DNA of 64,000 nt from an uncultured Sulfuricurvum sp. GTDB taxonomy: Bacteria > Campylobacterota > Campylobacteria > Campylobacterales > Sulfurimonadaceae. Below are positions 1-64,000 of the stretch, piece by piece. Below the pieces are notes generated by a model that did not search any database, had not been told where the DNA came from, and worked only from the letters and a program-made list of their open reading frames with translations. The position numbers and the translations under genes are program-made. Each line of letters opens with the position of its first letter. The first letter of the stretch is position 1. The stretch lies in the NCBI GenBank assembly GCA_903844635.1, contig CAIMUF010000077.1:1-64000 (forward strand), read 5' to 3'.

Positions 1-80
1 AGCTAAACAATAGACCTAGAAAGTCTTTAAATTGGAAAACACCCAATGAGGTTTTTTATGGATTAGTAGCAGCGGCTTAA
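1..80 (+). mobile_element. IS30-family transposase, C-terminal end only (cut by window edge)
   Basis: An open frame entering from the left edge encodes LNNRPRKSLNWKTPNEVF and then a few residues before TAA at 78-80. The LNNRPRK..L..KTPNEVF ending is the usual C-terminus of IS30-family DDE transposases. Only about 25 residues are in the window. The right end of the element is not certain. The AT-rich stretch to position 267 holds no gene, and a segment near 113-137 (starting TTGCACTTCAGATTT) is a possible terminal inverted repeat that cannot be confirmed without the left end. Confidence 0.75.
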
Positions 81-267
81 GCTAAAAATAGGTATGATTT
101 TTTAAGTCAAAAAATTGCACTTCAGATTTAAATTTTGGAAATTTATTATAGCACAGTAAAATATTTTCATAAAAAAATCATTTAAATCTCATATTAAAAT
201 GCTGAAGCATAAATCGTCTGGCAAATGGGGGGGTCATTCCATAAACTTGGTCTGAAAACGAACGTTA

Positions 268-1621
268 CTATTGCGATGTAACCATATTCTTTCCATTATG
301 TTTTGAACGATAAAGCAATTCATCAACTCTACGATACATCAAATCTTCGGTATCTTCATTATGGACTTCAGTAACTCCTAGACTAACCGTAATCTGTCTA
401 TTTTCAATCGTAGTTAAATCATTTGCAACAATCGTTTTTAATTTATCTGCAACATCTTTTGCTTCACTTAAAGAGGTAATTGGCAAAAGAATCACAAACT
501 CTTCCCCTCCTACTCTAAATAAGGTGTCATTTGTTCGAATATTTTTTTGAATAAGTGAGCACATATCCGTAAGTACTATATCTCCTACTCTATGCCCATA
601 ATTATCATTAATACTTTTAAAATCATCAATATCTAATAAGATGATTGAAAATGCTGTTTGATATCTCTGATAAAGCGATATTAGTTGACTTATTTTTTCT
701 TTATATGCTTTGGCATTTTTAGTTTGAGTAAGACTATCTGTATGAGCTAATTTAATATTAGCTATCAATTCCGCATTATGTAATGACATTCCAATTACAA
801 CAAATACCAAACTAATAAGGTAAGTCATTAGCATTACAATTGATTCTATTCCTCTTTGATTCGTAAACAAATCATTATTATGTGCAGACATCACAATCAT
901 TTCAGTGACAATAACAAATAACATAATCATTATTACGCTCATTCTAATTTTAAAGCTCGCTATGAGCAATATAGGCAGCACCAAAAAAATGAGATAGTGA
1001 TAATAGAAAGCGCAACACATAAGAATCGAAGCAGATATTCCATAAAAAGCAATATGTTTCCATTCCTTTAACGTGGGCATTGATAGTGTATCAAAGTGTT
1101 TATATATAGGAAAAAGCAGAAACAATCCTAAACTATCCGCAAACATCAAAATAGGAATAAATCTATAGACTTCACTCATACTAATGTAGCCACCGATAGC
1201 TAAGTTTAAAGAAATGATAACTCCACTAATAAATGTAGGTATCAATGCACCATAGAAAGCGAAGGGAACCAATACTTTTACATAATGATAATTAATTTCT
1301 ACATATCGCTTAATAAGCAAAGTGGCAATATAGGGTGCTAAAGTATCAGCTAATGCAGAAATTGTTAAATAGAGAAGGTAATTCGTTTCTTCATTTACCA
1401 TACCGCTATAGTTTGAAAAAAAACTTCCAAAAAAAATGAAAGGGAGAGATTTTATTCCATACTTGTGCACTAAAATGACACCGATTCCAAATGGTAGCCA
1501 CAAAACAGTGATATTGGATGGGTGCAACGAAATAAAGAGACATACCCAGTGTGGCAATCAAGTAATAAACTACACCAGCAAATGACAATACTAAAAATGT
1601 TTTTAGATTACTGGAAATCAC
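268..1621 (-). pseudogene. MASE1-GGDEF diguanylate cyclase, split by a frameshift
   Basis: This would be a membrane diguanylate cyclase making c-di-GMP. The C-terminal half carries a full GGDEF domain with an RVGGEEF active-site loop and an RTND inhibitory-site motif just before it. The N-terminal half is a multi-helix MASE1-type sensor. The long frame starts only at 1557, inside MASE1. The missing first part lies in another frame from a GTG at 1621 (MISSNLKTFLVLSF and on to a segment ending SLYFVAP). Removing one base around 1517-1523 joins the two as ...YFVAP-SNITVLWLPFG..., which reads as a normal MASE1 start. It is therefore a +1 frameshift or a sequencing error. The GTG has no good ribosome binding site. 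It lies beside the IS30 fragment, a plausible decay region. Confidence 0.75.
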
Positions 1622-1766
1622 TCTGGCACACCATTAATATCAGATATATGAATTGTAGCACATTATTTAAATAGTCCCGATTGACATGGTTACCCCATGA
1701 AAATATCAATAAGAAGTTTTTATTTTGTAAATCTTTTGAAAGTACGGTATGGACGGTGTTTGAAGA

Positions 1767-1842
1767 TGGTGGGTCAACCAGGACTTGAACCTGGGACAAC
1801 TCCGTTATGAGCGGAGGGCTCTAACCACTGAACTATTGACCC
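1767..1842 (-). tRNA. tRNA with CAT anticodon (probably Ile2, else Met)
   Basis: The reverse complement folds as a complete cloverleaf. The acceptor GGGTCAA pairs with TTGACCC, the anticodon stem CTCCG/CGGAG encloses loop CTCATAA (anticodon CAT), and the T arm contains GGTTCAAGTCC. The 3' CCA is encoded. The D-loop TTCAGTGGTTAGAGC and the T loop TTCAAGTCC look more like the lysidine-modified Ile2 tRNA than the elongator Met tRNA. Identity between the two is a judgement from similarity to remembered sequences. Confidence 0.92.
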
Positions 1843-1876
1843 ATGAAAGTGGAGCGCAATTATAAACACTCTTAGA

Positions 1877-2986
1877 TTAGATAAAGCTTTTTTTACCAAT
1901 ATTATCGTACATATATCGAAAACGATAGGCTAAGAGGTTTTCCATAACGGCAAATAAGACCATAAAGTTTACAAAACTGCTCCCTCCATAACTAAACATC
2001 GGTAATGGAACTCCGACTACAGGAGCAAGTCCCATGGTCATGGCGATATTAATACTCATATAGATAAAGACAAGCAGTGATAGACCACCAGAGACCACCT
2101 TGGTATAATAATCAGCTGACCAGGAGGAAATCATCAATAATTGTATAATCAAAGCAGCATATAAAGAGATCAATACAAATGCCCCAAAAAATCCAAAGCG
2201 CTCAACGACGTAAGCGAAGATAAAATCACTCGATGCAATAGGGAGAAATTTCATCTGTGTTTGGGTGGCGTCCGCCTTTTCTTTACCAAAAAACCCTCCT
2301 GAACCAATCGCAATAATGGATTGCTCGACGTGATAGCTCGGCTTTTCACCGACAAAATCGGTCAAACGCTGTTTTTGGTAATCGTGCAACTGGGTATAAA
2401 TCAATGGGAGCGATATGACAAATACTACTCCAAGTCCAAGCCAAACTTTCCAATGAACCCCAACGATAAATAAAATACCGAATCCTAACAATGCGAGTAC
2501 TGTTGCTGTTCCCAAATCAGGTTCCTTGGCAATTAAGAAAAAAGGCAACATAATAAAAAAAGAGAGTTTCATAAATGATTTTACTCCGTATCCCTCTCTC
2601 GGTGGGGGATTACGGCTAATGAGATAGGCAAGCATAAGAACAAATGCGGGCTTAAGCAGCTCTGAGGGTTGGAGGGTAAAATGGACAAATGGTATCTCAA
2701 TCCAACGTTTTGCTCCCAAACGAGCATGCCCAACAAACTCAACAGCCACGAGTAAAAGAATACTGCTCCAATAAAAAATAGGTATCAACCAAAACATCCG
2801 CCGAATCGGTAATAAAAAAAGAGTAATAAAAACGCCAATACCAATACTGACGTACGTTAAATGCTTTTGTCCCAGTACTGGATGAATCTCATAAATCAGC
2901 CAACCTGATAAAAAAACAATAGGAATTAGCAACGCAACAGTTACATAGTCAAAATGTGCTAGAATTCGTCGATCAATATTAAGCAA
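1877..2986 (-). CDS. rodA: RodA, SEDS peptidoglycan glycosyltransferase
   Basis: A 369-residue polytopic membrane protein of the SEDS family that polymerises lateral-wall peptidoglycan with a class B PBP during elongation. It shows the family pattern: about ten hydrophobic helices, the RLGAKRWIEI segment, the PSYHVEQSIIAIGSGG loop and a C-terminal ASSDFIFAYVVERFGF segment. These place it with RodA/FtsW, and the gene neighbourhood favours RodA. The start used is a TTG at 2986, because the nearby ATG is out of frame. The gene is divergent from rluD, and a possible -10 (TACAAT, minus strand, 3028-3033) lies between them. MreB and MreC, its partners in the elongasome, are encoded near 55-57 kb. 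Confidence 0.93.
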   Translation of the reverse strand: MLNIDRRILAHFDYVTVALLIPIVFLSGWLIYEIHPVLGQKHLTYVSIGIGVFITLFLLPIRRMFWLIPIFYWSSILLLVAVEFVGHARLGAKRWIEIPFVHFTLQPSELLKPAFVLMLAYLISRNPPPREGYGVKSFMKLSFFIMLPFFLIAKEPDLGTATVLALLGFGILFIVGVHWKVWLGLGVVFVISLPLIYTQLHDYQKQRLTDFVGEKPSYHVEQSIIAIGSGGFFGKEKADATQTQMKFLPIASSDFIFAYVVERFGFFGAFVLISLYAALIIQLLMISSWSADYYTKVVSGGLSLLVFIYMSINIAMTMGLAPVVGVPLPMFSYGGSSFVNFMVLFAVMENLLAYRFRYMYDNIGKKSFI

Positions 2987-3064
2987 TTGAATTGTCTCAT
3001 TTATTATTAAATTTTTTGTTCACTTGAATTGTAGCATAACCCAACTATTCCACCAAGGAGATCG

Positions 3065-4033
3065 ATGCAACGCGAAAATATTACCTTTATCGTTGAAGAA
3101 GCGATGCGTTTGGATGTTTTTTTAACATCAATGCTGGCTCAAACACGTAACCAGATTGTTCAACTTATCGAGCAAAATGCAATCGTTATAGATGGAAAAC
3201 CAACTGCCAAAGCAGGTCTTAAACTTAAAGTTGGTCAAAGCGTAGCAGTCTATTTTCCAAAAATGAAATCAACCCCTGCTCATATCATCGATTTTGATGT
3301 CGAGGTTTTATTTGAAGACGATGACATGATGGTCATCAATAAACCAAGCGGGCTAACAGTCCATCCAGCCCCTAGCGTCAAAGAGCCAACTCTTGTCGAT
3401 TGGCTCAAAACCCGTGGCATCGCACTCTCAACACTCAGCGGTGAAGAGCGCCATGGAATCGTTCACCGCCTGGACCGAGGAACAAGCGGGGTAATGGTCA
3501 TTGCAAAAAACAATGATGCGCATGAAGCCCTTTCTCTCCAGCTCCAAGATAAAACAATGGGACGTTACTATTTAGCGGTTATCACCCCTCCTCTCAAAGA
3601 AGAAGAGACAACTATTGATAAACCAATCGGTCGCAGCAGCCAAAACCGTCTCAAAATGGGAATTATCGAATCGGGTAAAAATGCCAAGACAATGTTTCGA
3701 AAATTACTCCCATCAAATGATGCTACGTGTGAGCTTATTGTGTGCAAACTTTTCACAGGACGGACCCATCAAATTCGCGTCCATCTCGAGTCCATTAGTC
3801 GTCATATCCTAGGCGACCATCTCTACGGAACCCACCAAAAAGACAACAAGGTGGAACATATTTTGCTCCATGCTTATATGTTGTATTTGATTCATCCGAC
3901 CAGTGGTGAATCCCTCTCATTCAAAGCTCCGATGGATGCTGTAATGGATGATTATTTAGAAAAACATTTTGAACCAAAGGAATTGCATGCAACGTTCACT
4001 TCAATACGCTTTGAGCATCTCTTTAGCGCTTAG
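3065..4033 (+). CDS. rluD: RluD-type 23S rRNA pseudouridine synthase
   Basis: A 322-residue RluA/RluD-family enzyme that isomerises uridines in 23S rRNA. An N-terminal S4 RNA-binding domain (about residues 14-65) is followed by the catalytic domain with HRLDRGTSG at 134-142, where D137 is the catalytic aspartate, and by the RTHQIRVHL motif later on. A strong AAGGAG ribosome binding site precedes the ATG. The next gene starts within its last 47 bases, so the two are translationally linked. Subfamily assignment to RluD rests on the S4 domain and length. Confidence 0.9.
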   Translation: MQRENITFIVEEAMRLDVFLTSMLAQTRNQIVQLIEQNAIVIDGKPTAKAGLKLKVGQSVAVYFPKMKSTPAHIIDFDVEVLFEDDDMMVINKPSGLTVHPAPSVKEPTLVDWLKTRGIALSTLSGEERHGIVHRLDRGTSGVMVIAKNNDAHEALSLQLQDKTMGRYYLAVITPPLKEEETTIDKPIGRSSQNRLKMGIIESGKNAKTMFRKLLPSNDATCELIVCKLFTGRTHQIRVHLESISRHILGDHLYGTHQKDNKVEHILLHAYMLYLIHPTSGESLSFKAPMDAVMDDYLEKHFEPKELHATFTSIRFEHLFSA

Positions 4034-5240
4034 TCTTTTTAGCGGCTGTGCGCCCCAACCAACACCTGAAAATAAAATCAGCATTGATCCAACACTTCCT
4101 ATCCCTTCTCTTAATGGGTCGTTATCAGACATCAATACGATTGCATTTGAGTGGAAAGCTATCAGTGACCCTAATGTCAGCGGTTATAGTATTTATCGAT
4201 CAACCCCAGCTGAAAGCAATCAAACGCTCAATCGTATCGCTACAATCAACAGCCGATTTGCAACACACTATGTAGACGATAAATTAACTCCAAACACTCA
4301 ATATTTATATCGTTTCACTTCCAAAGGAAAAGAAAATATCGAGTCTAACGCCAGTGAGATGTTGACGGTTGCAACGTTACCAATGATTGCACCTATTAGC
4401 TTTTTTCGGTCCGTAGGCAATATGCCACGCAGCGCAAAATTACTCTGGCGACCCCATCCAAATACACGAATCAATAGCTATATCATTGATAGACTCAATG
4501 TAAATGATCAAAAATGGGCGGAAATAAAAACCATTGAAGGGCGTCTTAATGCCGAGCACATTGATACTGATCTCAAAGATGGCCAAGTCTATTATTATCG
4601 TGTGCGTGCGATTACGTTTGACAAGCTCTCCACTGAACCAAGTGAAACAGCGAAACTGGTTACAAAACCTCTTCCTCCTGAAGTAAAAACCATCACAGCG
4701 ACAAGCAATTTACCTAAAGCAATAGCTCTAAAATGGGAACCAAGCACATTAGGTGACTTGAGCCACTACAACATTTATCGCTCGGCAAGTTCCAATGGCA
4801 ATTACACTTACTATGTGAAACTCACCGAAACAATGTTTACAGACACGACAAAAGAAGATGGGGAGCCTTTCTATTACAAAATTACTGCCGTAGATAAAGA
4901 TGGACTGGAAAGTCCTATGGCATCAACACTTACCCAAGGTATGAGCTTGGCAAAACCACATGCACCGATTGCATTTGATGGTAAAATATATGCAAATGGT
5001 GTTGATTTGCAGTGGACAAATGACGATCCTCGTATTGTCAGCTATACCGTCATTAAAACAACAAAAACCAGCTGGATTAATCGTGAAACGGTTGAAATAA
5101 ATAACATCAAAGAAGGTAAGTTCCACGACAGCAGTATTCTTGCCAATACAGGCTATATTTATCAAGTTTTAGGTGTGGATAAAGATGGTATTCGCTCTCT
5201 CCCGACACAGGGTATCGAACTTTATTTTGAGACAAAATAA
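3987..5240 (+). CDS. flpA: Fibronectin type III lipoprotein, FlpA-like
   Basis: A predicted outer-membrane lipoprotein of 417 residues with a signal peptide and lipobox LFSGC (lipidated Cys21). The rest reads as four tandem fibronectin type III repeats, each with the W..., Y.IYR and YYY(R/K)V pattern (for example GYSIYRS, YYYRVRAIT, YYKITAVDKDG). The ATG at 3987 was chosen over an upstream TTG because AAAGGA lies just before it and the signal peptide then starts cleanly. It begins inside rluD and is followed 3 bases later by trmB. Length, repeats and position match what I recall of Campylobacter jejuni FlpA (Cj1279c), a fibronectin-binding adhesin; the ortholog claim is an inference from synteny. 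Confidence 0.85.
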   Translation: MQRSLQYALSISLALSLFSGCAPQPTPENKISIDPTLPIPSLNGSLSDINTIAFEWKAISDPNVSGYSIYRSTPAESNQTLNRIATINSRFATHYVDDKLTPNTQYLYRFTSKGKENIESNASEMLTVATLPMIAPISFFRSVGNMPRSAKLLWRPHPNTRINSYIIDRLNVNDQKWAEIKTIEGRLNAEHIDTDLKDGQVYYYRVRAITFDKLSTEPSETAKLVTKPLPPEVKTITATSNLPKAIALKWEPSTLGDLSHYNIYRSASSNGNYTYYVKLTETMFTDTTKEDGEPFYYKITAVDKDGLESPMASTLTQGMSLAKPHAPIAFDGKIYANGVDLQWTNDDPRIVSYTVIKTTKTSWINRETVEINNIKEGKFHDSSILANTGYIYQVLGVDKDGIRSLPTQGIELYFETK

Positions 5241-5243
5241 CTT

Positions 5244-6419
5244 ATGCCTCATCTCCATTTAGATACCTTTAACACTATATCATTTCCTGCTGTAGAAGGA
5301 GAAGTTGCCTTTAATTTTAGCGCTATCTCTCGTGGCGAGGGAAAAGAATCACTTATAGCAACGCGCTATAAAGATCGTGAATTTTTCATTCTTCACAAAA
5401 AAAGTGGTGAAAAAGATCTTCTCAAAAGTGATAAAATCACTCGTCCAAGTCCTAATTTTTTAGTTAAACATGCCCTCCTTGCTTACGCTAACCACTCTGG
5501 CAGTACCATCTTATCTTCCAACGTTGATACAGCAGGTGAGAATGTTCACTTAAAACAGCACGATGCCCTAAAATCCGTTGATTTTTTTGCCACTGATTTT
5601 CCCTCAGCGTCTGAAGTACGCCTTGAAGTGGGATTTGGTTCAGCTCGTCATCTTCTTCATCAAGCCATCACCAATCCTGACATTCTTTTCATCGGATTAG
5701 AAATTCACAAGCCTTCTATTGAGCAAGCACTCAAACAAATAACCATTCAGAACTTAACCAATATTATGATTTTGGATTACGATGCACGACTTTTTTTAGA
5801 ATTTGTTCCCTCAAATTCTTTAAGTCGTATTTATGTCCATTTCCCTGTACCCTGGGATAAAAAACCGCATCGCCGTGTAATTGGAGATGCTTTTGTCGAA
5901 GAAGCGATTCGAGCTTTAAAACCTCAAGGAAGACTTGAATTACGAACAGACAGTGAAAATTACTATCGCTTTGCATTAGAAACCTATTCTCATCCACCGC
6001 AAGTGACTTTTGAGGTACATAAAAATCGTGATATTGCCATTACCAGTAAGTATGAAGATCGTTGGAAAAAGATGGAGAAAAACATTTATGATGTTACCCT
6101 TATCAACGATATGCAAAGTCCCGAAAAAAGGCTTGAAGGGGAATTTATTTTTTCTCAAATACCGATTAATGATGCTATACTTCCAAAAATAGAGCGTCAA
6201 ACGTATCGCCGTGAATGGGGATTTTTAAACGCTGAAGCCAGTTTTGATATACACAACGGGGGATGGATGATTCGACTTGCAATGGGAAGCTTTGATCGCC
6301 CGGAACATCTTTATTTGATTGTAAAAAATGGTCAAGCACACTATTTTCCAACCGTACCTGTCCGTTCCAGCACAAACTTAAAAGCCCATATCTTACTAGA
6401 CGAGCTACTTCATGGATAA
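5244..6419 (+). CDS. trmB: TrmB, tRNA (guanine-N7-)-methyltransferase
   Basis: A 391-residue enzyme methylating G46 of tRNA with S-adenosylmethionine. The SAM-binding motif LEVGFGSARHLL is at 127-138 and the TrmB signature VHFPVPWDKKPHRR at 198-211. The family is usually 200-240 residues. Here about 120 extra residues precede the catalytic domain and about 100 follow it, which I recall as normal for Campylobacterota TrmB. It overlaps ftsE by 8 bases, so tRNA modification is locked to the ftsEX operon. Confidence 0.92.
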   Translation: MPHLHLDTFNTISFPAVEGEVAFNFSAISRGEGKESLIATRYKDREFFILHKKSGEKDLLKSDKITRPSPNFLVKHALLAYANHSGSTILSSNVDTAGENVHLKQHDALKSVDFFATDFPSASEVRLEVGFGSARHLLHQAITNPDILFIGLEIHKPSIEQALKQITIQNLTNIMILDYDARLFLEFVPSNSLSRIYVHFPVPWDKKPHRRVIGDAFVEEAIRALKPQGRLELRTDSENYYRFALETYSHPPQVTFEVHKNRDIAITSKYEDRWKKMEKNIYDVTLINDMQSPEKRLEGEFIFSQIPINDAILPKIERQTYRREWGFLNAEASFDIHNGGWMIRLAMGSFDRPEHLYLIVKNGQAHYFPTVPVRSSTNLKAHILLDELLHG

Positions 6420-7083
6420 AGTTATCATTGCAGAAAATCTTTCACTTTCATACAAAGAGTTTGAAACCATCATCTCTAAAGCCACTTTCAGTATCAATTC
6501 TGGTGAGTTTGTCTTTATTACGGGTGCAAGTGGAAGCGGTAAATCAACGCTTCTAAAATCTTTTTATGGAGCGATTGAACCACGTCAAGGAAACTTAAGT
6601 GTCGCTGGCGTGAAGATGAACCGTATCAGCACCTCAAAACTTAATTTTTTACGTCGTCACATCGGTATCGTTTTTCAAGACTACAAGCTCATTAAAGAAT
6701 GGACGATTGAAAAAAATGTGATGCTTCCCCTCATCATTTCTGGATACACAGGGGATGTAAGCGGTGCTCAGGTACAAAAACTCTTGGGACACGTAAAACT
6801 AACCCATCAAGCAGGTAAATATCCTCCTGAACTCAGCGGTGGTGAGCAGCAGCGTGTTGCTATGGCTCGAGCCCTTGCGCACAATCCTATTCTTATTCTT
6901 GCCGATGAGCCTACAGGTAATCTCGATGAATACTCTTCATCAGTCATCTGGAGTCTTCTTGAGGGTGCAAACACTCAGTTAAAAACGACAGTCATTGTCG
7001 TCACTCACCATATTCCAGAAGGATTAAAAGTCCCTTATAAGCACTATCATATTGAGTTTGGAAACATCAATGAAATCTCTTAA
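6412..7083 (+). CDS. ftsE: FtsE, cell division ABC ATPase
   Basis: A 223-residue ABC ATPase with Walker [10 protein letters not shown] at 38-46, signature LSGGEQQR at 141-148 and Walker B/D-loop [10 protein letters not shown] near 165. FtsE works with FtsX at the division septum to couple ATP hydrolysis to activation of cell wall hydrolases. It overlaps trmB upstream and ftsX downstream. Confidence 0.95.
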
Positions 7084-7882
7084 AAATCACATTTCTCTCA
7101 TCATCGCCCTGTTCACAGTTCTTGCATCCGTTCAAATTTACGTTGCTGTTGATCGTACAATCGCAGCATACGAGTCTCATCTCAAAAATGATTATTCCGT
7201 CATTGTAGTCGCCAATAAAGCGTTTACGCCAAAAGAATTCACAACGATGAGTTCTATGATCGAACGAAGTGAACCTATTAGTACTGCACAAGTGTTAGAA
7301 AGGTTAAAGGGAGAGATGAGTGAAAAAAATCTTGCTCTTTTAAAGCTTACATTGCCTAAGTTTTATCGAATTTACCTGAATCGCTTTCCAACTCCTAATG
7401 AGATCAATAATCTTCAAAAAAAGCTTCAAAAGAACACGGCGATTGAACGAGTCGAAGGATTTTCTCAAACTCATGATACCGTTTATAAACTGATGCTTCT
7501 TTTCAAAGATGTCGTTCAAGTTTTCTCTATTGCAATTGCCGCGGTTACATCACTTCTTATTCTAAAAGAAATGCGTCTATGGCAGTTTCAGCATGCGGAG
7601 CGAATGAACATCATGGCACTTTTTGGTGCACCTGTTTGGCTTCGCTCTGCCGTTCTTTTTAGACTTGCTATTGTCGATGCGATTATTGCTACCTTAATCT
7701 TGTGTTTTTCTTTTTTTATCATTGATTATTACGGTATCTTGACATTACCTCTAAAAGAGATAGGGATCAATGTTCAGCTCTTTAATTTTGTGAATGATGC
7801 TCTGCGCTCATTGGCTATTTCACTTGGAATTTCAATTGCACTTACGTTTACCATCGTTATGTTTCATAGCGAAGAAGAATAA
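7070..7882 (+). CDS. ftsX: FtsX, cell division transmembrane protein
   Basis: A membrane subunit of about 270 residues. One N-terminal transmembrane helix is followed by a periplasmic domain of roughly 130 residues and then three C-terminal helices, the standard FtsX plan. The ATG at 7070 overlaps ftsE by 14 bases and has GGAAA upstream, so I prefer it to a TTG at 7052. The periplasmic domain is the expected docking site for an EnvC-like activator, and the next gene encodes one with no gap. Confidence 0.9.
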   Translation: MKSLKNHISLIIALFTVLASVQIYVAVDRTIAAYESHLKNDYSVIVVANKAFTPKEFTTMSSMIERSEPISTAQVLERLKGEMSEKNLALLKLTLPKFYRIYLNRFPTPNEINNLQKKLQKNTAIERVEGFSQTHDTVYKLMLLFKDVVQVFSIAIAAVTSLLILKEMRLWQFQHAERMNIMALFGAPVWLRSAVLFRLAIVDAIIATLILCFSFFIIDYYGILTLPLKEIGINVQLFNFVNDALRSLAISLGISIALTFTIVMFHSEEE

Positions 7883-9100
7883 ATGATTCGTTTCTCTAGT
7901 TCACTTGTTCTTGCCTCTTTTTTAGCCCTCTCGCTTAACGGTGCTAAAATTGATGAAAAGATCCAATCAGCAGCATCTAAACTAAGTGAGACCAAACAAA
8001 CCTATACCTCACTTAATGCAAAACTCGAAGCAACTGCCGCTAAAATCGTTCAGCAGCGTCAAGCAGTCAGTGCACAACAACAGCACATTAACACCCTTGT
8101 AACGGAACTTAAAACCAAAGAAAATGTTTATCAATCCAACAAACAAAATCTTCATGGTCTACAGTCGCAACAAGATGTCTTAGTCAAAACGCAAAATGAG
8201 ATTGAACAGAAACTTGTCTTTGCTATCGCACGAAACACTTCTATATCATTACTCATCAATGATGACCGTGCCAAAGAAGCCAATTCAATCATTACCGAAG
8301 AAGCTCTCAAGCTCCATCTTAAGCAAATTAATTCTGACATCAAAGAGCTTAATTTTGTTTTTGGTGAAAATGCAACTAAAATTTCTGCTCTCTCCAATCA
8401 AACAACGGTCTTAAAGCAATCTATTGCTGTTATTGATAAGCAAAAACAAAATGTCATTGCAACCAAGCAAGAAAATGAAAAAGCAATTGCTCTCTTGGAA
8501 AAAGAAAAAAATGAATACAAGCGTTCTCTAGGTCATATTCTAAACCAACAGCGTTCACTCCAAAATACGTTAGCAAGCCTTAATATCATAAAACGCGAAG
8601 AGATGAAACCGAAAAAAGCTCCTCCTGCTCTTATTGTTCAAAAACCAGGTTCCAAACCTCTCCCGCAAGGTGCAAAAGAAGCTATCTCACAATATCAGCC
8701 TTCCAATACTGCTGCCTACAGCGGTGAGCGTACTATTGCTCCTCTTGATGGGTATGTCATCACCAAACGCTTTGGACCTTATACAGATCCCGTTTATGGA
8801 ATAAAAATTTACAACGAATCCGTTTCACTGCGTCCTACTGATCCGGATGCCAAAGTAAAAGCCATTCTTAATGGTAAGGTTATCCTTGCCAAACCTACTG
8901 CAATGCTTGAAAACGTTATTATTATTGAACACGATAATGGTCTGCATACTATCTATGCACACCTTGATAAAATCGCTCCTACTGTGGTAGTTGGTCAACG
9001 CCTCAAACAAGGATCTATTATCGGACGTGTTGGACGCGAGCTTATGTTCCAAGTTACCCAACGCAATGCTCACATTGACCCTATGCAAGTAATTAGATAA
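7883..9100 (+). CDS. envC: EnvC-like murein hydrolase activator with degenerate LytM domain
   Basis: A 405-residue periplasmic protein: a signal peptide ending near residue 20, a long Gln/Lys-rich coiled coil (about 24-240), then a LytM/M23-type domain (285-405). The zinc site of active LytM enzymes is gone. The HxGxD position reads V304-Y-G-I-K308 and the HLHFE position reads E386-L-M-F-Q, while H360 in YAHL remains. Loss of zinc ligands is a hallmark of EnvC, which does not cut murein but switches on amidases under FtsEX control. The start codon directly follows the ftsX stop. Calling it EnvC is an inference from fold, degeneration and position. Confidence 0.85.
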   Translation: MIRFSSSLVLASFLALSLNGAKIDEKIQSAASKLSETKQTYTSLNAKLEATAAKIVQQRQAVSAQQQHINTLVTELKTKENVYQSNKQNLHGLQSQQDVLVKTQNEIEQKLVFAIARNTSISLLINDDRAKEANSIITEEALKLHLKQINSDIKELNFVFGENATKISALSNQTTVLKQSIAVIDKQKQNVIATKQENEKAIALLEKEKNEYKRSLGHILNQQRSLQNTLASLNIIKREEMKPKKAPPALIVQKPGSKPLPQGAKEAISQYQPSNTAAYSGERTIAPLDGYVITKRFGPYTDPVYGIKIYNESVSLRPTDPDAKVKAILNGKVILAKPTAMLENVIIIEHDNGLHTIYAHLDKIAPTVVVGQRLKQGSIIGRVGRELMFQVTQRNAHIDPMQVIR

Positions 9101-9111
9101 AAAAATCACTT

Positions 9112-9173
9112 CCGTTCGCCCTGAGCCTGTCGAAGGGAGGAAATTCATGATTCGACAGGCTCACCACGAACGG
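9112..9173. repeat. REP-like dispersed palindromic repeat
   Basis: A near-perfect inverted repeat has 23-base arms at 9112-9134 and 9151-9173 matching at 21 of 23 positions, with a core GAGCCTGTCGAA. The sequence type CGTTCGCCCTGAGCCTGTCGAA is one I recognise as widely scattered in many unrelated environmental bacterial genomes. It sits between the convergent ends of the envC-like gene and flgH, where it could also act as a terminator. Confidence 0.8.
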
Positions 9174-9183
9174 GACAATACAG

Positions 9184-9900
9184 TTAAAACGGCCAAATGC
9201 TTTCGATAATTTTGCTTCCCCAGCCTCGGTTGACGGAACGGTCAACATCCCCTTCATTCGCATAGAGTATTTTGGCATCCGAAACTTTTGCAGAATTAAT
9301 TTGATTATTTTGGTCAATATCGTAAGGGCGGATCACTCCGCTTAGCTGCATAACTTGCTTCTGATCATCGACCATTATTTCACGACGTCCTACAATAAAA
9401 TAGTTCCCATTGGACATTACTTTTACAATACGTGCCGATACGGTCGTTGTAAAGGAAGCATTTTTAGTTGCAGCGCCTGATCCGCTATAGCTGGATGTTG
9501 ATCCGCCTGTAAATCCAATATTAGCAGCTCCATTGAGCTTTCCAATTGCAGAATTAACCGCTGAATTTTGCCCTACCGAGGTAAAAGCACCACCGCCCAG
9601 TCCAAGTGCATCCGCTTCACTTAATGCTTTACTTGCTTTATTTGAACTCGTGGCTGTTTCTGAGATTACGACAGTAACAATATCGTTAACATGCATTGCT
9701 TTATGATCTGAAAAGAGAGGGCTGTCTCCCTGACCGAACAAACTTCCCTGAGAGGTAAAACTGCTCTCCTCTTCACGTGAAGGCATCTCTTCAACGTATT
9801 GAGGCGGAGTAAACGTGATTTCGGGTTCTGTAAGCTTGGCAGTACATCCATTCAGTAACAATGACGCTGCCAATACGGAAAAATAGAGTGATAATCGCAT
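9184..9900 (-). CDS. flgH: FlgH, flagellar L-ring lipoprotein
   Basis: A 238-residue outer-membrane lipoprotein forming the L ring around the flagellar rod. The lipobox LLLNGC places the lipidated cysteine at 19. The family pattern is clear: SLFSDHKAMHVNDIVTV, then a Gly/Ser/Ala-rich centre, then NGNYFIVGRREIMVDDQKQ and LSGVIRPYDI. Length is normal. It stands alone on the minus strand with a well-matched sigma-54 promoter just upstream. Confidence 0.95.
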   Translation of the reverse strand: MRLSLYFSVLAASLLLNGCTAKLTEPEITFTPPQYVEEMPSREEESSFTSQGSLFGQGDSPLFSDHKAMHVNDIVTVVISETATSSNKASKALSEADALGLGGGAFTSVGQNSAVNSAIGKLNGAANIGFTGGSTSSYSGSGAATKNASFTTTVSARIVKVMSNGNYFIVGRREIMVDDQKQVMQLSGVIRPYDIDQNNQINSAKVSDAKILYANEGDVDRSVNRGWGSKIIESIWPF

Positions 9901-9924
9901 AGCCCATCCCGATAATTATTTAGC

Positions 9925-9930
9925 TATAAT
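9925..9930 (+). promoter_or_regulatory. -10 element for yqeY
   Basis: A perfect TATAAT lies 27 bases before the yqeY start codon. No clear -35 is visible, as is usual in this group. It is two bases from the opposing sigma-54 site for flgH. Confidence 0.5.
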
Positions 9931-9931
9931 A

Positions 9932-9947
9932 AGCAAAAATAGTTCCA
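9932..9947 (-). promoter_or_regulatory. Sigma-54 promoter for flgH
   Basis: On the minus strand the sequence TGGAAC-TATTT-TTGCT matches the sigma-54 consensus TGGCAC-N5-TTGCW, with exactly ten bases between the GG and the GC. Transcription would start near 9921, about 20 bases before the flgH start codon. Sigma-54 control of rod, ring and hook genes is established in Campylobacter and Helicobacter. Confidence 0.75.
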
Positions 9948-9957
9948 AAGGGTACTT

Positions 9958-10401
9958 ATGTCATTACGAGAACAAATTAATAACGATATTAAAACTGCTA
10001 TGAAAGCAAAAAATAATGCTGTTCGTGACGCATTACGCCTTTTAAGCAGCGCTATGAAACAAATCGAAGTCGATGAACGTAAAGAATTAACCGATGATGA
10101 TGTTATCAAAATCATTCAAAAACAAGTCAAGCAGCGCAACGATGCCATGACGCAATATAGAAGTGCAGGACGGGAAGATTTGTATGAGCAAGAAGCATCA
10201 GAAGCCGTCATTTTTGAAGCATACTTGCCTCAACAACTCAGCGATGAAGAACTAGAGAATGCTCTGCGTGCTATCATCACTGAAGTGGGAGCTGCTTCCC
10301 TAAAAGAGATTGGGAAAGTAATGGGCGCTGCTTCTAAAACTCTTGGTGCTCAAGCCGATGGAAAACGAATCAACGAGTGCGCTAAAAAACTATTGAGCTA
10401 A
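9958..10401 (+). CDS. yqeY: GatB/YqeY domain protein
   Basis: A 147-residue soluble protein of the YqeY family, related to the tail of the tRNA amidotransferase subunit GatB. The typical start (REQINNDIKTAMKAKN) and the YLPQQLSDEEL motif are present. The family is thought to bind tRNA, but its exact role is unknown. It is a single-gene unit divergent from flgH. Confidence 0.9.
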   Translation: MSLREQINNDIKTAMKAKNNAVRDALRLLSSAMKQIEVDERKELTDDDVIKIIQKQVKQRNDAMTQYRSAGREDLYEQEASEAVIFEAYLPQQLSDEELENALRAIITEVGAASLKEIGKVMGAASKTLGAQADGKRINECAKKLLS

Positions 10402-10403
10402 CC

Positions 10404-12425
10404 TTAGCTCAACTGGTTCGGTTTTCCGAGGTAATATCCTTGCGCATAGTTGACTCCAAGCTCCTTGAGTACATTTAATGTCTCTTCATCTTCTACATAT
10501 TCAGCAATCGTCTCTTTACCAAACTCCTGTGAAATTTGATTGATATGCTTGACAAAAATACGGTCTTTCTCGTTAACAACAATATTTTTGACAAATTCGC
10601 CATCAATTTTGACATAATTGGTATCAAAATATTTCAAATAAACAAACGATGAAAACCCGGAGCCAAAATCATCCAGCGCAAACCCTATTCCCTGTTCTTT
10701 TGTCTCTTCAATAATAGTTATTAGAGCATTAACATTATGAATGGCTTCCCTCTCTAAGATTTCGATTACAACATTCGTTTCCACGGTTGCGTGAGGATTT
10801 TGTGTGCAATGTTCTTTAATTATAGAAACATAATCTCCTGTAAAAAGACTATGGCTTGAGAGATTAAAAAAGAATTTCTTGTCCCACATTGCTAATCTTG
10901 TTCTTGTTTCAAGCCCTTTAACTAATACGATATGATCAATTCTTGAAGCCAATCCAAGGCTCTCTGCAATTTCTATAAATTGTCCAGCTGGCATATAACG
11001 CTGACCGTCACGTATACGGGCAAGTACTTCATATCCAAAGAGCTCATTGGTACGAATATCATATATCGGTTGAAAAAAGGGCTCAATACGATCTTCATCG
11101 ATTGCACGGCGGATAAATTCTCCTTTTTTCTGCATCTCTGCTGCAATTTCCTGATCATTTTGATCGGCACGGGCGATGGTATTTTTTCCCGATTTTTTAG
11201 CTTTATACATGGCTAAGTCTGATCCAGTCAATAATGACTCGATACTCTCACCTTGTTCTGGATATTCAGCAATTCCAAAACTGGCTGTCAGTGATATTTT
11301 GTCAATCATCAATGAAATCATAGAAGACTCTAAACGTGAGCGAAGTTTTTCAATTACAATATAACCGTTTTCGTAAGGTGTTTCGGGCAAAATAATAGCA
11401 AATTCATCGCCTCCCAAACGAGCTAAAATATCAGCATTACGAAGATTATGTTTAAAAATATCTGTCACTTCCTTAAGTACTAAATCCCCCGATGCATGAC
11501 CATAAGTGTCATTAATGTATTTAAAATTATCTAAATCAATCATAATCACTGTAAATTTATGCTGGTGACGCAAGGAGCGAAGAATCTCATACGAAAGAAA
11601 CTCTTCAAATTTTCGACGATTATAAAGTCCAGTAAGATAATCACGGTCCGAAAGTTCTTGAAGCTTTTCATAATAATCTTGCATTGAATCGAGCATTTTA
11701 TTGAAATAATTTTCGATATTTTTAACTTCAAGTATTTTTGTTTTGAGACTGACTCTCTTCGCCATATCATTTTTGTTAATAATTTCTTGGATTAGTCCAA
11801 TAAACTGATTAATCGGCTGCACAAGCAAAGTATTGAGCCTGAAATATAAAATAGCAAAGATAAGGATCGTAAAAAAGACAAAAAAGATAATAAAGGAATT
11901 GACCATTGTAGTTAAAGATATTTTCAGATTGGCCACAGGAAAACGGACATCGAGAACGCCGTTAATATCTCCTATTTTTGCATTGGTATGACAGAAAATA
12001 CACTCTTGCTTAACAATAATAGGATAAAGATAGCGAATTTCTTCATCCCCGCTTAGGATCTCTTCACCTAGCATTGCTCGTGCAACTACCGGATCATGCT
12101 CTCTCACTTGTTTATCGTGCTTCCTATCACCAAAAAGCTCAGCTACAATAGGACTTCGATATGCACTGATATGCATATTTGGCTCAACTTGATTTAAACG
12201 AAGAATAATTGAATCAAGCTCTTTCTTACTCCACCCCTTTTCCATGGCAGAGTAAAGTGCTTCAAAAGCCAAACGGCTTGTTTTGCGAGCATCGACTCGT
12301 GCAAGTTCATCAATTGCACGCTGTTTAATATAAATTCCATATACGAATGCAATTGCTAAACTTGCCAATAATGATAAAATCACCGTTTTTGCAATCAAAC
12401 GTTTATAGGTTGTATATGTTTTCAT
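10404..12425 (-). CDS. Heme-sensor-like GGDEF-EAL protein
   Basis: A 673-residue inner-membrane protein with two helices (about 12-32 and 174-196) flanking a periplasmic domain. That domain holds ECIFCHTNAKIGDINGVLDV with a CxxCH motif at 142-146, as in Tll0287-like (DUF3365) heme domains. A HAMP region follows, then GGDEF with an intact GGDEF loop at 338-342 and the inhibitory RNAD at 329-332, then EAL (YEVLAR at 465-470, DDFGSG at 585-590, AEYVE near the end). Both c-di-GMP synthesis and breakdown residues look intact. The likely role is tuning c-di-GMP to a gas or redox signal sensed by a covalently bound heme; heme attachment is inferred. Confidence 0.88.
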   Translation of the reverse strand: MKTYTTYKRLIAKTVILSLLASLAIAFVYGIYIKQRAIDELARVDARKTSRLAFEALYSAMEKGWSKKELDSIILRLNQVEPNMHISAYRSPIVAELFGDRKHDKQVREHDPVVARAMLGEEILSGDEEIRYLYPIIVKQECIFCHTNAKIGDINGVLDVRFPVANLKISLTTMVNSFIIFFVFFTILIFAILYFRLNTLLVQPINQFIGLIQEIINKNDMAKRVSLKTKILEVKNIENYFNKMLDSMQDYYEKLQELSDRDYLTGLYNRRKFEEFLSYEILRSLRHQHKFTVIMIDLDNFKYINDTYGHASGDLVLKEVTDIFKHNLRNADILARLGGDEFAIILPETPYENGYIVIEKLRSRLESSMISLMIDKISLTASFGIAEYPEQGESIESLLTGSDLAMYKAKKSGKNTIARADQNDQEIAAEMQKKGEFIRRAIDEDRIEPFFQPIYDIRTNELFGYEVLARIRDGQRYMPAGQFIEIAESLGLASRIDHIVLVKGLETRTRLAMWDKKFFFNLSSHSLFTGDYVSIIKEHCTQNPHATVETNVVIEILEREAIHNVNALITIIEETKEQGIGFALDDFGSGFSSFVYLKYFDTNYVKIDGEFVKNIVVNEKDRIFVKHINQISQEFGKETIAEYVEDEETLNVLKELGVNYAQGYYLGKPNQLS

Positions 12426-12453
12426 TAATTAAAACACCTTAAAAAAGTGTCCA

Positions 12454-12459
12454 ATTATA
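12454..12459 (-). promoter_or_regulatory. -10 element for the GGDEF-EAL gene
   Basis: TATAAT on the minus strand, about 29 bases before the start codon at 12425. It is the only promoter-like hexamer in this gap. Confidence 0.45.
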
Positions 12460-12509
12460 ACTTTATATTCTTAAACTGAAAATGTAATTTAATTTTTATA
12501 TTTCCACTT

Positions 12510-13472
12510 CTATTCCCGTTTAGCATCGATTTGGCAACACAATTCTACAGATGCTATCCGAAAAGCAATCGAGTTTTGAAAGATAAGCGGATGAGCGTAT
12601 TGACACGTTACAATTCCTTCACAGGGCGAAAGCATTTTTTCGAGTTTCTTGCCACTCAATGCATCCATAATCACCCCTACAACTTCACCTTTTTTAATGG
12701 CTGTACCACAACGTACTTTGGAAATAAAAATTCCTGCACGTGATGCTTTGACTATTGTTATACGATTAGGATCCAAAATATTACTTTTATGTCCTTCAAA
12801 AACATGAAAGTCAAGGATATCACGTTTTGAGAGAAATCTCACGATTGCGGTATGAACTTGATCCGTATCATTTTGATCAATGGATCCATTTTTACCAAAA
12901 ACAATCGAAAAAGCTTTCGTTTCCCACAATTGCCAGTTATACTGAAGCATAGCGGTCTCAACAGGTTCATGAGGACGGTAATGGATAAAACCCATCCCTA
13001 AATCTTTGACACATTCTAAATCTTCATAACCGCTTTGAATGAGCTTTACATACGGAAGACACATTCCCTGATCACGTCTACCTTCTAAAATAATCCCATA
13101 ATCATACCCTTTGAGTGTCTCAAAAAGCCGTGATGCGATGCGTTGAGTCGTTTCACCCTGTGCATATCCTGGGAACATCATATTGAGATCTGTTTTATCG
13201 AGAGGCCAGTTTTTTTCACCCATATTAAGAGCATACGCATTAACGGCAGGAATAACGAGAATTCGTCCGCTGATCTTCCCCTCTTCTTCCTTAATACGTA
13301 AATACTCAACCAATCCGGATGCAACATAAAGCTGATTAATATGATCACCGCTCATAGCACCGACGATGGCGATAGAAGGACCTTCTGTGTTTTCTTCACC
13401 AAATAAAAAGCCCTCAATTCTTAACGGTGCTCTGTTGGGAGATTCAAGACTTACTATATCAAAACGCTTCAT
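12510..13472 (-). CDS. Aspartoacylase/AstE-like pseudoenzyme (zinc site lost)
   Basis: A 320-residue protein clearly homologous to its upstream neighbour and to the succinylglutamate desuccinylase/aspartoacylase (M14-like) family. At the zinc motif the neighbour has HGDE, but this protein has S41-G-D-H44. At the third ligand the neighbour has DIHSS, but this one has ILEGR. The catalytic Glu position (VVEMG) is IVFGK and the substrate Arg in DLNR is DLNM. It should therefore be catalytically dead, perhaps a binding or regulatory partner of the active paralog. The C-terminal beta-rich part (GVIMDALSGKK...SPCEGIV) is kept. It is the last gene of a four-gene operon and overlaps the previous gene by 4 bases. 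Confidence 0.85.
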   Translation of the reverse strand: MKRFDIVSLESPNRAPLRIEGFLFGEENTEGPSIAIVGAMSGDHINQLYVASGLVEYLRIKEEEGKISGRILVIPAVNAYALNMGEKNWPLDKTDLNMMFPGYAQGETTQRIASRLFETLKGYDYGIILEGRRDQGMCLPYVKLIQSGYEDLECVKDLGMGFIHYRPHEPVETAMLQYNWQLWETKAFSIVFGKNGSIDQNDTDQVHTAIVRFLSKRDILDFHVFEGHKSNILDPNRITIVKASRAGIFISKVRCGTAIKKGEVVGVIMDALSGKKLEKMLSPCEGIVTCQYAHPLIFQNSIAFRIASVELCCQIDAKRE

Positions 13473-14425
13473 TGACTGTCTCCATTGGTTTTGCCAAAAA
13501 TCCGTCCAAGTAATGAACCTTCATATACGATGGGATAAGCTCGAATGGTAAAGAGCATTCCACTAATGGGTGCAATCACTTCATCCATTACTTCTCCACT
13601 CAATGCACTTACAATATGTCCAACAACAGAACCTTTTTCAATAACCTGACAATGCTCGATTGCAGGAACAAACAATCCTGGACACGCCGCATTAAGATAG
13701 GCTACTTCACCGACATGCGATTGAATTGGCATGCGCACATCAAGTGGCTCAATATCCAATATCCCCTCATGGGACATAAGATTAAGGAGTCCGTCAAGTA
13801 ATTGGTGACCGTACGCTTTACCAAGACGCATCCCAACACCCATCTCAACCACCAGCGTTTTGGTTCCAATCGTATTCATAGCATGAGCAAACGTAGATTC
13901 GAGAACGGTTACCGCATCATGAACCCAAACAAAATCGATATTAAGTAAATTAGCTAAAGGAACGAGTATCTCTTCTTGTGATTTTGCAATACGTACCTGA
14001 GGGATTTCACGTAAAAATACATTACTTGAATGAATATCGATTGCAAAATCGCTTCCCTTCATGATATTAACGACTCCGTCTGCAATTTGTGCAGGAAGAA
14101 AATCATTTTTACTACCCGGAAAAATTCGATTGAGATCCACATCATAAAAGGGGATAGAACGGGTAATACTATCGATACCCAACGAGTTAATTGCAGGATA
14201 AATATCGATTATACCTCGGATTTTATCAGGATTGTTGCGCAACCACTGACCCAATAAAAAACATACATACTGCCCTTCAAGCTCATCTCCATGAATACCG
14301 CTCACGATGGAAATACGTTTTATACCCTCTTCTTTTTTAGGTGCGTAACGGCACCGCTGAATTCGAAATGACTCTCCAACAGGAAGTTCTATCGTAATAA
14401 CTTCTTCGATCAAACCCATACTCAT
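13469..14425 (-). CDS. Succinylglutamate desuccinylase/aspartoacylase-family zinc hydrolase
   Basis: A 318-residue zinc-dependent amidohydrolase or carboxypeptidase-like enzyme. Zinc ligands are visible as H45 and E48 in SGIHGDELEG and H132 in DIHSS. E194 in VVEMGVG is the expected catalytic glutamate and DLNR (98-101) the carboxylate-binding motif. The C-terminal region (GHIVSALSGEV...APISGML) resembles a lipoyl-like barrel found in this family. The substrate is unknown. Its operon partners, an ATP-grasp protein and an alpha-E protein, suggest it acts on an amide-linked amino acid or peptide product. It shares 4-base overlaps with genes on both sides. Confidence 0.88.
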   Translation of the reverse strand: MSMGLIEEVITIELPVGESFRIQRCRYAPKKEEGIKRISIVSGIHGDELEGQYVCFLLGQWLRNNPDKIRGIIDIYPAINSLGIDSITRSIPFYDVDLNRIFPGSKNDFLPAQIADGVVNIMKGSDFAIDIHSSNVFLREIPQVRIAKSQEEILVPLANLLNIDFVWVHDAVTVLESTFAHAMNTIGTKTLVVEMGVGMRLGKAYGHQLLDGLLNLMSHEGILDIEPLDVRMPIQSHVGEVAYLNAACPGLFVPAIEHCQVIEKGSVVGHIVSALSGEVMDEVIAPISGMLFTIRAYPIVYEGSLLGRIFGKTNGDSQ

Positions 14426-15129
14426 CCTTGCAATTGTGACGCTTCCACAGTATATTCAACACATCCATTGACTTGAATAACCCGAGAAATAACCCCATTA
14501 ACCGCTTCAATTGCTTTAGGAATATCCGATGACGTAATTTTTAATGGTTGATATTGACGGTTTAGTCGTCTGGCTGTTACATTCATTGATTCAAGTTCAG
14601 CATTAACAAGATCAATGCCATCATAGAGTCTTAAAATCAAATCAAATCGTTCAATCTGCTGACCTAAACGGATAAAATGATACGCCTTAGGACGTCCCAA
14701 TTCCGATGAAAAAATACCCAAAATAAGAGCAAAATCATCAATCATCTCTTCTAGAATAGTAGGACTAACAGCACTGTCTCGCCCGGATACAATGTGGTTG
14801 AAAATTTTATTGAGAGTAGAAAAGCCTCGTTCATCAAGCAAATGACGTGTTTCGATTGCATTTTCCCTAGCCCATGTAATAATCAATTCGATACTTGCCC
14901 CATGATCGCCATAAATCCCTTGTTTCAGAAAATCGAGAGCATTGCTATACTGAATCTCAACACCCAAATTTGCATAGAGTTTACGTCCATCATCCATATC
15001 ACGATCGATGACATAATCGTAACTGTTGACAAGTTCACGTAAAAGGGTTTCAGCACGCTGAACATAGCGCCCAAACCAATAGAGTCTTTGAGCTGTATTA
15101 ACGGATATAGCCACACCATTCGTCATCAT
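14422..15129 (-). CDS. Alpha-E domain protein
   Basis: An all-helical protein of about 235 residues of the alpha-E family (COG2307/DUF403), recognised by the motif RLYWFGRYVQRAETLLREL near the N-terminus. These proteins are almost always paired with a circularly permuted ATP-grasp protein, as here. The function is unproven; a role in amide-bond formation has been proposed from genomics. The start at 15129 gives an ATGA overlap with the upstream gene and is preferred to an ATG 15 bases earlier. Confidence 0.88.
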   Translation of the reverse strand: MMTNGVAISVNTAQRLYWFGRYVQRAETLLRELVNSYDYVIDRDMDDGRKLYANLGVEIQYSNALDFLKQGIYGDHGASIELIITWARENAIETRHLLDERGFSTLNKIFNHIVSGRDSAVSPTILEEMIDDFALILGIFSSELGRPKAYHFIRLGQQIERFDLILRLYDGIDLVNAELESMNVTARRLNRQYQPLKITSSDIPKAIEAVNGVISRVIQVNGCVEYTVEASQLQG

Positions 15130-16490
15130 AATTCTACCACCCATGTATCTTTAAATCCGCCGCCTTGAGACGAATTGACGAGGTAATTGCCCTCTTCCAT
15201 CGCATAGCGGGTTAATCCGCCCATGCTCACACTTACTTCTTCTCCATAAATAACATATGCACGTAGATCTGCTTTTCTAGGAAGAATACCTTCTTCCAAC
15301 ATACATGGCAAATCATAAAATTCAATGACCTCTTGAGCGATAAACCGACGAGGATTTTCTAGAATCATTTCTATGATATTAGCACGTTCATCGGGTGTCA
15401 AACGATTACCAAATAGCACGCCATAACCGCCTGCTTCCGCCACGTCTTTTATAACCAATTTATCAATATTTGCCAATACATATTCACGATCTTTTTCATA
15501 ATAAGGGAGATATGTCGGTGCATTTTTGAGCAATGGTTCTTCATCCAAATAATACTTTACCATTTGTGGAACAAAATAATAAATACCTTTATCATCCGCA
15601 ACACCGTTTCCAATACTGTTCATGATAGCAACATTACCTGCTCGATAAACGCTTGCAAGATGTGGAACTCCAATCAAGCTCTCTTTATCAAATTCTTCAG
15701 GATCTAAAAAATCATCGTCAAGTCGACGATATATCGCTCCAACACGTTTACGCTCGCCATTATAAACACACAAGAACACTTCTTCATTTTCAACGATCAA
15801 ATCTTCACCAAGGGCAAGTGTCGCACCTGTAATTTTTGCCAAATAGCTGTGCTCATAATAAGCAGAATTATATCGTCCTGGAGTAAGAATGACATTGAGG
15901 CCACCCGTATTGACATAATCCATTGCAGCTTTAAGCTCATCGCCATATTGTTTGATTTTCGAAATCTTCATCGATTCAAAAAATTCAGGATAGGTGTGCC
16001 GAAATGCACGGCGGATGGTAAGCGGATAACTGACTCCACTAGGCACACGCAGATTGTCTTCAAGGATAACCCATTCACCACTCACGCTGTCTTTGACCAA
16101 ATCAATTCCACTTATATGGGTTCGAATACCTTTAGAAGGGACTACCCCCATAAAACTAGGAAGAAAGCCAACGGCAGAATCAATGTATTCTCTAGGAACA
16201 ATGCCATCTTTTACAATACGCTGCTCGCCATAAATATCATTTAAAAAAGCATTTAATGCTTTGACGCGCTGAATAATGCCTGCTTCAAGATGATCAAACT
16301 CTTTTTTTGGAATGATACGGGGGATCATATCAAAAGGGAATGATCTCTCAATAAAACTACCTTCTTTAAAAAGGTTAAAGTTAACCGCATTAGCCTCTAG
16401 AAAATCTTTAAATTCAGGGATTTTACTTTTGTCGATACTTTCAAAAATATCGTAAAACTTTTGTAGCTCTGCACTCACTGGCTCAATCAT
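15126..16490 (-). CDS. Circularly permuted ATP-grasp protein (COG2308 type)
   Basis: A 454-residue member of the circularly permuted ATP-grasp family. Recognisable segments are GVVPSKGIRTHISGIDLV, WVILEDNLRVPSGVSY, the VIKDVAEAGGYGVLFG loop and the C-terminal SSQGGGFKDTWVVE. Related enzymes are predicted to ligate a carboxylate to an amine using ATP; no member's reaction can be deduced from this sequence. The ATG at 16490 follows AAGGGG by 5 bases and is preferred to a GTG two codons earlier. It is the first gene of the operon that continues with alpha-E and two AstE-like genes. Confidence 0.9.
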   Translation of the reverse strand: MIEPVSAELQKFYDIFESIDKSKIPEFKDFLEANAVNFNLFKEGSFIERSFPFDMIPRIIPKKEFDHLEAGIIQRVKALNAFLNDIYGEQRIVKDGIVPREYIDSAVGFLPSFMGVVPSKGIRTHISGIDLVKDSVSGEWVILEDNLRVPSGVSYPLTIRRAFRHTYPEFFESMKISKIKQYGDELKAAMDYVNTGGLNVILTPGRYNSAYYEHSYLAKITGATLALGEDLIVENEEVFLCVYNGERKRVGAIYRRLDDDFLDPEEFDKESLIGVPHLASVYRAGNVAIMNSIGNGVADDKGIYYFVPQMVKYYLDEEPLLKNAPTYLPYYEKDREYVLANIDKLVIKDVAEAGGYGVLFGNRLTPDERANIIEMILENPRRFIAQEVIEFYDLPCMLEEGILPRKADLRAYVIYGEEVSVSMGGLTRYAMEEGNYLVNSSQGGGFKDTWVVEL

Positions 16491-16660
16491 GAACACCCCT
16501 TGTAAAATAGTGGACTGCCTTATGATATCCTAAAGTAATCTCAAGGGTTGCTTAAAAAAAAAGCAATTTTGATTTTTAAATGAAAATGAGGAAAAAAAAG
16601 GAAAAAAGAACTCACATCAAGCCACACAGGACATGTGTTTGATACTATGAGCAGGATTAC

Positions 16661-18304
16661 TTATTCTGTTTTGAATTGACGCAGTTGGTCGTTAAGTGCT
16701 AAAGAGGTTTGCGTGAGTTCATTCATCTCACCATTAATCATTTCTACAGATTCAATCGCACCGTTAAGACTTTGATCCATTCGATTGATTTCTCGAATAA
16801 TATGCTCGACACTCGCCGTAGTTGTGCCTAGTGTTTGAAGCGTTCTATCCATTGCAATATCCGTTTTATTCATCGTAAGAACCGTTTGATCAATCTGATG
16901 TTCAACGTCAGAGGATACGCTATTTAGGGTTTTAATATTTTGCGCGTTACGGTTCATTTTATCGCTTGCGTCTCCAATAGACTGGACGATTACACTAATA
17001 GTAGAATTAATTTCCGTTAAACTTTTTTGTGTACGTTCAGCTAGTTTTCGCACTTCATCTGCAACTACTGCAAATCCTCGTCCATGTTCACCTGCTCGCG
17101 CAGCTTCGATTGCCGCATTTAGTGCTAGCAAATTGGTTTGATCCGCAATGTCTCCAATCACAATTAGAACACCCTTGATTTGTGCAGCATCCGAATTAAG
17201 CTGATTTAAGTCTTCTACCAAAGAGGCTTCCATCTCAGCAGCATGGCTAATTTTTTCAATCATGACACTGACACTCTGATTTGAGCGATTCAAATCATCT
17301 TGAGCACGCTCAATTTCTGATTTAACTTCATCTGCTTCACGAATCATTGCTTGAATTAACTGATTAATCTGATCCCCATTTTGTGAGGCTAAACGCATAT
17401 CATTGGAATTGCTGCGCAAATTTTCAACCATAACAAAAAAGTTGTTCTGAATTTTATCCGCTACTTCACTGTTGAGGTGTGAGTTATGTTTAGAACTGTG
17501 CAATACGCCTTTCGTAGAAGCAATCATTCTGCCTATACTTTGGAATATTTTTCCAATCTCATCATCACCTTTACGTGTATTAATAAAAGTAAAATCATGC
17601 TCTTCATCAACATAGGTAATAGTCTCTTGCAGTGAACGTATAGACTTTTGAATCATCGTAACAATCATCAGACTCAAGATTACAATCACACCAACAAATA
17701 GAAAACTTACTACAATAAGCGTATTTTGATATGAACTGAGTGTTCCATCAAATGAGACCAAATTTTCATCAAGTTTTTTATTTGAAAATGCAGTAAGTGC
17801 TGAAAGCTCATCTTTGGTTTTTACGGCCACCGAGTTAAATGAATCAACTGCATCAACACGATCTTCAAGCACACTTGCATCATCGGTAAACGTCTCGATC
17901 ATCGATCCGCCCATAGTATTCATACTTTTTAAACGAGTACGAATATTATCGATGATAGGTTTGAGTTCTCCCATCCCGTCATGTTTCGTAAAGCCATCAA
18001 GCTCTTTCATATCACTATCAAGTTTTTCTTTAATGACACCCACGGATTTTTCATAATCCGATTCAAGTGCCATTTGGGATGCTGAAGCAGTGAGTAAAAT
18101 ATTTTGCATTTGAGCCAAATTACTCGCAATATCGTTCGATACAATGATCAATCGAAGCTCACGATCTTTGAAACTGTTAAAACTTTTTTTTGATGATGAT
18201 AATGCGCTAATACTTACAATACTAATGATCACCAAGACTATGACACTTAGTGCCACAATGAGCCAAATTTTGGCTCGTATACTCATCTGCTCAAACATAC
18301 CCAT
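16661..18304 (-). CDS. Methyl-accepting chemotaxis protein with periplasmic sensor
   Basis: A 547-residue chemoreceptor. An N-terminal helix (about 10-30) and a second helix near 195-215 enclose a periplasmic helical-bundle sensor of about 160 residues. The cytoplasmic part contains the signalling hairpin with [22 protein letters not shown] and [20 protein letters not shown]. The ligand is unknown. It lies 16 bases downstream of the broken DUF3373 porin gene, so both may be co-transcribed. Confidence 0.93.
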
Positions 18305-18320
18305 TTTAAATCCTTAGTAA

Positions 18321-19748
18321 TTAATAGCTAACGTTAAAAAGCAAATAGTAGTTCTTTAATTTATCAAGTTCTGAACCATAGCCAGGTGATGTTAATGCAG
18401 TTGGTGCACCGATTTGCATACCGCTTCCACTGTAATCGTAATCGATCATCTGAGCACCTACACGCAAATGCGCATAACGATTAATGGGTTGAATGTAATA
18501 CGCTTCGATAGCATCCCCGCGAGTTGCGAGTTTATTGGTCACGTCATTCGAGCCTTGAGTAAAGCCAAACCAGTTTTGAGAACCGTGATTGTATTCAAGT
18601 CCAATACGTGGATTGTTTAAGATATCACTATTAAAGGTATAACGTCCACCAAGCCAGTAAGCATGACCTGTTTTATCATCTGTACTAGCAGTATTGGCTG
18701 TAGCAGCATTTGTTAAAAGTCCAAAATTCATCCCATTGTATAAACCTGTCATACCATTAGGTGATGCTACAGAAACCGCATAGTGTGCAAATAAATCAAG
18801 ATTTGTATCAGCAAGATTAGTAAATTCCATCATTGCTGTATACAAAGTTACATCACCAATATTGGCATTAACAGGAGTATTTGAAACCATATCTGTAGCT
18901 TTTACCATACTCACTTGAACCAATGATCCTGGAATGCCAAGACCGAAATCGAAAAATGCTCCCATAACCGTTGCATCTTCGATACTACCTGCACCACTGC
19001 CAATATATGTAGGCGCCTGCACACTTCCAGTCGTATCCTGATACCCTTTGCCATATCCAAATCGTAATGCTGCTTCAGGGATACCTGTGAGTTTTTGAAG
19101 TCCTAGCGTAGCTACTACACCATCCGCTCCGCCATCAAAACTGAGTGCTGAATAGGTTGATTTACGAACCGTGTTGTCTTTAAACTGATGAGATGGACCA
19201 TCCGAGCTTGGCTGACGACCGATGGTCAATGCCAAAGGAACTTCACCTTTTAGTACCGTCCAATCTACATACGCACGATCGACAAAGAGAGAGCTGTCGC
19301 TAGGACGGCGACCCTGCATCGGATCCATTGAAGAGTAAGGGTATACGGAACTGTCAGCCCAGTTTTTATACATTGCCAATCGCCCTGTAAACTTCATATC
19401 ATCGGTAATATCCGATGACATAGTGAGACGTAAACGGTTTGACCAAATATCGCCGTCAGAACTTTCTGAACCATCCGCCGTAGTACGTTTGAACGAATCA
19501 ACACGAGTTCTGAAATCTACACCTCAGTTGATTTTATTCACCATAGTTGCCGTTTCGACTTTATCGACTCGTTCTTCGAGTTCATCTACACGAACCGTTT
19601 GTTGTTTTGCGACTTGTTCATTTTGAGCTTTTTGCAATGCTTCAATTTTACTTTTCAGTTCATCGATTTGCGCCTGAACAGAATTATCAGCTGCATACGA
19701 GCTAACAACAAGAGATGCAAGAGCACTGAGTATAATTGTTTTTTTCAT
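18321..19748 (-). pseudogene. DUF3373-type outer-membrane porin, interrupted by one in-frame TGA
   Basis: An outer-membrane beta-barrel protein of 475 codons typical of Campylobacterota. The first part (to 19524) has a signal peptide ending SSYAA and a short coiled coil (IDELKSKIEALQKAQ). After one TGA at 19524-19526 the same frame runs on without another stop as GVDFRTRVDSFKRTT and then the barrel, ending in aromatic Tyr (LLFNVSY). Homologs as I recall them have Trp at the stop position (K.NW..DFRTR), so a TGG to TGA change is the simplest reading. This is a nonsense mutation or a base error. TGA is a normal stop elsewhere here, so recoding is unlikely. Confidence 0.8.
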
Positions 19749-19766
19749 AATAGTCCCTCTACTAAA

Positions 19767-20030
19767 TTATAAACCTGCGGCTTCGGGATGATCCGAATCA
19801 GCAGCATGAGATGTTAAATATCCTTTTAGGGCACTTTGATCGCCAGCACTTAGTTTGTCAATCCCCATGGAAGCCATCTTGTCCGGTTTTTCAAAAACTT
19901 TTTCCCACTGCTTAATTGCCTTGGAACTGGGATCCAACTTTAATGACTTAGCCAGATCTTTACCACTTGCCGCATAAGCAGAAATGGACAATAATATCAA
20001 GCTAAATAACGTTATGAGTGCTAATTTCAT
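19767..20030 (-). CDS. Small periplasmic protein of unknown function
   Basis: An 87-residue protein starting MKLALITLF with a cleavable signal peptide ending SAYA. The mature part (about 70 residues) is charged and helical and ends TSHAADSDHPEAAGL. The composition is like a small c-type cytochrome but there is no CxxCH, so heme binding is not supported. It lies just upstream of the DUF3373 porin gene on the same strand. I do not recognise the family. An ATG 12 bases earlier is possible, but the signal peptide favours 20030. Confidence 0.7.
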   Translation of the reverse strand: MKLALITLFSLILLSISAYAASGKDLAKSLKLDPSSKAIKQWEKVFEKPDKMASMGIDKLSAGDQSALKGYLTSHAADSDHPEAAGL

Positions 20031-20197
20031 ACTTGATTCCATCCTTAAATTAAAATATATAATATAAGTAAAAAGTAATTATTGTTTACTTTTACTCATA
20101 GTTTTATGATTTGATTGTACATTTGTATAACTTTAATAAAACCTAAAAAATGAGAAGTTTATGATAAATTTATGAAGATTGTTATAATTTTGAGAGT

Positions 20198-20220
20198 TAA
20201 CGGGTCAAGTTTACCCGTTA
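20198..20220. repeat. Perfect hairpin after the second chemoreceptor gene
   Basis: TAACGGGT and ACCCGTTA form an 8-base stem with a 7-base loop, starting one base after the stop codon of the chemoreceptor gene. There is no U-tract on that strand, so it is at best a weak terminator; it may act as an RNA 3' end stabiliser. Confidence 0.5.
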
Positions 20221-20221
20221 T

Positions 20222-21742
20222 TTAAAATTTTTTTAATTTGACATCACTTAATACGCGATCAGCCATTATAGATACTTCATTGGCAATTGTATCTGTATTT
20301 TTTGCAATTTCGGCATTGTTTTGTGTCTCTAGCTCAAATACGGACACAATAGCATTAATCTGTCGGATACCGTTTGCTTGACCTTCGATCGCTTCACCGA
20401 TATCGTTGATCGACTGCACCAATAATCCGACATTTGCATTAATATCAGAGAGCGATTTTTGGGTTCGCTCTGCGAGCTTTCGTACTTCATCAGCAACGAC
20501 CGCAAACCCTCGTCCATGCTCACCTGCTCGTGCTGCTTCAATAGCTGCATTGAGTGCAAGCAGATTGGTTTGATCTGCAATATCGCCAATTACCGTAATA
20601 ATCATTTTAATATCATCAGATTGGCGTGTCACTTCTTGTGTTCGTTGTAGTACATCCTCGACACTTTGAGTCATTCGATCCACTTCTGTTGATGTTTTTT
20701 GAATCCCTCTTGCCTGTTCTTGTGAAGAGTGCGATAATTTTTCTACATTGTCTTTAAGACGCAGTGCGCTTTCCTCCATCGAAGTCCCATTCGTTAAACT
20801 GGTTTGGAGCATGGACGCAATATCATCACCCAATTTGTTGACAAGCTGTTCAATTTTTCCACTATTTTGATTAATTCTTTTGGTAAAATCAAGCTGTCCA
20901 TAGGCTTCAACTACACGAGTTATTTCCCGAATATCTTGTCCCACCATTTGACGCAATTCACTGAGCATTCGGTTAAATACCTCTTTAAGTTCTTTAAGCT
21001 GAGCATTTGCAGGGCTAGAAATAAGTGACCGCTCAATCATACCTTTTGAAACTTCTTCTACAATCGTAACCGCTTCAGCAACCATCAAAGAATCTTCTTT
21101 CAGTCCTTCTTCGAGTATCTTTACATTGTGATCCGCTTGAATTTGCAGCTGATTACTCTGAATAAACTGATGAGCCTGTGTTACAATAATATACACGAGC
21201 CCTACTACTTGAATCGCGAACATAACAATGTGTGTCAATAAAATCCAAACATCACATCCGCTGCTAAATACAATCACGTCCTGTCCAAACATCGATACAT
21301 GATTGAGTTGAAGCACAAAAAAGAGAATATGGTGAAACGCTACCGCTACCGTAGCAACCAAAATAGGGGTAATATCTTTATAAACTGCCAAAAATGCTGC
21401 TATAAAGAAAAGGGAAAAATGCATTTCGATCATCCCTAGCTGCTGCTGTATCATAATCATCGGAAAAATCGAAAGACCTATGGCAATAATACTCCGCCCC
21501 AATGCCGAACCACGGAATCCTGCATAGGCAATGATTATAAGTCCCAATGCCAATCCACCATTGATAATTCCAAACTGATACGTCGAATAACGAATTGACG
21601 TTATAAATGTAACCCCAATAAATGCTAATATGCCTATAATCAGCATAAATTTGTCTGCTTTTGCAAAATCTGCCTGTAAACGCACCTGAATTTCAGGACT
21701 TAAAGAAGTATCATGTGCAGGGAATAGCGCGGTTAAACTCAT
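20222..21742 (-). CDS. Chemoreceptor with polytopic membrane sensor domain
   Basis: A 506-residue methyl-accepting protein whose N-terminal 200 residues form about six membrane helices instead of a periplasmic domain. Histidines recur in or near the helices ([23 protein letters not shown]), a pattern I have seen in an unnamed sensor module also found on GGDEF proteins. A helical linker and a complete signalling domain ([34 protein letters not shown]) follow. It overlaps the Sco-like gene by 4 bases, which suggests a shared redox or metal input; that is an inference. Confidence 0.88.
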
Positions 21743-22305
21743 TGTAATTCTCCTATATCTTTTAAAATCAAACGACGGTTGTACGGTGTAGATGTATAAA
21801 TATAAACCAATTCGTACCTATGTCCATTTTTACGTATCAAGTACGCATAAGGCATGTGTTCAGCTTCAACGCCTAAATGCGTATAGACCAAATTTAGAGT
21901 ATGTACCATATCCTTTAACTCAACTTCATTCGGAGCATACGATTTAAAATTTTTATCAAAAGATTCTGCCCAACTTTGTACAGAAAGAGAATCCATCTTT
22001 GGTGTCATATTTACAAACCAGACCGATGGAATGTGTTGAAAGTTTTGTTTTTTAATTTCATGGTCAATATCAGCCAAATCATGAAGTGCTGGCATACAAA
22101 CACGTGTGCATCCAACATAGCCAAAATAAACCAATACTAATTCGGATTTTTCTTTTTTTAAAAAAGAAAAATTAACGACTCTGCGATCTTCACCTCGTCC
22201 AGCATGATTTGGATCACTCAATGCTGGAAATGCCATACTGGCAATTACACCAAAAGCAATTACGATTAAAAGAATGCCAGAAAATGTTTTCATTGCCGGT
22301 TTCAT
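21739..22305 (-). CDS. Sco1/SenC-like thioredoxin-fold protein
   Basis: A 188-residue membrane-anchored periplasmic protein: one N-terminal helix (about 7-27) and a thioredoxin fold with C66-T-R-V-C70, the CxxxC copper/thiol motif of Sco proteins, in [16 protein letters not shown] later [16 protein letters not shown] segment may supply the copper-ligand histidine. Sco proteins deliver copper to, or reduce thiols of, cytochrome oxidase; the partner here is not in the window. It is translationally coupled to the following chemoreceptor gene. Confidence 0.8.
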
Positions 22306-22383
22306 TCACATAATCCTAATTGAAATAAATAGTAAATATTTTAGTATTTTCACCCTGAGAGCAATCTTTTTTATAGATAAATC

Positions 22384-23169
22384 TTATCCGTTTTTTAAAA
22401 TTTTAAGTGCCTCTTCTACATCATCTTGGCGCATAAGTGACTCACCAACCAAAAATGCATCAACGCCAGCCTTACTCAAATCTTCCAATTGACCGTGTTC
22501 ATAAATACCGCTTTCAGCCACAATGATTTTACCGTTAGGAATAAGAGGGATAAGGTCGTAACTCAGGTTCATATTCATCTCAAATGTTTGTAGATTACGA
22601 TGATTAATTCCAATAATATCTGCACCCGCATAGATGGCTTTGGTAAGTTCAGATTTATCGTGAATTTCCACCAAGGCTTCCATTCCTAAATGGCGCGTGT
22701 AGTTTAAGAGTTCTTTGAGCTCGCTTTTAGACAATGCTGCCGCAATAAGAAGAACAAAATCAGCACCATAAACGAGTGCTTCAAGAAGCTGATATTTGGA
22801 AATGATAAAATCTTTACGCAATAAGGGGATACCGACATAACGACGAATTTCAGCGAGATAGTCCAAGTGCCCTTGGAAAAAATGAGGTTCCGTTAAAATC
22901 GAAATCGCATTCGCACCGCCACGCTCATACGCTTGCGCTATTGCCACAGGATCAAAATCTTCGCGAATGATTCCACGAGAAGGACTCGCTTTTTTGACTT
23001 CTGAAATGATACGGTACGGCTCATCAGGAGTTGCCGTCAAAAATGGACGTACATCACGCGGGGCACGTGCATTAAATGCCAAAGAACGTCCCAGCCACTC
23101 CATACTAAACTTAGCCTCACGCTCTTTTAAATCTTCTTTTGTTTTTTTGATGATGTCATCGAGTATCAT
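22384..23169 (-). CDS. trpC: TrpC, indole-3-glycerol phosphate synthase
   Basis: A 261-residue TIM-barrel enzyme of tryptophan synthesis that closes the indole ring of carboxyphenylaminodeoxyribulose phosphate. Motifs [37 protein letters not shown] and [12 protein letters not shown] are all present. It stands apart from other trp genes and overlaps the preceding TPR gene by 4 bases. Confidence 0.96.
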
Positions 23170-24440
23170 TGTTTCTCCTTAGTTTTACACGTCTCAATTG
23201 CTTTAAGATGATCATTTACCTCTTGTTCCTCTGTTCCAATCATCGATTCGACTTGTTTTATCAGGCGCAATGCTTCGATACATTCACCCTTTTTATAATA
23301 TCCCCATGCGAGAGAATCGAGATAAAACGGGGATTCAGGCTGTGCAAGCAATGCTTTTTTAACATACACAATCCCAGCATCAACATCAATATCGTGATCA
23401 ATCATCAAATAGCCTAAATAATTAGCATAAAGCGGACTTTCCATCTCGCTGTTCGCTTCTTTCAGTCCATCGACTACTGCAGCCAAAAGAAGAGGATCAT
23501 TTTTATTGATGGCAGCTTCATAGGTGAAAACGGAACTTTGAGCCAAGAAGAGAGGATCTTGATCTTTTTTATACAACTTTTTTGCCAATTCAGAGGCTTT
23601 TTCAAATTGTTTATTTCGAACATAAAGTTCCAACAAAAGCGGATCATTCACTCCTGATTTTTCAAGTATTGCATTGAGTTTAACAATATCTTGTTTATAT
23701 GCATAAATCTTAATTATTTCTTGTGCAATCAAAGGGTCAAGGCCCAAATCATACGTTTGCTCGTATATCAACGCGGCCTCATCGAGCGCACCGCTATCTG
23801 CATACAAACTGCCCAAACGTTTTCCAATAATTTTGCTGTTTCCATATGCAGCGATATGTTCTCTTAAAAAGGTTATCGCCTCTTTTTTTTGTTCTAAATG
23901 CGCATACATGATAAGTGATATACGATCTGCCATCTCTTCATCATGGGTGAGATCATAGCCTTTTTTAAGAGCAACATAAGCCCCTTGAAAATTGCCCAGT
24001 TTTATCAGTGCTTCTGCATTCAAAGCATAATCACTTGCAGCTTTCGTTTGCTCACTTAGTGTCAATGATTCCTGTGCAGCTTGCGAATATTTTCCGCTTT
24101 TAAGCAATGCAATAACGGCAAATCGCTGCAAGGTTTGATCTTCAGGGTTTGCAGCTAATGCGCGTTGTGTTAAACGCGTGAGCTTTTCCCCATTATTACT
24201 TTGTTCAACCATCCGCAAAGATTGATACAAATACTCTTTACGTCCGGTTTTACCATACAGTGTTTCAAAATAGCTCGCAGCTAAATCATGTTTTTGACGC
24301 ATTTGGGCATCCAAAGCAGCCAAAATATACGTCTCATTATTAATTTCAATGGATGATGCTATATTTTTTTGTTCCTTAGGCTTTGTAGCTGCTTCTAAAC
24401 CTAATGTCATTACGAGCACGATTAAAAAAAATTTGTTCAT
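23166..24440 (-). CDS. Periplasmic TPR-repeat protein
   Basis: A protein of about 424 residues with a signal peptide ([19 protein letters not shown]) followed by many degenerate tetratricopeptide repeats. It is probably a periplasmic or outer-membrane-facing scaffold; no enzymatic motif is seen. The start at 24440 gives an ATGA overlap with the YkgJ-type gene and places the signal peptide at the N-terminus, so it is preferred to one six codons earlier. The partner is unknown. Confidence 0.85.
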
Positions 24441-24814
24441 CCGATTATCCCTGGACATTCTTGCTTTAGCTCATCAATGCGATGACGAAAATAATCCCAA
24501 AACGGAAATGTTCGACACTGCAGCGGACGGGCTGTATAAATACTACACCCATTTCGTGAACGATCAAAAAACACACAATCGTGTGAACCCTTTACCATGC
24601 GTTCTTGAAGCGAATAGCGGTAGCCTTCTTTACGCAAATAATTACGCCGAAACTCCCGTTCATCCATTTCTAAAAGCTTTGCGATGGCAGTGATTTCCGT
24701 TACAGAAACAAAAATATTACCACTTTCACCGGTACAGCAGTTACCTCCGCATGAGGAACACGCATCAGGATTAAAGGCATAACAAAACCCTTCTTGTGTC
24801 ATTAAATCGGACAT
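24437..24814 (-). CDS. YkgJ/UPF0153 cysteine-cluster protein
   Basis: A 125-residue protein of the YkgJ family (putative zinc- or iron-chelating). Cysteines are spaced CSSCGGNCC near the N-terminus, then C in GSHDCVFF, NGCSIY and LQCRTFPFW, the usual eight-Cys pattern. The biochemical role is not established. It overlaps trmN6 by 13 bases and the TPR gene by 4. Confidence 0.88.
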   Translation of the reverse strand: MSDLMTQEGFCYAFNPDACSSCGGNCCTGESGNIFVSVTEITAIAKLLEMDEREFRRNYLRKEGYRYSLQERMVKGSHDCVFFDRSRNGCSIYTARPLQCRTFPFWDYFRHRIDELKQECPGIIG

Positions 24815-25494
24815 TTGATACTGTGCACCTTTGCTCTATCATAAATCTCCTGCACAGCAGGAGTATAACTTTTATCTTCTAGTGTTATCAATGGCGGCAA
24901 AATATTGGTCATTGCTTTACTGTTTTTTTTCGCATGTATCATCACCAACGTACTGGCACGATTCAGCTTCGAATGGACGAATTGTACATTAACGACTCTT
25001 AAGCCTGCATCTTCAAATGCACTGCATAACGAGACAAACTGCCTAGCATCATAACAAATAGCCGTTTGCCCTTTTGGCTTCAAAAGTTTCGAAATTTTAC
25101 GTGCAAAAATTTCAATGGGTAAATGGATATTATAACGGGCTTGATGAAGCATTTGGTTTTCAGAACGCGCAGAACCTTCATGATAAAAAGGAGGATTGGA
25201 AACGATCCAGTCAAATCCTTTTGCATCATTAAATTCGGCAAAATCCCCCTCATGAACACTATATTCGATTTGATTGATCTCTCCGTTACGACGAGCTATC
25301 TGGGCATAAGGTGTTTGTTTTTCAACTCCCTCAAGTGCAACATCACAATCACGCGCAACCAAAAGTCCAACAATTCCACACCCTACACCGACATCAAGCA
25401 TTCTGCCTTTTGGTACAAGTGAAGTGATAAATCCATACAAAAGTATCGAATCACTGTTATAACAATAGCCGCCGTCGAATTGATAAAGAAGCAA
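24802..25494 (-). CDS. TrmN6-like tRNA1(Val) adenine-N6 methyltransferase
   Basis: A 230-residue class I methyltransferase. The SAM motif MLDVGVGCGIVGLL is followed by WIVSNPPFYHEGS, the NPPF/Y motif of N6-adenine methyltransferases. The opening (YQFDGGYCYNSDSILLYGF) is typical of the TrmN6/YfiC family, which modifies A37 of tRNA-Val in E. coli. It is the first gene of a minus-strand run (trmN6, ykgJ, TPR, trpC). Confidence 0.85.
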   Translation of the reverse strand: MLLYQFDGGYCYNSDSILLYGFITSLVPKGRMLDVGVGCGIVGLLVARDCDVALEGVEKQTPYAQIARRNGEINQIEYSVHEGDFAEFNDAKGFDWIVSNPPFYHEGSARSENQMLHQARYNIHLPIEIFARKISKLLKPKGQTAICYDARQFVSLCSAFEDAGLRVVNVQFVHSKLNRASTLVMIHAKKNSKAMTNILPPLITLEDKSYTPAVQEIYDRAKVHSIKCPI

Positions 25495-25510
25495 TTATCT
25501 ACCTTTGAGT

Positions 25511-25516
25511 TATAAT
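25511..25516 (+). promoter_or_regulatory. -10 element for kdsB
   Basis: A perfect TATAAT 31 bases before the kdsB start codon in the divergent gap with trmN6. No -35 is evident. Confidence 0.5.
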
Positions 25517-25547
25517 TTAATAATTATATCGTTACCAAGGTTTACTA

Positions 25548-26267
25548 ATGATTATCATCCCTGCCCGTCTCGCCTCAACCCGTTTCCCTCAAAAAGTTTT
25601 AGCCGATATTGGCGGTCTGCCGATGGTGATCCGTACCGCTAAACGGGTCGAATCAATTGATCGTGTTGTTGTTGCATGCGATGATGAAAAGATCCTGGAA
25701 ATTTGTACGGCTCACGGCGTCGAAGCACGGCTCACTTCTACAACGCATAAAAGCGGAACGGATCGTATCAATGAATGCGCCCAACTTCTTGATATTAGTG
25801 ACGATGAACTCATCATCAATGTTCAAGCCGATGAACCCTTTATCGAAACCGAAGTCTTGGTTCAGCTCATCGAACGACTCAACAGTCTTAAGTCACAAAA
25901 CAGTCCATTCATTATGGCAAGCTGCTATAACGCAATCAATACGGAATCCGCGAATGATCCCAATATGGTAAAAGTTATTACCGATGATGCCCATAATGCC
26001 ATCTATTTTTCCCGTTCTCCTATCCCGTTTAACCGCAGCGGCGAAGCATCCTATTTCGGACACATCGGAATTTATGGATTTACAAAAAAAAGTTTGCATG
26101 ATTTTTGTACGCTGGGGGAAGCACCGCTGGAAGACATCGAAAAACTCGAACAGCTTCGAGCACTCTATCATGGTAAAAAGATTTCTATGGTAAAAGTGGC
26201 GAGTGCAGGATTCGGGATCGATACAGTGGAAGATTTAGAAAGAGCAAAAAAGATTTTTGGGATTTAA
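25548..26267 (+). CDS. kdsB: KdsB, CMP-KDO synthetase
   Basis: A 239-residue cytidylyltransferase that activates KDO for lipopolysaccharide inner-core synthesis. Motifs are IIPARLASTRFPQKVL (nucleotide binding), VQADEPFIE, YFSRSPIPFNR and GIDTVEDLERA. It is a single gene with its own promoter and a strong terminator that overlaps its stop codon. Confidence 0.96.
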   Translation: MIIIPARLASTRFPQKVLADIGGLPMVIRTAKRVESIDRVVVACDDEKILEICTAHGVEARLTSTTHKSGTDRINECAQLLDISDDELIINVQADEPFIETEVLVQLIERLNSLKSQNSPFIMASCYNAINTESANDPNMVKVITDDAHNAIYFSRSPIPFNRSGEASYFGHIGIYGFTKKSLHDFCTLGEAPLEDIEKLEQLRALYHGKKISMVKVASAGFGIDTVEDLERAKKIFGI

Positions 26268-26284
26268 GCTCCAAAAATCTTTTT
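26247..26284. terminator. Bidirectional terminator between kdsB and the NifX-like gene
   Basis: AAAAAGATTTTTGG and CCAAAAATCTTTTT form a perfect 14-base stem around a 10-base loop that holds the kdsB stop codon. Each strand ends in a T-run, so it can terminate transcription from both convergent genes. Confidence 0.85.
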
Positions 26285-26287
26285 ACT

Positions 26288-26680
26288 TTATGTAAACTGC
26301 GGAGCTAATTCCATCAAAATCTTTTGAGCGTTAGCCTCTGTACCATTGTACTTTTTGATTTTTATTCCTAAATTACTCATACTTTTTGCTGTATTTTTAC
26401 AAGCCATTTTAACTACAAGATAATCACAATCATGAATAGCGTCTGCCATCGTATCATGCGCTTTAACATGTTCAACATCTTCTGCCCCATGCTCGCAGGT
26501 GTGATGTTCATCATGATCATGCTGATCTTCACCCGCAACTTTTGGATTAACACGTAGACCTTCTAACTCAAAACTTCGGAACATTCCACCTTTGAGATTA
26601 AAAATGGCAAAATAAGGAGTGTGACCAGCATTTCCAGCCATTTTTAACGAATCATCCATAACAGGTACCGCAATTTTCAT
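26288..26680 (-). CDS. NifX/NifB-like (dinitrogenase FeMo-cofactor domain) protein with His-rich insert
   Basis: A 130-residue protein with the small FeMo-cofactor-binding fold (MKIAVPVMDD start, AGHTPYFAIF, YLVVKMAC near the end). Where other members have a short loop it carries a His/Asp/Glu-rich stretch (EDQHDHDEHHTCEHGAEDVEH). The family binds Fe-S or metal clusters; the insert suggests metal chelation or delivery. No nif genes are nearby. The start at 26680 is chosen for the GGAG 6-9 bases before it. Confidence 0.82.
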   Translation of the reverse strand: MKIAVPVMDDSLKMAGNAGHTPYFAIFNLKGGMFRSFELEGLRVNPKVAGEDQHDHDEHHTCEHGAEDVEHVKAHDTMADAIHDCDYLVVKMACKNTAKSMSNLGIKIKKYNGTEANAQKILMELAPQFT

Positions 26681-26844
26681 GATAATCTCCACATATATTT
26701 TTGATTATTATGCCTTATTATGCTTAAAAATCAAATAGCTACTTATGTATAAAATCTATACAACGTATCTCCTGTAACTGCTATACTGTTGCTATGTTTG
26801 AGGCGTACAATGACAGCATACGGATACTTACTGAAGGAAATAGA

Positions 26845-27186
26845 ATGTTATTGATAGAAGCTTTTACCGATCATATCCTCAACAAAAAAAGTCTTAAAGA
26901 CTACGTACAATACCGCAAAAGTACTGCTGAACGTGGAGAATTTAACGATGCTAAATTACTCCAAGCAGAAGAAAATCTTCAACGACTGAAAGAGGAAGCG
27001 CCAGAAGTTTATAACGAGATGTACAAAACTCTAACTGAGATATACAAACGCAACCGAGGGTTACCTGTAGAATATCCTCTTGACTTTGTTCGCCAAATTT
27101 TACGTATGTACAAAAATACATTATCAGTAGAAGAAATTTCTGAAGAGTATAAACGCATACTGGATCATTATCATCACGATGCTTAA
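26845..27186 (+). CDS. Conserved-looking helical protein of unknown function
   Basis: A 113-residue soluble protein, mostly charged alpha helix (MLLIEAFTDHILNKKSLKDYV..., ending DHYHHDA). No motif is recognised. The ATG at 26845 has AAGGAAATAG upstream; an ATG at 26794 is possible but has no such site. It stands alone between the NifX-like gene and rpsO, facing rpsO. Confidence 0.65.
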   Translation: MLLIEAFTDHILNKKSLKDYVQYRKSTAERGEFNDAKLLQAEENLQRLKEEAPEVYNEMYKTLTEIYKRNRGLPVEYPLDFVRQILRMYKNTLSVEEISEEYKRILDHYHHDA

Positions 27187-27227
27187 TTAAAGTATTTTGT
27201 GGAAATAAGAGGGAATGAAGGAAAAGG

Positions 27228-27251
27228 CTTCTGCCTCATAAGAGGCTGAAG
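27228..27251. terminator. rpsO terminator hairpin
   Basis: CTTCTGCCTC and GAGGCTGAAG pair over 10 bases with one mismatch and a 4-base loop. On the minus strand it is followed by CCTTTTCCTT, placing it about 20 bases after the rpsO stop. It may serve the convergent hypothetical gene too. Confidence 0.7.
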
Positions 27252-27267
27252 TTCTAAATCGCAAAAT

Positions 27268-27543
27268 TTAGATGTTGTCGCGGATACCAAGTTCAGCAAT
27301 AAGCTTGTTATAGCTTGTACGATTTGTACGTTTCAAGTAACGCATCAAACGACGACGTTGACCAACCAATTTCAAAAGACCAAGACGTGATGAGTGGTCT
27401 TTTTTGAAAATTTTAAGGTGTTCAGTAAGATCACCGATACGCTTTGAAAGCAATGCAATTTGTACTTCACTTGAACCAGTATCGCCTTCTGTGCGTTGAA
27501 ATTCTTTAATAATTTCAGTTTTTTTAGCCGTATCTAAAGCCAT
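27268..27543 (-). CDS. rpsO: RpsO, 30S ribosomal protein S15
   Basis: A 91-residue S15 protein that binds the central domain of 16S rRNA. The [32 protein letters not shown] and [10 protein letters not shown] segments are diagnostic and the length is standard. It has its own promoter and terminator and is divergent from the Rrf2-flhA pair, a gene order I recall from Campylobacter. Confidence 0.98.
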
Positions 27544-27607
27544 AATAGCCTCCTGATGGGTAGTTAAATTTACTTGATAAAGAGAGTTCTCTTCAAGCAG
27601 GAACGGA

Positions 27608-27613
27608 ATTATA
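27608..27613 (-). promoter_or_regulatory. -10 element for rpsO
   Basis: TATAAT on the minus strand, 65 bases before the rpsO start, leaving a leader long enough for autoregulation by S15. No -35 is clear. Confidence 0.5.
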
Positions 27614-27662
27614 ACTGAAAAACTCTTTTTTTGCGGTGAAACTCTCTCTAATGATATTTAGC

Positions 27663-27668
27663 TATAAT
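27663..27668 (+). promoter_or_regulatory. -10 element for Rrf2-flhA
   Basis: TATAAT 42 bases before the Rrf2 start on the plus strand. It could be the site where the Rrf2 protein controls its own transcription. Confidence 0.5.
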
Positions 27669-27709
27669 ATCTTTTCTATAAAAAATAAATAAATTACGGG
27701 GGTATCGTG

Positions 27710-28114
27710 ATGCTGATGACCAAAGCGAGTGAATACGCTCTACTGTCACTCATCATTTTAGCCAAAGCATCGCATCCTCTTGACGTTGACTCTCTCTCTC
27801 GAGAACTCGATATTTCTAAAAGTTTTTTAGCAAAGATTCTCCAATCGCTTGCACGTAAAGGGATTTTAAAATCCTTTAAAGGAGTCAATGGTGGATTTGA
27901 GCTGGCACGTCCCAGTTCAGAAATTACCATGCTTGAGGTAATGGAAGCAGCTGAGGGAAAAAGTCCTGCTGTCTTTAACTGCGCTCCTTCAAAAGAAGAA
28001 TGTCCATCTAATAAAGCGACTACGTGTTCTTTATGGCCATTTCTCAATCGATTGCAGGGAAAAGTAGATGCTTTTTTAGGTGTTCTAACTCTAGAAGCCA
28101 TTTTAGAAGAGTAA
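27710..28114 (+). CDS. Rrf2-family regulator with three cysteines
   Basis: A transcription regulator of about 134 residues. An N-terminal winged helix (KASEYALLSLIILAK, LDISKSFLAKILQSLARKG, GVNGGFELARP) is followed by Cys residues near 91, 98 and 106 in NCAPSKEECPSNKATTC. This spacing is that of the Fe-S ligands in IscR/NsrR-type members, so it probably senses iron, NO or redox state. It ends 3 bases before flhA, which suggests that flagellar export may be tied to this signal. GTG and ATG starts are adjacent; the ATG at 27710 follows a GGGGG site. Confidence 0.85.
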   Translation: MLMTKASEYALLSLIILAKASHPLDVDSLSRELDISKSFLAKILQSLARKGILKSFKGVNGGFELARPSSEITMLEVMEAAEGKSPAVFNCAPSKEECPSNKATTCSLWPFLNRLQGKVDAFLGVLTLEAILEE

Positions 28115-28117
28115 TTT

Positions 28118-30307
28118 TTGGCAAAAGTAAAAAATAAAACCCCAACCACACAAAGTATTATCTCACTAATTTTTGCATCACGAGATTTGAGTGTCGTTCT
28201 TTTTGTTATGACGATTTTGGCGATTATCATTATCCCGCTTCCCAGTGGAATGCTTGATTTTTTTCTCGCCATTGTCATTTCAATATCCGTTTTAATTTTA
28301 CTTATTTCACTGTATATTCCCAAACCTACCGATCTTACCACTTTTCCTACTCTATTGCTAATTATCACCCTCTTTAGACTTTCTCTCAACATTGCTACTA
28401 CTCGTATGATTTTGAGTAAAGGTCACGAAGGACCGGGAGCAGTCAGTGACATCATTACCAGTTTTGGGAATTTTGTCGTTGGCGGAAATATGGTCATCGG
28501 GGTCATTGTTTTTACTATCTTGGTATTAATTAATTTCATGGTTATCACCAAAGGTTCAGGACGTGTTGCTGAAGTTGCAGCCCGTTTTACACTGGATGCA
28601 ATGCCAGGAAAACAAATGGCGATTGACGCGGATTTAAACAGTGGACTGATTGAAGAAGCTGAAGCAAAGCAACGTCGTGCAGCCATTTTACAAGATGCCA
28701 ACTTCTACGGTGCGATGGACGGTTCGAGCAAGTTTATTAAAGGGGATGCGATTGCCGGGATCATCATCACTTTTATCAATATAATCGGCGGATTTTTGAT
28801 CGGGGTCTTTCAATTTAATCTTGACGTTTCTGCCAGTGCTCAGACCTATACTATCCTCACAATTGGAGACGGTCTAGTCTCTCAGATTCCAGCACTAATC
28901 ATCTCCACTGCAACCGGTATTATGATCACCCGTGGATCTAATGACGATCAAAGCAACTTTGCAGAGGGCAGTATCAAGCAACTAATGGGTAATGCAAAAG
29001 TAATGATTATTGTCGGAGTAATCATGATGATGTTTGCTCTTACCCCGGGCTTGCCAACGCTTTCAATGGGATTTGTTGGTTTGGTTTTTCTAGGACTTGG
29101 CTACGCTCTTTATAAATATGAAAAAGGTGATCTTGTCCTCACTTCCGCCCCTGCCATTACAAAAAGCGGTTCGGCAGCTTCAGGAGATGCAACTTCCAGT
29201 GATAGTACATCCTCAACCACTCCACGCCGAAAGAGCAATGAAGAAATTGCTAAAGACGAAGAAGCAGCACTAGAAGATATTTTAAAAATCGAGATGCTCG
29301 AGCTCACGCTTGGGTATCAACTCATTCGTCTTGCTGATAACAATCAGGGTGGAGATTTACTCGAGCGTATTCGATCCATGCGCCGCAAGATTGCTTCCGA
29401 TTTTGGCTTTTTAATGCCTCAAGTGCGTATTCGCGATAACCTTCATCTCAAACCAACACAATATTCCATCCTTCTAAAAGGGGTGATGATAGGAGATGGC
29501 CTTATCCAGCCTGATAAGTTTTTAGCCATGGACAGCGGTATGGCAATCGGTGAGATAGAAGGAGAAGCTACGAAAGAACCGGCATTTGGTCTGGACGCAT
29601 TTTGGATTGCTCCAGAGCTTAAAGAAGACGCTATTATCAATGGATATACCGTGGTTGATCCTTCAACGGTTATCTCTACCCATATGAGCGAACTGGTCAA
29701 AAAATATGCGGAAGAGCTACTGACACGGCAAGAGACACAATCTCTTATTGATAAAATCAAAAACGATTATCCTGTATTGATTGACGATTTGCTCAAAGTC
29801 GCTAATATCGGTCTAATACAACGTGTATTCAGAGCATTATTGCACGAACGTATTCCCCTCAAAGATATGATAACTATCCTAGAAACCATTGCAGATGTCA
29901 GCGAATACACCAAAAATGTAGATACCATCACTGAACACGTTCGTGCTAAACTTGCTCGAATCATCACCCAAATTTACACCGGTCCTGATGGAATTATCAA
30001 GCTGCTAACATTTGAAACGATGAGCGAACAACGACTGCTGGAAAAATCGAATGATCGAGACGGTACTCGCCAACTTCAACTTAATGTAGGGGAAATCAAC
30101 GGTCTGATTCAAGCCAGCAGCGCGAAAGCCAGTGAACTTCTTCAACGTGGAATCTCTCCAATCATCATTATAGTTGACCCAAAACTCCGTCGTCCCTTGG
30201 CAGAGATTTTTGAGCGCTTTAATCTTGACATCGTGGTTCTTTCTCATGCTGAGATTGACTCAAGTGCCAAATTCGAAGTACTAGGTTCCATCACTTTAGA
30301 CAAATAG
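28118..30307 (+). CDS. flhA: FlhA, flagellar type III export gate protein
   Basis: A 729-residue export gate protein. The N-terminal half has about eight membrane helices and the FHIPEP-type core (FPTLLLIITLFRLSLNIATTR, GFVKGDAIAG-like KFIKGDAIAGIIITFIN). The cytoplasmic half binds chaperones and substrates. A Ser/Thr-rich linker lies near residues 345-375. Translation starts at a TTG at 28118, three bases after the Rrf2 gene. The rest of the export apparatus is outside the window. Confidence 0.95.
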   Translation: MAKVKNKTPTTQSIISLIFASRDLSVVLFVMTILAIIIIPLPSGMLDFFLAIVISISVLILLISLYIPKPTDLTTFPTLLLIITLFRLSLNIATTRMILSKGHEGPGAVSDIITSFGNFVVGGNMVIGVIVFTILVLINFMVITKGSGRVAEVAARFTLDAMPGKQMAIDADLNSGLIEEAEAKQRRAAILQDANFYGAMDGSSKFIKGDAIAGIIITFINIIGGFLIGVFQFNLDVSASAQTYTILTIGDGLVSQIPALIISTATGIMITRGSNDDQSNFAEGSIKQLMGNAKVMIIVGVIMMMFALTPGLPTLSMGFVGLVFLGLGYALYKYEKGDLVLTSAPAITKSGSAASGDATSSDSTSSTTPRRKSNEEIAKDEEAALEDILKIEMLELTLGYQLIRLADNNQGGDLLERIRSMRRKIASDFGFLMPQVRIRDNLHLKPTQYSILLKGVMIGDGLIQPDKFLAMDSGMAIGEIEGEATKEPAFGLDAFWIAPELKEDAIINGYTVVDPSTVISTHMSELVKKYAEELLTRQETQSLIDKIKNDYPVLIDDLLKVANIGLIQRVFRALLHERIPLKDMITILETIADVSEYTKNVDTITEHVRAKLARIITQIYTGPDGIIKLLTFETMSEQRLLEKSNDRDGTRQLQLNVGEINGLIQASSAKASELLQRGISPIIIIVDPKLRRPLAEIFERFNLDIVVLSHAEIDSSAKFEVLGSITLDK

Positions 30308-30314
30308 GACATAC

Positions 30315-31391
30315 ATGAATACAACATTTTACCACCTCTCCCACATCGATCTCGATGGTTACAGTTGCCAACTGGTTATGGCTCAAACCTCTAACACTAT
30401 GATTAGCTATAACGCCAACTATGGCGCAGAAGTAATGGATCGTCTTGAAGAGATTCTCGATACTCTCAAAAAAACAAAACAAGAAGCAACTATTCTCATC
30501 AGCGATCTTAATCTCACTCCCGATGAGGCGAAATGGCTTCATTATGAGGTAAAAAAACTCAATGAAAATGGCTGGAATATCACTATTACCCTTCTTGATC
30601 ACCATGGAAGCGGAAAAGATACAGCATCACAATACGAGTGGTACACGCTCGACACTGAACGTTGTGCAACAAAAATCGTCTATGAATATGCCATTGAAAA
30701 CTACGGATTAAAATCTGGCGGATGGCTTGAAGCCTTTGTAAAAGTGGTCAATGCCGTCGATTTATGGAAGCAAGAAGAAGTAGAAGATTTTGAATACGGC
30801 AAAGTATGTATGCGTCTCATCAGCGATGCGCGAGAACTTAGCCGTATCATGTTTGCAAACGAAGATCGCGCCTACAAGCTTGCTCTTTTAGAAGAAGCGG
30901 CTCTCATGCGTTTTCATGAAAATGCCAATATTGCTCTCGATGAGGCACTGCACAAAATGAAAAAAGAATTTTTTAAAGTAGAAGAAGACAATACTCTCGA
31001 TAATCTTTCCACCAAACACATTGTAGGACTACTTGGGACGAAGCGCTCAACCATGACCGTTTACTACAAAGGATGGCGCGGATTCTTGAGCTACGGATTA
31101 GGAAATACCTCGATTATCGGTAATGGCTTTTTAACCGCAAATCAAGACTTTGATTTTATCGTAGATGTGAGTACGCGAGGGACTATGAGTCTTCGTGGTC
31201 ATAATAAAGTAGACGTTGCCATGATGGCAGGTGAGTGGGCAGGTGGAGGCGGACATCCTAACGCTGCAGGAGGACGTATAAATGGGTTTAAAGAGCAATT
31301 TCGCTACGACAAAGTAAAACGTCAAATCGAAGATCTCCTTGCCAATAAAGAGGCAGTACACGGAAAACTTCCTCACAAGATAGAGGAATAA
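30315..31391 (+). CDS. DHH-family phosphoesterase (NrnB-like)
   Basis: A 358-residue phosphoesterase. The N-terminal DHH domain shows HIDLDGYS (D12, D14) and LLDHHGSG (D95-H96-H97), and the C-terminal DHHA1 domain ends with GGGHPNAAGG. Family members degrade oligoribonucleotides (nanoRNase) or cyclic nucleotides such as pGpG or cAMP. NrnB-like nanoRNase is the best guess, since Campylobacterota lack a classical Orn; that point is from memory. It is followed closely by the ABC-F gene. Confidence 0.85.
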   Translation: MNTTFYHLSHIDLDGYSCQLVMAQTSNTMISYNANYGAEVMDRLEEILDTLKKTKQEATILISDLNLTPDEAKWLHYEVKKLNENGWNITITLLDHHGSGKDTASQYEWYTLDTERCATKIVYEYAIENYGLKSGGWLEAFVKVVNAVDLWKQEEVEDFEYGKVCMRLISDARELSRIMFANEDRAYKLALLEEAALMRFHENANIALDEALHKMKKEFFKVEEDNTLDNLSTKHIVGLLGTKRSTMTVYYKGWRGFLSYGLGNTSIIGNGFLTANQDFDFIVDVSTRGTMSLRGHNKVDVAMMAGEWAGGGGHPNAAGGRINGFKEQFRYDKVKRQIEDLLANKEAVHGKLPHKIEE

Positions 31392-31401
31392 ACTTTATAC
31401 A

Positions 31402-33234
31402 ATGATTCAAATTAACAACCTTACCAAAAGCTATGGCACTCGGATTCTTTTTGAGAATCTAAACCTCAAGCTCTCACAGGGGCAAAAAATCGGTTTTGTC
31501 GGGCGCAACGGCTCCGGAAAATCAACTCTCTTTAAAATCATTTTAGGCGAAGAATCGTACGATGACGGTGAGGTACTGATTCCTAAAAATTACCGCATCG
31601 GAACCTTGCGACAACATCTACATTTTACCCATAAAACCGTTCGTGAAGAGTGTGCCTCTGTCTTGATGGGAGATGCCCAACATGATGTCTATAAGGTTGA
31701 AAAAATTCTTTTCGGTTTGGGATTTACCCAAGAAGATTTGGATAAAGATCCTCTCAGCTTTTCAGGGGGTTATCAGATACGGATGAACCTCGTCAAACTT
31801 CTCGTCACTGAACCCAATTTACTCCTTCTCGATGAACCGACGAATTACCTTGACATCGTCTCACTTCGCTGGCTTGCTTCGTTTATTCGTGCCTTTGAGG
31901 GAGAAGTGATCCTCATTACGCATGATCGTGATTTTATGGATTCCGTTTCGACGCATACCATGGGATTACGTCGCCGTAATGTATCGATCATCAAAGGTGG
32001 AAGTGCCAAATATTATGAAATGATGGCTCAAGAAGATGAGTTGTATGTCAAAACAAAAATTAATCATGATAAAAAACGGGAAGAGCTTATCGATTTTGTC
32101 GCTCGAAACAAAGCCCGTGCATCTACTGCTGTCATGGCACAGTCCAAAGCCAAAGAACTGGAAAAAATGGGGATTATAGAATCCTTGGAGGGTGAAAAAG
32201 ATTTAGCCTTCTCCTTTTCGTATCGCCCTACTCCCGCTAAAGTCATTATGGAAGTCAAAAATTTATCGTTTGGCTACACAGCAGATGAATTACTTTTTAA
32301 AAATCTTTCCTTTAATTTAGAAAAAAATAAATGCCTCGCTATTATCGGGAAAAATGGGAAGGGAAAATCAACGCTTCTCAATACTATGGCGGGTGTTTTA
32401 AAACCTACGGGAGAAATACTATCTCATCCTTCTACCGCCATTGCCCACTTCGGTCAGACCAACATCGATCGATTAGATAAAAACAATACAATAGCAGACG
32501 AAATTCAAAGTGCGGACAACACCCTCCAAAATGTCCGTGTCCGCTCCATTTGTGGAACAATGATGTTTAGCGGTGATGATGCCGATAAAAAAATCAGTAT
32601 CCTCTCCGGTGGTGAACGCTCACGCGTTATGCTGGGTAAAATCATTGCAACTCCTGCCAATTTACTCTTCTTGGACGAACCGACCAATCACCTCGATATG
32701 CAATCCATTGACTCACTGTGTGATGCACTCAAACGATTCGACGGCTCTGTGGTCATCGTCACCCACTCTGAAATGCTGTTGCGTGAACTTGCAGACCAAC
32801 TTATTATCTTCCGTGAAGGCGGAGCTGAGTTTTTTGATGGCAACTACGATCAATTTTTAGAAAAAATTGGATGGGATGAAGAAATATCTGAGGCACCAAA
32901 ACCCGCCAAAGCGATCCAAAACAGTAATAAAAAAGAGCAAAAACAGCAACGTGCCGAACTTATTCAAGAACGGTCACGACTTTTAAATCCTCTTAAAAAA
33001 GAGATTGACACTTGCGAAAATACGATTATGAAGCTCGAAGATACGCTTAAAATATCGCATGAAAAACTGATCGAATATTCTAATCAAGGTGATAGCGGCA
33101 AACTCCAAGAACTTTCGAAAAGTATTTCCGTGAATGAGAAAGAAATTGAAAACTTGTTTGAAAGATTGGAAATAGCCAGTAATGAATTTGATAGAATCAC
33201 CAAAGAGACCGATGAAAAACTCCAAACCCTCTAA
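31402..33234 (+). CDS. ABC-F family ATPase
   Basis: A 610-residue soluble protein with two ABC domains: GRNGSGKST near 35 with LSFSGGYQIR, and GKNGKGKST near 316 with LSGGERSR, plus LDEPTN in both. A basic linker and a C-terminal coiled coil (from about 520) complete the Uup/YheS-like plan. ABC-F proteins act on the ribosome in translation. Its end overlaps the start of the RluB-like gene. Confidence 0.92.
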   Translation: MIQINNLTKSYGTRILFENLNLKLSQGQKIGFVGRNGSGKSTLFKIILGEESYDDGEVLIPKNYRIGTLRQHLHFTHKTVREECASVLMGDAQHDVYKVEKILFGLGFTQEDLDKDPLSFSGGYQIRMNLVKLLVTEPNLLLLDEPTNYLDIVSLRWLASFIRAFEGEVILITHDRDFMDSVSTHTMGLRRRNVSIIKGGSAKYYEMMAQEDELYVKTKINHDKKREELIDFVARNKARASTAVMAQSKAKELEKMGIIESLEGEKDLAFSFSYRPTPAKVIMEVKNLSFGYTADELLFKNLSFNLEKNKCLAIIGKNGKGKSTLLNTMAGVLKPTGEILSHPSTAIAHFGQTNIDRLDKNNTIADEIQSADNTLQNVRVRSICGTMMFSGDDADKKISILSGGERSRVMLGKIIATPANLLFLDEPTNHLDMQSIDSLCDALKRFDGSVVIVTHSEMLLRELADQLIIFREGGAEFFDGNYDQFLEKIGWDEEISEAPKPAKAIQNSNKKEQKQQRAELIQERSRLLNPLKKEIDTCENTIMKLEDTLKISHEKLIEYSNQGDSGKLQELSKSISVNEKEIENLFERLEIASNEFDRITKETDEKLQTL

Positions 33235-33925
33235 ACAACGACTCGATCAACTTCTCACCAGTCTGGGATACGCAAGCCGCAGCGAGTCCAAAAAACTCAT
33301 TGCCGCAGGTCTTGTTACCGTGGCAGGAGAAATCATAAAAAAAATCGATTTCAAAGCATTTCATCACGACGTAGCATTTCAAGGTGAACCGCTCGACACG
33401 CGTGAAGAGATGGTTATTATGATGAACAAACCGCTGGATTTTGTCTGTTCCCATGATGACGTCGAAGGAAAACTCGTTTATTCCCTGCTTCCCTCAAGAT
33501 GGCAGAAACGTGATCCTAAAATTTCCACCATCGGGCGTCTGGATAAAGAGACGAGCGGATTACTTCTGCTTACGGATGACGGGCAACTCCTCCATCGCCT
33601 TACGTCCCCTAAATATCATGTCCCTAAACTCTACGAAGTAACACTGGATCGACCATTAAACGGCAATGAAATGGATATTTTCGCAACAGGCACATTGATG
33701 CTAAACAGTGAAAAAACACCCTGCCTTCCTGCAAAATTAACCATCATTGATACTACACATGTAACACTGGAAATCACCGAGGGACGATACCACCAAGTTC
33801 GCCGTATGTTTGCAGCGGTGGGCAATCATGTCACAGCACTGCATCGCTCTAAAATTGGAAATTTACCTCTTGGTGATTTAAAGCTTGGTGAATATCGGAT
33901 GGTATCGCTAGATGAACTTTTATGA
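33212..33925 (+). CDS. rluB: RsuA/RluB-family pseudouridine synthase
   Basis: About 237 residues. The N-terminal S4 domain (RLDQLLTSLGYASRSESKKLI) is followed by catalytic IGRLDKETSGLLLLTDDG, the RsuA/RluB/RluE/RluF signature with its Asp, and EGRYHQVRRMFAAVGNHV. It modifies 23S or 16S rRNA; RluB is most likely from the S4 domain and size. The ATG at 33212 overlaps the ABC-F gene by 23 bases and starts directly before the S4 domain. Confidence 0.85.
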   Translation: MKNSKPSKQRLDQLLTSLGYASRSESKKLIAAGLVTVAGEIIKKIDFKAFHHDVAFQGEPLDTREEMVIMMNKPLDFVCSHDDVEGKLVYSLLPSRWQKRDPKISTIGRLDKETSGLLLLTDDGQLLHRLTSPKYHVPKLYEVTLDRPLNGNEMDIFATGTLMLNSEKTPCLPAKLTIIDTTHVTLEITEGRYHQVRRMFAAVGNHVTALHRSKIGNLPLGDLKLGEYRMVSLDELL

Positions 33926-34590
33926 TTAAAATCCTCTTTGAAAACGACGATTTTTTGATTGCCCTAAAAAATGCGGGAGTTAATTTTCACTCCGAGGAAG
34001 AAGCCGGATTTGTTGTCCAAGTAAGCCAACAAACAAATATTGCGCTATTTCCTGTCCATCGCCTCGATAAAATGACGTCTGGACTCGTTATCTTTGCTAA
34101 AAGTTCTGAAGTCGCCGCACAGTTTGGAAAAATGTTCGAGAACCGCGAGATAGAGAAATACTACATTGCAATCAGTATGCGTAAACCGAAGAAAAAAATG
34201 GGTTGGGTTAAAGCAGATATGGGAAGCGCTCGACGCGGTGATTACAAGCTTCTACCTACAATGAACAATCCAGCCATCACTCAGTTCATAAGCTGCGCTT
34301 TACGAATCCATGAACGATTTTTCCTCATCAAACCCCATACAGGAAAAACCCATCAAATCCGTGTTGCTCTTAAAAGTCTCGGCTCACCTATCGCGGGTGA
34401 TGAGCGCTACGCACAAGCTGATGAGGCACGTAAAGAGGAGAGAGGATATCTGCACGCATTTGCATTACGCTTTTATCTAAATGAAAAATTATTTAGCTTT
34501 ATTTCATCGCCCGATGAAGGAGAACGGTTTGTGAGTGAAGAGTGTAAAATACAGCTTAGCGTATGGAATCAACCGTGGGAGCAGTTTTGA
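33922..34590 (+). CDS. RluA-family pseudouridine synthase without S4 domain
   Basis: A 222-residue protein with catalytic VHRLDKMTSGLVIFAK and GKTHQIRVALKSLG motifs. There is no S4 domain, so it resembles RluA/TruC-type enzymes that act on tRNA or rRNA. It overlaps the RluB-like gene by 4 bases and the methyltransferase gene by 4, forming a tight RNA-modification string. Confidence 0.87.
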   Translation: MIKILFENDDFLIALKNAGVNFHSEEEAGFVVQVSQQTNIALFPVHRLDKMTSGLVIFAKSSEVAAQFGKMFENREIEKYYIAISMRKPKKKMGWVKADMGSARRGDYKLLPTMNNPAITQFISCALRIHERFFLIKPHTGKTHQIRVALKSLGSPIAGDERYAQADEARKEERGYLHAFALRFYLNEKLFSFISSPDEGERFVSEECKIQLSVWNQPWEQF

Positions 34591-35519
34591 AATCTTTTAC
34601 CATTGAACCCCTTGTTGAAATTCTTGCGTGGGGACAAAATGTACTAAAAGAATTCGATACACTCACGTTTGAAGTCCTTAATCCTGATAGCGCACACGGA
34701 ATATATGCAGGTGAAAGCATTACCATTGAAGGAAAAAACTATCTCTATCGAGGCTACAAAGCATGGAGTGATTTAGGTGAGATTCTTTTTTGCCGAATGT
34801 TAACCCCAAAAGTACTTTCAGATCATACTGTACAAATCAGCTATAAAAAGCTAGATTTAAGTGACTCCTTTCATCACAGTGGTGCAAAAGAAGAAAAATA
34901 CGGAACGCAATCCAAATTTTCAGCTCTTCATAAAAATGAAGAACCCGCGTTTCTCTCTCCTTATCTTCGCGCACTGCAAAGTGCCAAAGTCGGAGAAAAA
35001 AAACGAATTCTCAATCTGGGGATCAATACGGGTGATGAGTTTGATCTTATTCGTCAAATTCTGCCCCATGAAGAGTATCTCAATCTCGAACTCGTTGGAA
35101 TCGATCATTCCCAAACGGCTATTGCCTATGCACGAGAGAGATTTTCTGAGGGAAATGCATCATTTTATGTCCATGATATTAATGATCTAGCTTCTCTGGA
35201 ATTAGGAAAGTTTGACCTCATCATCAGTATCGGTACACTTCAAAGTCCCGGAATCGATTTCAAACTTCTATTCATGCAGCTCGTCCAAGAGTATTTAACA
35301 CGAGAGGGAGCGATAATTTTAGGATTTCCAAACTGTCGTTGGATGGGAGGGGAGATGATCTACGGCGCCAAAGCTCCAAATTATCCGTATTCGGAGATGA
35401 CATTACTCTACAAGGATGTCTATTATTGCAAAAAATATTTACAACAAAAGAAATTTAGAGTAACCCTGACAGGTAAAGATTATATATTTTTAACAGGGAC
35501 AAGTATTAGAAAGGATTAA
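34587..35519 (+). CDS. SAM-dependent methyltransferase, substrate unknown
   Basis: About 310 residues. The N-terminal 120 residues form a beta-rich region (YAGESITIEGKNYLYRGYKAW), and the C-terminal part is a class I methyltransferase (RILNLGINTGDEFDLI, LELVGIDHSQTAIAYAR, KFDLIISIGTLQSP). It is unusual for the fold to be preceded by such a domain. Substrate is unknown, but co-location with two pseudouridine synthases favours RNA. A TTG at 34587 with GGGAG upstream gives a 4-base overlap; an ATG at 34563 is the alternative. Confidence 0.78.
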   Translation: MKSFTIEPLVEILAWGQNVLKEFDTLTFEVLNPDSAHGIYAGESITIEGKNYLYRGYKAWSDLGEILFCRMLTPKVLSDHTVQISYKKLDLSDSFHHSGAKEEKYGTQSKFSALHKNEEPAFLSPYLRALQSAKVGEKKRILNLGINTGDEFDLIRQILPHEEYLNLELVGIDHSQTAIAYARERFSEGNASFYVHDINDLASLELGKFDLIISIGTLQSPGIDFKLLFMQLVQEYLTREGAIILGFPNCRWMGGEMIYGAKAPNYPYSEMTLLYKDVYYCKKYLQQKKFRVTLTGKDYIFLTGTSIRKD

Positions 35520-35523
35520 TATT

Positions 35524-35778
35524 TTATCTCAAACGATAAACACCATCATCTTCAGTGACACAATAAATTTCGTATTGTGCCGTGTCGAGTTTTTCTTTTA
35601 TAACCACTTCTTTAATTTCTAAGAAAAGAGCATGTTTTCGAATTTCTAAGACATCGTTTTTATTTCTGGTAAGAATTTTAACGATCAAATCCCCTTTATA
35701 TCCCGAATACGTATTAATGCTGTCAATCTGAAAATCAAGAGCAAAGCGAATAATCTGTTTTTGGATTTCTTGTACCAT
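35524..35778 (-). CDS. Small protein of unknown function
   Basis: An 84-residue protein with an alternating helix/strand pattern (MVQEIQKQIIRFALDF, GYKGDLIVKILTRNKNDVLE, YEIYCVTEDDGVYRLR). No motif is recognised. It converges on the methyltransferase gene with a 4-base gap and is divergent from the MFS gene. Coding bias and a clean start support a real gene. Confidence 0.6.
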   Translation of the reverse strand: MVQEIQKQIIRFALDFQIDSINTYSGYKGDLIVKILTRNKNDVLEIRKHALFLEIKEVVIKEKLDTAQYEIYCVTEDDGVYRLR

Positions 35779-35856
35779 TGTTATATACCACTTTTATTAT
35801 GTTTATAAATATTATCGAAAATTATAGCCTATTTCTTCATCTAAGTCAAAATAGAT

Positions 35857-35862
35857 TATAAT
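35857..35862 (+). promoter_or_regulatory. -10 element for the MFS transporter gene
   Basis: TATAAT 27 bases before the start codon in an AT-rich divergent gap. Confidence 0.45.
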
Positions 35863-35888
35863 AAAATACTATATTTTTTGGAGCTTTA

Positions 35889-37121
35889 ATGCCTACTTCC
35901 ATTTTTACAACTCTGCGCCAGGTATTGACACTCCCTGTTATCGTCATCGCCATGGGGTATTTCGTGGATATCTATGACCTAATTTTATTTGGTGTTGTCC
36001 GTGTCGCTAGTCTCACAGAACTTGGTCTTAATGCCGATGAAATTACTTCATGGGGATCAACTATCCTCAATATGCAAATGAGCGGAATGCTTATCGGTGG
36101 AATCTTATGGGGAGTATTAGGAGATAAAAAAGGTCGTCTTTCGGTACTTTTTGCCTCTATTGTTCTTTATTCTGTTGCTAATTTTCTCAATGCTTTTGTC
36201 ACTAATGTTGAGCAATACGCATTTTTGCGCTTTATCGCGGGTATCGGCCTCGCTGGAGAATTGGGTGCAGGTGTTACACTGGTTGCAGAAATCCTTCCTA
36301 AGCATCTTCGAGGGTATGGCGTCATGAGTATTGCAAGTTTTGGTGTTTTGGGTGTTGTTGCCGCCAAACTTGTCGCACAATATTTCGATTGGCGTAACGC
36401 GTATATTTTCGGTGGTTTACTTGGATTTTCACTTCTCATTTTACGACTAAGAGTACGAGAATCGGGAATGTTTAAACACAATCTTAGTGAAAATATCAAA
36501 CGGGGTGATTTCTTTTCTCTCTTTAAAAATCGAACTCTTTTAGGAAAATATCTGAAGACCATTGCGATTGGAATTCCGTTGTGGTTTGTCGTTGGTGTCT
36601 TGGTGATGTTTTCCCCTGAATTTGCTAAAGCGCTTCAAATTACAGGAGAAGTCAGTGCGGGTACGGCATTAATGTATTGCTATATCGGTTTAGCCATCGG
36701 TGATTTCAGCAGCGGTTATCTCTCTCAAAAACTCAAAAGTCGTAAGAAAGCGTTTGCCCTTTTCTTAACCCTCTCTGCAGTGAGTGTTCTATGGTACTAC
36801 ACGCTTACGGGAGCTAGCCCTGATGCCTTTTATTGGAGTTGTTTTACTTTGGGTATATTTTGTGGCTACTGGGCGCTCTTTATCACTATGGCAGCTGAAC
36901 AATTCGGAACCAATATTCGGGCTACCGTGGCAACGACTGCCCCAAATTTCGTTCGCGGTGCCGTTGTACCGATTACCCTCTCATTTATTGCTCTAAAAGA
37001 ACATTATGGGATACTAAGTGCAGGGGCAATCGTGGGAGCGGTATGTTTTAGTTTAGGTGCACTAGCCCTTTATTATACCCATGAGACGTTTCATAAAGAT
37101 TTGGATTACATCGAAGCATGA
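35889..37121 (+). CDS. MFS transporter
   Basis: A 410-residue major facilitator with about twelve helices. The loop 2-3 motif GVLGDKKGRLSVLF and the FIAGIGLAGELGAGVTL segment are like sugar-phosphate or organic acid:H+ symporters. The substrate cannot be told. Its stop overlaps the start of the transglycosylase gene by 4 bases. Confidence 0.88.
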   Translation: MPTSIFTTLRQVLTLPVIVIAMGYFVDIYDLILFGVVRVASLTELGLNADEITSWGSTILNMQMSGMLIGGILWGVLGDKKGRLSVLFASIVLYSVANFLNAFVTNVEQYAFLRFIAGIGLAGELGAGVTLVAEILPKHLRGYGVMSIASFGVLGVVAAKLVAQYFDWRNAYIFGGLLGFSLLILRLRVRESGMFKHNLSENIKRGDFFSLFKNRTLLGKYLKTIAIGIPLWFVVGVLVMFSPEFAKALQITGEVSAGTALMYCYIGLAIGDFSSGYLSQKLKSRKKAFALFLTLSAVSVLWYYTLTGASPDAFYWSCFTLGIFCGYWALFITMAAEQFGTNIRATVATTAPNFVRGAVVPITLSFIALKEHYGILSAGAIVGAVCFSLGALALYYTHETFHKDLDYIEA

Positions 37122-37756
37122 TAAAACTTCTTCTAGCCCTCTTCACTATCTTTACTTTAGTGCACGCACAGCCCTCTTCAAAAGCGCTAAACAGTTCATT
37201 GGAGGCTATAGGCATAGAAGAGTCCTATGAAGAGATACGTGCACTTGATGGCATTCGTGATAAATATGCTACAAGCTATAAAAGTCATATGAAACGATAC
37301 AAAGCAACCCAAGAAGATCATGCAACGATCGCCAAAAAATTTGAAGAAGCCAATGTCCCGCTTTTCTTTTCACTAATCCCTTATTGTGAGTCCAATTTCA
37401 GAAGTGATATTCGTGGACATGGAACAGCAGGATTATGGCAATTTATGGCTCAATCAGGACGCACTTACGGGTTAACAATTAAAAAGGGAAATGATGAAAG
37501 AACGGATATTTGCCGCTCAACCGATGCTGCTATTCTTTATATCAAAGATTTAAAAAAAGAATTTGGCAGTTGGTACTTGGCTGATTTTGCATACGGGATG
37601 GGAGAGATAAAACTCAAACGTCTTATCAAAAAGAATGGAAGCAACAAGATCTCTGTCTTATTAAAAGACCCTGCATTTCCAAGAGGGACAAAAGATCACT
37701 TTGGTAAAACGCTCTTACTTGATGCTACGATCCATCAAAGTAAAAGCGAAGAATAA
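37118..37756 (+). CDS. Lytic transglycosylase (SLT domain)
   Basis: A 212-residue periplasmic protein with a signal peptide (LLLALFTIFTLVHA) and an SLT domain: FFSLIPYCESNFRSD with the catalytic Glu, GTAGLWQFMAQSGRTYGL, and a later AYGMGEIKLKRLIKK. It cleaves murein glycan strands to anhydro products. It is MltD-like but lacks LysM repeats. It is cotranscribed with the MFS gene and may relate to muropeptide recycling; that link is a guess. Confidence 0.87.
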   Translation: MIKLLLALFTIFTLVHAQPSSKALNSSLEAIGIEESYEEIRALDGIRDKYATSYKSHMKRYKATQEDHATIAKKFEEANVPLFFSLIPYCESNFRSDIRGHGTAGLWQFMAQSGRTYGLTIKKGNDERTDICRSTDAAILYIKDLKKEFGSWYLADFAYGMGEIKLKRLIKKNGSNKISVLLKDPAFPRGTKDHFGKTLLLDATIHQSKSEE

Positions 37757-37759
37757 CTT

Positions 37760-38467
37760 TTACCCAATATTCGTATACACGGCCTGAACGTCTTCATCAT
37801 CTTCGAGTTTATCAATCAGTTTTTCAATATCGATCATTTGCTCATCCGTAAATTCAACGGGAGAATTAGCAATACGCTCTAGCGCTGCTTTTGTAAGCTC
37901 AAATCCCATTTTATCAAGAGCGTGAGAAAGTTCACCAAATGCAGTATAGTCACCATATACCGTTACTTCTCCGTCTTCCTCTTCGAGAGACTCTAATCCT
38001 GCATCTATTAACTCAAGTTCAAGTTCTTCAAGATCCATAGCCGGTGTAGCAAAACTAAAAACCGCTTTACGGCTGAACATAAATTCCAGTGCACCGTTAT
38101 TAAGCGTCTCACCTTTGGCTCTGCCAAAACATGTACGAATATTGGACACAGTACGAGCATTGTTATCCGTAGCGCACTCAACGAAAATAAGAGCACCATG
38201 CGGAGCTTTCCCTTCGATATTCATCTCAAACATCGTCGTGACATCTTTTCCACTGGCACGCTTGATGGCAGCTTCTATATTATCTTTAGGCATATTTTGC
38301 GCTTTTGCACTTAAAATTGCAGAACGAAGCTTCGGATTCATATCCGGATCATCTCCACCTTCTTTTGCTGCCATAGTAATCATTTTACCTAATTTAGGAA
38401 ATACTCTGGACATATTTCCCCATCGTTTCATTTTAGCCGCTTTACGATATTCGAACGCTCTTCCCAT
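37760..38467 (-). CDS. yebC: YebC/TACO1-family protein
   Basis: A 235-residue YebC protein. The N-terminus [16 protein letters not shown] and [37 protein letters not shown] are diagnostic. Members have been described as transcription regulators and, more recently, as translation factors for polyproline stretches. It converges on the transglycosylase gene with a 3-base gap. Confidence 0.95.
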
Positions 38468-38488
38468 ATTTCATGTCTCCTTTAAAAA

Positions 38489-39208
38489 TTAATCAATAAT
38501 TGCAATATCGCTTTTAATCTGGTTAAAAAGCAATGAGCGATTATCCATACGATATTGATAGTAAAATGTATTCGTGGCTAAACTTCGTAATACCGAGGTG
38601 TTGTAATAATGCGCATTCGAACATCGTCCCAAATACAAGAACGTAAAGAGAAGTTTAATACGCGGATCTTCAAATGTTTCATGTGGTTGTGTCAAAAAAG
38701 TAAAACCAAATTTTTTCAGATTCACAAGATCAAAAATATAATAAAGGAAATCTTCAAATTTCGTATAAAAACCGTCAAGATTTGCAATCTCATGGAAAAA
38801 ATAATAATATTTTTCTAAAAGTTCAGGCTTTTGAATCATTTGAGAAAGTTTACTTTTTATATTGCGCTTTGACGCAAAATAACTCGGATTTGCTGCCATA
38901 TAAATATTTTTACCCTCTGCAATCGCCTTGTTCAGTGCTGCATCAAACTCTTCACTTTCATCAAAACGGAGATAAAAAAATGCTTCATCTGTTTTGAATT
39001 TTTCTTCGATTTGATCGACTGAAGGATCTGAAAAATCGAGATAAAGAGTAGGAATGCCACATGCCATCACGAAATGACGAATTTTGTTCGCCAAATGAGT
39101 TTTACCCGAGCCCTCTTCACCTAAAATTAGGGTATTTTGATACAGGGTTCTCTCTGTTAGTTCTAAAGTTGCAATACTATTTTTGAATGTTCCTATTTTT
39201 GTACGCAT
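38489..39208 (-). CDS. P-loop ATPase of unknown role
   Basis: A 239-residue protein with a Walker A motif GEEGSGKT at about 30-37 and a hydrophobic stretch ending YYFFHEIANLD that may be Walker B. The general plan is like HerA/FtsK-type or ATP-binding DUF proteins without the rest of those domains. It is located 21 bases upstream of yebC on the same strand. I do not recognise the family. Confidence 0.7.
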   Translation of the reverse strand: MRTKIGTFKNSIATLELTERTLYQNTLILGEEGSGKTHLANKIRHFVMACGIPTLYLDFSDPSVDQIEEKFKTDEAFFYLRFDESEEFDAALNKAIAEGKNIYMAANPSYFASKRNIKSKLSQMIQKPELLEKYYYFFHEIANLDGFYTKFEDFLYYIFDLVNLKKFGFTFLTQPHETFEDPRIKLLFTFLYLGRCSNAHYYNTSVLRSLATNTFYYQYRMDNRSLLFNQIKSDIAIID

Positions 39209-39281
39209 GAGTAATCCATTATTTTAAAATTGATACGTCAGTATAACCAATGGAAATGGAGTTAAAGCTAAAGAGGAAAAG

Positions 39282-39297
39282 TCCCGCCTAAGCGGGA
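39282..39297 (-). terminator. acsA terminator
   Basis: TCCCGC-CTAA-GCGGGA makes a 6-base GC-rich stem with a 4-base loop, followed on the minus strand by CTTTTCC. It lies 21 bases after the acsA stop and ends the acetate cluster. Confidence 0.75.
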
Positions 39298-39318
39298 GTG
39301 AAAAAAAGATAAGAGGAA

Positions 39319-41277
39319 TTACCCTTTTACTTTTGCTTCAATAGTAGCAACAATACTAGGATCTTCTAGTGTAGAAATATCTTGTGTAATCACTTCACCT
39401 TTGGCAATCGAGCGCAAAATACGGCGCATAATTTTACCTGAGCGAGTTTTTGGCAAACCAGGAACGAAAACGATATCATCACAAATCGCAATGTTACCGA
39501 TCTCTTTCATGATCACTTTATTGATCTCTTTAACCATTTCCATCTCTTCACCGATGGTATCTTCGCTTTTGAGGACGATATAGGCAAAAATACCTTCACC
39601 TTTGAGCTCATGCGGTTTACCGACAACGGCTACTTCTGCAACGTTAGGGTGTTTTTTACATGCTGCTTCTACTTCAGCTGTTCCCATACGGTGACCGGAA
39701 ACGTTGATAACGTCATCCGTACGACCTGTGATGGTAATGTATCCCTCTTCGTCATAGATCGCACCGTCACCGGTGAAATATACAGGTTGACCGTCTTTTT
39801 TGACATCACCAAAGTATGATTTTACGAAACGCTCTGGATCACCCCAGATGCCGCGAATCATAGATGGCCAAGGACGGGTTACACACATATAACCAGGCTC
39901 TCCTGCTTCGACTTTGATACCTGTTTGAGGGTCTAAGATCTCAGCGATAATACCAGGCAGCGGGAATGTTGCACATGCAGGTTTGATCGGTGTTGCACCC
40001 GGAAGTGGAGAGACGATGTGTCCGCCCGTTTCCGTTTGCCAGTAAGTATCAACGATCGCACATTTGCTTCCGCCAACTGCTTCATAGTACCATTTCCATG
40101 CCGGAGGATCGATAGGTTCACCGACTGTACCCAAGACTTTTAGAGATGATAAGTCGTATTTAGCCGGCTCATCTTCACCCATTTTGTGCAATACACGAAT
40201 CGCAGTAGGAGCGGTATAGAATTGGTTGATTTTATACTCTTCAACCATTTTCCATGGGCGTCCAGCATCAGGGTACGTAGGTACCCCTTCAAACATCACA
40301 GTAGTCGCACCCATAGCGAGTGGTCCGTAAACGATATAGGTATGTCCTGTAATCCAGCCTACGTCTGCTGTACACCAGTAAGTATCATTCTCTTTAACGT
40401 CAAATACCCATTCCATCGTCATTTGTGCCCAAAGGATATATCCAGCACTGTTATGTTGAACTCCTTTTGGTTTTCCGGTAGAACCGGATGTGTAAAGAAG
40501 GAATAATGGATCTTCAGCATCCATAACTTCCGGTTCACATTTACTTGACTGATTTTTGATAAGCTCGTTATAGGAGTAGTCACGCCCTGCTACCCAGGTT
40601 ACATCTTCATTGTTACGCTCAACAACGAGAACTTTTTGTACTGGTGTATTTCCTCTTAACGCTTCATCTACGACAGGTTTGAGCATATATGGTTTATCTT
40701 TTCTGTATGCACCGTCGGCAGTAATAACTACTTTTGCATCAGCATCTTCGATTCTGTCTTTTAACGCTTCAGAAGAGAATCCGCCAAATACAATCGAGTG
40801 AATTGCACCGATACGGGCACACGCAAGCATGGCATACGCAGCTTCTGGAATCATCGGCATATAGATTACAACGCGGTCACCTTTTTTGACACCAAATTCA
40901 TTTTTAAGAAGATTGGCAAATTTATTCACATTGTAATAAAGCTCAAGATACGTAATAATTTGTTTATCACCTCTGTCACCTTCGAAGATGATTGCCGCTT
41001 TATTTTTACGAGAAGCTAGGTGACGGTCAATACATTGATACGCAACGTTCAATTTTCCATTCAAGAACCATTTATAAAATGGCGCATCACTTTCATCAAG
41101 AACTTGGGTGTACGGTGAAAACCAGTCAATTTTTTCGTTGGCAAAATGACCCCAAAATCCTTCATAATCCTCATGTGCCCATGTTTGAAGATCGTTATAT
41201 TCACACATATTTTTAATGCGGGCTTGCTTTGCAAACTCTCGGTTAGGTTGAAAAGTTGGTTTTACGATATCACTCAT
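39319..41277 (-). CDS. acsA: AcsA, acetyl-CoA synthetase
   Basis: A 652-residue AMP-forming acetyl-CoA synthetase, full length. Motifs are [14 protein letters not shown] (ATP loop), [10 protein letters not shown], and the C-terminal [15 protein letters not shown] with the regulatory Lys that is acetylated in this family. It activates acetate taken up by ActP. It is the last gene of the acetate cluster, 18 bases after the exonuclease gene. Confidence 0.97.
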
Positions 41278-41295
41278 TGTTAATGCTCCTTGCGT

Positions 41296-41910
41296 TTAGT
41301 TTAATTTTGTAGTGTGTTTTAATTTAATATAGACCATTGCGGTCATAATTGCATCATTCAATGCGTTGTGTTGTCCCATCCTCGGGATTCTTAAATCTTT
41401 GAGGATTGTATCAAAGCGTAAATCAATATTCCCTTGAGGAATCAAAGCAATTTTTTTATCAAAATAAAGCCCCGAAATCTCAATTTGCTTGTTGGGTAAA
41501 GTAACACCAAGCCATGGTTTAATCAGACGATTCATCATTGCCATATCGAACTCCAAATAATAGCCAACAAGAGGGCGATTTCCGATAAAATCCAAAAACT
41601 TTTTTACCCCCTCTAATGGTTCGATAGCATGCTCTAAATCACAAGGACGAATATGGTGAATTTTGATACTTTCCACACTTATTTCTTTGGTTGGTTTTAG
41701 AAAAACCTCAAAGCTCTGAGAAGTGAGGATTCTATCTCCTTTTATTTTCACAGCTCCGATACTCAAAACAGCATCTTTTTTCGTATTCAGTCCCGTTGTT
41801 TCAGTATCAAAAACAACAACTTCATCTCCATCATACACATCAAAAAGCCATTCATATTGTGCGTCTATTAAGCCTTTACGGTTCCATCCACGCCAAAATG
41901 ATTCAAACAT
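41296..41910 (-). CDS. DnaQ-like DEDDh 3'-5' exonuclease
   Basis: A 204-residue exonuclease of the DNA polymerase III epsilon type. Motif I is FDTETTG with D35 and E37, and motif III is HNALNDAIMTA with the H and D. It is not the replicative proofreader by context: it shares a 1-base overlap with the DUF294 gene and precedes acsA. This exonuclease-DUF294-actP-acs association recurs in other proteobacteria as I recall, but its role in acetate metabolism is unknown. Confidence 0.88.
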   Translation of the reverse strand: MFESFWRGWNRKGLIDAQYEWLFDVYDGDEVVVFDTETTGLNTKKDAVLSIGAVKIKGDRILTSQSFEVFLKPTKEISVESIKIHHIRPCDLEHAIEPLEGVKKFLDFIGNRPLVGYYLEFDMAMMNRLIKPWLGVTLPNKQIEISGLYFDKKIALIPQGNIDLRFDTILKDLRIPRMGQHNALNDAIMTAMVYIKLKHTTKLN

Positions 41911-43733
41911 TACACAACCATTCCCAAATGAAAATGATACGTGAGAAATTTTTTGAAAGTGTTGACGATCTTAAAGGCATCTTTGAGTAAATCCCGATCG
42001 GTTTTACTAAAGAGTTTCGGATTCACATAATTTTGCTCCTCACCCGTATGCTTTTGTGAAAGCATCGAGCGTAAACGTATTTCCAATAATGTATCATATG
42101 CCTCGATCAGCTCACTGGCAAAGCGTTTATCGAACAATCCGACATTATTAAGTTCTTTAATCCGCTCGGTCGTATTCGTACACTCAATTTTATGCTCCAA
42201 CGCCAAGATACGAATACCATGGACGATTGCAAAAATTCCCCCTTTTTTGATATCAAGCTCACTTTGATGCTCTGCTCGCCCCAAAACAAATCCTGAAAAG
42301 AGACTCAAAGGGGTTTCAAATGCAAGTACCGATTTGGCCAAATGAGCCAATACGTCACTACGACCCTCGAAATGCTCATTCAAGTAGTTTCTGCACTCGA
42401 TCAACAAGCGCTCATCTCCTGCCACACAGGATGCATCTAAAAAGATCGAAAGCGAGAGAAGCGTCTCCTCATTAAAGGTTTTTACCCATTGAGAAATCAT
42501 GGCCTTATATCCCGAAACACTCTGACGCCAATAGGGATTACTCACCATAACATTACCGCTGCATTTTGGAAATCCTAATCTCAATAAATACGCATTGAAC
42601 GTCATCATATAAGGAATAAATTCTTCTTCATTTTCACCGTCACGTATAATCAGGGCATTGTCTTGATCGGTGCGCAATATTTGCTCACCGCGTCCTTCAC
42701 TTCCCATCACGATAAGTGCACATTTACTTTGAAGTTCTTGAGGAACAACCAGTTCAAAGACTTTACGATACATCTTAGAGTTGAGTTCACTCACCAGTTT
42801 CGAGATATACCGAACCTTTACCCCTTTTGAGGTTAGGGAACTGATAAGATGGGTCAATGAGCGCTGGGCATTGTCCAGCTCATCAATGGTAAGAGAACGA
42901 TCAATGGAGGCAGCAATCAAATGGGTATGGTTAGCAAAATGACTTAATAAATCAAGCTGTTCCAAAATCCCGACAATTTTCTCATTCTCAACCACAATCA
43001 GACGTTTAACTCCGTGTTTTGTGAAAAGAAGCAGTGCATTAAAGAGAAAATCACTTCGCTCAATACTCACAAGGCCAAATGTTGCAATCTCACCGATGGG
43101 ATCTTGCGTGCTTTTTTCGGCTAACAATACTTTTTCACGTAAATTCGTATCCGTTACAATCCCTATTGATTCCGCATCTCGAACTAAAATAACATCCGCA
43201 TTTTGATCTGCCATAGCACGCAATGCTTCTTTAATCGTGGTCGTAGCATTTACAAAACAAGGCGTATGAAGATAAATTTCATCAACACGAGCAACCATAA
43301 AAGGTGTCAATTCATTTTGGTGCTGACGCTCTTTAAGATTTTGATGTTTAGTGATGAAGTCTTGCATAAAATAGTTTTGAAAGGATTCGACGTCTTGAAG
43401 CAGATTAAGAAAGGATTCTTTGGGGAGTTCGTAACAAATGAGATCTTCAGTAACGATAAAAGTGCTTTGAGTATTTCCATAGATGAGGGCATTAGGATCG
43501 AAACTGTCTCGCTCGCTGTACACGTTTTGAAGTTCACCGTCGATGGTCTCATCGACGGCTCCCTTGATAATAATGCAAAGCGATTGAGCCCGAACCCTCG
43601 GACCGATTAAAACCGTCTCCTTGGGATAATAGGCAATATCCATCTGTGTCATCAGTTGCTCAATCATCCTTTCAGTCAAAAGATCAAAAGGATGAATCGA
43701 CATTAATAATGCTTTTTGGTCAAAAAGACTCAA
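41910..43733 (-). CDS. cNMP-binding/CBS/DUF294 nucleotidyltransferase-like protein
   Basis: A 607-residue cytoplasmic protein with three parts: a cyclic-nucleotide-binding-like domain (about 10-125), two CBS domains (about 150-270) and a DUF294/GlnD-like nucleotidyltransferase with GSEGRGEQ at 344-351 and TDQD at 355-358, followed by a helical C-terminal domain. The nucleotidyltransferase residues are intact, so it may add AMP or UMP to a protein partner in response to nucleotides. The target is unknown; its neighbours ActP and AcsA are candidates by context. Confidence 0.9.
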   Translation of the reverse strand: MSLFDQKALLMSIHPFDLLTERMIEQLMTQMDIAYYPKETVLIGPRVRAQSLCIIIKGAVDETIDGELQNVYSERDSFDPNALIYGNTQSTFIVTEDLICYELPKESFLNLLQDVESFQNYFMQDFITKHQNLKERQHQNELTPFMVARVDEIYLHTPCFVNATTTIKEALRAMADQNADVILVRDAESIGIVTDTNLREKVLLAEKSTQDPIGEIATFGLVSIERSDFLFNALLLFTKHGVKRLIVVENEKIVGILEQLDLLSHFANHTHLIAASIDRSLTIDELDNAQRSLTHLISSLTSKGVKVRYISKLVSELNSKMYRKVFELVVPQELQSKCALIVMGSEGRGEQILRTDQDNALIIRDGENEEEFIPYMMTFNAYLLRLGFPKCSGNVMVSNPYWRQSVSGYKAMISQWVKTFNEETLLSLSIFLDASCVAGDERLLIECRNYLNEHFEGRSDVLAHLAKSVLAFETPLSLFSGFVLGRAEHQSELDIKKGGIFAIVHGIRILALEHKIECTNTTERIKELNNVGLFDKRFASELIEAYDTLLEIRLRSMLSQKHTGEEQNYVNPKLFSKTDRDLLKDAFKIVNTFKKFLTYHFHLGMVV

Positions 43734-43763
43734 AGGTAACTCCTCAAATTAATACATTATATT

Positions 43764-43822
43764 CGTCATTCCCGCGAATGCGGGAATCCAGCTGGATCCC
43801 CGGGTCAAGCCCGAGGATGACG
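43764..43822. repeat. Dispersed palindromic repeat in the actP-DUF294 gap
   Basis: A compound hairpin: outer CGTCAT/ATGACG ends, an inner hairpin ATTCCCGC-GAAT-GCGGGAAT and a second GC-rich arm (CCCGGGTCAAGCCCGAGG). The CGTCATTCCCGCGAATGCGG type repeat is widespread in proteobacterial genomes. It sits inside the acetate cluster and could reduce read-through or stabilise the upstream mRNA. Confidence 0.8.
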
Positions 43823-43831
43823 GGAATTGAT

Positions 43832-45493
43832 TTAATGTTCAACTGCACCTTCAGCACCGATACCTGTTTGAGCACGGATATACTGAGCTTCAAACGCTTC
43901 ACGCTCACGAGCAGCTGTATCACTTTTATCTGTAATCGAGAAGAACCAAATTCCGATAAATGCTGCACTCACAGAAAATAGTGCTGGATATTTGTATGGG
44001 AAAATAGCTTCTGCATGTCCTAAGAAATCAACCCATACGGTAGGCCCAAGAACCACTAAAACAGCCGCTGTCAATAGACCTAATGATCCACCAAGCAATG
44101 CACCGCGAGTTGTAAGTTTAGACCAATACATAGAAAGGAACAAAATTGGGAAGTTCGCACTTGCAGCAATAGCAAACGCCAATCCAACCATGAACGCAAT
44201 ATTTTGTGCTTCGAATGCAATACCAAGATAAATTGCAACGATACCAAGAATAACTGTTGCAACTTTAGAAACTTTCATTTCCATCATCCCGTCTGCTTTT
44301 CCTTTACGAAGTACACTCGCATAAATGTCATGTGAAATTGCTGAAGCCCCTGCCAGAGTAAGCCCTGAAACAACCGCAAGGATTGTTGCAAACGCCACTG
44401 CTGAAATAAAGCCTAGGAAGAAGTCTCCGCCCACTGCATGTGACAAGTGAATCGCTGCCATGTTGTCGCCACCAAGAATCGGAGAACCACCGTCAACTGC
44501 TTGTTTTGCAAGGTCAAGATATTGTGGATTTTGGAATACCATAACGATAGCACCAAAACCGATGATGAATGTCAAGATATAGAAATACCCGATAAATCCT
44601 GTCGCATAGAAAACTGATTTACGTGCTTCTTTCGCATCACTGACGGTGAAAAAACGCATCAAGATATGAGGAAGACCTGCCGTACCGAACATCAAAGCAA
44701 TTCCCAGTGAAATCGCTGAAATCGGATCGCTGACAAGTTTACCTGGAGCCATAATCGATACATCTTTCATTTGAACCGCAGTAGCAAACAATGTCTCGAA
44801 GTTGAAGTTATAGTGTGCCATAACCGCAATCGCCATAAATGTTGCACCGGATAGAAGCAAGAATGCTTTGATAATCTGTACCCATGTAGTTGCAAGCATA
44901 CCACCAAAGGTTACGTATAGAATCATCAATACACCGACCAAAACAACCGCGATTTCATAATCAAGTCCGAAAAGAAGTTGAATTAATTTACCTGCACCCA
45001 CCATTTGAGCAATAAGGTATAAAATAACAGTTAGAATTGAACCAAATGCCGCCAATGTACGAATAGGTGTTTGACGCAAACGGTACGATGCAACGTCAGC
45101 AAATGTATATTTACCAAGATTACGAAGCTGCTCAGCTACCATAAACAAAATAATCGGCCATCCAACCAAGAAACCGATAGAGTAGATCAAACCATCATAC
45201 CCTTTTCCGTATACTAGAGCTGAAATACCCAAAAACGATGCTGCAGACATATAGTCCCCTGCGATCGCCATACCATTTTGAAAACCAGTGATTCCACCGC
45301 CTGCTGTATAGAAATCTTTTGCCGTTTTAGTACGTTTTGCCGCCCAATACGTGATCCCGAGTGTTGCTCCAACAAAAATCAAGAACATGATAATCGCAGA
45401 CATATTTAACGCTTGTTTTTCTACTGCACCAGTAAGTGCTTCGCTGGCGAATATCCCAGCTGATCCAAGAAGTAAAAAGAGTATTGGTTTCAT
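43832..45493 (-). CDS. actP: ActP, cation/acetate symporter
   Basis: A 553-residue sodium:solute symporter family protein with 13-14 helices and a cleavable signal-like first segment. The segments [30 protein letters not shown] and [15 protein letters not shown] are typical of ActP. It takes up acetate with a cation. It overlaps the DUF485 gene by 1 base, the usual partner pair. Confidence 0.96.
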
Positions 45494-45807
45494 TATTCCC
45501 CCTTCGCTTTCGCTTTAATACGACGAGTAAGCTCATCAAACTCACCATTTGCACGGCGAACATAAATTCCTGTCAAAAGAAACGCACTGATAATAACAGC
45601 AACGCCCACCGGGATACCTACTGTTGTAACTGAGCCCGCAGAGAGAGGAGTCCCCAAAATAGACGGATCAAACGCAATCGTCAATACAAAGCCAAAATAA
45701 ATCACTAACATAACGATTGTCAATGTCCATGCGAATTTTGTTCGCACAGTGACAAGCTGTATAAAATCTGGATCGTTTTTAATACGATCAACCATTTCTT
45801 GTTTCAT
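45493..45807 (-). CDS. DUF485 membrane protein (ActP partner, YjcH-like)
   Basis: A 104-residue inner-membrane protein with two helices (about 27-47 and 67-88). The N-terminal stretch [11 protein letters not shown] is characteristic of DUF485. It is nearly always encoded next to actP, with which it overlaps by one base here; its function is unproven. Confidence 0.93.
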
Positions 45808-45819
45808 AATAAACCTCCT

Positions 45820-47145
45820 TTAAAAGTTATAGTTTGCGATAACGCGGTATTCGTCCCAATCAGTACCAACACCAGCTGCTGTCTCTTTGAAATCACGTGG
45901 GAAATTTCCACGGAAACGTAACTGAAGATTTTTAACCGTTTGAGGAGTATAAATCATATCGAATCCAGCTTCAGTCGCAGTCCAAGCATGGTTTGCTACA
46001 TATCCATTTAAATCATCCATCGCAAAAGAGGTATAGTAAACACCGGTATTCAGATTTACACCAAAATCTTTCCAATCATAGTTAGCAGCCGCTTTCCATG
46101 CATCCGTTCCTGCCATAAATTGATGACGTGTTACCATACCTTGCGTGTAGGCTGGCATTCCACCCCATGGAGTAATTGTCCCACCACCAATTGCAGCCGA
46201 TGAATCCTTACTGTTATGTGATAACGCTGCATATACGTCAAAATTAGCAACTTTTACCCCTGCTTTTACAGCAATAAAGTCACTATTAACTTTAGTGGCA
46301 TAACTACTTCCAACATCATCTTCTTTGATATATTGTGCAGCAGCATACGGCGATACACCGCTTGCATAAGACCAGCCATAATTTGCTTCAGCATAAATTG
46401 CATTAAGAATATCATGTGCATAATAATCCCAAAGCTGAAGCTTCATTCCCGGAATTCCAGAATAAATTGCAGCGGCTACCGTTACACCATCAGTATTTTT
46501 ACCAATTGCATATTCACCCATGTTTTCAAAACTACTTACCATGTTTGTAGCATTTGCAAGACCACTATAACCAGAAGTCAATGATAATGCAGCAGGTTGA
46601 TTGTTATAAGCATTAGCAAACGTTCCAGCCGCAAATTTTGTAACATGAGCCGCTATCAAAGACGTATCTTTAATATCGGTATTGCTCAAGACATATGCTT
46701 CAAAAAGGTTCGGGAGCATACGTGCATCATCTGCTCCGGCAAGAGGAGTATCCAATTTTTGGCGTCCCGCTTTAAATGCAGTATTCCCATTTTTATACTG
46801 TAAATATGCTTCACCAAGATACGTTTCATTATCTCCATTTGGCCCGAATAAAGTTGTATCATTTTCACCAGCAATAGAGCTTTTACTGTCCAACTTATTC
46901 GTCGTGTAAAATGCTGCTCCTGCACTCAAGCCATTAAGCATCCCAGTTTCATATTTGAGATAACCGCCAATCGCCAGACCATCACGATGAACCGTTGTCC
47001 CTCCGGAATAATCACGATCAATGTAAAAAGCACGGATTTGTCCACTTGCTTTTCCCTCTTTAAACATACTAGCCAAATCATCTGCTGCCATACTGTTGAC
47101 AACAATGACTGATGCTAAAAACGATAGATGTATTATTCGTTTCAT
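45820..47145 (-). CDS. Outer-membrane porin (OprD-like)
   Basis: A 441-residue outer-membrane protein with a signal peptide ending NSMAA and an antiparallel beta-strand pattern ending in Phe (YRVIANYNF). It starts with FKEGKASGQIRAFYIDRD and is like the OprD/porin group common in Campylobacterota. By position, first in the DUF485-actP-acsA run, it may be an acetate-specific channel. It has a regulated-looking promoter just upstream. Confidence 0.87.
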   Translation of the reverse strand: MKRIIHLSFLASVIVVNSMAADDLASMFKEGKASGQIRAFYIDRDYSGGTTVHRDGLAIGGYLKYETGMLNGLSAGAAFYTTNKLDSKSSIAGENDTTLFGPNGDNETYLGEAYLQYKNGNTAFKAGRQKLDTPLAGADDARMLPNLFEAYVLSNTDIKDTSLIAAHVTKFAAGTFANAYNNQPAALSLTSGYSGLANATNMVSSFENMGEYAIGKNTDGVTVAAAIYSGIPGMKLQLWDYYAHDILNAIYAEANYGWSYASGVSPYAAAQYIKEDDVGSSYATKVNSDFIAVKAGVKVANFDVYAALSHNSKDSSAAIGGGTITPWGGMPAYTQGMVTRHQFMAGTDAWKAAANYDWKDFGVNLNTGVYYTSFAMDDLNGYVANHAWTATEAGFDMIYTPQTVKNLQLRFRGNFPRDFKETAAGVGTDWDEYRVIANYNF

Positions 47146-47174
47146 TTTTGCTCCTTCTGGTTTCTTTCACTGTC

Positions 47175-47180
47175 ATCATA
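47175..47180 (-). promoter_or_regulatory. -10 element for the porin-actP-acsA operon
   Basis: TATGAT on the minus strand, 29 bases before the porin start. It lies 9 bases downstream of the direct-repeat box, the distance seen when an activator replaces the -35 element. Confidence 0.55.
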
Positions 47181-47189
47181 AAAAGTAAT

Positions 47190-47207
47190 CGTAGCACGAA
47201 CGTAGCA
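47190..47207 (-). promoter_or_regulatory. Direct-repeat box, probable binding site of the adjacent response regulator
   Basis: On the minus strand TGCTACG-TTCG-TGCTACG gives two identical 7-base repeats with an 11-base period, the geometry of PhoB/OmpR-type binding sites. The box ends 9 bases upstream of a -10 (TATGAT) for the porin gene and lies 70 bases after the regulator gene. Confidence 0.65.
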
Positions 47208-47276
47208 TTTGTTAAATTAGAAAAAATTATCCCTAAATATCAAAATGAGACAAACAAAATGAGTAAAAAAGTAACG

Positions 47277-47942
47277 CTATACAGAGCGTGGAATATCAAT
47301 CATGTAACCTAGAGCACGAATATTTTGAATAAAATCTTCTTTGAGACTTTTATTCAGACGACTTACTTCCGCACGTATTGTTGCATTGTCAACGTACTCA
47401 TCATCCCATATATAGGTACGAAATTGATCAAAATCAACGACACGTCCGCGATTTCGTGCTAATAGGTCAATGATTTGCAATTGTCGTTTCGAAAGAGGAT
47501 GTGTTACATTATCACACAGTAAAGTTGAGGTGGAAGCATCATACGCATAGCTCTTCGAAAGACGTGTATGGCTTTGGGGAATAAGACAATTCTGCATCAC
47601 TTTATCAATGCGCAATGAGAGCTCTTTGAGGTGAAATGGTTTTTTGAGGTAATCGTAACATCCCAGATCATACGCTCGACTAATCCCCTCAATATCTGCT
47701 AAGGCACTGATGTAAATAGCAGGAGGACGAATTTTCAGCACGTGAAGCTGTTCAAGTAAATCCAGCCCATCAATACCGGGGACATTAATATCCAGGATAA
47801 GCAAATCGAAGTTTTCGCCTTGGACACAGACTAACGCTTCGCTCCCGTCATAGCATGTCATAACACGATGACCTAATGCCACCAAATATTCACTGATTGC
47901 TTCACTGAGCATTTGTTCATCTTCAAGCAAAAGAATTTTCAA
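47277..47942 (-). CDS. OmpR/PhoB-family response regulator
   Basis: A 221-residue two-component regulator: receiver domain with acidic D8 and phospho-acceptor D51 (LLILDINVPG), the YLKKPF lysine near 101, and a C-terminal winged helix (LSKRQLQIIDLLARNRGRVVD). It overlaps the histidine kinase gene by 4 bases and is followed by the porin-actP operon. It is probably the activator of acetate genes; this is an inference. In other proteobacteria this role is filled by CrbR-type LuxR regulators, so the type here differs. Confidence 0.92.
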   Translation of the reverse strand: MKILLLEDEQMLSEAISEYLVALGHRVMTCYDGSEALVCVQGENFDLLILDINVPGIDGLDLLEQLHVLKIRPPAIYISALADIEGISRAYDLGCYDYLKKPFHLKELSLRIDKVMQNCLIPQSHTRLSKSYAYDASTSTLLCDNVTHPLSKRQLQIIDLLARNRGRVVDFDQFRTYIWDDEYVDNATIRAEVSRLNKSLKEDFIQNIRALGYMIDIPRSV

Positions 47943-49159
47943 ACATCCCCTCCTTTTGGAAACTGATAGTCGAAACGGGTATATTCAATCGTTGAATCAA
48001 TACGAATATCAACCCCTTCTTCATCACAAATCGATTTTACCAAACTAAGTCCCAGCCCAAATCCATCGGTTTTTTTACGCTCACGATAGTAGGCTTCAAA
48101 AATCTTATCCACATCATGAATTTTTTGTGATTTACTCTCAACCCAAAAAGCACACGCATCGATATTAGAACTCACGCCCACTCGAACAACTTCTCCATTT
48201 TTGGTGTATTTGATCGCATTTGTGAGATTATTATCAATAACACGCTGAAGTTTTGTCTCATTAAAAACAATCCATGCAGGAAATTCAGGTTTACTGTATT
48301 CGAATGATAAGTTTGAAAATTGGGCGACCTCATCGAAAAATTCAAGCCGTTTTTCGACGTATTCGCTTAAGTCCATCGCTTTTTTGGGATACTCAATCTG
48401 ATCTTTTTTAACCAAATAACTCAAATCGTCGTAAATACTAAAGATATTTTTGACCGCTGCTTCGATTTTAGCCAGATAACGGTTACGCCCCTCGCTCATA
48501 CTAAAAAGCTCGATATTTGCCATAATAACTGAAAGAGGAGTATGTGTTTCATGTATGGCATAACGGATAAACTGCTTGTGCGATTCAAGCAACCCTTGAG
48601 AAAACATCTGTTCCTCTTCAAGCGCTTCATTTTTCAGTTGCAGTGCTTTTGTTTTTAGTTTTACTCGATCTTCTAAACTCGCATTGAGCGTACGAAGTGA
48701 TTCTTTTTGCTCATAAATCGTTGATCCCATCTCATTGGCATAACCCGCCATTTTTTTGAACTCATTAAAATAGAGCTCATCAGGGAGAATAGCTTCTACT
48801 TTTTCATGTGCCGATTCAAAAAAAGTCAAAAAACGCTCCATATCACGAGCAATCATACTGTTGATGATTTTTGAAATTCCGACAATAAATCCAAATAAAA
48901 TCAACGCGAGCGTTGCAATCTCTACCATTATTTTTATCAAACGTGTTTTGGGTAAATCTTGAAACGAAAGTGAACTGCTCAATGGAGTATTTTTACTAAT
49001 CTCAATACCATGGGCTGCTGTTTTTAAAAAATCTTTGTATTCATCATAGATCAATAATGACGAAAAAATAACCGTTAAAAAAAGGATAAAGACAATGGTA
49101 TAGAAATTAAGTTCTCGTAAAGAAATACGAGACAACCTATGCTGTAACCAAGACTCCAT
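47939..49159 (-). CDS. Sensor histidine kinase
   Basis: About 406 residues. Two membrane helices flank a short periplasmic loop of about 45 residues, then a coiled coil (LNASLEDRVKLKTKALQLK), a HisKA-type box with the His in YAIHETHTPLSVI, and a HATPase domain (NNLTNAIKYTKNG, FGLGLSLVKSICD). The small periplasmic part suggests that the signal is sensed in or near the membrane. The start at 49159 is preferred, because AGGAATGG precedes it, to an ATG 13 codons earlier. Confidence 0.9.
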   Translation of the reverse strand: MESWLQHRLSRISLRELNFYTIVFILFLTVIFSSLLIYDEYKDFLKTAAHGIEISKNTPLSSSLSFQDLPKTRLIKIMVEIATLALILFGFIVGISKIINSMIARDMERFLTFFESAHEKVEAILPDELYFNEFKKMAGYANEMGSTIYEQKESLRTLNASLEDRVKLKTKALQLKNEALEEEQMFSQGLLESHKQFIRYAIHETHTPLSVIMANIELFSMSEGRNRYLAKIEAAVKNIFSIYDDLSYLVKKDQIEYPKKAMDLSEYVEKRLEFFDEVAQFSNLSFEYSKPEFPAWIVFNETKLQRVIDNNLTNAIKYTKNGEVVRVGVSSNIDACAFWVESKSQKIHDVDKIFEAYYRERKKTDGFGLGLSLVKSICDEEGVDIRIDSTIEYTRFDYQFPKGGDV

Positions 49160-49226
49160 GCCATTCCTGTCAAATAAAATTGCTCCATTATAACTCATTA
49201 CACCCGATTGGTTAAGAAAAACCGAC

Positions 49227-49232
49227 TATAAT
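49227..49232 (+). promoter_or_regulatory. -10 element for the cyclophilin gene
   Basis: TATAAT 28 bases before the start codon, with AAGGA near the start. Confidence 0.5.
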
Positions 49233-49260
49233 TTCAAAAAATTCCCTCAAGGATCACCTA

Positions 49261-49767
49261 ATGTTCGGACGCAAAGAACTTAAAACATATACTGTCACTC
49301 CAGAAGAGATGGCAAGCTACCAATGGGCGAAAATGACCACAGCCAAAGGCGTTATGTGGATCAAACTATACAATGATGAAACTCCAAACACCGTTGCAAA
49401 CTTCGCTGCAATGGTAAAAGACGGCTATTATGACGGTCTTAACTTTCACCGTGTAATCCCAGGATTCATGGCTCAAGGCGGATGTCCTCATGGTTCTGGT
49501 ACCGGCGGTCCAGGTTGGGCAATCCCTTGTGAAACAGCACTTAACACACACCGTCACGTTAAGGGAACATTGTCAATGGCACACGCAGGTCCAAACACAG
49601 GTGGAAGCCAGTTCTTCATCTGTTTTGCTGCAACTCCACATCTTGATGGTGTTCACACAGTATTCGGCGGAATTGAGAAAGATGACACTGAATCAATGGC
49701 AGTTCTTGACAGTATCGCTATGCGTGACGTTATTGAAAAAGTTGAAATTTTGGCTGAGAAGAATTAA
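49261..49767 (+). CDS. Cyclophilin-type peptidyl-prolyl isomerase
   Basis: A 168-residue cytoplasmic cyclophilin (no signal peptide). The active-site segments FHRVIPGFMAQGG, GTLSMAHAGPNTGGSQFFI and HLDGVHTVFGGI are all intact. It assists protein folding. It is a single gene. Confidence 0.95.
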   Translation: MFGRKELKTYTVTPEEMASYQWAKMTTAKGVMWIKLYNDETPNTVANFAAMVKDGYYDGLNFHRVIPGFMAQGGCPHGSGTGGPGWAIPCETALNTHRHVKGTLSMAHAGPNTGGSQFFICFAATPHLDGVHTVFGGIEKDDTESMAVLDSIAMRDVIEKVEILAEKN

Positions 49768-49884
49768 TTTCAAAACGACACATGAGCAAAGCCCATGTAT
49801 CTACGCTAACGCTGAGTTTTCCTCGGCGGAAAGCCCACGTGCAGTGAACCGCACTTTTAAAAAACTTTTCAAAGGCTTTTAACT

Positions 49885-50964
49885 ATGCTAGTACACATCT
49901 GTTGCAGTGTTGATTCCCATTTCTTTATGGAAAAACTGCAGCAGGAATTTCCCGATGAAAAACTCATCGGGTTCTTCTATGATCCCAATATCCACCCTTA
50001 CAGCGAATATCAACTACGCCTTTTAGACGTAGAACGAAGTTGTAAAAAACTGGGGATTGAGCTCATCGAAGGTCAATACGATTTTGAAGATTGGATGAAT
50101 GCCGTCCGAGGACTCGAAAAAGAACCTGAAAAAGGGGCGCGTTGCGAAGTATGTTTTGACCGACGTTTTGAAGTGAGTGCTTACAAAGCATTGGAACTCG
50201 GTGAAAAATCGATGACCACCACCCTACTTGTCAGCCCGCTAAAATCGCAAGAACAACTCAAAAAAAGCGGCGATGTGTTTCATGCAACGCATGGCGTCGA
50301 GTTCATCGCGTTTGATTACCGTAAAAATGGCGGAAGCAACGACCAATCCCGTGTGAGCAAAGAAGAACAACTGTATCGTCAAGACTACTGCGGCTGTATC
50401 TTCGGACTCACCATGCAACGCGACCAGCAACATCGTCTGATGGATGAGATGTTCTCTCCCCTCTCTCGCCAAATTCTCCCTGCTTCCATCGAAGAGCGTA
50501 TTGAACTTTATACCAAGCGCATGGATCTCGAAGACTCAAACATACCCTATAAAATCATCCGCGAGCGATTTTTAAATTATCGGCTCATGCGTGCTTCGGT
50601 AAAAACAGGTACAGTCATCATCCCATCCTATCCACTCTTTTACTCAACCATCAACCGCACATCGACCGAGGGGAAAATTGATTTTGAGATAAATGGCCAG
50701 TTTTTTCTCAACCGTGAAGAAGTACGTTTTATCACTCTCCAGACCTTCAACACCCTCACCGCATCAGTCTATAAAAATACTCAAGAGTTGATGTTTAACG
50801 CACCTGCTATCGAGATCGAAATGGCTTTACGTGCCAAGCTTACCGAAAGCGCGTTCAACACCTCTGCAATCATCGTCGTGGATGAAATACCGGCCGCTAA
50901 AATCACCCTTCTCTTAGAGACGAAAACATATGACGATACGAAAGAAAAGCTCCTACTGCTGTAA
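49885..50964 (+). CDS. queH: QueH-type epoxyqueuosine reductase
   Basis: A 359-residue enzyme of the DUF208/QueH family, which makes queuosine from epoxyqueuosine in tRNA. Four conserved cysteines are visible: C6-C7 in HICCSVD, C87 and C90 in RCEVCFDRR, and C169/C171 in DYCGC. The core takes up about 180 residues; the rest is an extra C-terminal domain of about 180 residues without recognised motifs, which I recall as common in Campylobacterota. The 117-base gap upstream shows no convincing preQ1 riboswitch. Confidence 0.88.
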   Translation: MLVHICCSVDSHFFMEKLQQEFPDEKLIGFFYDPNIHPYSEYQLRLLDVERSCKKLGIELIEGQYDFEDWMNAVRGLEKEPEKGARCEVCFDRRFEVSAYKALELGEKSMTTTLLVSPLKSQEQLKKSGDVFHATHGVEFIAFDYRKNGGSNDQSRVSKEEQLYRQDYCGCIFGLTMQRDQQHRLMDEMFSPLSRQILPASIEERIELYTKRMDLEDSNIPYKIIRERFLNYRLMRASVKTGTVIIPSYPLFYSTINRTSTEGKIDFEINGQFFLNREEVRFITLQTFNTLTASVYKNTQELMFNAPAIEIEMALRAKLTESAFNTSAIIVVDEIPAAKITLLLETKTYDDTKEKLLLL

Positions 50965-51014
50965 AACTCTCTAATACGCCTACTTTTTAATCACACATAA
51001 AGCACTTAGTCCAC

Positions 51015-51020
51015 TATAAT
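51015..51020 (+). promoter_or_regulatory. -10 element for the Kef-type antiporter gene
   Basis: TATAAT ends only 7 bases before the ATG at 51028, so the mRNA would be leaderless or nearly so. Confidence 0.45.
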
Positions 51021-51027
51021 CATCTTT

Positions 51028-52638
51028 ATGGAAAACTTACTCTTATCAATCTTTTTAACCATTGCCATTGCCACAGTTCTCAACATCATCCTAAGGCGAT
51101 TTGGGATATCTCATATCATAGGCTACATTGCGACAGGGACAATCATTAGCACCCTCTTTGGCTTTAATGGACATGGCAATGATTCTTTAGAGTTAATCGG
51201 TGAATTTGGGATCGTCTTTTTGATGTTTACGATCGGACTGGAACTCAGTCTTGATAAAATCAAAAAAATGAAAGAGATTCTCCTCACAAACGGTCTGCTG
51301 CAAGTATTATTCAGCGTCGTGGTGATCTTTTTGCTCTCCTTTACACTTTTTCATCTCGATTTCAACACATCACTTATCATCTCTTTGGCCTTTTCGCTCT
51401 CGTCCACCGCCATCGTCCTCACCTATCTCAAAGAGTCCAAAGACATACACACGCCCTATGGGCAAAAGTCGATGGGAATTTTGATCTTTCAAGATCTTGC
51501 CGTTATCCCCATTTTGATTCTCATCACTTTTTTGTCCAACGAAACCCTCTCGCTGGGCGAAGTCTTATGGAAAACGATACTCTCAGCAATTTTTGTCGTG
51601 GTATTTATGTTTACCCTTGGGGAAAAGATTGTCAATGCCCTTTTGCAGTTTTCGGCTAAAACAGAGCTTGAAGAACTCTTCTTGGGTTCTGTATTTTCCA
51701 TTCTTATCGGAGCTTCACTGCTTGCCCACAGTATGGGATTTACGTACTCGCTAGGAGCGTTTATAGCAGGGATGATTATCGCCGACACCCGTTTTAACGT
51801 CAAAGTCGAATCGGATATCGCAAGCTATAAAGATCTGCTTCTTGGAGCCTTTTTTTTTGGGGTAGGAACCAAGATAGATATGCTCTATTTTTTAGAAAAC
51901 ATCCATATCATCACGTTTATTTTCATCTTTTCCATGCTCTTTAAAGCGATAGTTATTTATAGCATTATTCGACGTAACTCCGATAAAAACACCTCCGCCA
52001 AAACAGCTCTCGCACTTGCACAGATTGGTGAATTTTCCTTTGCCATTTTTGCTCTTGCAGGATCGCAAAATCTTATTTCTCAAGAGATGTCCAGTTTTTT
52101 GATCCTCGTAAGTGTCATATCCATGATCCTCACTCCCTTTATTATCGGAAATATTTATAAACTCTCTTCTTATTTTGAAAAAGAGTTTTATGAATCCGAT
52201 GTTATAACACCTATCAAACGCCAAGGCCACATTATCGTCGCCGGATTTGCGACACTTGGTAAAATTGTTGCCGCTTCTTTACAAGCAAAGGAAGCAAACT
52301 TTATCATCATATCTGATAACCTTAAACACGTTTTACATGCTAGGAAACTTGGCTACATGGCATATTTTGGGCACTTAAACAAACTCCCCGTTTTAGAGTC
52401 GTTGATGGTCAAAGAGACAAAAGCTGTCATCATCACAATGAGCAGTGAACACAATAGACGACTCATCAGCGAAGCCATCCTCAACTACAACAAAGACGCC
52501 AATATCATTATCAAAATCGACAGCGCTGAAGAGCGAAAAAGCATGAGAGACCTATCTGGATTAGAATTTGTTGATGCAAGTTTTGAAGTCGCAGATTTAC
52601 TTGTCAGACATGCACTCAAAAATGAGTATTTAAAGTAA
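51028..52638 (+). CDS. Kef-type cation:proton antiporter with TrkA-N domain
   Basis: A 536-residue CPA2-family antiporter. About twelve helices (residues 1-385) with EFGIVFLMFTIGLELS and FQDLAVIPI are followed by a cytoplasmic Rossmann TrkA-N domain (GHIIVAGFATLGKIVAASL). It is probably a K+/H+ antiporter for pH or electrophile stress, regulated by nucleotide binding. A -10 (TATAAT, 51015-51020) lies very near its start. Confidence 0.9.
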   Translation: MENLLLSIFLTIAIATVLNIILRRFGISHIIGYIATGTIISTLFGFNGHGNDSLELIGEFGIVFLMFTIGLELSLDKIKKMKEILLTNGLLQVLFSVVVIFLLSFTLFHLDFNTSLIISLAFSLSSTAIVLTYLKESKDIHTPYGQKSMGILIFQDLAVIPILILITFLSNETLSLGEVLWKTILSAIFVVVFMFTLGEKIVNALLQFSAKTELEELFLGSVFSILIGASLLAHSMGFTYSLGAFIAGMIIADTRFNVKVESDIASYKDLLLGAFFFGVGTKIDMLYFLENIHIITFIFIFSMLFKAIVIYSIIRRNSDKNTSAKTALALAQIGEFSFAIFALAGSQNLISQEMSSFLILVSVISMILTPFIIGNIYKLSSYFEKEFYESDVITPIKRQGHIIVAGFATLGKIVAASLQAKEANFIIISDNLKHVLHARKLGYMAYFGHLNKLPVLESLMVKETKAVIITMSSEHNRRLISEAILNYNKDANIIIKIDSAEERKSMRDLSGLEFVDASFEVADLLVRHALKNEYLK

Positions 52639-52714
52639 GTTGAAAGCTAATTATCATTAATTAACTATTTTTGCGGTAAAATTGGCGGACTTTTTACTTA
52701 AGGTGTTTATAAAT

Positions 52715-53158
52715 ATGATGGATGTCATTCAAATACAAAAAATTTTACCTCACCGTTTTCCTTTTCTCCTCGTCGATAGAGTAACGAGTATTACTCCGAA
52801 CGAATCGCTTATTGGCTTTAAAAATGTCACCATCGGTGAACAAATATTCGAAGGTCATTTTCCTGGACACCCTATCTATCCAGGTGTTATGATTTTAGAG
52901 GGAATGGCTCAAGCTGGCGGAATCTTGGCATTTCAGAGCATGGACATGACCGAAGAAGAAGCAGCTAAAAAAGTAGTCTATTTCATGAGTATCGATGGTG
53001 CAAAATTTCGTGCCCCAGTCCGTCCTGGTGATCGTCTCCAATACCACATGACCGTCATTAAGCACAAAGGCGCTATCTGGGTTTTAGAGGGTAAAGCGTA
53101 TGTTGATGACACGCTTGTTGCTCAAGCTGAACTCAAAGCTATGATCGTGGACAAGTAG
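52715..53158 (+). CDS. fabZ: FabZ, 3-hydroxyacyl-ACP dehydratase
   Basis: A 147-residue fatty acid synthesis dehydratase with the catalytic segment [24 protein letters not shown] (His and Glu). The ATG at 52715 is used because the protein then starts directly at the conserved [14 protein letters not shown]; an upstream start would add unrelated residues. It begins the run fabZ-lpxA-clpX-mreB-mreC-carB. Confidence 0.96.
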
Positions 53159-53164
53159 GACATT

Positions 53165-53950
53165 ATGGGTAAAATATCTCCACTTGCAGTGATTGAAGAG
53201 GGTGCTCTTATCGCAGAGGATGTTGAAATCGGACCTTTTTGTTTTATCTCCAGCCAATCTACGATTGGAAAAGGGACTAAGATAGCTGCCAGCACGTGTA
53301 TTTATGGAAAAACTACCATTGGAGAAAATAACACTATTTTTTCACATGCTGTTTTGGGCTCCGTTCCCCAAGACTTAAAGTATGCAGGTGAAGAAGTTGA
53401 ACTTATCATTGGCGACCATAATACCATTCGTGAGTTCACTCTTTTTAATCCAGGAACTGCAGGCGGCGGGAGCAAAACCGTTGTAGGTGACCACAATCTC
53501 TTTATGGGATATGTTCACTTAGGGCATGATGTTATCATCGGAGACCACTGTATTCTTGCAAATGCTGCAACCCTTGCAGGACATGTAGAAATGGGTAATT
53601 ATGCCGTTGTCGGAGGTATGACACCGATTCATCAGTTTGTAAAAATTGGGGATTATGCCATGATAGCCGGAGCATCTGCCCTATCCCAGGACGTACCTCC
53701 GTATTGTCTCGTAGAAGGCAATCGTGCAGTATTACGAGGACTTAATCTCAACGGTCTGCGCCGTCATGTTGCACGTGAAGATATTGACGCTCTTAGAGCT
53801 GCCTATCGAGAACTTTTTGAGTCAGGGAAACCTCTTCAAGAGAATGCAGCCGCACTATTAGAAGCCACATCAAGTGAGTATGTAAAAAATATATGTACCT
53901 TTATTATTAACACCAAACGGGGCATCCCCTTCGAAAGGAAAGAATCATGA
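53165..53950 (+). CDS. lpxA: LpxA, UDP-GlcNAc acyltransferase
   Basis: A 261-residue hexapeptide-repeat enzyme, first step of lipid A synthesis. The left-handed helix repeats ([33 protein letters not shown] with the catalytic His) and the C-terminal helices are present. It is 6 bases after fabZ and overlaps clpX by 4. Confidence 0.97.
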
Positions 53951-55179
53951 ACCACCGTCATTGTAGCTTCTGTGAAGCGCAAGAGAGCGACCAAAACCCA
54001 CTAATTGCTGGTAACAATGTTTACATTTGTAAAAATTGTGTATTTTCAGCTTATAAAATTATGTTTGGAGAGAACAGCAATGATTCTTCTGCTGCACATG
54101 AGCATTTAAATACTGAATTACTGACTCCAAAAGAACTCAATACTTTTCTAGGTCAATACATTATTGGTCAAGAACGTGCGCGTAAACTTCTTTCAGTCGC
54201 TGTTTACAACCATTACAAACGGATTTTTAAACATCATAATGTAGACGATGATACTGAAATCGCCAAATCCAATGTCTTACTTATAGGACCTACCGGAAGC
54301 GGTAAAACACTCATGGCGCAAACCATTGCTCGTGTGCTCAATGTACCTATCGCCATTGCCGATGCAACCAGTCTTACTGAAGCTGGTTATGTTGGTGAAG
54401 ACGTTGAAAACATCCTTACAAAACTTCTCCAAGCCGCTGACGGTGATATTGAACGCGCACAACAGGGAATTGTCTTTATCGATGAAATTGACAAAATTTC
54501 CCGCATGAGCGAAAACCGTTCTATCACTCGTGATGTCTCGGGTGAAGGGGTTCAGCAAGCACTTCTTAAAATCATTGAAGGCGCTATCGTCAACATCCCT
54601 CCAAAAGGTGGGCGTAAGCACCCGAATCAAGATTTTATCCAAATCGACACGTCTGGAATTCTATTCATTTGCGGCGGTGCATTTGATGGATTAGGACAAA
54701 TTTTAGAGCGTAAAAAAGGGAAAAACGTCATGGGCTTTGGTCATGAAAAACGTAATTCCGCTGAAGGTGATGATAGCTTTGAAAACGTTGAACCCGATGA
54801 TTTGGTCAATTATGGCCTTATTCCTGAACTTATTGGACGTCTTCCAATTATTGCATCCTTGAATAAAATCACCGAAGATGAAATGGTACGTATTCTCACC
54901 GAGCCAAAAAACTGTCTTGCAAAACAATACATCAAACTTTTTGCCATCGATGACGTTGAGCTCACTTTCGAAAAAGAAGCATTGAATGCCATTGCAGCGA
55001 AAGCTCTTACCCGTAAAACAGGAGCACGCGGTCTTCGTGCAATCTTAGAAGAAATCATGGGTGAAATCATGTATGAGCTCCCAGAATACAGTGGATACGA
55101 AGTAATCATCACCAAAGAAGTGGTTGATGAAGCATCCCTTCCAGTTTACATCAAAAAAACGTCTCAAAAAAGCGCATAG
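53947..55179 (+). CDS. clpX: ClpX, ClpP-associated AAA+ unfoldase
   Basis: A 410-residue AAA+ protein. The N-terminal zinc finger has Cys at 7, 10, 29 and 32 (CSFC...CKNC). Walker A is GPTGSGKT and Walker B FIDEIDK, with the substrate-loop region GYVGEDVE. It unfolds substrates for ClpP. It is co-transcribed with lpxA and mreB. Confidence 0.97.
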
Positions 55180-55188
55180 GACATAATA

Positions 55189-56226
55189 ATGCTATTTAAT
55201 AAACTTATCGGACTCTTTTCAAACGACCTTGCCATCGACCTAGGCACCGCGAATACCCTTGTAATTGTTAAGGGAAAAGGTATTGTTATCAATGAGCCTT
55301 CTGTTGTTGCGGTCAAAACAGAAAAATACGGTCAACAAAGAGTCCTCGCAGTTGGACGTGAAGCCAAAGAAATGGTTGGTAAAACACCGGGGAATATCAA
55401 AGCTATCCGTCCTATGAAAGACGGAGTTATTGCCGATTTCGATATGACTGAAAAAATGATTCGCCGATTTATTGAAAAAGCGCATGGACGACGAAATCTT
55501 ATCAGTCCTCGCATTATCATTTGTATCCCTTACGGCTTAACACAAGTTGAGCGTAAAGCAGTTCGTGAATCAGCAATGAGTGCAGGAGCCAGGGAAGTCT
55601 ATCTGATCGACGAGCCTATGGCTGCCGCTATTGGTGCAGGAATTGATATTCGTGAGCCAAAAGGAAATGTTATCGTTGATATCGGTGGGGGAACAACAGA
55701 AATCGGTGTTATCTCATTGGGAGGATTGGTACTGTGCCGTTCTATTCGCGTTGCAGGTGACAAAATCGACCGTGCTATCATGGATTATGTCAAACGTAAA
55801 TACAATCTTCTTATCGGTGAACGTATCGCAGAAGACATCAAGATCAATATCGGTACTGCAATGCCATTGGCTCAAGAACTCAAAATGATTATCAACGGCC
55901 GCGATCAAGTAGAAGGTTTGTTAACATCTCTTGAACTTTCCAGTGAAGATGCTCGCGAAGCGATGCGTGATCCGCTCAAAGAGATTCTTGAAGCATTACG
56001 GGATGTGCTAGAGAATATGCCACCTGATTTAGCAGGTGATATTGTCAACAACGGTGTTATTTTAACAGGTGGCGGAGCATTGATTCGCCAACTTGACAAA
56101 TACCTTTCTGAAACCATTAAAATTCCTGTTTACGTTGCTGACGAGCCATTGCTTTGTGTAGCACGTGGTACAGGACGAGCGCTCGAAGAGATCGATCAAC
56201 TTCACGAACTTTTCGATAATGAATAA
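55189..56226 (+). CDS. mreB: MreB, actin-like cell shape protein
   Basis: A 345-residue actin homolog that organises lateral wall synthesis. The phosphate loops DLGTANTLV and DIGGGTTEIGV and the adenosine motif LTGGGALI are intact. It overlaps mreC by 8 bases. Confidence 0.97.
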   Translation: MLFNKLIGLFSNDLAIDLGTANTLVIVKGKGIVINEPSVVAVKTEKYGQQRVLAVGREAKEMVGKTPGNIKAIRPMKDGVIADFDMTEKMIRRFIEKAHGRRNLISPRIIICIPYGLTQVERKAVRESAMSAGAREVYLIDEPMAAAIGAGIDIREPKGNVIVDIGGGTTEIGVISLGGLVLCRSIRVAGDKIDRAIMDYVKRKYNLLIGERIAEDIKINIGTAMPLAQELKMIINGRDQVEGLLTSLELSSEDAREAMRDPLKEILEALRDVLENMPPDLAGDIVNNGVILTGGGALIRQLDKYLSETIKIPVYVADEPLLCVARGTGRALEEIDQLHELFDNE

Positions 56227-56980
56227 ACAGCGTCTTTCACTCACGCTTCTTCTTCTCGCATGTGTGGGCGGGGCTCTTTATTTTAGCCCTTTTTTACAAA
56301 CTCCCTTCATTCATCTCTCACAAAGCATCAAAATTACCTATTTAAACCAAATTCAAGGTTTTCAAAACTCTCTTACAAAGCATATTTCTCAAGAAAAAAC
56401 CATTACCGAATTACAACAGAAGAATCGCTATTATGAACGTGAAATTTTAACTCTTCACCAAGTAGCAAGTGAATACCAAAATCTATTGAAACTTCAAAAT
56501 AGTTCTATTAAAACACTTCCTTCCGTTGAACTTGTACGTACTATTTCTTATGTGAGAATGGGTGATCCTCATAAATTATGGCTTGAGATGGAGCATTTTG
56601 ATCCTGCTCGTGTTTATGGTTTGATTTATCGAGGTTATGTTGCCGGGATTGTTGTCTCTAAAAATCATTCCCCTATGGCACTTCTCAATGGTGATATAAA
56701 AAGTTCTTACGCCGTTTCAGTCGGGAATTCGCAAGCTCCAGGAATTGTACGAGGTAATAATGAACGTCATCTTGTTGTTGAATTTATCCCCACATGGATA
56801 CCAATTTATGTTGGAGATGAAATCGTTACTTCTGGTTTGGATCGAATTTTTTTCTCCGGACTTAAAGTAGGGAAAATAATCTCAATTTCCAAAGCAAGCG
56901 GTTACCAAAGCGCTGTAGTTGAACCCTATTTTTATGCTAAAAATCCTACTTATTTTCACGTCATAACCAAGGTAAAATAA
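56219..56980 (+). CDS. mreC: MreC, cell shape scaffold
   Basis: About 253 residues: an N-terminal membrane helix (RLSLTLLLLACVGGALYF), a coiled coil (ITELQQKNRYYEREIL) and a periplasmic double beta-barrel. It bridges MreB and the RodA/PBP2 complex. The ATG at 56219 overlaps the mreB stop. mreD is not in the next position. Confidence 0.93.
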   Translation: MNKQRLSLTLLLLACVGGALYFSPFLQTPFIHLSQSIKITYLNQIQGFQNSLTKHISQEKTITELQQKNRYYEREILTLHQVASEYQNLLKLQNSSIKTLPSVELVRTISYVRMGDPHKLWLEMEHFDPARVYGLIYRGYVAGIVVSKNHSPMALLNGDIKSSYAVSVGNSQAPGIVRGNNERHLVVEFIPTWIPIYVGDEIVTSGLDRIFFSGLKVGKIISISKASGYQSAVVEPYFYAKNPTYFHVITKVK

Positions 56981-57003
56981 TCAGGTTTTAAGTGCTTTTG
57001 CCC

Positions 57004-57009
57004 TATAAT
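57004..57009 (+). promoter_or_regulatory. -10 element for carB
   Basis: TATAAT 29 bases before the carB start, so carB can be transcribed apart from mreC. Confidence 0.5.
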
Positions 57010-57038
57010 TGACAAATTTTTCTGACAAAAGGGTAAGC

Positions 57039-60000
57039 ATGCCAAAACGCGACGACATTAAAACGATACTTCTCATTGGATCAGGTCCAATCGTCATCGG
57101 TCAAGCGTGTGAATTTGACTACTCTGGGACACAAGCGGTTAAAACTCTTAAAGAGCTAGGGTACCGTGTTGTACTTATCAACTCCAATCCCGCCACCATT
57201 ATGACCGATCCAGAATTTGCCGATCGCACCTACATCGAACCGATTAAACCTGAAATTATTGCTCAAATCATCAGAGATGAAAAAGTAGATGCCATCCTCC
57301 CAACCATGGGGGGACAAACGGCACTTAATGCTGCCATGCTTATGCACGAGCAAGGTCTTTTAGAGGGAATTGAATTCCTCGGGGCCAATCCAAGTGCTAT
57401 CAAAAAAGGAGAAGACCGCCAAGCGTTTAAAGAGTGCATGCTCAAAATTGGAATGGATCTTCCTATTTCTCGTTATGCCTACAACATTGAAGAAGCAATC
57501 AGTGCTGCCAATGAAATCGGTTTTCCTACCATTATCCGTGCTTCCTATACCCTTGCAGGAGGAGGAAGCGGTGTTGCGTATAACATTGACGAATTTAAAC
57601 TCCTCGCTCAACGAGGTCTCGATGAGTCTCCTATCACTGAAATTTTGATCGAAGAATCACTTCTTGGATGGAAAGAATACGAGATGGAAGTTATTCGGGA
57701 CCGCAATGATAACTGTATCATCGTTTGTTCTATCGAAAACTTCGATCCTATGGGTGTTCATACAGGTGACTCTATTACTGTAGCCCCTGCCCTTACTCTT
57801 ACGGACAAAGAATATCAGCGTATGCGTGATGCGTCGTTTGCAATCTTACGTGAAATCGGAGTTGATACAGGTGGATCAAATGTTCAGTTCTCTGTTGATC
57901 CTAAAACGGGACGTATGATTGTCATCGAAATGAACCCTCGTGTTTCTCGTTCTTCGGCACTAGCATCTAAAGCAACAGGATATCCTATCGCCAAAGTTGC
58001 AACTCTTCTTGCAGTAGGATTTACTCTCGATGAAATAACCAATGACATTACCGGAACTCCCGCAGCATTTGAGCCGGTCATCGATTACATCGTTACCAAA
58101 ATTCCTCGCTTTACCTTTGAAAAATTTCCAGAAGCTGAATCAACGCTGACAACAAGTATGAAATCAGTCGGTGAAGTAATGGCAATCGGTCGTACCTTCA
58201 AAGAATCCATTCAAAAAGCTCTTTGTTCTCTTGAAACAGGGTTGAGCGGTTTTGATCCTATCGATGGTGATTTAGAATTTGTCAAACACGAAATTCGCCG
58301 TCCCAATGCTGAGCGTATTCTCTACGTTGCGCAAGGGTTCCGTATGGGACTAAGCCATAGTGAAATTTTTGAACTTTCTAAAATTGATCCGTGGTTTTTA
58401 ACTCAAATCGAGGAACTGATTGCTCAAGAACCACGCATCACGTCCAAAACACTCACTGATGAACCACAACTTCGTATTCTTAAAACCGAAGGGTTCTCGG
58501 ATAAAAGCATTGCACGTCTTATCACGCTTAATGATAAAGAAACCAAAGAAGAAGATATTTATAATGCTCGTAAAGCCCTGGCAATCGCCCATGAATATAA
58601 CGAGGTAGATACTTGTGCTGCTGAGTTTGGTGCCTTAACTCCGTATTTGTATTCAACAACCAATATCACCCGCTTAGGTGCTCAAGAGCCTCGAGCCAGT
58701 GACAAGAAAAAAGTTATGATTCTTGGCGGAGGGCCAAACCGTATCGGACAGGGAATCGAGTTTGACTACTGTTGTGTTCATGCTGCCTTTGCTCTTAAAG
58801 AGATGGGGATTGAAACGATTATGTATAACTGTAATCCTGAAACCGTTTCAACCGACTACGATACGTCGGATGTACTTTATTTCGAGCCTATCGATTTTGA
58901 ACACGTTCGTGCTGTTGTTGAGCGTGAGAAGCCTAATGGGATTATCGTCCATTTCGGAGGTCAAACACCGCTCAAGCTTGCCAATGCGCTCCACAATATC
59001 GGAGCCGTCATTGCAGGTACTTCGGCAGAAGTAATTGATCTTGCTGAAAACCGTGAGAAATTTTCTGCATTTGTTGTAGAGCAAGGCCTTAAGCAACCTG
59101 AGAATGGTATTGCTATGACCAAAGAGCAAGCCTTTAAGGTAGCCGAAGAACTTGGCTATCCGGTTCTTGTGCGTCCATCGTATGTTTTGGGCGGACGTGC
59201 GATGCGTATCGTTTACAATGAAGACGAGTTGCGTACCTACATGGACGTCGCTGTATCGGTGAGCAATGATTCTCCCGTTTTGGTTGATAAATTTTTAGAT
59301 CAAGCGGTTGAACTTGATGTCGATGCGATTACCGATGGAACCGATGTCTATATTGGCTCTGTTATGCAGCACATTGAAGAAGCAGGGATTCACTCAGGAG
59401 ACAGCGCATGTTCTCTTCCGCCTGTAAGTCTCAGCGCCGACCATCAAGCACAAGTGGAACAACAAACCAAAAAAATCGCCTTGGGTCTTGGTGTTATTGG
59501 ATTGCTCAATATCCAATACGCAATCTTTCAAAATGAAGTCTACATCATCGAAGTCAACCCTCGTGCATCTCGAACGGTACCTTTTGTATCAAAAGCTACC
59601 GGTATGCCTCTTGCGAAAGTTGCAACACGGGTTATGGTTGGAGATACACTTCGCAATGCTCTCAAATTTTATGACAACTACAACGTTGTCATGGAAGAAA
59701 ATGGTCTTCTAAAACCTCGTCTTAAAGGACATGTTGCGATTAAAGAGGCGGTGTTCCCATTCAATAAACTTTATGGCGCTGACTTGGTTCTCTCACCTGA
59801 GATGAAGTCAACGGGTGAAGTTATGGGTATCAGTGAGAACTTTGGAATAAGTTTTGCCAAAAGCCAACTTGCTGCAGGGAATAAAATCCCTACAGCGGGT
59901 ACATGCTTTCTCTCATTTATCGAAATGGACAAAATGCATGCACCAGAAATTGCTCGTGGTTTGCATACGCAAGGATTTAAACTGGTTGCTACTCGCGGTA

Positions 60001-60296
60001 CTCAAAAAATCATTGAAGCTGCCGGAATCCCGTGTGAAGTCGTTTTGAAAATTTCAGAAGGTCGCCCGAATATTGAAGACATGATGAAAAACGGTGATAT
60101 TTCTCTCGCCATCAATACTTCTGATAATAAAACATCCAAAAAAGATGCAGAGCAAATTCGTCAAGTGGTCTTACGTATGGGAATCCCGTATTTTACAACC
60201 CTCAGTGCAGCGCGTGCAGCCATCGAAGCGATGACCTATATGGGTGATGACAGCTGGATGAAACCTCATGCCCTTCAGGATTTTTTGGTACGTTAA
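57039..60296 (+). CDS. carB: CarB, carbamoyl-phosphate synthase large subunit
   Basis: A 1085-residue enzyme making carbamoyl phosphate for arginine and pyrimidines. Two homologous halves each carry an ATP-grasp domain, with [17 protein letters not shown] near the start and [16 protein letters not shown] in the second half, then an MGS-like allosteric domain at the end. The ATG at 57039 is preceded by AAAAGGG; an earlier in-frame start would add only unrelated residues. Confidence 0.97.
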
Positions 60297-60297
60297 A

Positions 60298-60726
60298 ATG
60301 CCGATCATCCTCGCTCAGACCGATACAACCGTCGGTTTTCTCTCACAAGACAGTGTTTCTTTGGTGCAGGTCAAAGGGAGAAAAGAGGGAAAGCCTTTTT
60401 TAAAAGTTTTTGCTTCCCTAAGCTTGCTTCAGTCCACAGTGAGAGTTCCCATCAAATATCGTTCATGGGTTCGACATGCACAACAGACAACGTTTGTCAT
60501 TAAAAATCAGGCAATCCGATACGTAGCCGACTCAACGCACTCTCGTTTGATTCAAAAATATGGCTGGCTTTATTCTACTTCTGCCAATGAGAGCGGTCGT
60601 GATTATGATAAAGATTTTTGTCTCTCTCATAGTGATACTATCATCGAAGATTTAAGAGGTTTTAATTCTTCAACGCCCTCTAAAATTTTTAAACTAACCT
60701 CAACCCAATTTAAAAAACTACGATAG
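60298..60726 (+). CDS. Short Sua5/YciO/YrdC-type protein
   Basis: A 142-residue protein of the Sua5/TsaC family, which forms threonylcarbamoyl-AMP for the tRNA t6A modification. Family landmarks are AQTDTTVGFLS (usually TDTVYGL), KGRKEGKPF and the SANESG motif. It is much shorter than normal TsaC (about 185-200), with a shortened middle. It lies one base after the carB stop; whether it is the only cellular TsaC cannot be seen. The ATG at 60298 is chosen as the first Met before TDT. Confidence 0.75.
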   Translation: MPIILAQTDTTVGFLSQDSVSLVQVKGRKEGKPFLKVFASLSLLQSTVRVPIKYRSWVRHAQQTTFVIKNQAIRYVADSTHSRLIQKYGWLYSTSANESGRDYDKDFCLSHSDTIIEDLRGFNSSTPSKIFKLTSTQFKKLR

Positions 60727-60734
60727 GAAAGAAA

Positions 60735-61313
60735 ATGAAACACATTGTTAGTGCAAAAAATATTATGCTTGGAGCCACAGGTCTTGCCGTTTTAAGTGCC
60801 CTCTCTGGATGCCAAAGTAATCAAGAAGAGCAAAGAGCAGAAGGTGCGAATAAATTTCTTGTTGTTGAGCAGCAAACGAGCGGTAAATACGTCATTATTG
60901 AAGAGATGCCAACCACAGGTCCTAGCCGTGCCATTATTCGTGAAACAGATCAGAATGGAACCGTACATGAACGTGTATTAACCGAAGCAGAGATGAAAGC
61001 CCTCGCAGATCAAGAGTACAAAAAAATGCAAGAAGGGAAATCAGAACTCAACTCTGAGCCTCACGGAGAAGGGATGGGATTAGCAGGTACTATCCTCGCT
61101 GCTGCCGGCGGTGCATTGCTCGGAAACATGATCGGAAATGCTCTTATGAACAATAAAAATGTTCAAAGACATCAAGATGTATCCAATCGTTCAGCGTATC
61201 ATAAATCAGCTGGTGCAGGTGGCGGATCATCTACGGCTAGCTCAGGTAAAAAAAGCTTTTTTGGAAATAAAGGTGCAAGCAGCACTTCATCATCTAGCAG
61301 TTACGGAGGATAA
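60735..61313 (+). CDS. UPF0323-family lipoprotein
   Basis: A 192-residue lipoprotein with lipobox LSALSGC (lipidated Cys26) and a glycine-zipper segment (GLAGTILAAAGGALLGNMIGNAL) that may insert in a membrane, ending in a Ser/Gly-rich tail. It matches UPF0323, a Campylobacterota family of unknown role. It is coupled to the glutathionylspermidine-synthase-like gene by a 1-base overlap, a layout like E. coli ygiB-ygiC. Confidence 0.88.
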   Translation: MKHIVSAKNIMLGATGLAVLSALSGCQSNQEEQRAEGANKFLVVEQQTSGKYVIIEEMPTTGPSRAIIRETDQNGTVHERVLTEAEMKALADQEYKKMQEGKSELNSEPHGEGMGLAGTILAAAGGALLGNMIGNALMNNKNVQRHQDVSNRSAYHKSAGAGGGSSTASSGKKSFFGNKGASSTSSSSSYGG

Positions 61314-62494
61314 TGATGATATCACTTCAAACAATCAATCCTATAAATGACAGCACCCTAGAAGAAATTGGTTTCGCATGGCATACTGACAGTGATGAAA
61401 GTAAGTACGTTGCAGATGAACTCGTAATTGTAAGTGATCATGAGGCCGAAGCCTACTATGAGTGCGTCAATGAACTCTATGATATGTATGCAACGGCGGC
61501 TCAACACGTAATTGACAACAATCTCTTCTTTGAACTTGGTATCCCGTTTAACCTTATAGAGGCTATTAAAAAAAGTTGGGACAATGATGTCCATTGGCAC
61601 CTCTATGGTCGCTTTGATTTAGCCGGCGGGATCGATGGAAAACCTATCAAACTTATCGAGTTCAATGCCGACACCCCAACATCACTTTTCGAAACCGCTA
61701 TACTTCAATGGGCGATTCTTAAACACAATGATATGGATGAAGAGCGTCAATTTAACAATATATATGAAGCCATCAGTGAAAACTTTCGCCGTCTTGTCAC
61801 CCTCTTTGATGATCCAAGTGAGTTTGAAAAACACTATGACGGATGGAAAATTCTTTTTAGCTCCGTGAGTGGAAATAGCGAAGAGGAACAAACCGTACGA
61901 TTATTGCAACAAATGGCAATCGATGCTGGATTTGAAACAGGATTTGAACCGCTTGGCGGCGTTAAATTTGATGAAGAAGGAATTTATGACAGTAATGATA
62001 TTCCTTATGAATACTGGTTTAAACTTTTCCCGTGGGAAGACATCGCTATCGATGAAAACGAGCTTGCTGTTTTGCTTACGACCATTATGAACAACCAAAA
62101 AGCAATCATTCTCAATCCCGCCTACACATTACTCTTCCAATCCAAAGGGATGCTGAAAATACTCTGTGATCTTTTCCCTGAGTCCCCCTATCTCCTTAAA
62201 ACTTCATATGAGCCTCTACAGGGACTCCAATGCGTTGAAAAGCGTATGTTCGGACGTGAAGGTGCGAATGTAAAGATTTTAGATGCATCAGGCAACGTTC
62301 TCGAAGCCAATGACGGTCCCTATGGTAATTTCAAACCAATCTATCAAGAATACGTCGAGTTCCCTAAAGATATAAAAGGAAACAGCTACCAAGCAGGCGT
62401 ATTTTTTGCTTACGAAGCATGCGGATTAGGATTTCGTCGCGGTGGCAAGATTTTGAACAATATGTCAAAATTTGTGGGGCATGTACTCCGCTAA
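61313..62494 (+). CDS. Glutathionylspermidine-synthase-like ATP-grasp protein
   Basis: A 393-residue ATP-grasp enzyme of the glutathionylspermidine synthase/YgiC family. The segments HLYGRFDLAGGIDGKPIKLIEFNADTPTS, FKLFPWEDIA and NDGPYGNFKPIYQEYVEFP are typical. It lacks the amidase domain of full E. coli Gsp. YgiC-type members ligate an amine or peptide substrate of unknown identity. It is encoded directly after the UPF0323 lipoprotein and converges on the ABC permease with a 4-base overlap. Confidence 0.86.
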   Translation: MMISLQTINPINDSTLEEIGFAWHTDSDESKYVADELVIVSDHEAEAYYECVNELYDMYATAAQHVIDNNLFFELGIPFNLIEAIKKSWDNDVHWHLYGRFDLAGGIDGKPIKLIEFNADTPTSLFETAILQWAILKHNDMDEERQFNNIYEAISENFRRLVTLFDDPSEFEKHYDGWKILFSSVSGNSEEEQTVRLLQQMAIDAGFETGFEPLGGVKFDEEGIYDSNDIPYEYWFKLFPWEDIAIDENELAVLLTTIMNNQKAIILNPAYTLLFQSKGMLKILCDLFPESPYLLKTSYEPLQGLQCVEKRMFGREGANVKILDASGNVLEANDGPYGNFKPIYQEYVEFPKDIKGNSYQAGVFFAYEACGLGFRRGGKILNNMSKFVGHVLR

Positions 62495-63285
62495 CGCACC
62501 TCTTTTTGACTCAGACGCGCTTGAAGCGTGTTTGAGATATTCATTAACGCAAACGTCACGATAAAAATCATAAGTCCTGGGAAAAAGCTTACCCACCATG
62601 CGATATCAATTACATCTTTACCACTACTGAGAATACTTCCCCAGCTCATTTGTGGAGCTGTGATCCCAAGGCCCAAAAATGAAAGTCCGGATTCGGCTAA
62701 AATTGCCCCCCCGACTCCAAACGTAAAGCTGATCAATACGATTGGCGCCAGTAAAGGTGCGTAATATTTCATCATGATTTTAAGAGGATGAACTTTAGCT
62801 ATATGTAAAATTCGTATGTAGGGTTTAGCGGATATTGCAAAACTTTCCGAGCGAATTAACCGTGCGGTACTCATCCATCCCGTAATGGAAATAATAAATA
62901 TCAAAATCCATACCGAAGCATTTACATAACTAACAAGCGTAAGAAGTAAAAAGAGGGTTGGAAACGTTAAAAAGAGATCCACGATCACAATAAAAAGTTT
63001 ATCATAGCCACCACGTAGTAATGCAGCACTCACACCATAGATCAAACCGATAAACGTAGAAAATAGTGCACTTCCAAAACCAATAATCAAAGAGACTTGA
63101 CCACCCTCAATAATTCGCGCCAATACATCACGTCCGAGTCTATCGGTTCCGAACCAATGAAGCATTGACGGGGGGAGTAAAATAGCATTTTTATCCAAAC
63201 TGCTTGGATCAATGCCATATACAAGAGTGCCAAAAAAAGAAAAAAGGATGACCCCTGCAAGCAAGATACTACTTGCAATAAACAT
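62491..63285 (-). CDS. DppC-type peptide ABC transporter permease
   Basis: A 264-residue inner-membrane permease with about six helices. The WFGTDRLGRDVLARIIEGGQVSLIIG segment and the later EAA-type loop (GGAILAESGLSFLGLGITAPQMSWGSIL) are typical of DppC/OppC. Partner DppB, DppD and DppF genes are not in the window. It starts at a TGATG overlap with the flgK stop. Confidence 0.92.
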   Translation of the reverse strand: MFIASSILLAGVILFSFFGTLVYGIDPSSLDKNAILLPPSMLHWFGTDRLGRDVLARIIEGGQVSLIIGFGSALFSTFIGLIYGVSAALLRGGYDKLFIVIVDLFLTFPTLFLLLTLVSYVNASVWILIFIISITGWMSTARLIRSESFAISAKPYIRILHIAKVHPLKIMMKYYAPLLAPIVLISFTFGVGGAILAESGLSFLGLGITAPQMSWGSILSSGKDVIDIAWWVSFFPGLMIFIVTFALMNISNTLQARLSQKEVR

Positions 63286-64000
63286 CAGGCCTTGATCCCC
63301 AATAATGTTGTCATCATCTGGTCAATTGTCGTAATTACCTTTGCTGCAGCGCCATAGGATGTTTGATAGCGAATAAGATTTGCCATCTCTTCATCAATAC
63401 TCACTTTGCCTATCGAATCATACTCCTGCTTAACCGCATTCAATTGAGCCGTGATGGAATTGTTACTCAATATTGCTGAGTTTGTTTTTGTTCCAACTTT
63501 ACTCACAAGTGAATCAAAATAACTGTAAAGAGTTTCATTGGAAGTTGTTATACCTGAAGTAAAGGAAACCGATGCAAACTGTAATTCCACCATATCTAAA
63601 GCCGTTTGATTATCCCCATTGGCTGGAGATTTAAAGGCACGTAACTGACTTGAATCATCTTTTATATCACTATTAAGGGTAATATTTTTACCATTATTTC
63701 CATCGAAAAAACGGCTTAAACCTGTAACACCTGCAAAATTAGTCCCTTTATCTTCGATTGCAAAAGTATATCCCTGATCAGCAAAACTCTGATTCATCGT
63801 GATATCCAATATATTTGAAGAAGAAAAAGATGTAGTTAAAATATTATTAATATCATTCAGTGCATTATTATCAAGATTATCATCCTTTGATGCGCTCATT
63901 TTTCCAATAATGCTATTTGCTGTCGAAGAATCACCAATTGACGTAACGGTATCGATTACTATCTTCCTTCGTGCAACTTCATTTCCGTCAATGTCGTATG
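63285..64000 (-). CDS. flgK: FlgK, hook-associated protein 1 (C-terminal part, runs off the window)
   Basis: The C-terminal 238 codons of FlgK, the first hook-filament junction protein. The end SIDEEMANLIRYQTSYGAAAKVITTIDQMMTTLLGIKA is the standard FlgK terminal helix. The frame stays open to the right edge (YDIDGNEVARRK), so the start lies outside the window. Confidence 0.93.
   Translation of the reverse strand, partial: YDIDGNEVARRKIVIDTVTSIGDSSTANSIIGKMSASKDDNLDNNALNDINNILTTSFSSSNILDITMNQSFADQGYTFAIEDKGTNFAGVTGLSRFFDGNNGKNITLNSDIKDDSSQLRAFKSPANGDNQTALDMVELQFASVSFTSGITTSNETLYSYFDSLVSKVGTKTNSAILSNNSITAQLNAVKQEYDSIGKVSIDEEMANLIRYQTSYGAAAKVITTIDQMMTTLLGIKA

Follow-up and report, generated by a model that had tools for sequence, protein, structure and literature searches.

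We have found that the window, by which we mean the whole stretch of 64,000 nucleotides analysed here, carries a four-gene operon in which a circularly permuted ATP-grasp (CP-ATP-grasp) and an Alpha-E protein are joined to a pair of AstE/AspA-family proteins, AST1 with its catalytic residues intact and AST2 with its zinc site lost. The operon is a variation on an amidoligase module that is already known by prediction. We tentatively read the whole as a make-and-release cycle, in which a small amine or an amino acid is bound in an amide conjugate and later set free, a reading to which we give a little less than an even chance. The genes concerned are:

15126..16490, minus strand: CP-ATP-grasp (CP_ATPgrasp_2), ligase family, 454 aa, ATG at 16490
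14422..15129, minus strand: Alpha-E helical protein (PF04168), 235 aa, ATGA overlap on both sides
13469..14425, minus strand: AST1, AstE/DoeB-like zinc amidohydrolase, predicted active (PF24827 and catalytic residues), 318 aa
12510..13472, minus strand: AST2, zinc-site-less paralog of AST1, predicted pseudoenzyme partner (PF24827), 320 aa
16661..18304, minus strand: methyl-accepting chemotaxis protein (PF00015 and PF02203), immediately upstream of the operon

The four minus-strand genes span positions 12510 to 16490, each overlapping its neighbor by 4 bases (ATGA), and an AGGGG-type ribosome-binding site precedes the ATG at 16490. The reading frames and junctions confirm the proposal of the initial annotation that the genes are a single translation unit, and the operon is real. 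Its arrangement is not due to chance, because the gene order is conserved across three phyla. The upstream chemotaxis gene is probably a separate unit whose functional link to the operon is uncertain; different chemotaxis genes also lie upstream of the operon at two other loci (L027 and L113). Scanning the window for sigma-54 (nitrogen) promoters gave 26 matches against 29 expected, with none in front of the operon. Since the sigma-70 promoter and terminator scans did not rise above shuffles, we claim no promoter for the operon.

The first two genes encode the known CP-ATP-grasp/Alpha-E pair, as originally proposed. The CP-ATP-grasp protein matches PF14403 over the full profile (positions 1-374 of 374; 462.8 bits, cut-off 32) and PF04174 (399 bits, cut-off 23.1), and Alpha-E matches PF04168 (71.1 bits, cut-off 20.8). 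Only circularly permuted ATP-grasp models match, and the protein does not qualify as a RimK-type ATP-grasp. A phmmer search matched it (E 1.5e-115) to the solved CP-ATP-grasp 3n6x, whose deposited name is putative glutathionylspermidine synthase. The two have the stretches LVxK..GGYG, PRxxDLR and VNSSQGGGxKDTW in common, and the ATP-grasp motifs of the window protein are intact. We know of no activity for any CP-ATP-grasp/Alpha-E protein, and amide ligation by the CP-ATP-grasp is therefore an assumption. At the place where most relatives show YxER, Alpha-E reads VQRAE; it retains an ER at residues 160-161 (IERFD) of which E160 is invariant; either ER could be the motif described by Pfam. The AF2 model of Alpha-E is all-helical and confident (pLDDT 90). 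Fold searches against the PDB with this model gave no clear match (Foldseek best E 1.0; VIA-align Z up to 9.9, to helical bundles only) and are uninformative despite the confidence of the model, and we do not claim a new fold.

AST1 and AST2 both belong to PF24827 (65.3 and 45.9 bits, cut-off 25), so the description of the pair as AstE-like stands at the level of the family. Neither protein is AstE itself, since the equivalog model for the AstE of arginine breakdown, TIGR03242, matches neither, and we reject the reading as an AstE of that pathway. The closest NCBIfam model for both is DoeB/EutE (TIGR02994), and this identity is likewise rejected, the scores being 43.7 bits for AST1 and 45.3 bits for AST2 against an equivalog cut-off of 402.7. 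The suggestion that a zinc amidohydrolase is accompanied by its dead paralog is upheld by the residues. In AST1 from the window H45xxE48, N99-R100, H132 and E194 are all intact; H45, E48, N99, R100 and H132 are invariant in 59/59 homologs, E194 in all 57 that reach that position, and HEDNRHE is present in 33/33 further loci. In AST2 from the window the two zinc histidines are missing, as is the catalytic Glu, and neither histidine is kept in any of 57 + 33 homologs. Judged by these residues AST2 is a member of the AstE/AspA fold and no zinc enzyme. GETTQRI and other motifs are invariant among its homologs, and its dN is low with dS saturated. The AF2 model of AST2 (pLDDT 88.9) matches DoeB (6twm, E 8.8e-22) and also CphZ (8ein/8eip, E 1.8e-19). 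AST1 and AST2 each form one clade (99/94 and 100/100), and the active/dead pair therefore has a single origin and a shared inheritance since then.

The distribution of the pair was followed in two independent samples of 121 Campylobacterota and 245 Clostridia genomes, taking as carriers those with a full-length CP-ATP-grasp, of which there are 6 and 5, respectively. The AST pair adjoins a CP-ATP-grasp copy in 6/6 Campylobacterota and 5/5 Clostridia carriers, the opposite of an absence of the AstE-like genes beside the ligase pair in most relatives. The order ATPG-AlphaE-(TGase)-AST1-AST2 is kept in Campylobacterota, Clostridia and Adlercreutzia, so that conservation reaches far outside close relatives, to three phyla, and the AST trees and the ATP-grasp tree share one Campylobacterota/Clostridia split. 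ATPG-AlphaE occurs without the AST pair at eleven Campylobacterota loci. A true AST2 was found neither in the genomes of these eleven loci nor in that of locus L073, and the ligase can therefore work without the hydrolase. On plasmids, the search for the AST pair returned generic AstE only, none of the matches listed exceeding about 27% identity; the one plasmid CP-ATP-grasp locus examined (Hymenobacter) reads ATPG-AlphaE-transglutaminase, with AST absent.

The operon in the window has no transglutaminase gene, which had suggested that the hydrolases substitute for it. This was not borne out: in Clostridia, and likewise at some Campylobacterota loci (L027, L115), a transglutaminase gene separates Alpha-E from AST1, and because it thus shares the operon with the AST pair, the pair is an addition and no replacement. 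The genome from which the window comes also holds a second, canonical module on contig C43, consisting of a transglutaminase-DUF2126 protein, a CP-ATP-grasp/Alpha-E fusion and a transglutaminase.

The AST pair also occurs by itself, being present without the ligase in 19/20 Lachnospiraceae genomes tested. In one Lachnospiraceae clade of 13 genomes, none of which has a full-length CP-ATP-grasp, it lies behind a GABA transaminase and a PucR regulator, the aminotransferase passing the GABA transaminase cut-off TIGR00700 in 3/3 tested. The loci of this clade usually also include an amino-acid or PotA-type polyamine transporter. The original picture of a make-and-trim pathway is thus plausible, with the qualification that its trimming half is better described as a release enzyme able to stand alone. 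The association with GABA transaminase goes back to one evolutionary event, in one clade. In the genome of the window the GABA transaminase equivalog is absent, the best score being 174 bits where the cut-off is 506.65, and we therefore reject GABA catabolism by the transaminase route as the role of the AST proteins in this organism.

In the cycle that we propose, the CP-ATP-grasp, with Alpha-E holding it or working with it, would activate a carboxylate with ATP and join it to an amine, as family chemistry and the structural relative glutathionylspermidine synthetase suggest. AST1, a predicted zinc amidohydrolase from the branch of the AstE/AspA family that includes DoeB and CphZ, would then cleave that amide or its derivative. 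AST2 may be an obligate partner subunit of AST1 with no catalysis of its own, giving shape to the substrate pocket, to the oligomer or to the contact with the ligase. Together, AST1 and AST2 would form a putative two-subunit amidohydrolase that acts on an amide conjugate to free its amine or amino acid; in the Sulfuricurvum-like organism of the window, the ATP-grasp/Alpha-E pair is probably what makes this conjugate. We read the pair as releasing amines or amino acids because it adjoins GABA transaminase, PucR and transporter genes in the ligase-less Lachnospiraceae. The nearest solved fold relatives of AST2, DoeB and CphZ, are both amide hydrolases of nitrogen-rich compounds, which also counts for the cycle; the AST-less ATPG-AlphaE loci count against it, as do the single origin of the GABA-transaminase link and the lack of the equivalog in the genome of the window. 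A broader proposal, which we regard as rather doubtful, is that AST1 and AST2 form an obligate heteromer of an active enzyme and a pseudoenzyme, of a kind not described before in the aspartoacylase family. With CP-ATP-grasp/Alpha-E, this heteromer would run an ATP-driven cycle in Campylobacterota and gut anaerobes that conjugates and releases amines (polyamine or omega-amino acid), and Lachnospiraceae would have taken over its release half for GABA/polyamine catabolism. Published work on the canonical CP-ATP-grasp/Alpha-E/transglutaminase cluster also counts for the make-and-release cycle: in Burkholderia cenocepacia the cluster belongs to the NtrC regulon of nitrogen limitation (PMC5491218), and in marine metagenomes it covaries with domains of urea metabolism (PMC3597751).

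Occurrence of the AST pair without the ligase in Lachnospiraceae, and of the ligase pair without AST at the eleven Campylobacterota loci, would be expected if AST1/AST2 were a deacylase pair that shares its transcript with the ATP-grasp/Alpha-E genes and has no other relation to them. Co-occurrence in 11/11 carriers of the two samples, the order conserved across phyla and the common split of the AST and ATP-grasp trees count against this explanation, which we consider improbable. A peptide-tag system, in which ATP-grasp/Alpha-E would mark a protein or a secreted polymer with a peptide or amino acid for AST1/AST2 to remove, is unlikely on our assessment, although it has precedents. RimB removes the tag for RimK, and a like role has been proposed for the Anbu/transglutaminase module. 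On plasmids of Acaryochloris and Vibrio, RimK has one AstE-like gene and a RimB-type protease as neighbors, the second module of the same genome with its DUF2126, CP-ATP-grasp/Alpha-E fusion and transglutaminase points the same way, and the idea matches the prediction published for the canonical module, as given in PMC5666114. Against it, neither a tag protein nor an Anbu-type (NTN-hydrolase) protease gene is seen within the operon, and the retention of the AST pair beside small-molecule uptake and transaminase genes in ligase-less genomes argues for a small molecule.

The same Lachnospiraceae neighborhoods (GABA transaminase, PucR and a polyamine/amino-acid ABC transporter) would fit a purely catabolic unit, in which the ligase conjugates an imported amine for processing, much as the Puu putrescine pathway processes its amine via gamma-glutamylation, and AST1/AST2 free the end product as a nitrogen source. 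A PuuD-like C26 hydrolase gene close to the operon at two loci (L072 and L110) and the NtrC control of the canonical cluster (PMC5491218) are consistent with such a unit. However, the operon in the window has no amine oxidase, transaminase or transporter, and its genome no GABA transaminase equivalog, and we judge this explanation quite unlikely.

That the hydrolase is tied to the module, and is also found alone beside GABA transaminase and polyamine/amino-acid uptake genes, gives a concrete hint as to which class of chemicals the substrate belongs to. To our knowledge, no product has been assigned to the widespread CP-ATP-grasp/Alpha-E module, for which DUF403/404/407 were long the names in use, and AST1 with AST2 on amine conjugates would offer a simple biochemical entry. 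If true, the conserved active/dead pair would be a new kind of enzyme assembly in the aspartoacylase family. Our literature search on COG2307/COG2308, Rv2409c-Rv2411c and aspartoacylase with a pseudoenzyme found nothing; AstE neighbors are possibly mentioned in Iyer et al. 2009.

The CP-ATP-grasp/Alpha-E/transglutaminase (Anbu) module was predicted by Iyer et al. 2009, as cited in PMC5666114. The operon in the window has the ligase family and Alpha-E in common with it, but lacks transglutaminase and Anbu and carries the AST1/AST2 pair instead. DoeB/EutE (N-acetyl-diaminobutyrate deacetylase, 6twm) resembles the AST proteins as a zinc amidohydrolase of the same family, as their closest NCBIfam model and as the best fold match of the AST2 model, whereas AST1 scores far under its equivalog cut-off. 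DoeB acts in ectoine breakdown, and we know of no dead partner for it. CphZ is likewise an AstE/AspA family member, hydrolysing the dipeptide of the polymer cyanophycin, whose synthesis is likewise the work of an ATP-grasp ligase; CphZ is a single gene, and its partner ligase, CphA, is no circularly permuted ATP-grasp with Alpha-E. The RimK-RimB(-AstE-like) and Rlo systems also place an ATP-grasp ligase beside hydrolases, but theirs is a RimK-type ATP-grasp accompanied by an aspartic (retropepsin-like) protease and one AstE-like gene only. In the glutathionylspermidine synthetase/amidase system and the Puu pathway, an amine is amide-conjugated and the conjugate then hydrolysed, as we propose here, with glutathionylspermidine amidase and the Puu hydrolase having amidase folds that differ from that of AST.

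The four genes lie consecutively on the minus strand of contig C77 in the 2.67 Mb draft genome G000, which by its ATP-grasp is nearest to Sulfuricurvum metagenome-assembled genomes. An ATGA sequence links them at each junction, confirming the 4-base overlaps described in the initial annotation, and all four products score well over the curated cut-offs of their Pfam families:

16490-15126, minus strand: circularly permuted (CP) ATP-grasp ligase
15129-14422, minus strand: Alpha-E, helical protein
14425-13469, minus strand: AST1, AstE/DoeB-like zinc amidohydrolase, predicted active
13472-12510, minus strand: AST2, paralog of AST1

The ATG starts adopted here, of which that of Alpha-E yields the 4-base overlap, are more probable than the longer ones given by the ORF caller (GTG 16496 for the ligase, 15144 for Alpha-E). 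Among related loci, ATGA overlaps occur at the AST1-AST2 junction in 29 of 55, at the ligase-Alpha-E junction in 29 of 75 and at the Alpha-E-AST1 junction in 14 of 51. A methyl-accepting chemotaxis protein gene (16661-18304) lies beside the operon. Such genes also adjoin it in other carriers (L027, 5782-6897; L113, 15021-16922), and in L124 one (5469-7487) sits between a GABA transaminase gene and AST1; they might reflect sensing of the substrate, or chance. The DUF3373 protein upstream of the window's chemoreceptor gene (18321-19421; profile matched from position 16) has, as far as we can see, no connection to the operon.

AST1 carries the complete AstE/AspA family site (H45xxE48, D97, N99-R100, H132 and E194). 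These residues are invariant in 59 homologs, E194 being absent only in two rows gapped there, and in 33 further loci, which include a few genomes counted twice. Neither zinc histidine is present in any AST2 (57 homologs and 33 further loci), the glutamates are usually missing too, and in Campylobacterota the substrate-binding arginine is also lost. AST2 keeps invariant motifs of its own, such as GETTQRI, and its gene is under purifying selection, with a dN of 0.09-0.20 within Sulfuricurvum where dS is saturated above 1 (crude NG86 estimates). The AF2 model of AST2 (pLDDT 88.9) retains the DoeB fold. By these signs (invariant motifs, low dN and a conserved fold) AST2 is a maintained pseudoenzyme and not a decaying gene. 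The residue patterns agree with the zinc amidohydrolase and dead paralog that the initial annotation had predicted.

In a tree that includes generic AstE-like proteins, AST1 forms one clade (99/94) and AST2 another (100/100), and both divide into Campylobacterota and Clostridia/Adlercreutzia parts. Since the two clades split alike, the zinc-site loss is older than that split, with AST1 and AST2 co-inherited since. With the deep branches of the tree open, the two may or may not be sister groups. Presence and absence of the pair on the ATP-grasp tree need only 6 changes, which we read as mostly losses.

A scan of species genomes that used the window's ATP-grasp as query yielded 80 loci, and most of those from Campylobacterota have the order ligase, Alpha-E, AST1, AST2. 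A transglutaminase-sized gene, confirmed as a transglutaminase by Pfam in L072 and L027 and by BLAST in others, lies between Alpha-E and AST1 in Clostridia (L072, L074, L075, L077), Adlercreutzia (L078) and some Campylobacterota (L026, L027, L115). Because these loci were chosen by similarity to the window's ATP-grasp, independent profile counts were made, in samples of which the Campylobacterota and Clostridia sets each contain one centre genome positive beforehand. CP-ATP-grasp was found in 6 of 121 evenly drawn Campylobacterota genomes, with AST2 adjoining a stand-alone copy in all six, and the full-length protein in 5 of 245 Clostridia, with AST1 and AST2 beside it in all five; Coriobacteriia gave one match in 99, solely the centre genome Adlercreutzia. 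The four-family set, which the initial annotation proposed to look for outside close relatives, is thus found in Campylobacterota, Clostridia and Adlercreutzia. The pair is absent at eleven Campylobacterota loci, and a search for a true AST2 elsewhere in their genomes, or in that of L073, found none. Two records, L074 (titled gamma-proteobacterium, yet placed with Clostridia in the tree) and L056 (titled Desulfosporosinus, yet placed with Campylobacterota), are probably mis-binned or mis-named metagenome records. A gene of the PuuD-like C26 gamma-glutamyl-GABA hydrolase family lies near the operon in Clostridia L072 (4679-5695) and L110 (2271-3140).

The pair also occurs without the ligase. 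AST2 is present in 22 of 207 genomes of the family to which the Clostridia genome G313 belongs, and in 13 of the AST2 genomes fetched a class-III aminotransferase and a PucR-type regulator precede AST1-AST2, and an amino-acid ABC transporter (SBP_bac_3) is usually a further neighbor. In L129 and L136 a PotABCD-like polyamine transporter is beside the pair, the PotA of L129 passing TIGR01187. The aminotransferases of L106, L126 and L129 exceed the GABA transaminase equivalog cut-off (TIGR00700), and the others, where shown, are 82-95% identical to that of L106. Full-length CP-ATP-grasp is absent from 19 of 20 AST-bearing genomes tested. The transaminase-linked copies form one small clade (97/89), which also holds one unlinked copy and lies among ligase-linked ones; because they share this clade, their linkage is best read as a single recruitment event. 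At these loci the AST1 catalytic residues are kept and the AST2 histidines are missing as elsewhere. These ligase-free loci show the pair to be the functional unit and suggest that it is able to act in the catabolism of amines or amino acids.

The ligase aligns over its length to 3n6x, a structure deposited under the name putative glutathionylspermidine synthase, and the ATP-grasp stretches are conserved. Alpha-E gives a confident, all-helical model, for which no informative PDB match was found; the first helix of the Sulfuricurvum protein (14422-15129) reads QR (VQRAE) in place of the ER seen in most relatives. The same genome encodes a second, canonical module on contig C43 (32221-39104; L116 4222-11105):

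1124 aa: transglutaminase-DUF2126 protein
863 aa: CP-ATP-grasp/Alpha-E fusion
319 aa: transglutaminase

In L009 and L028 the second module is found immediately upstream of the operon, and in L032, L044, L113 and L115 immediately downstream on the opposite strand; given this adjacency, the two may work together. Just upstream of the second module (L116 552-2659) are genes for a BtrH_N/DUF4872 protein and then a ketosynthase, perhaps a separate biosynthetic cluster.

The published context of the canonical cluster is a nitrogen theme: NtrC activates it in Burkholderia cenocepacia (PMC5491218), and marine metagenomes show covariation of its domains with urea metabolism (PMC3597751). The predicted module is known and its AST-pair variant appears new, though Iyer et al. 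2009 may mention AstE neighbors. No sigma-54 site was found in front of the operon. The ATP-grasp and Alpha-E proteins would build an amine or amino acid into an amide conjugate, which AST1, supported by its dead subunit AST2, would hydrolyze. We hold this complete cycle tentatively, at slightly under even chances, and rate more highly the narrower proposal of an active/dead amidohydrolase pair. The make-and-trim pathway of the initial annotation is thus supported in part, and extended. Cyanophycin is made by CphA, an ATP-grasp enzyme. In its breakdown CphZ (title of 8eip) sets a precedent within the family, an AstE-type hydrolase that works on what an ATP-grasp ligase has made, and RimK beside an AstE-like gene offers another example of such a ligase/hydrolase pairing.
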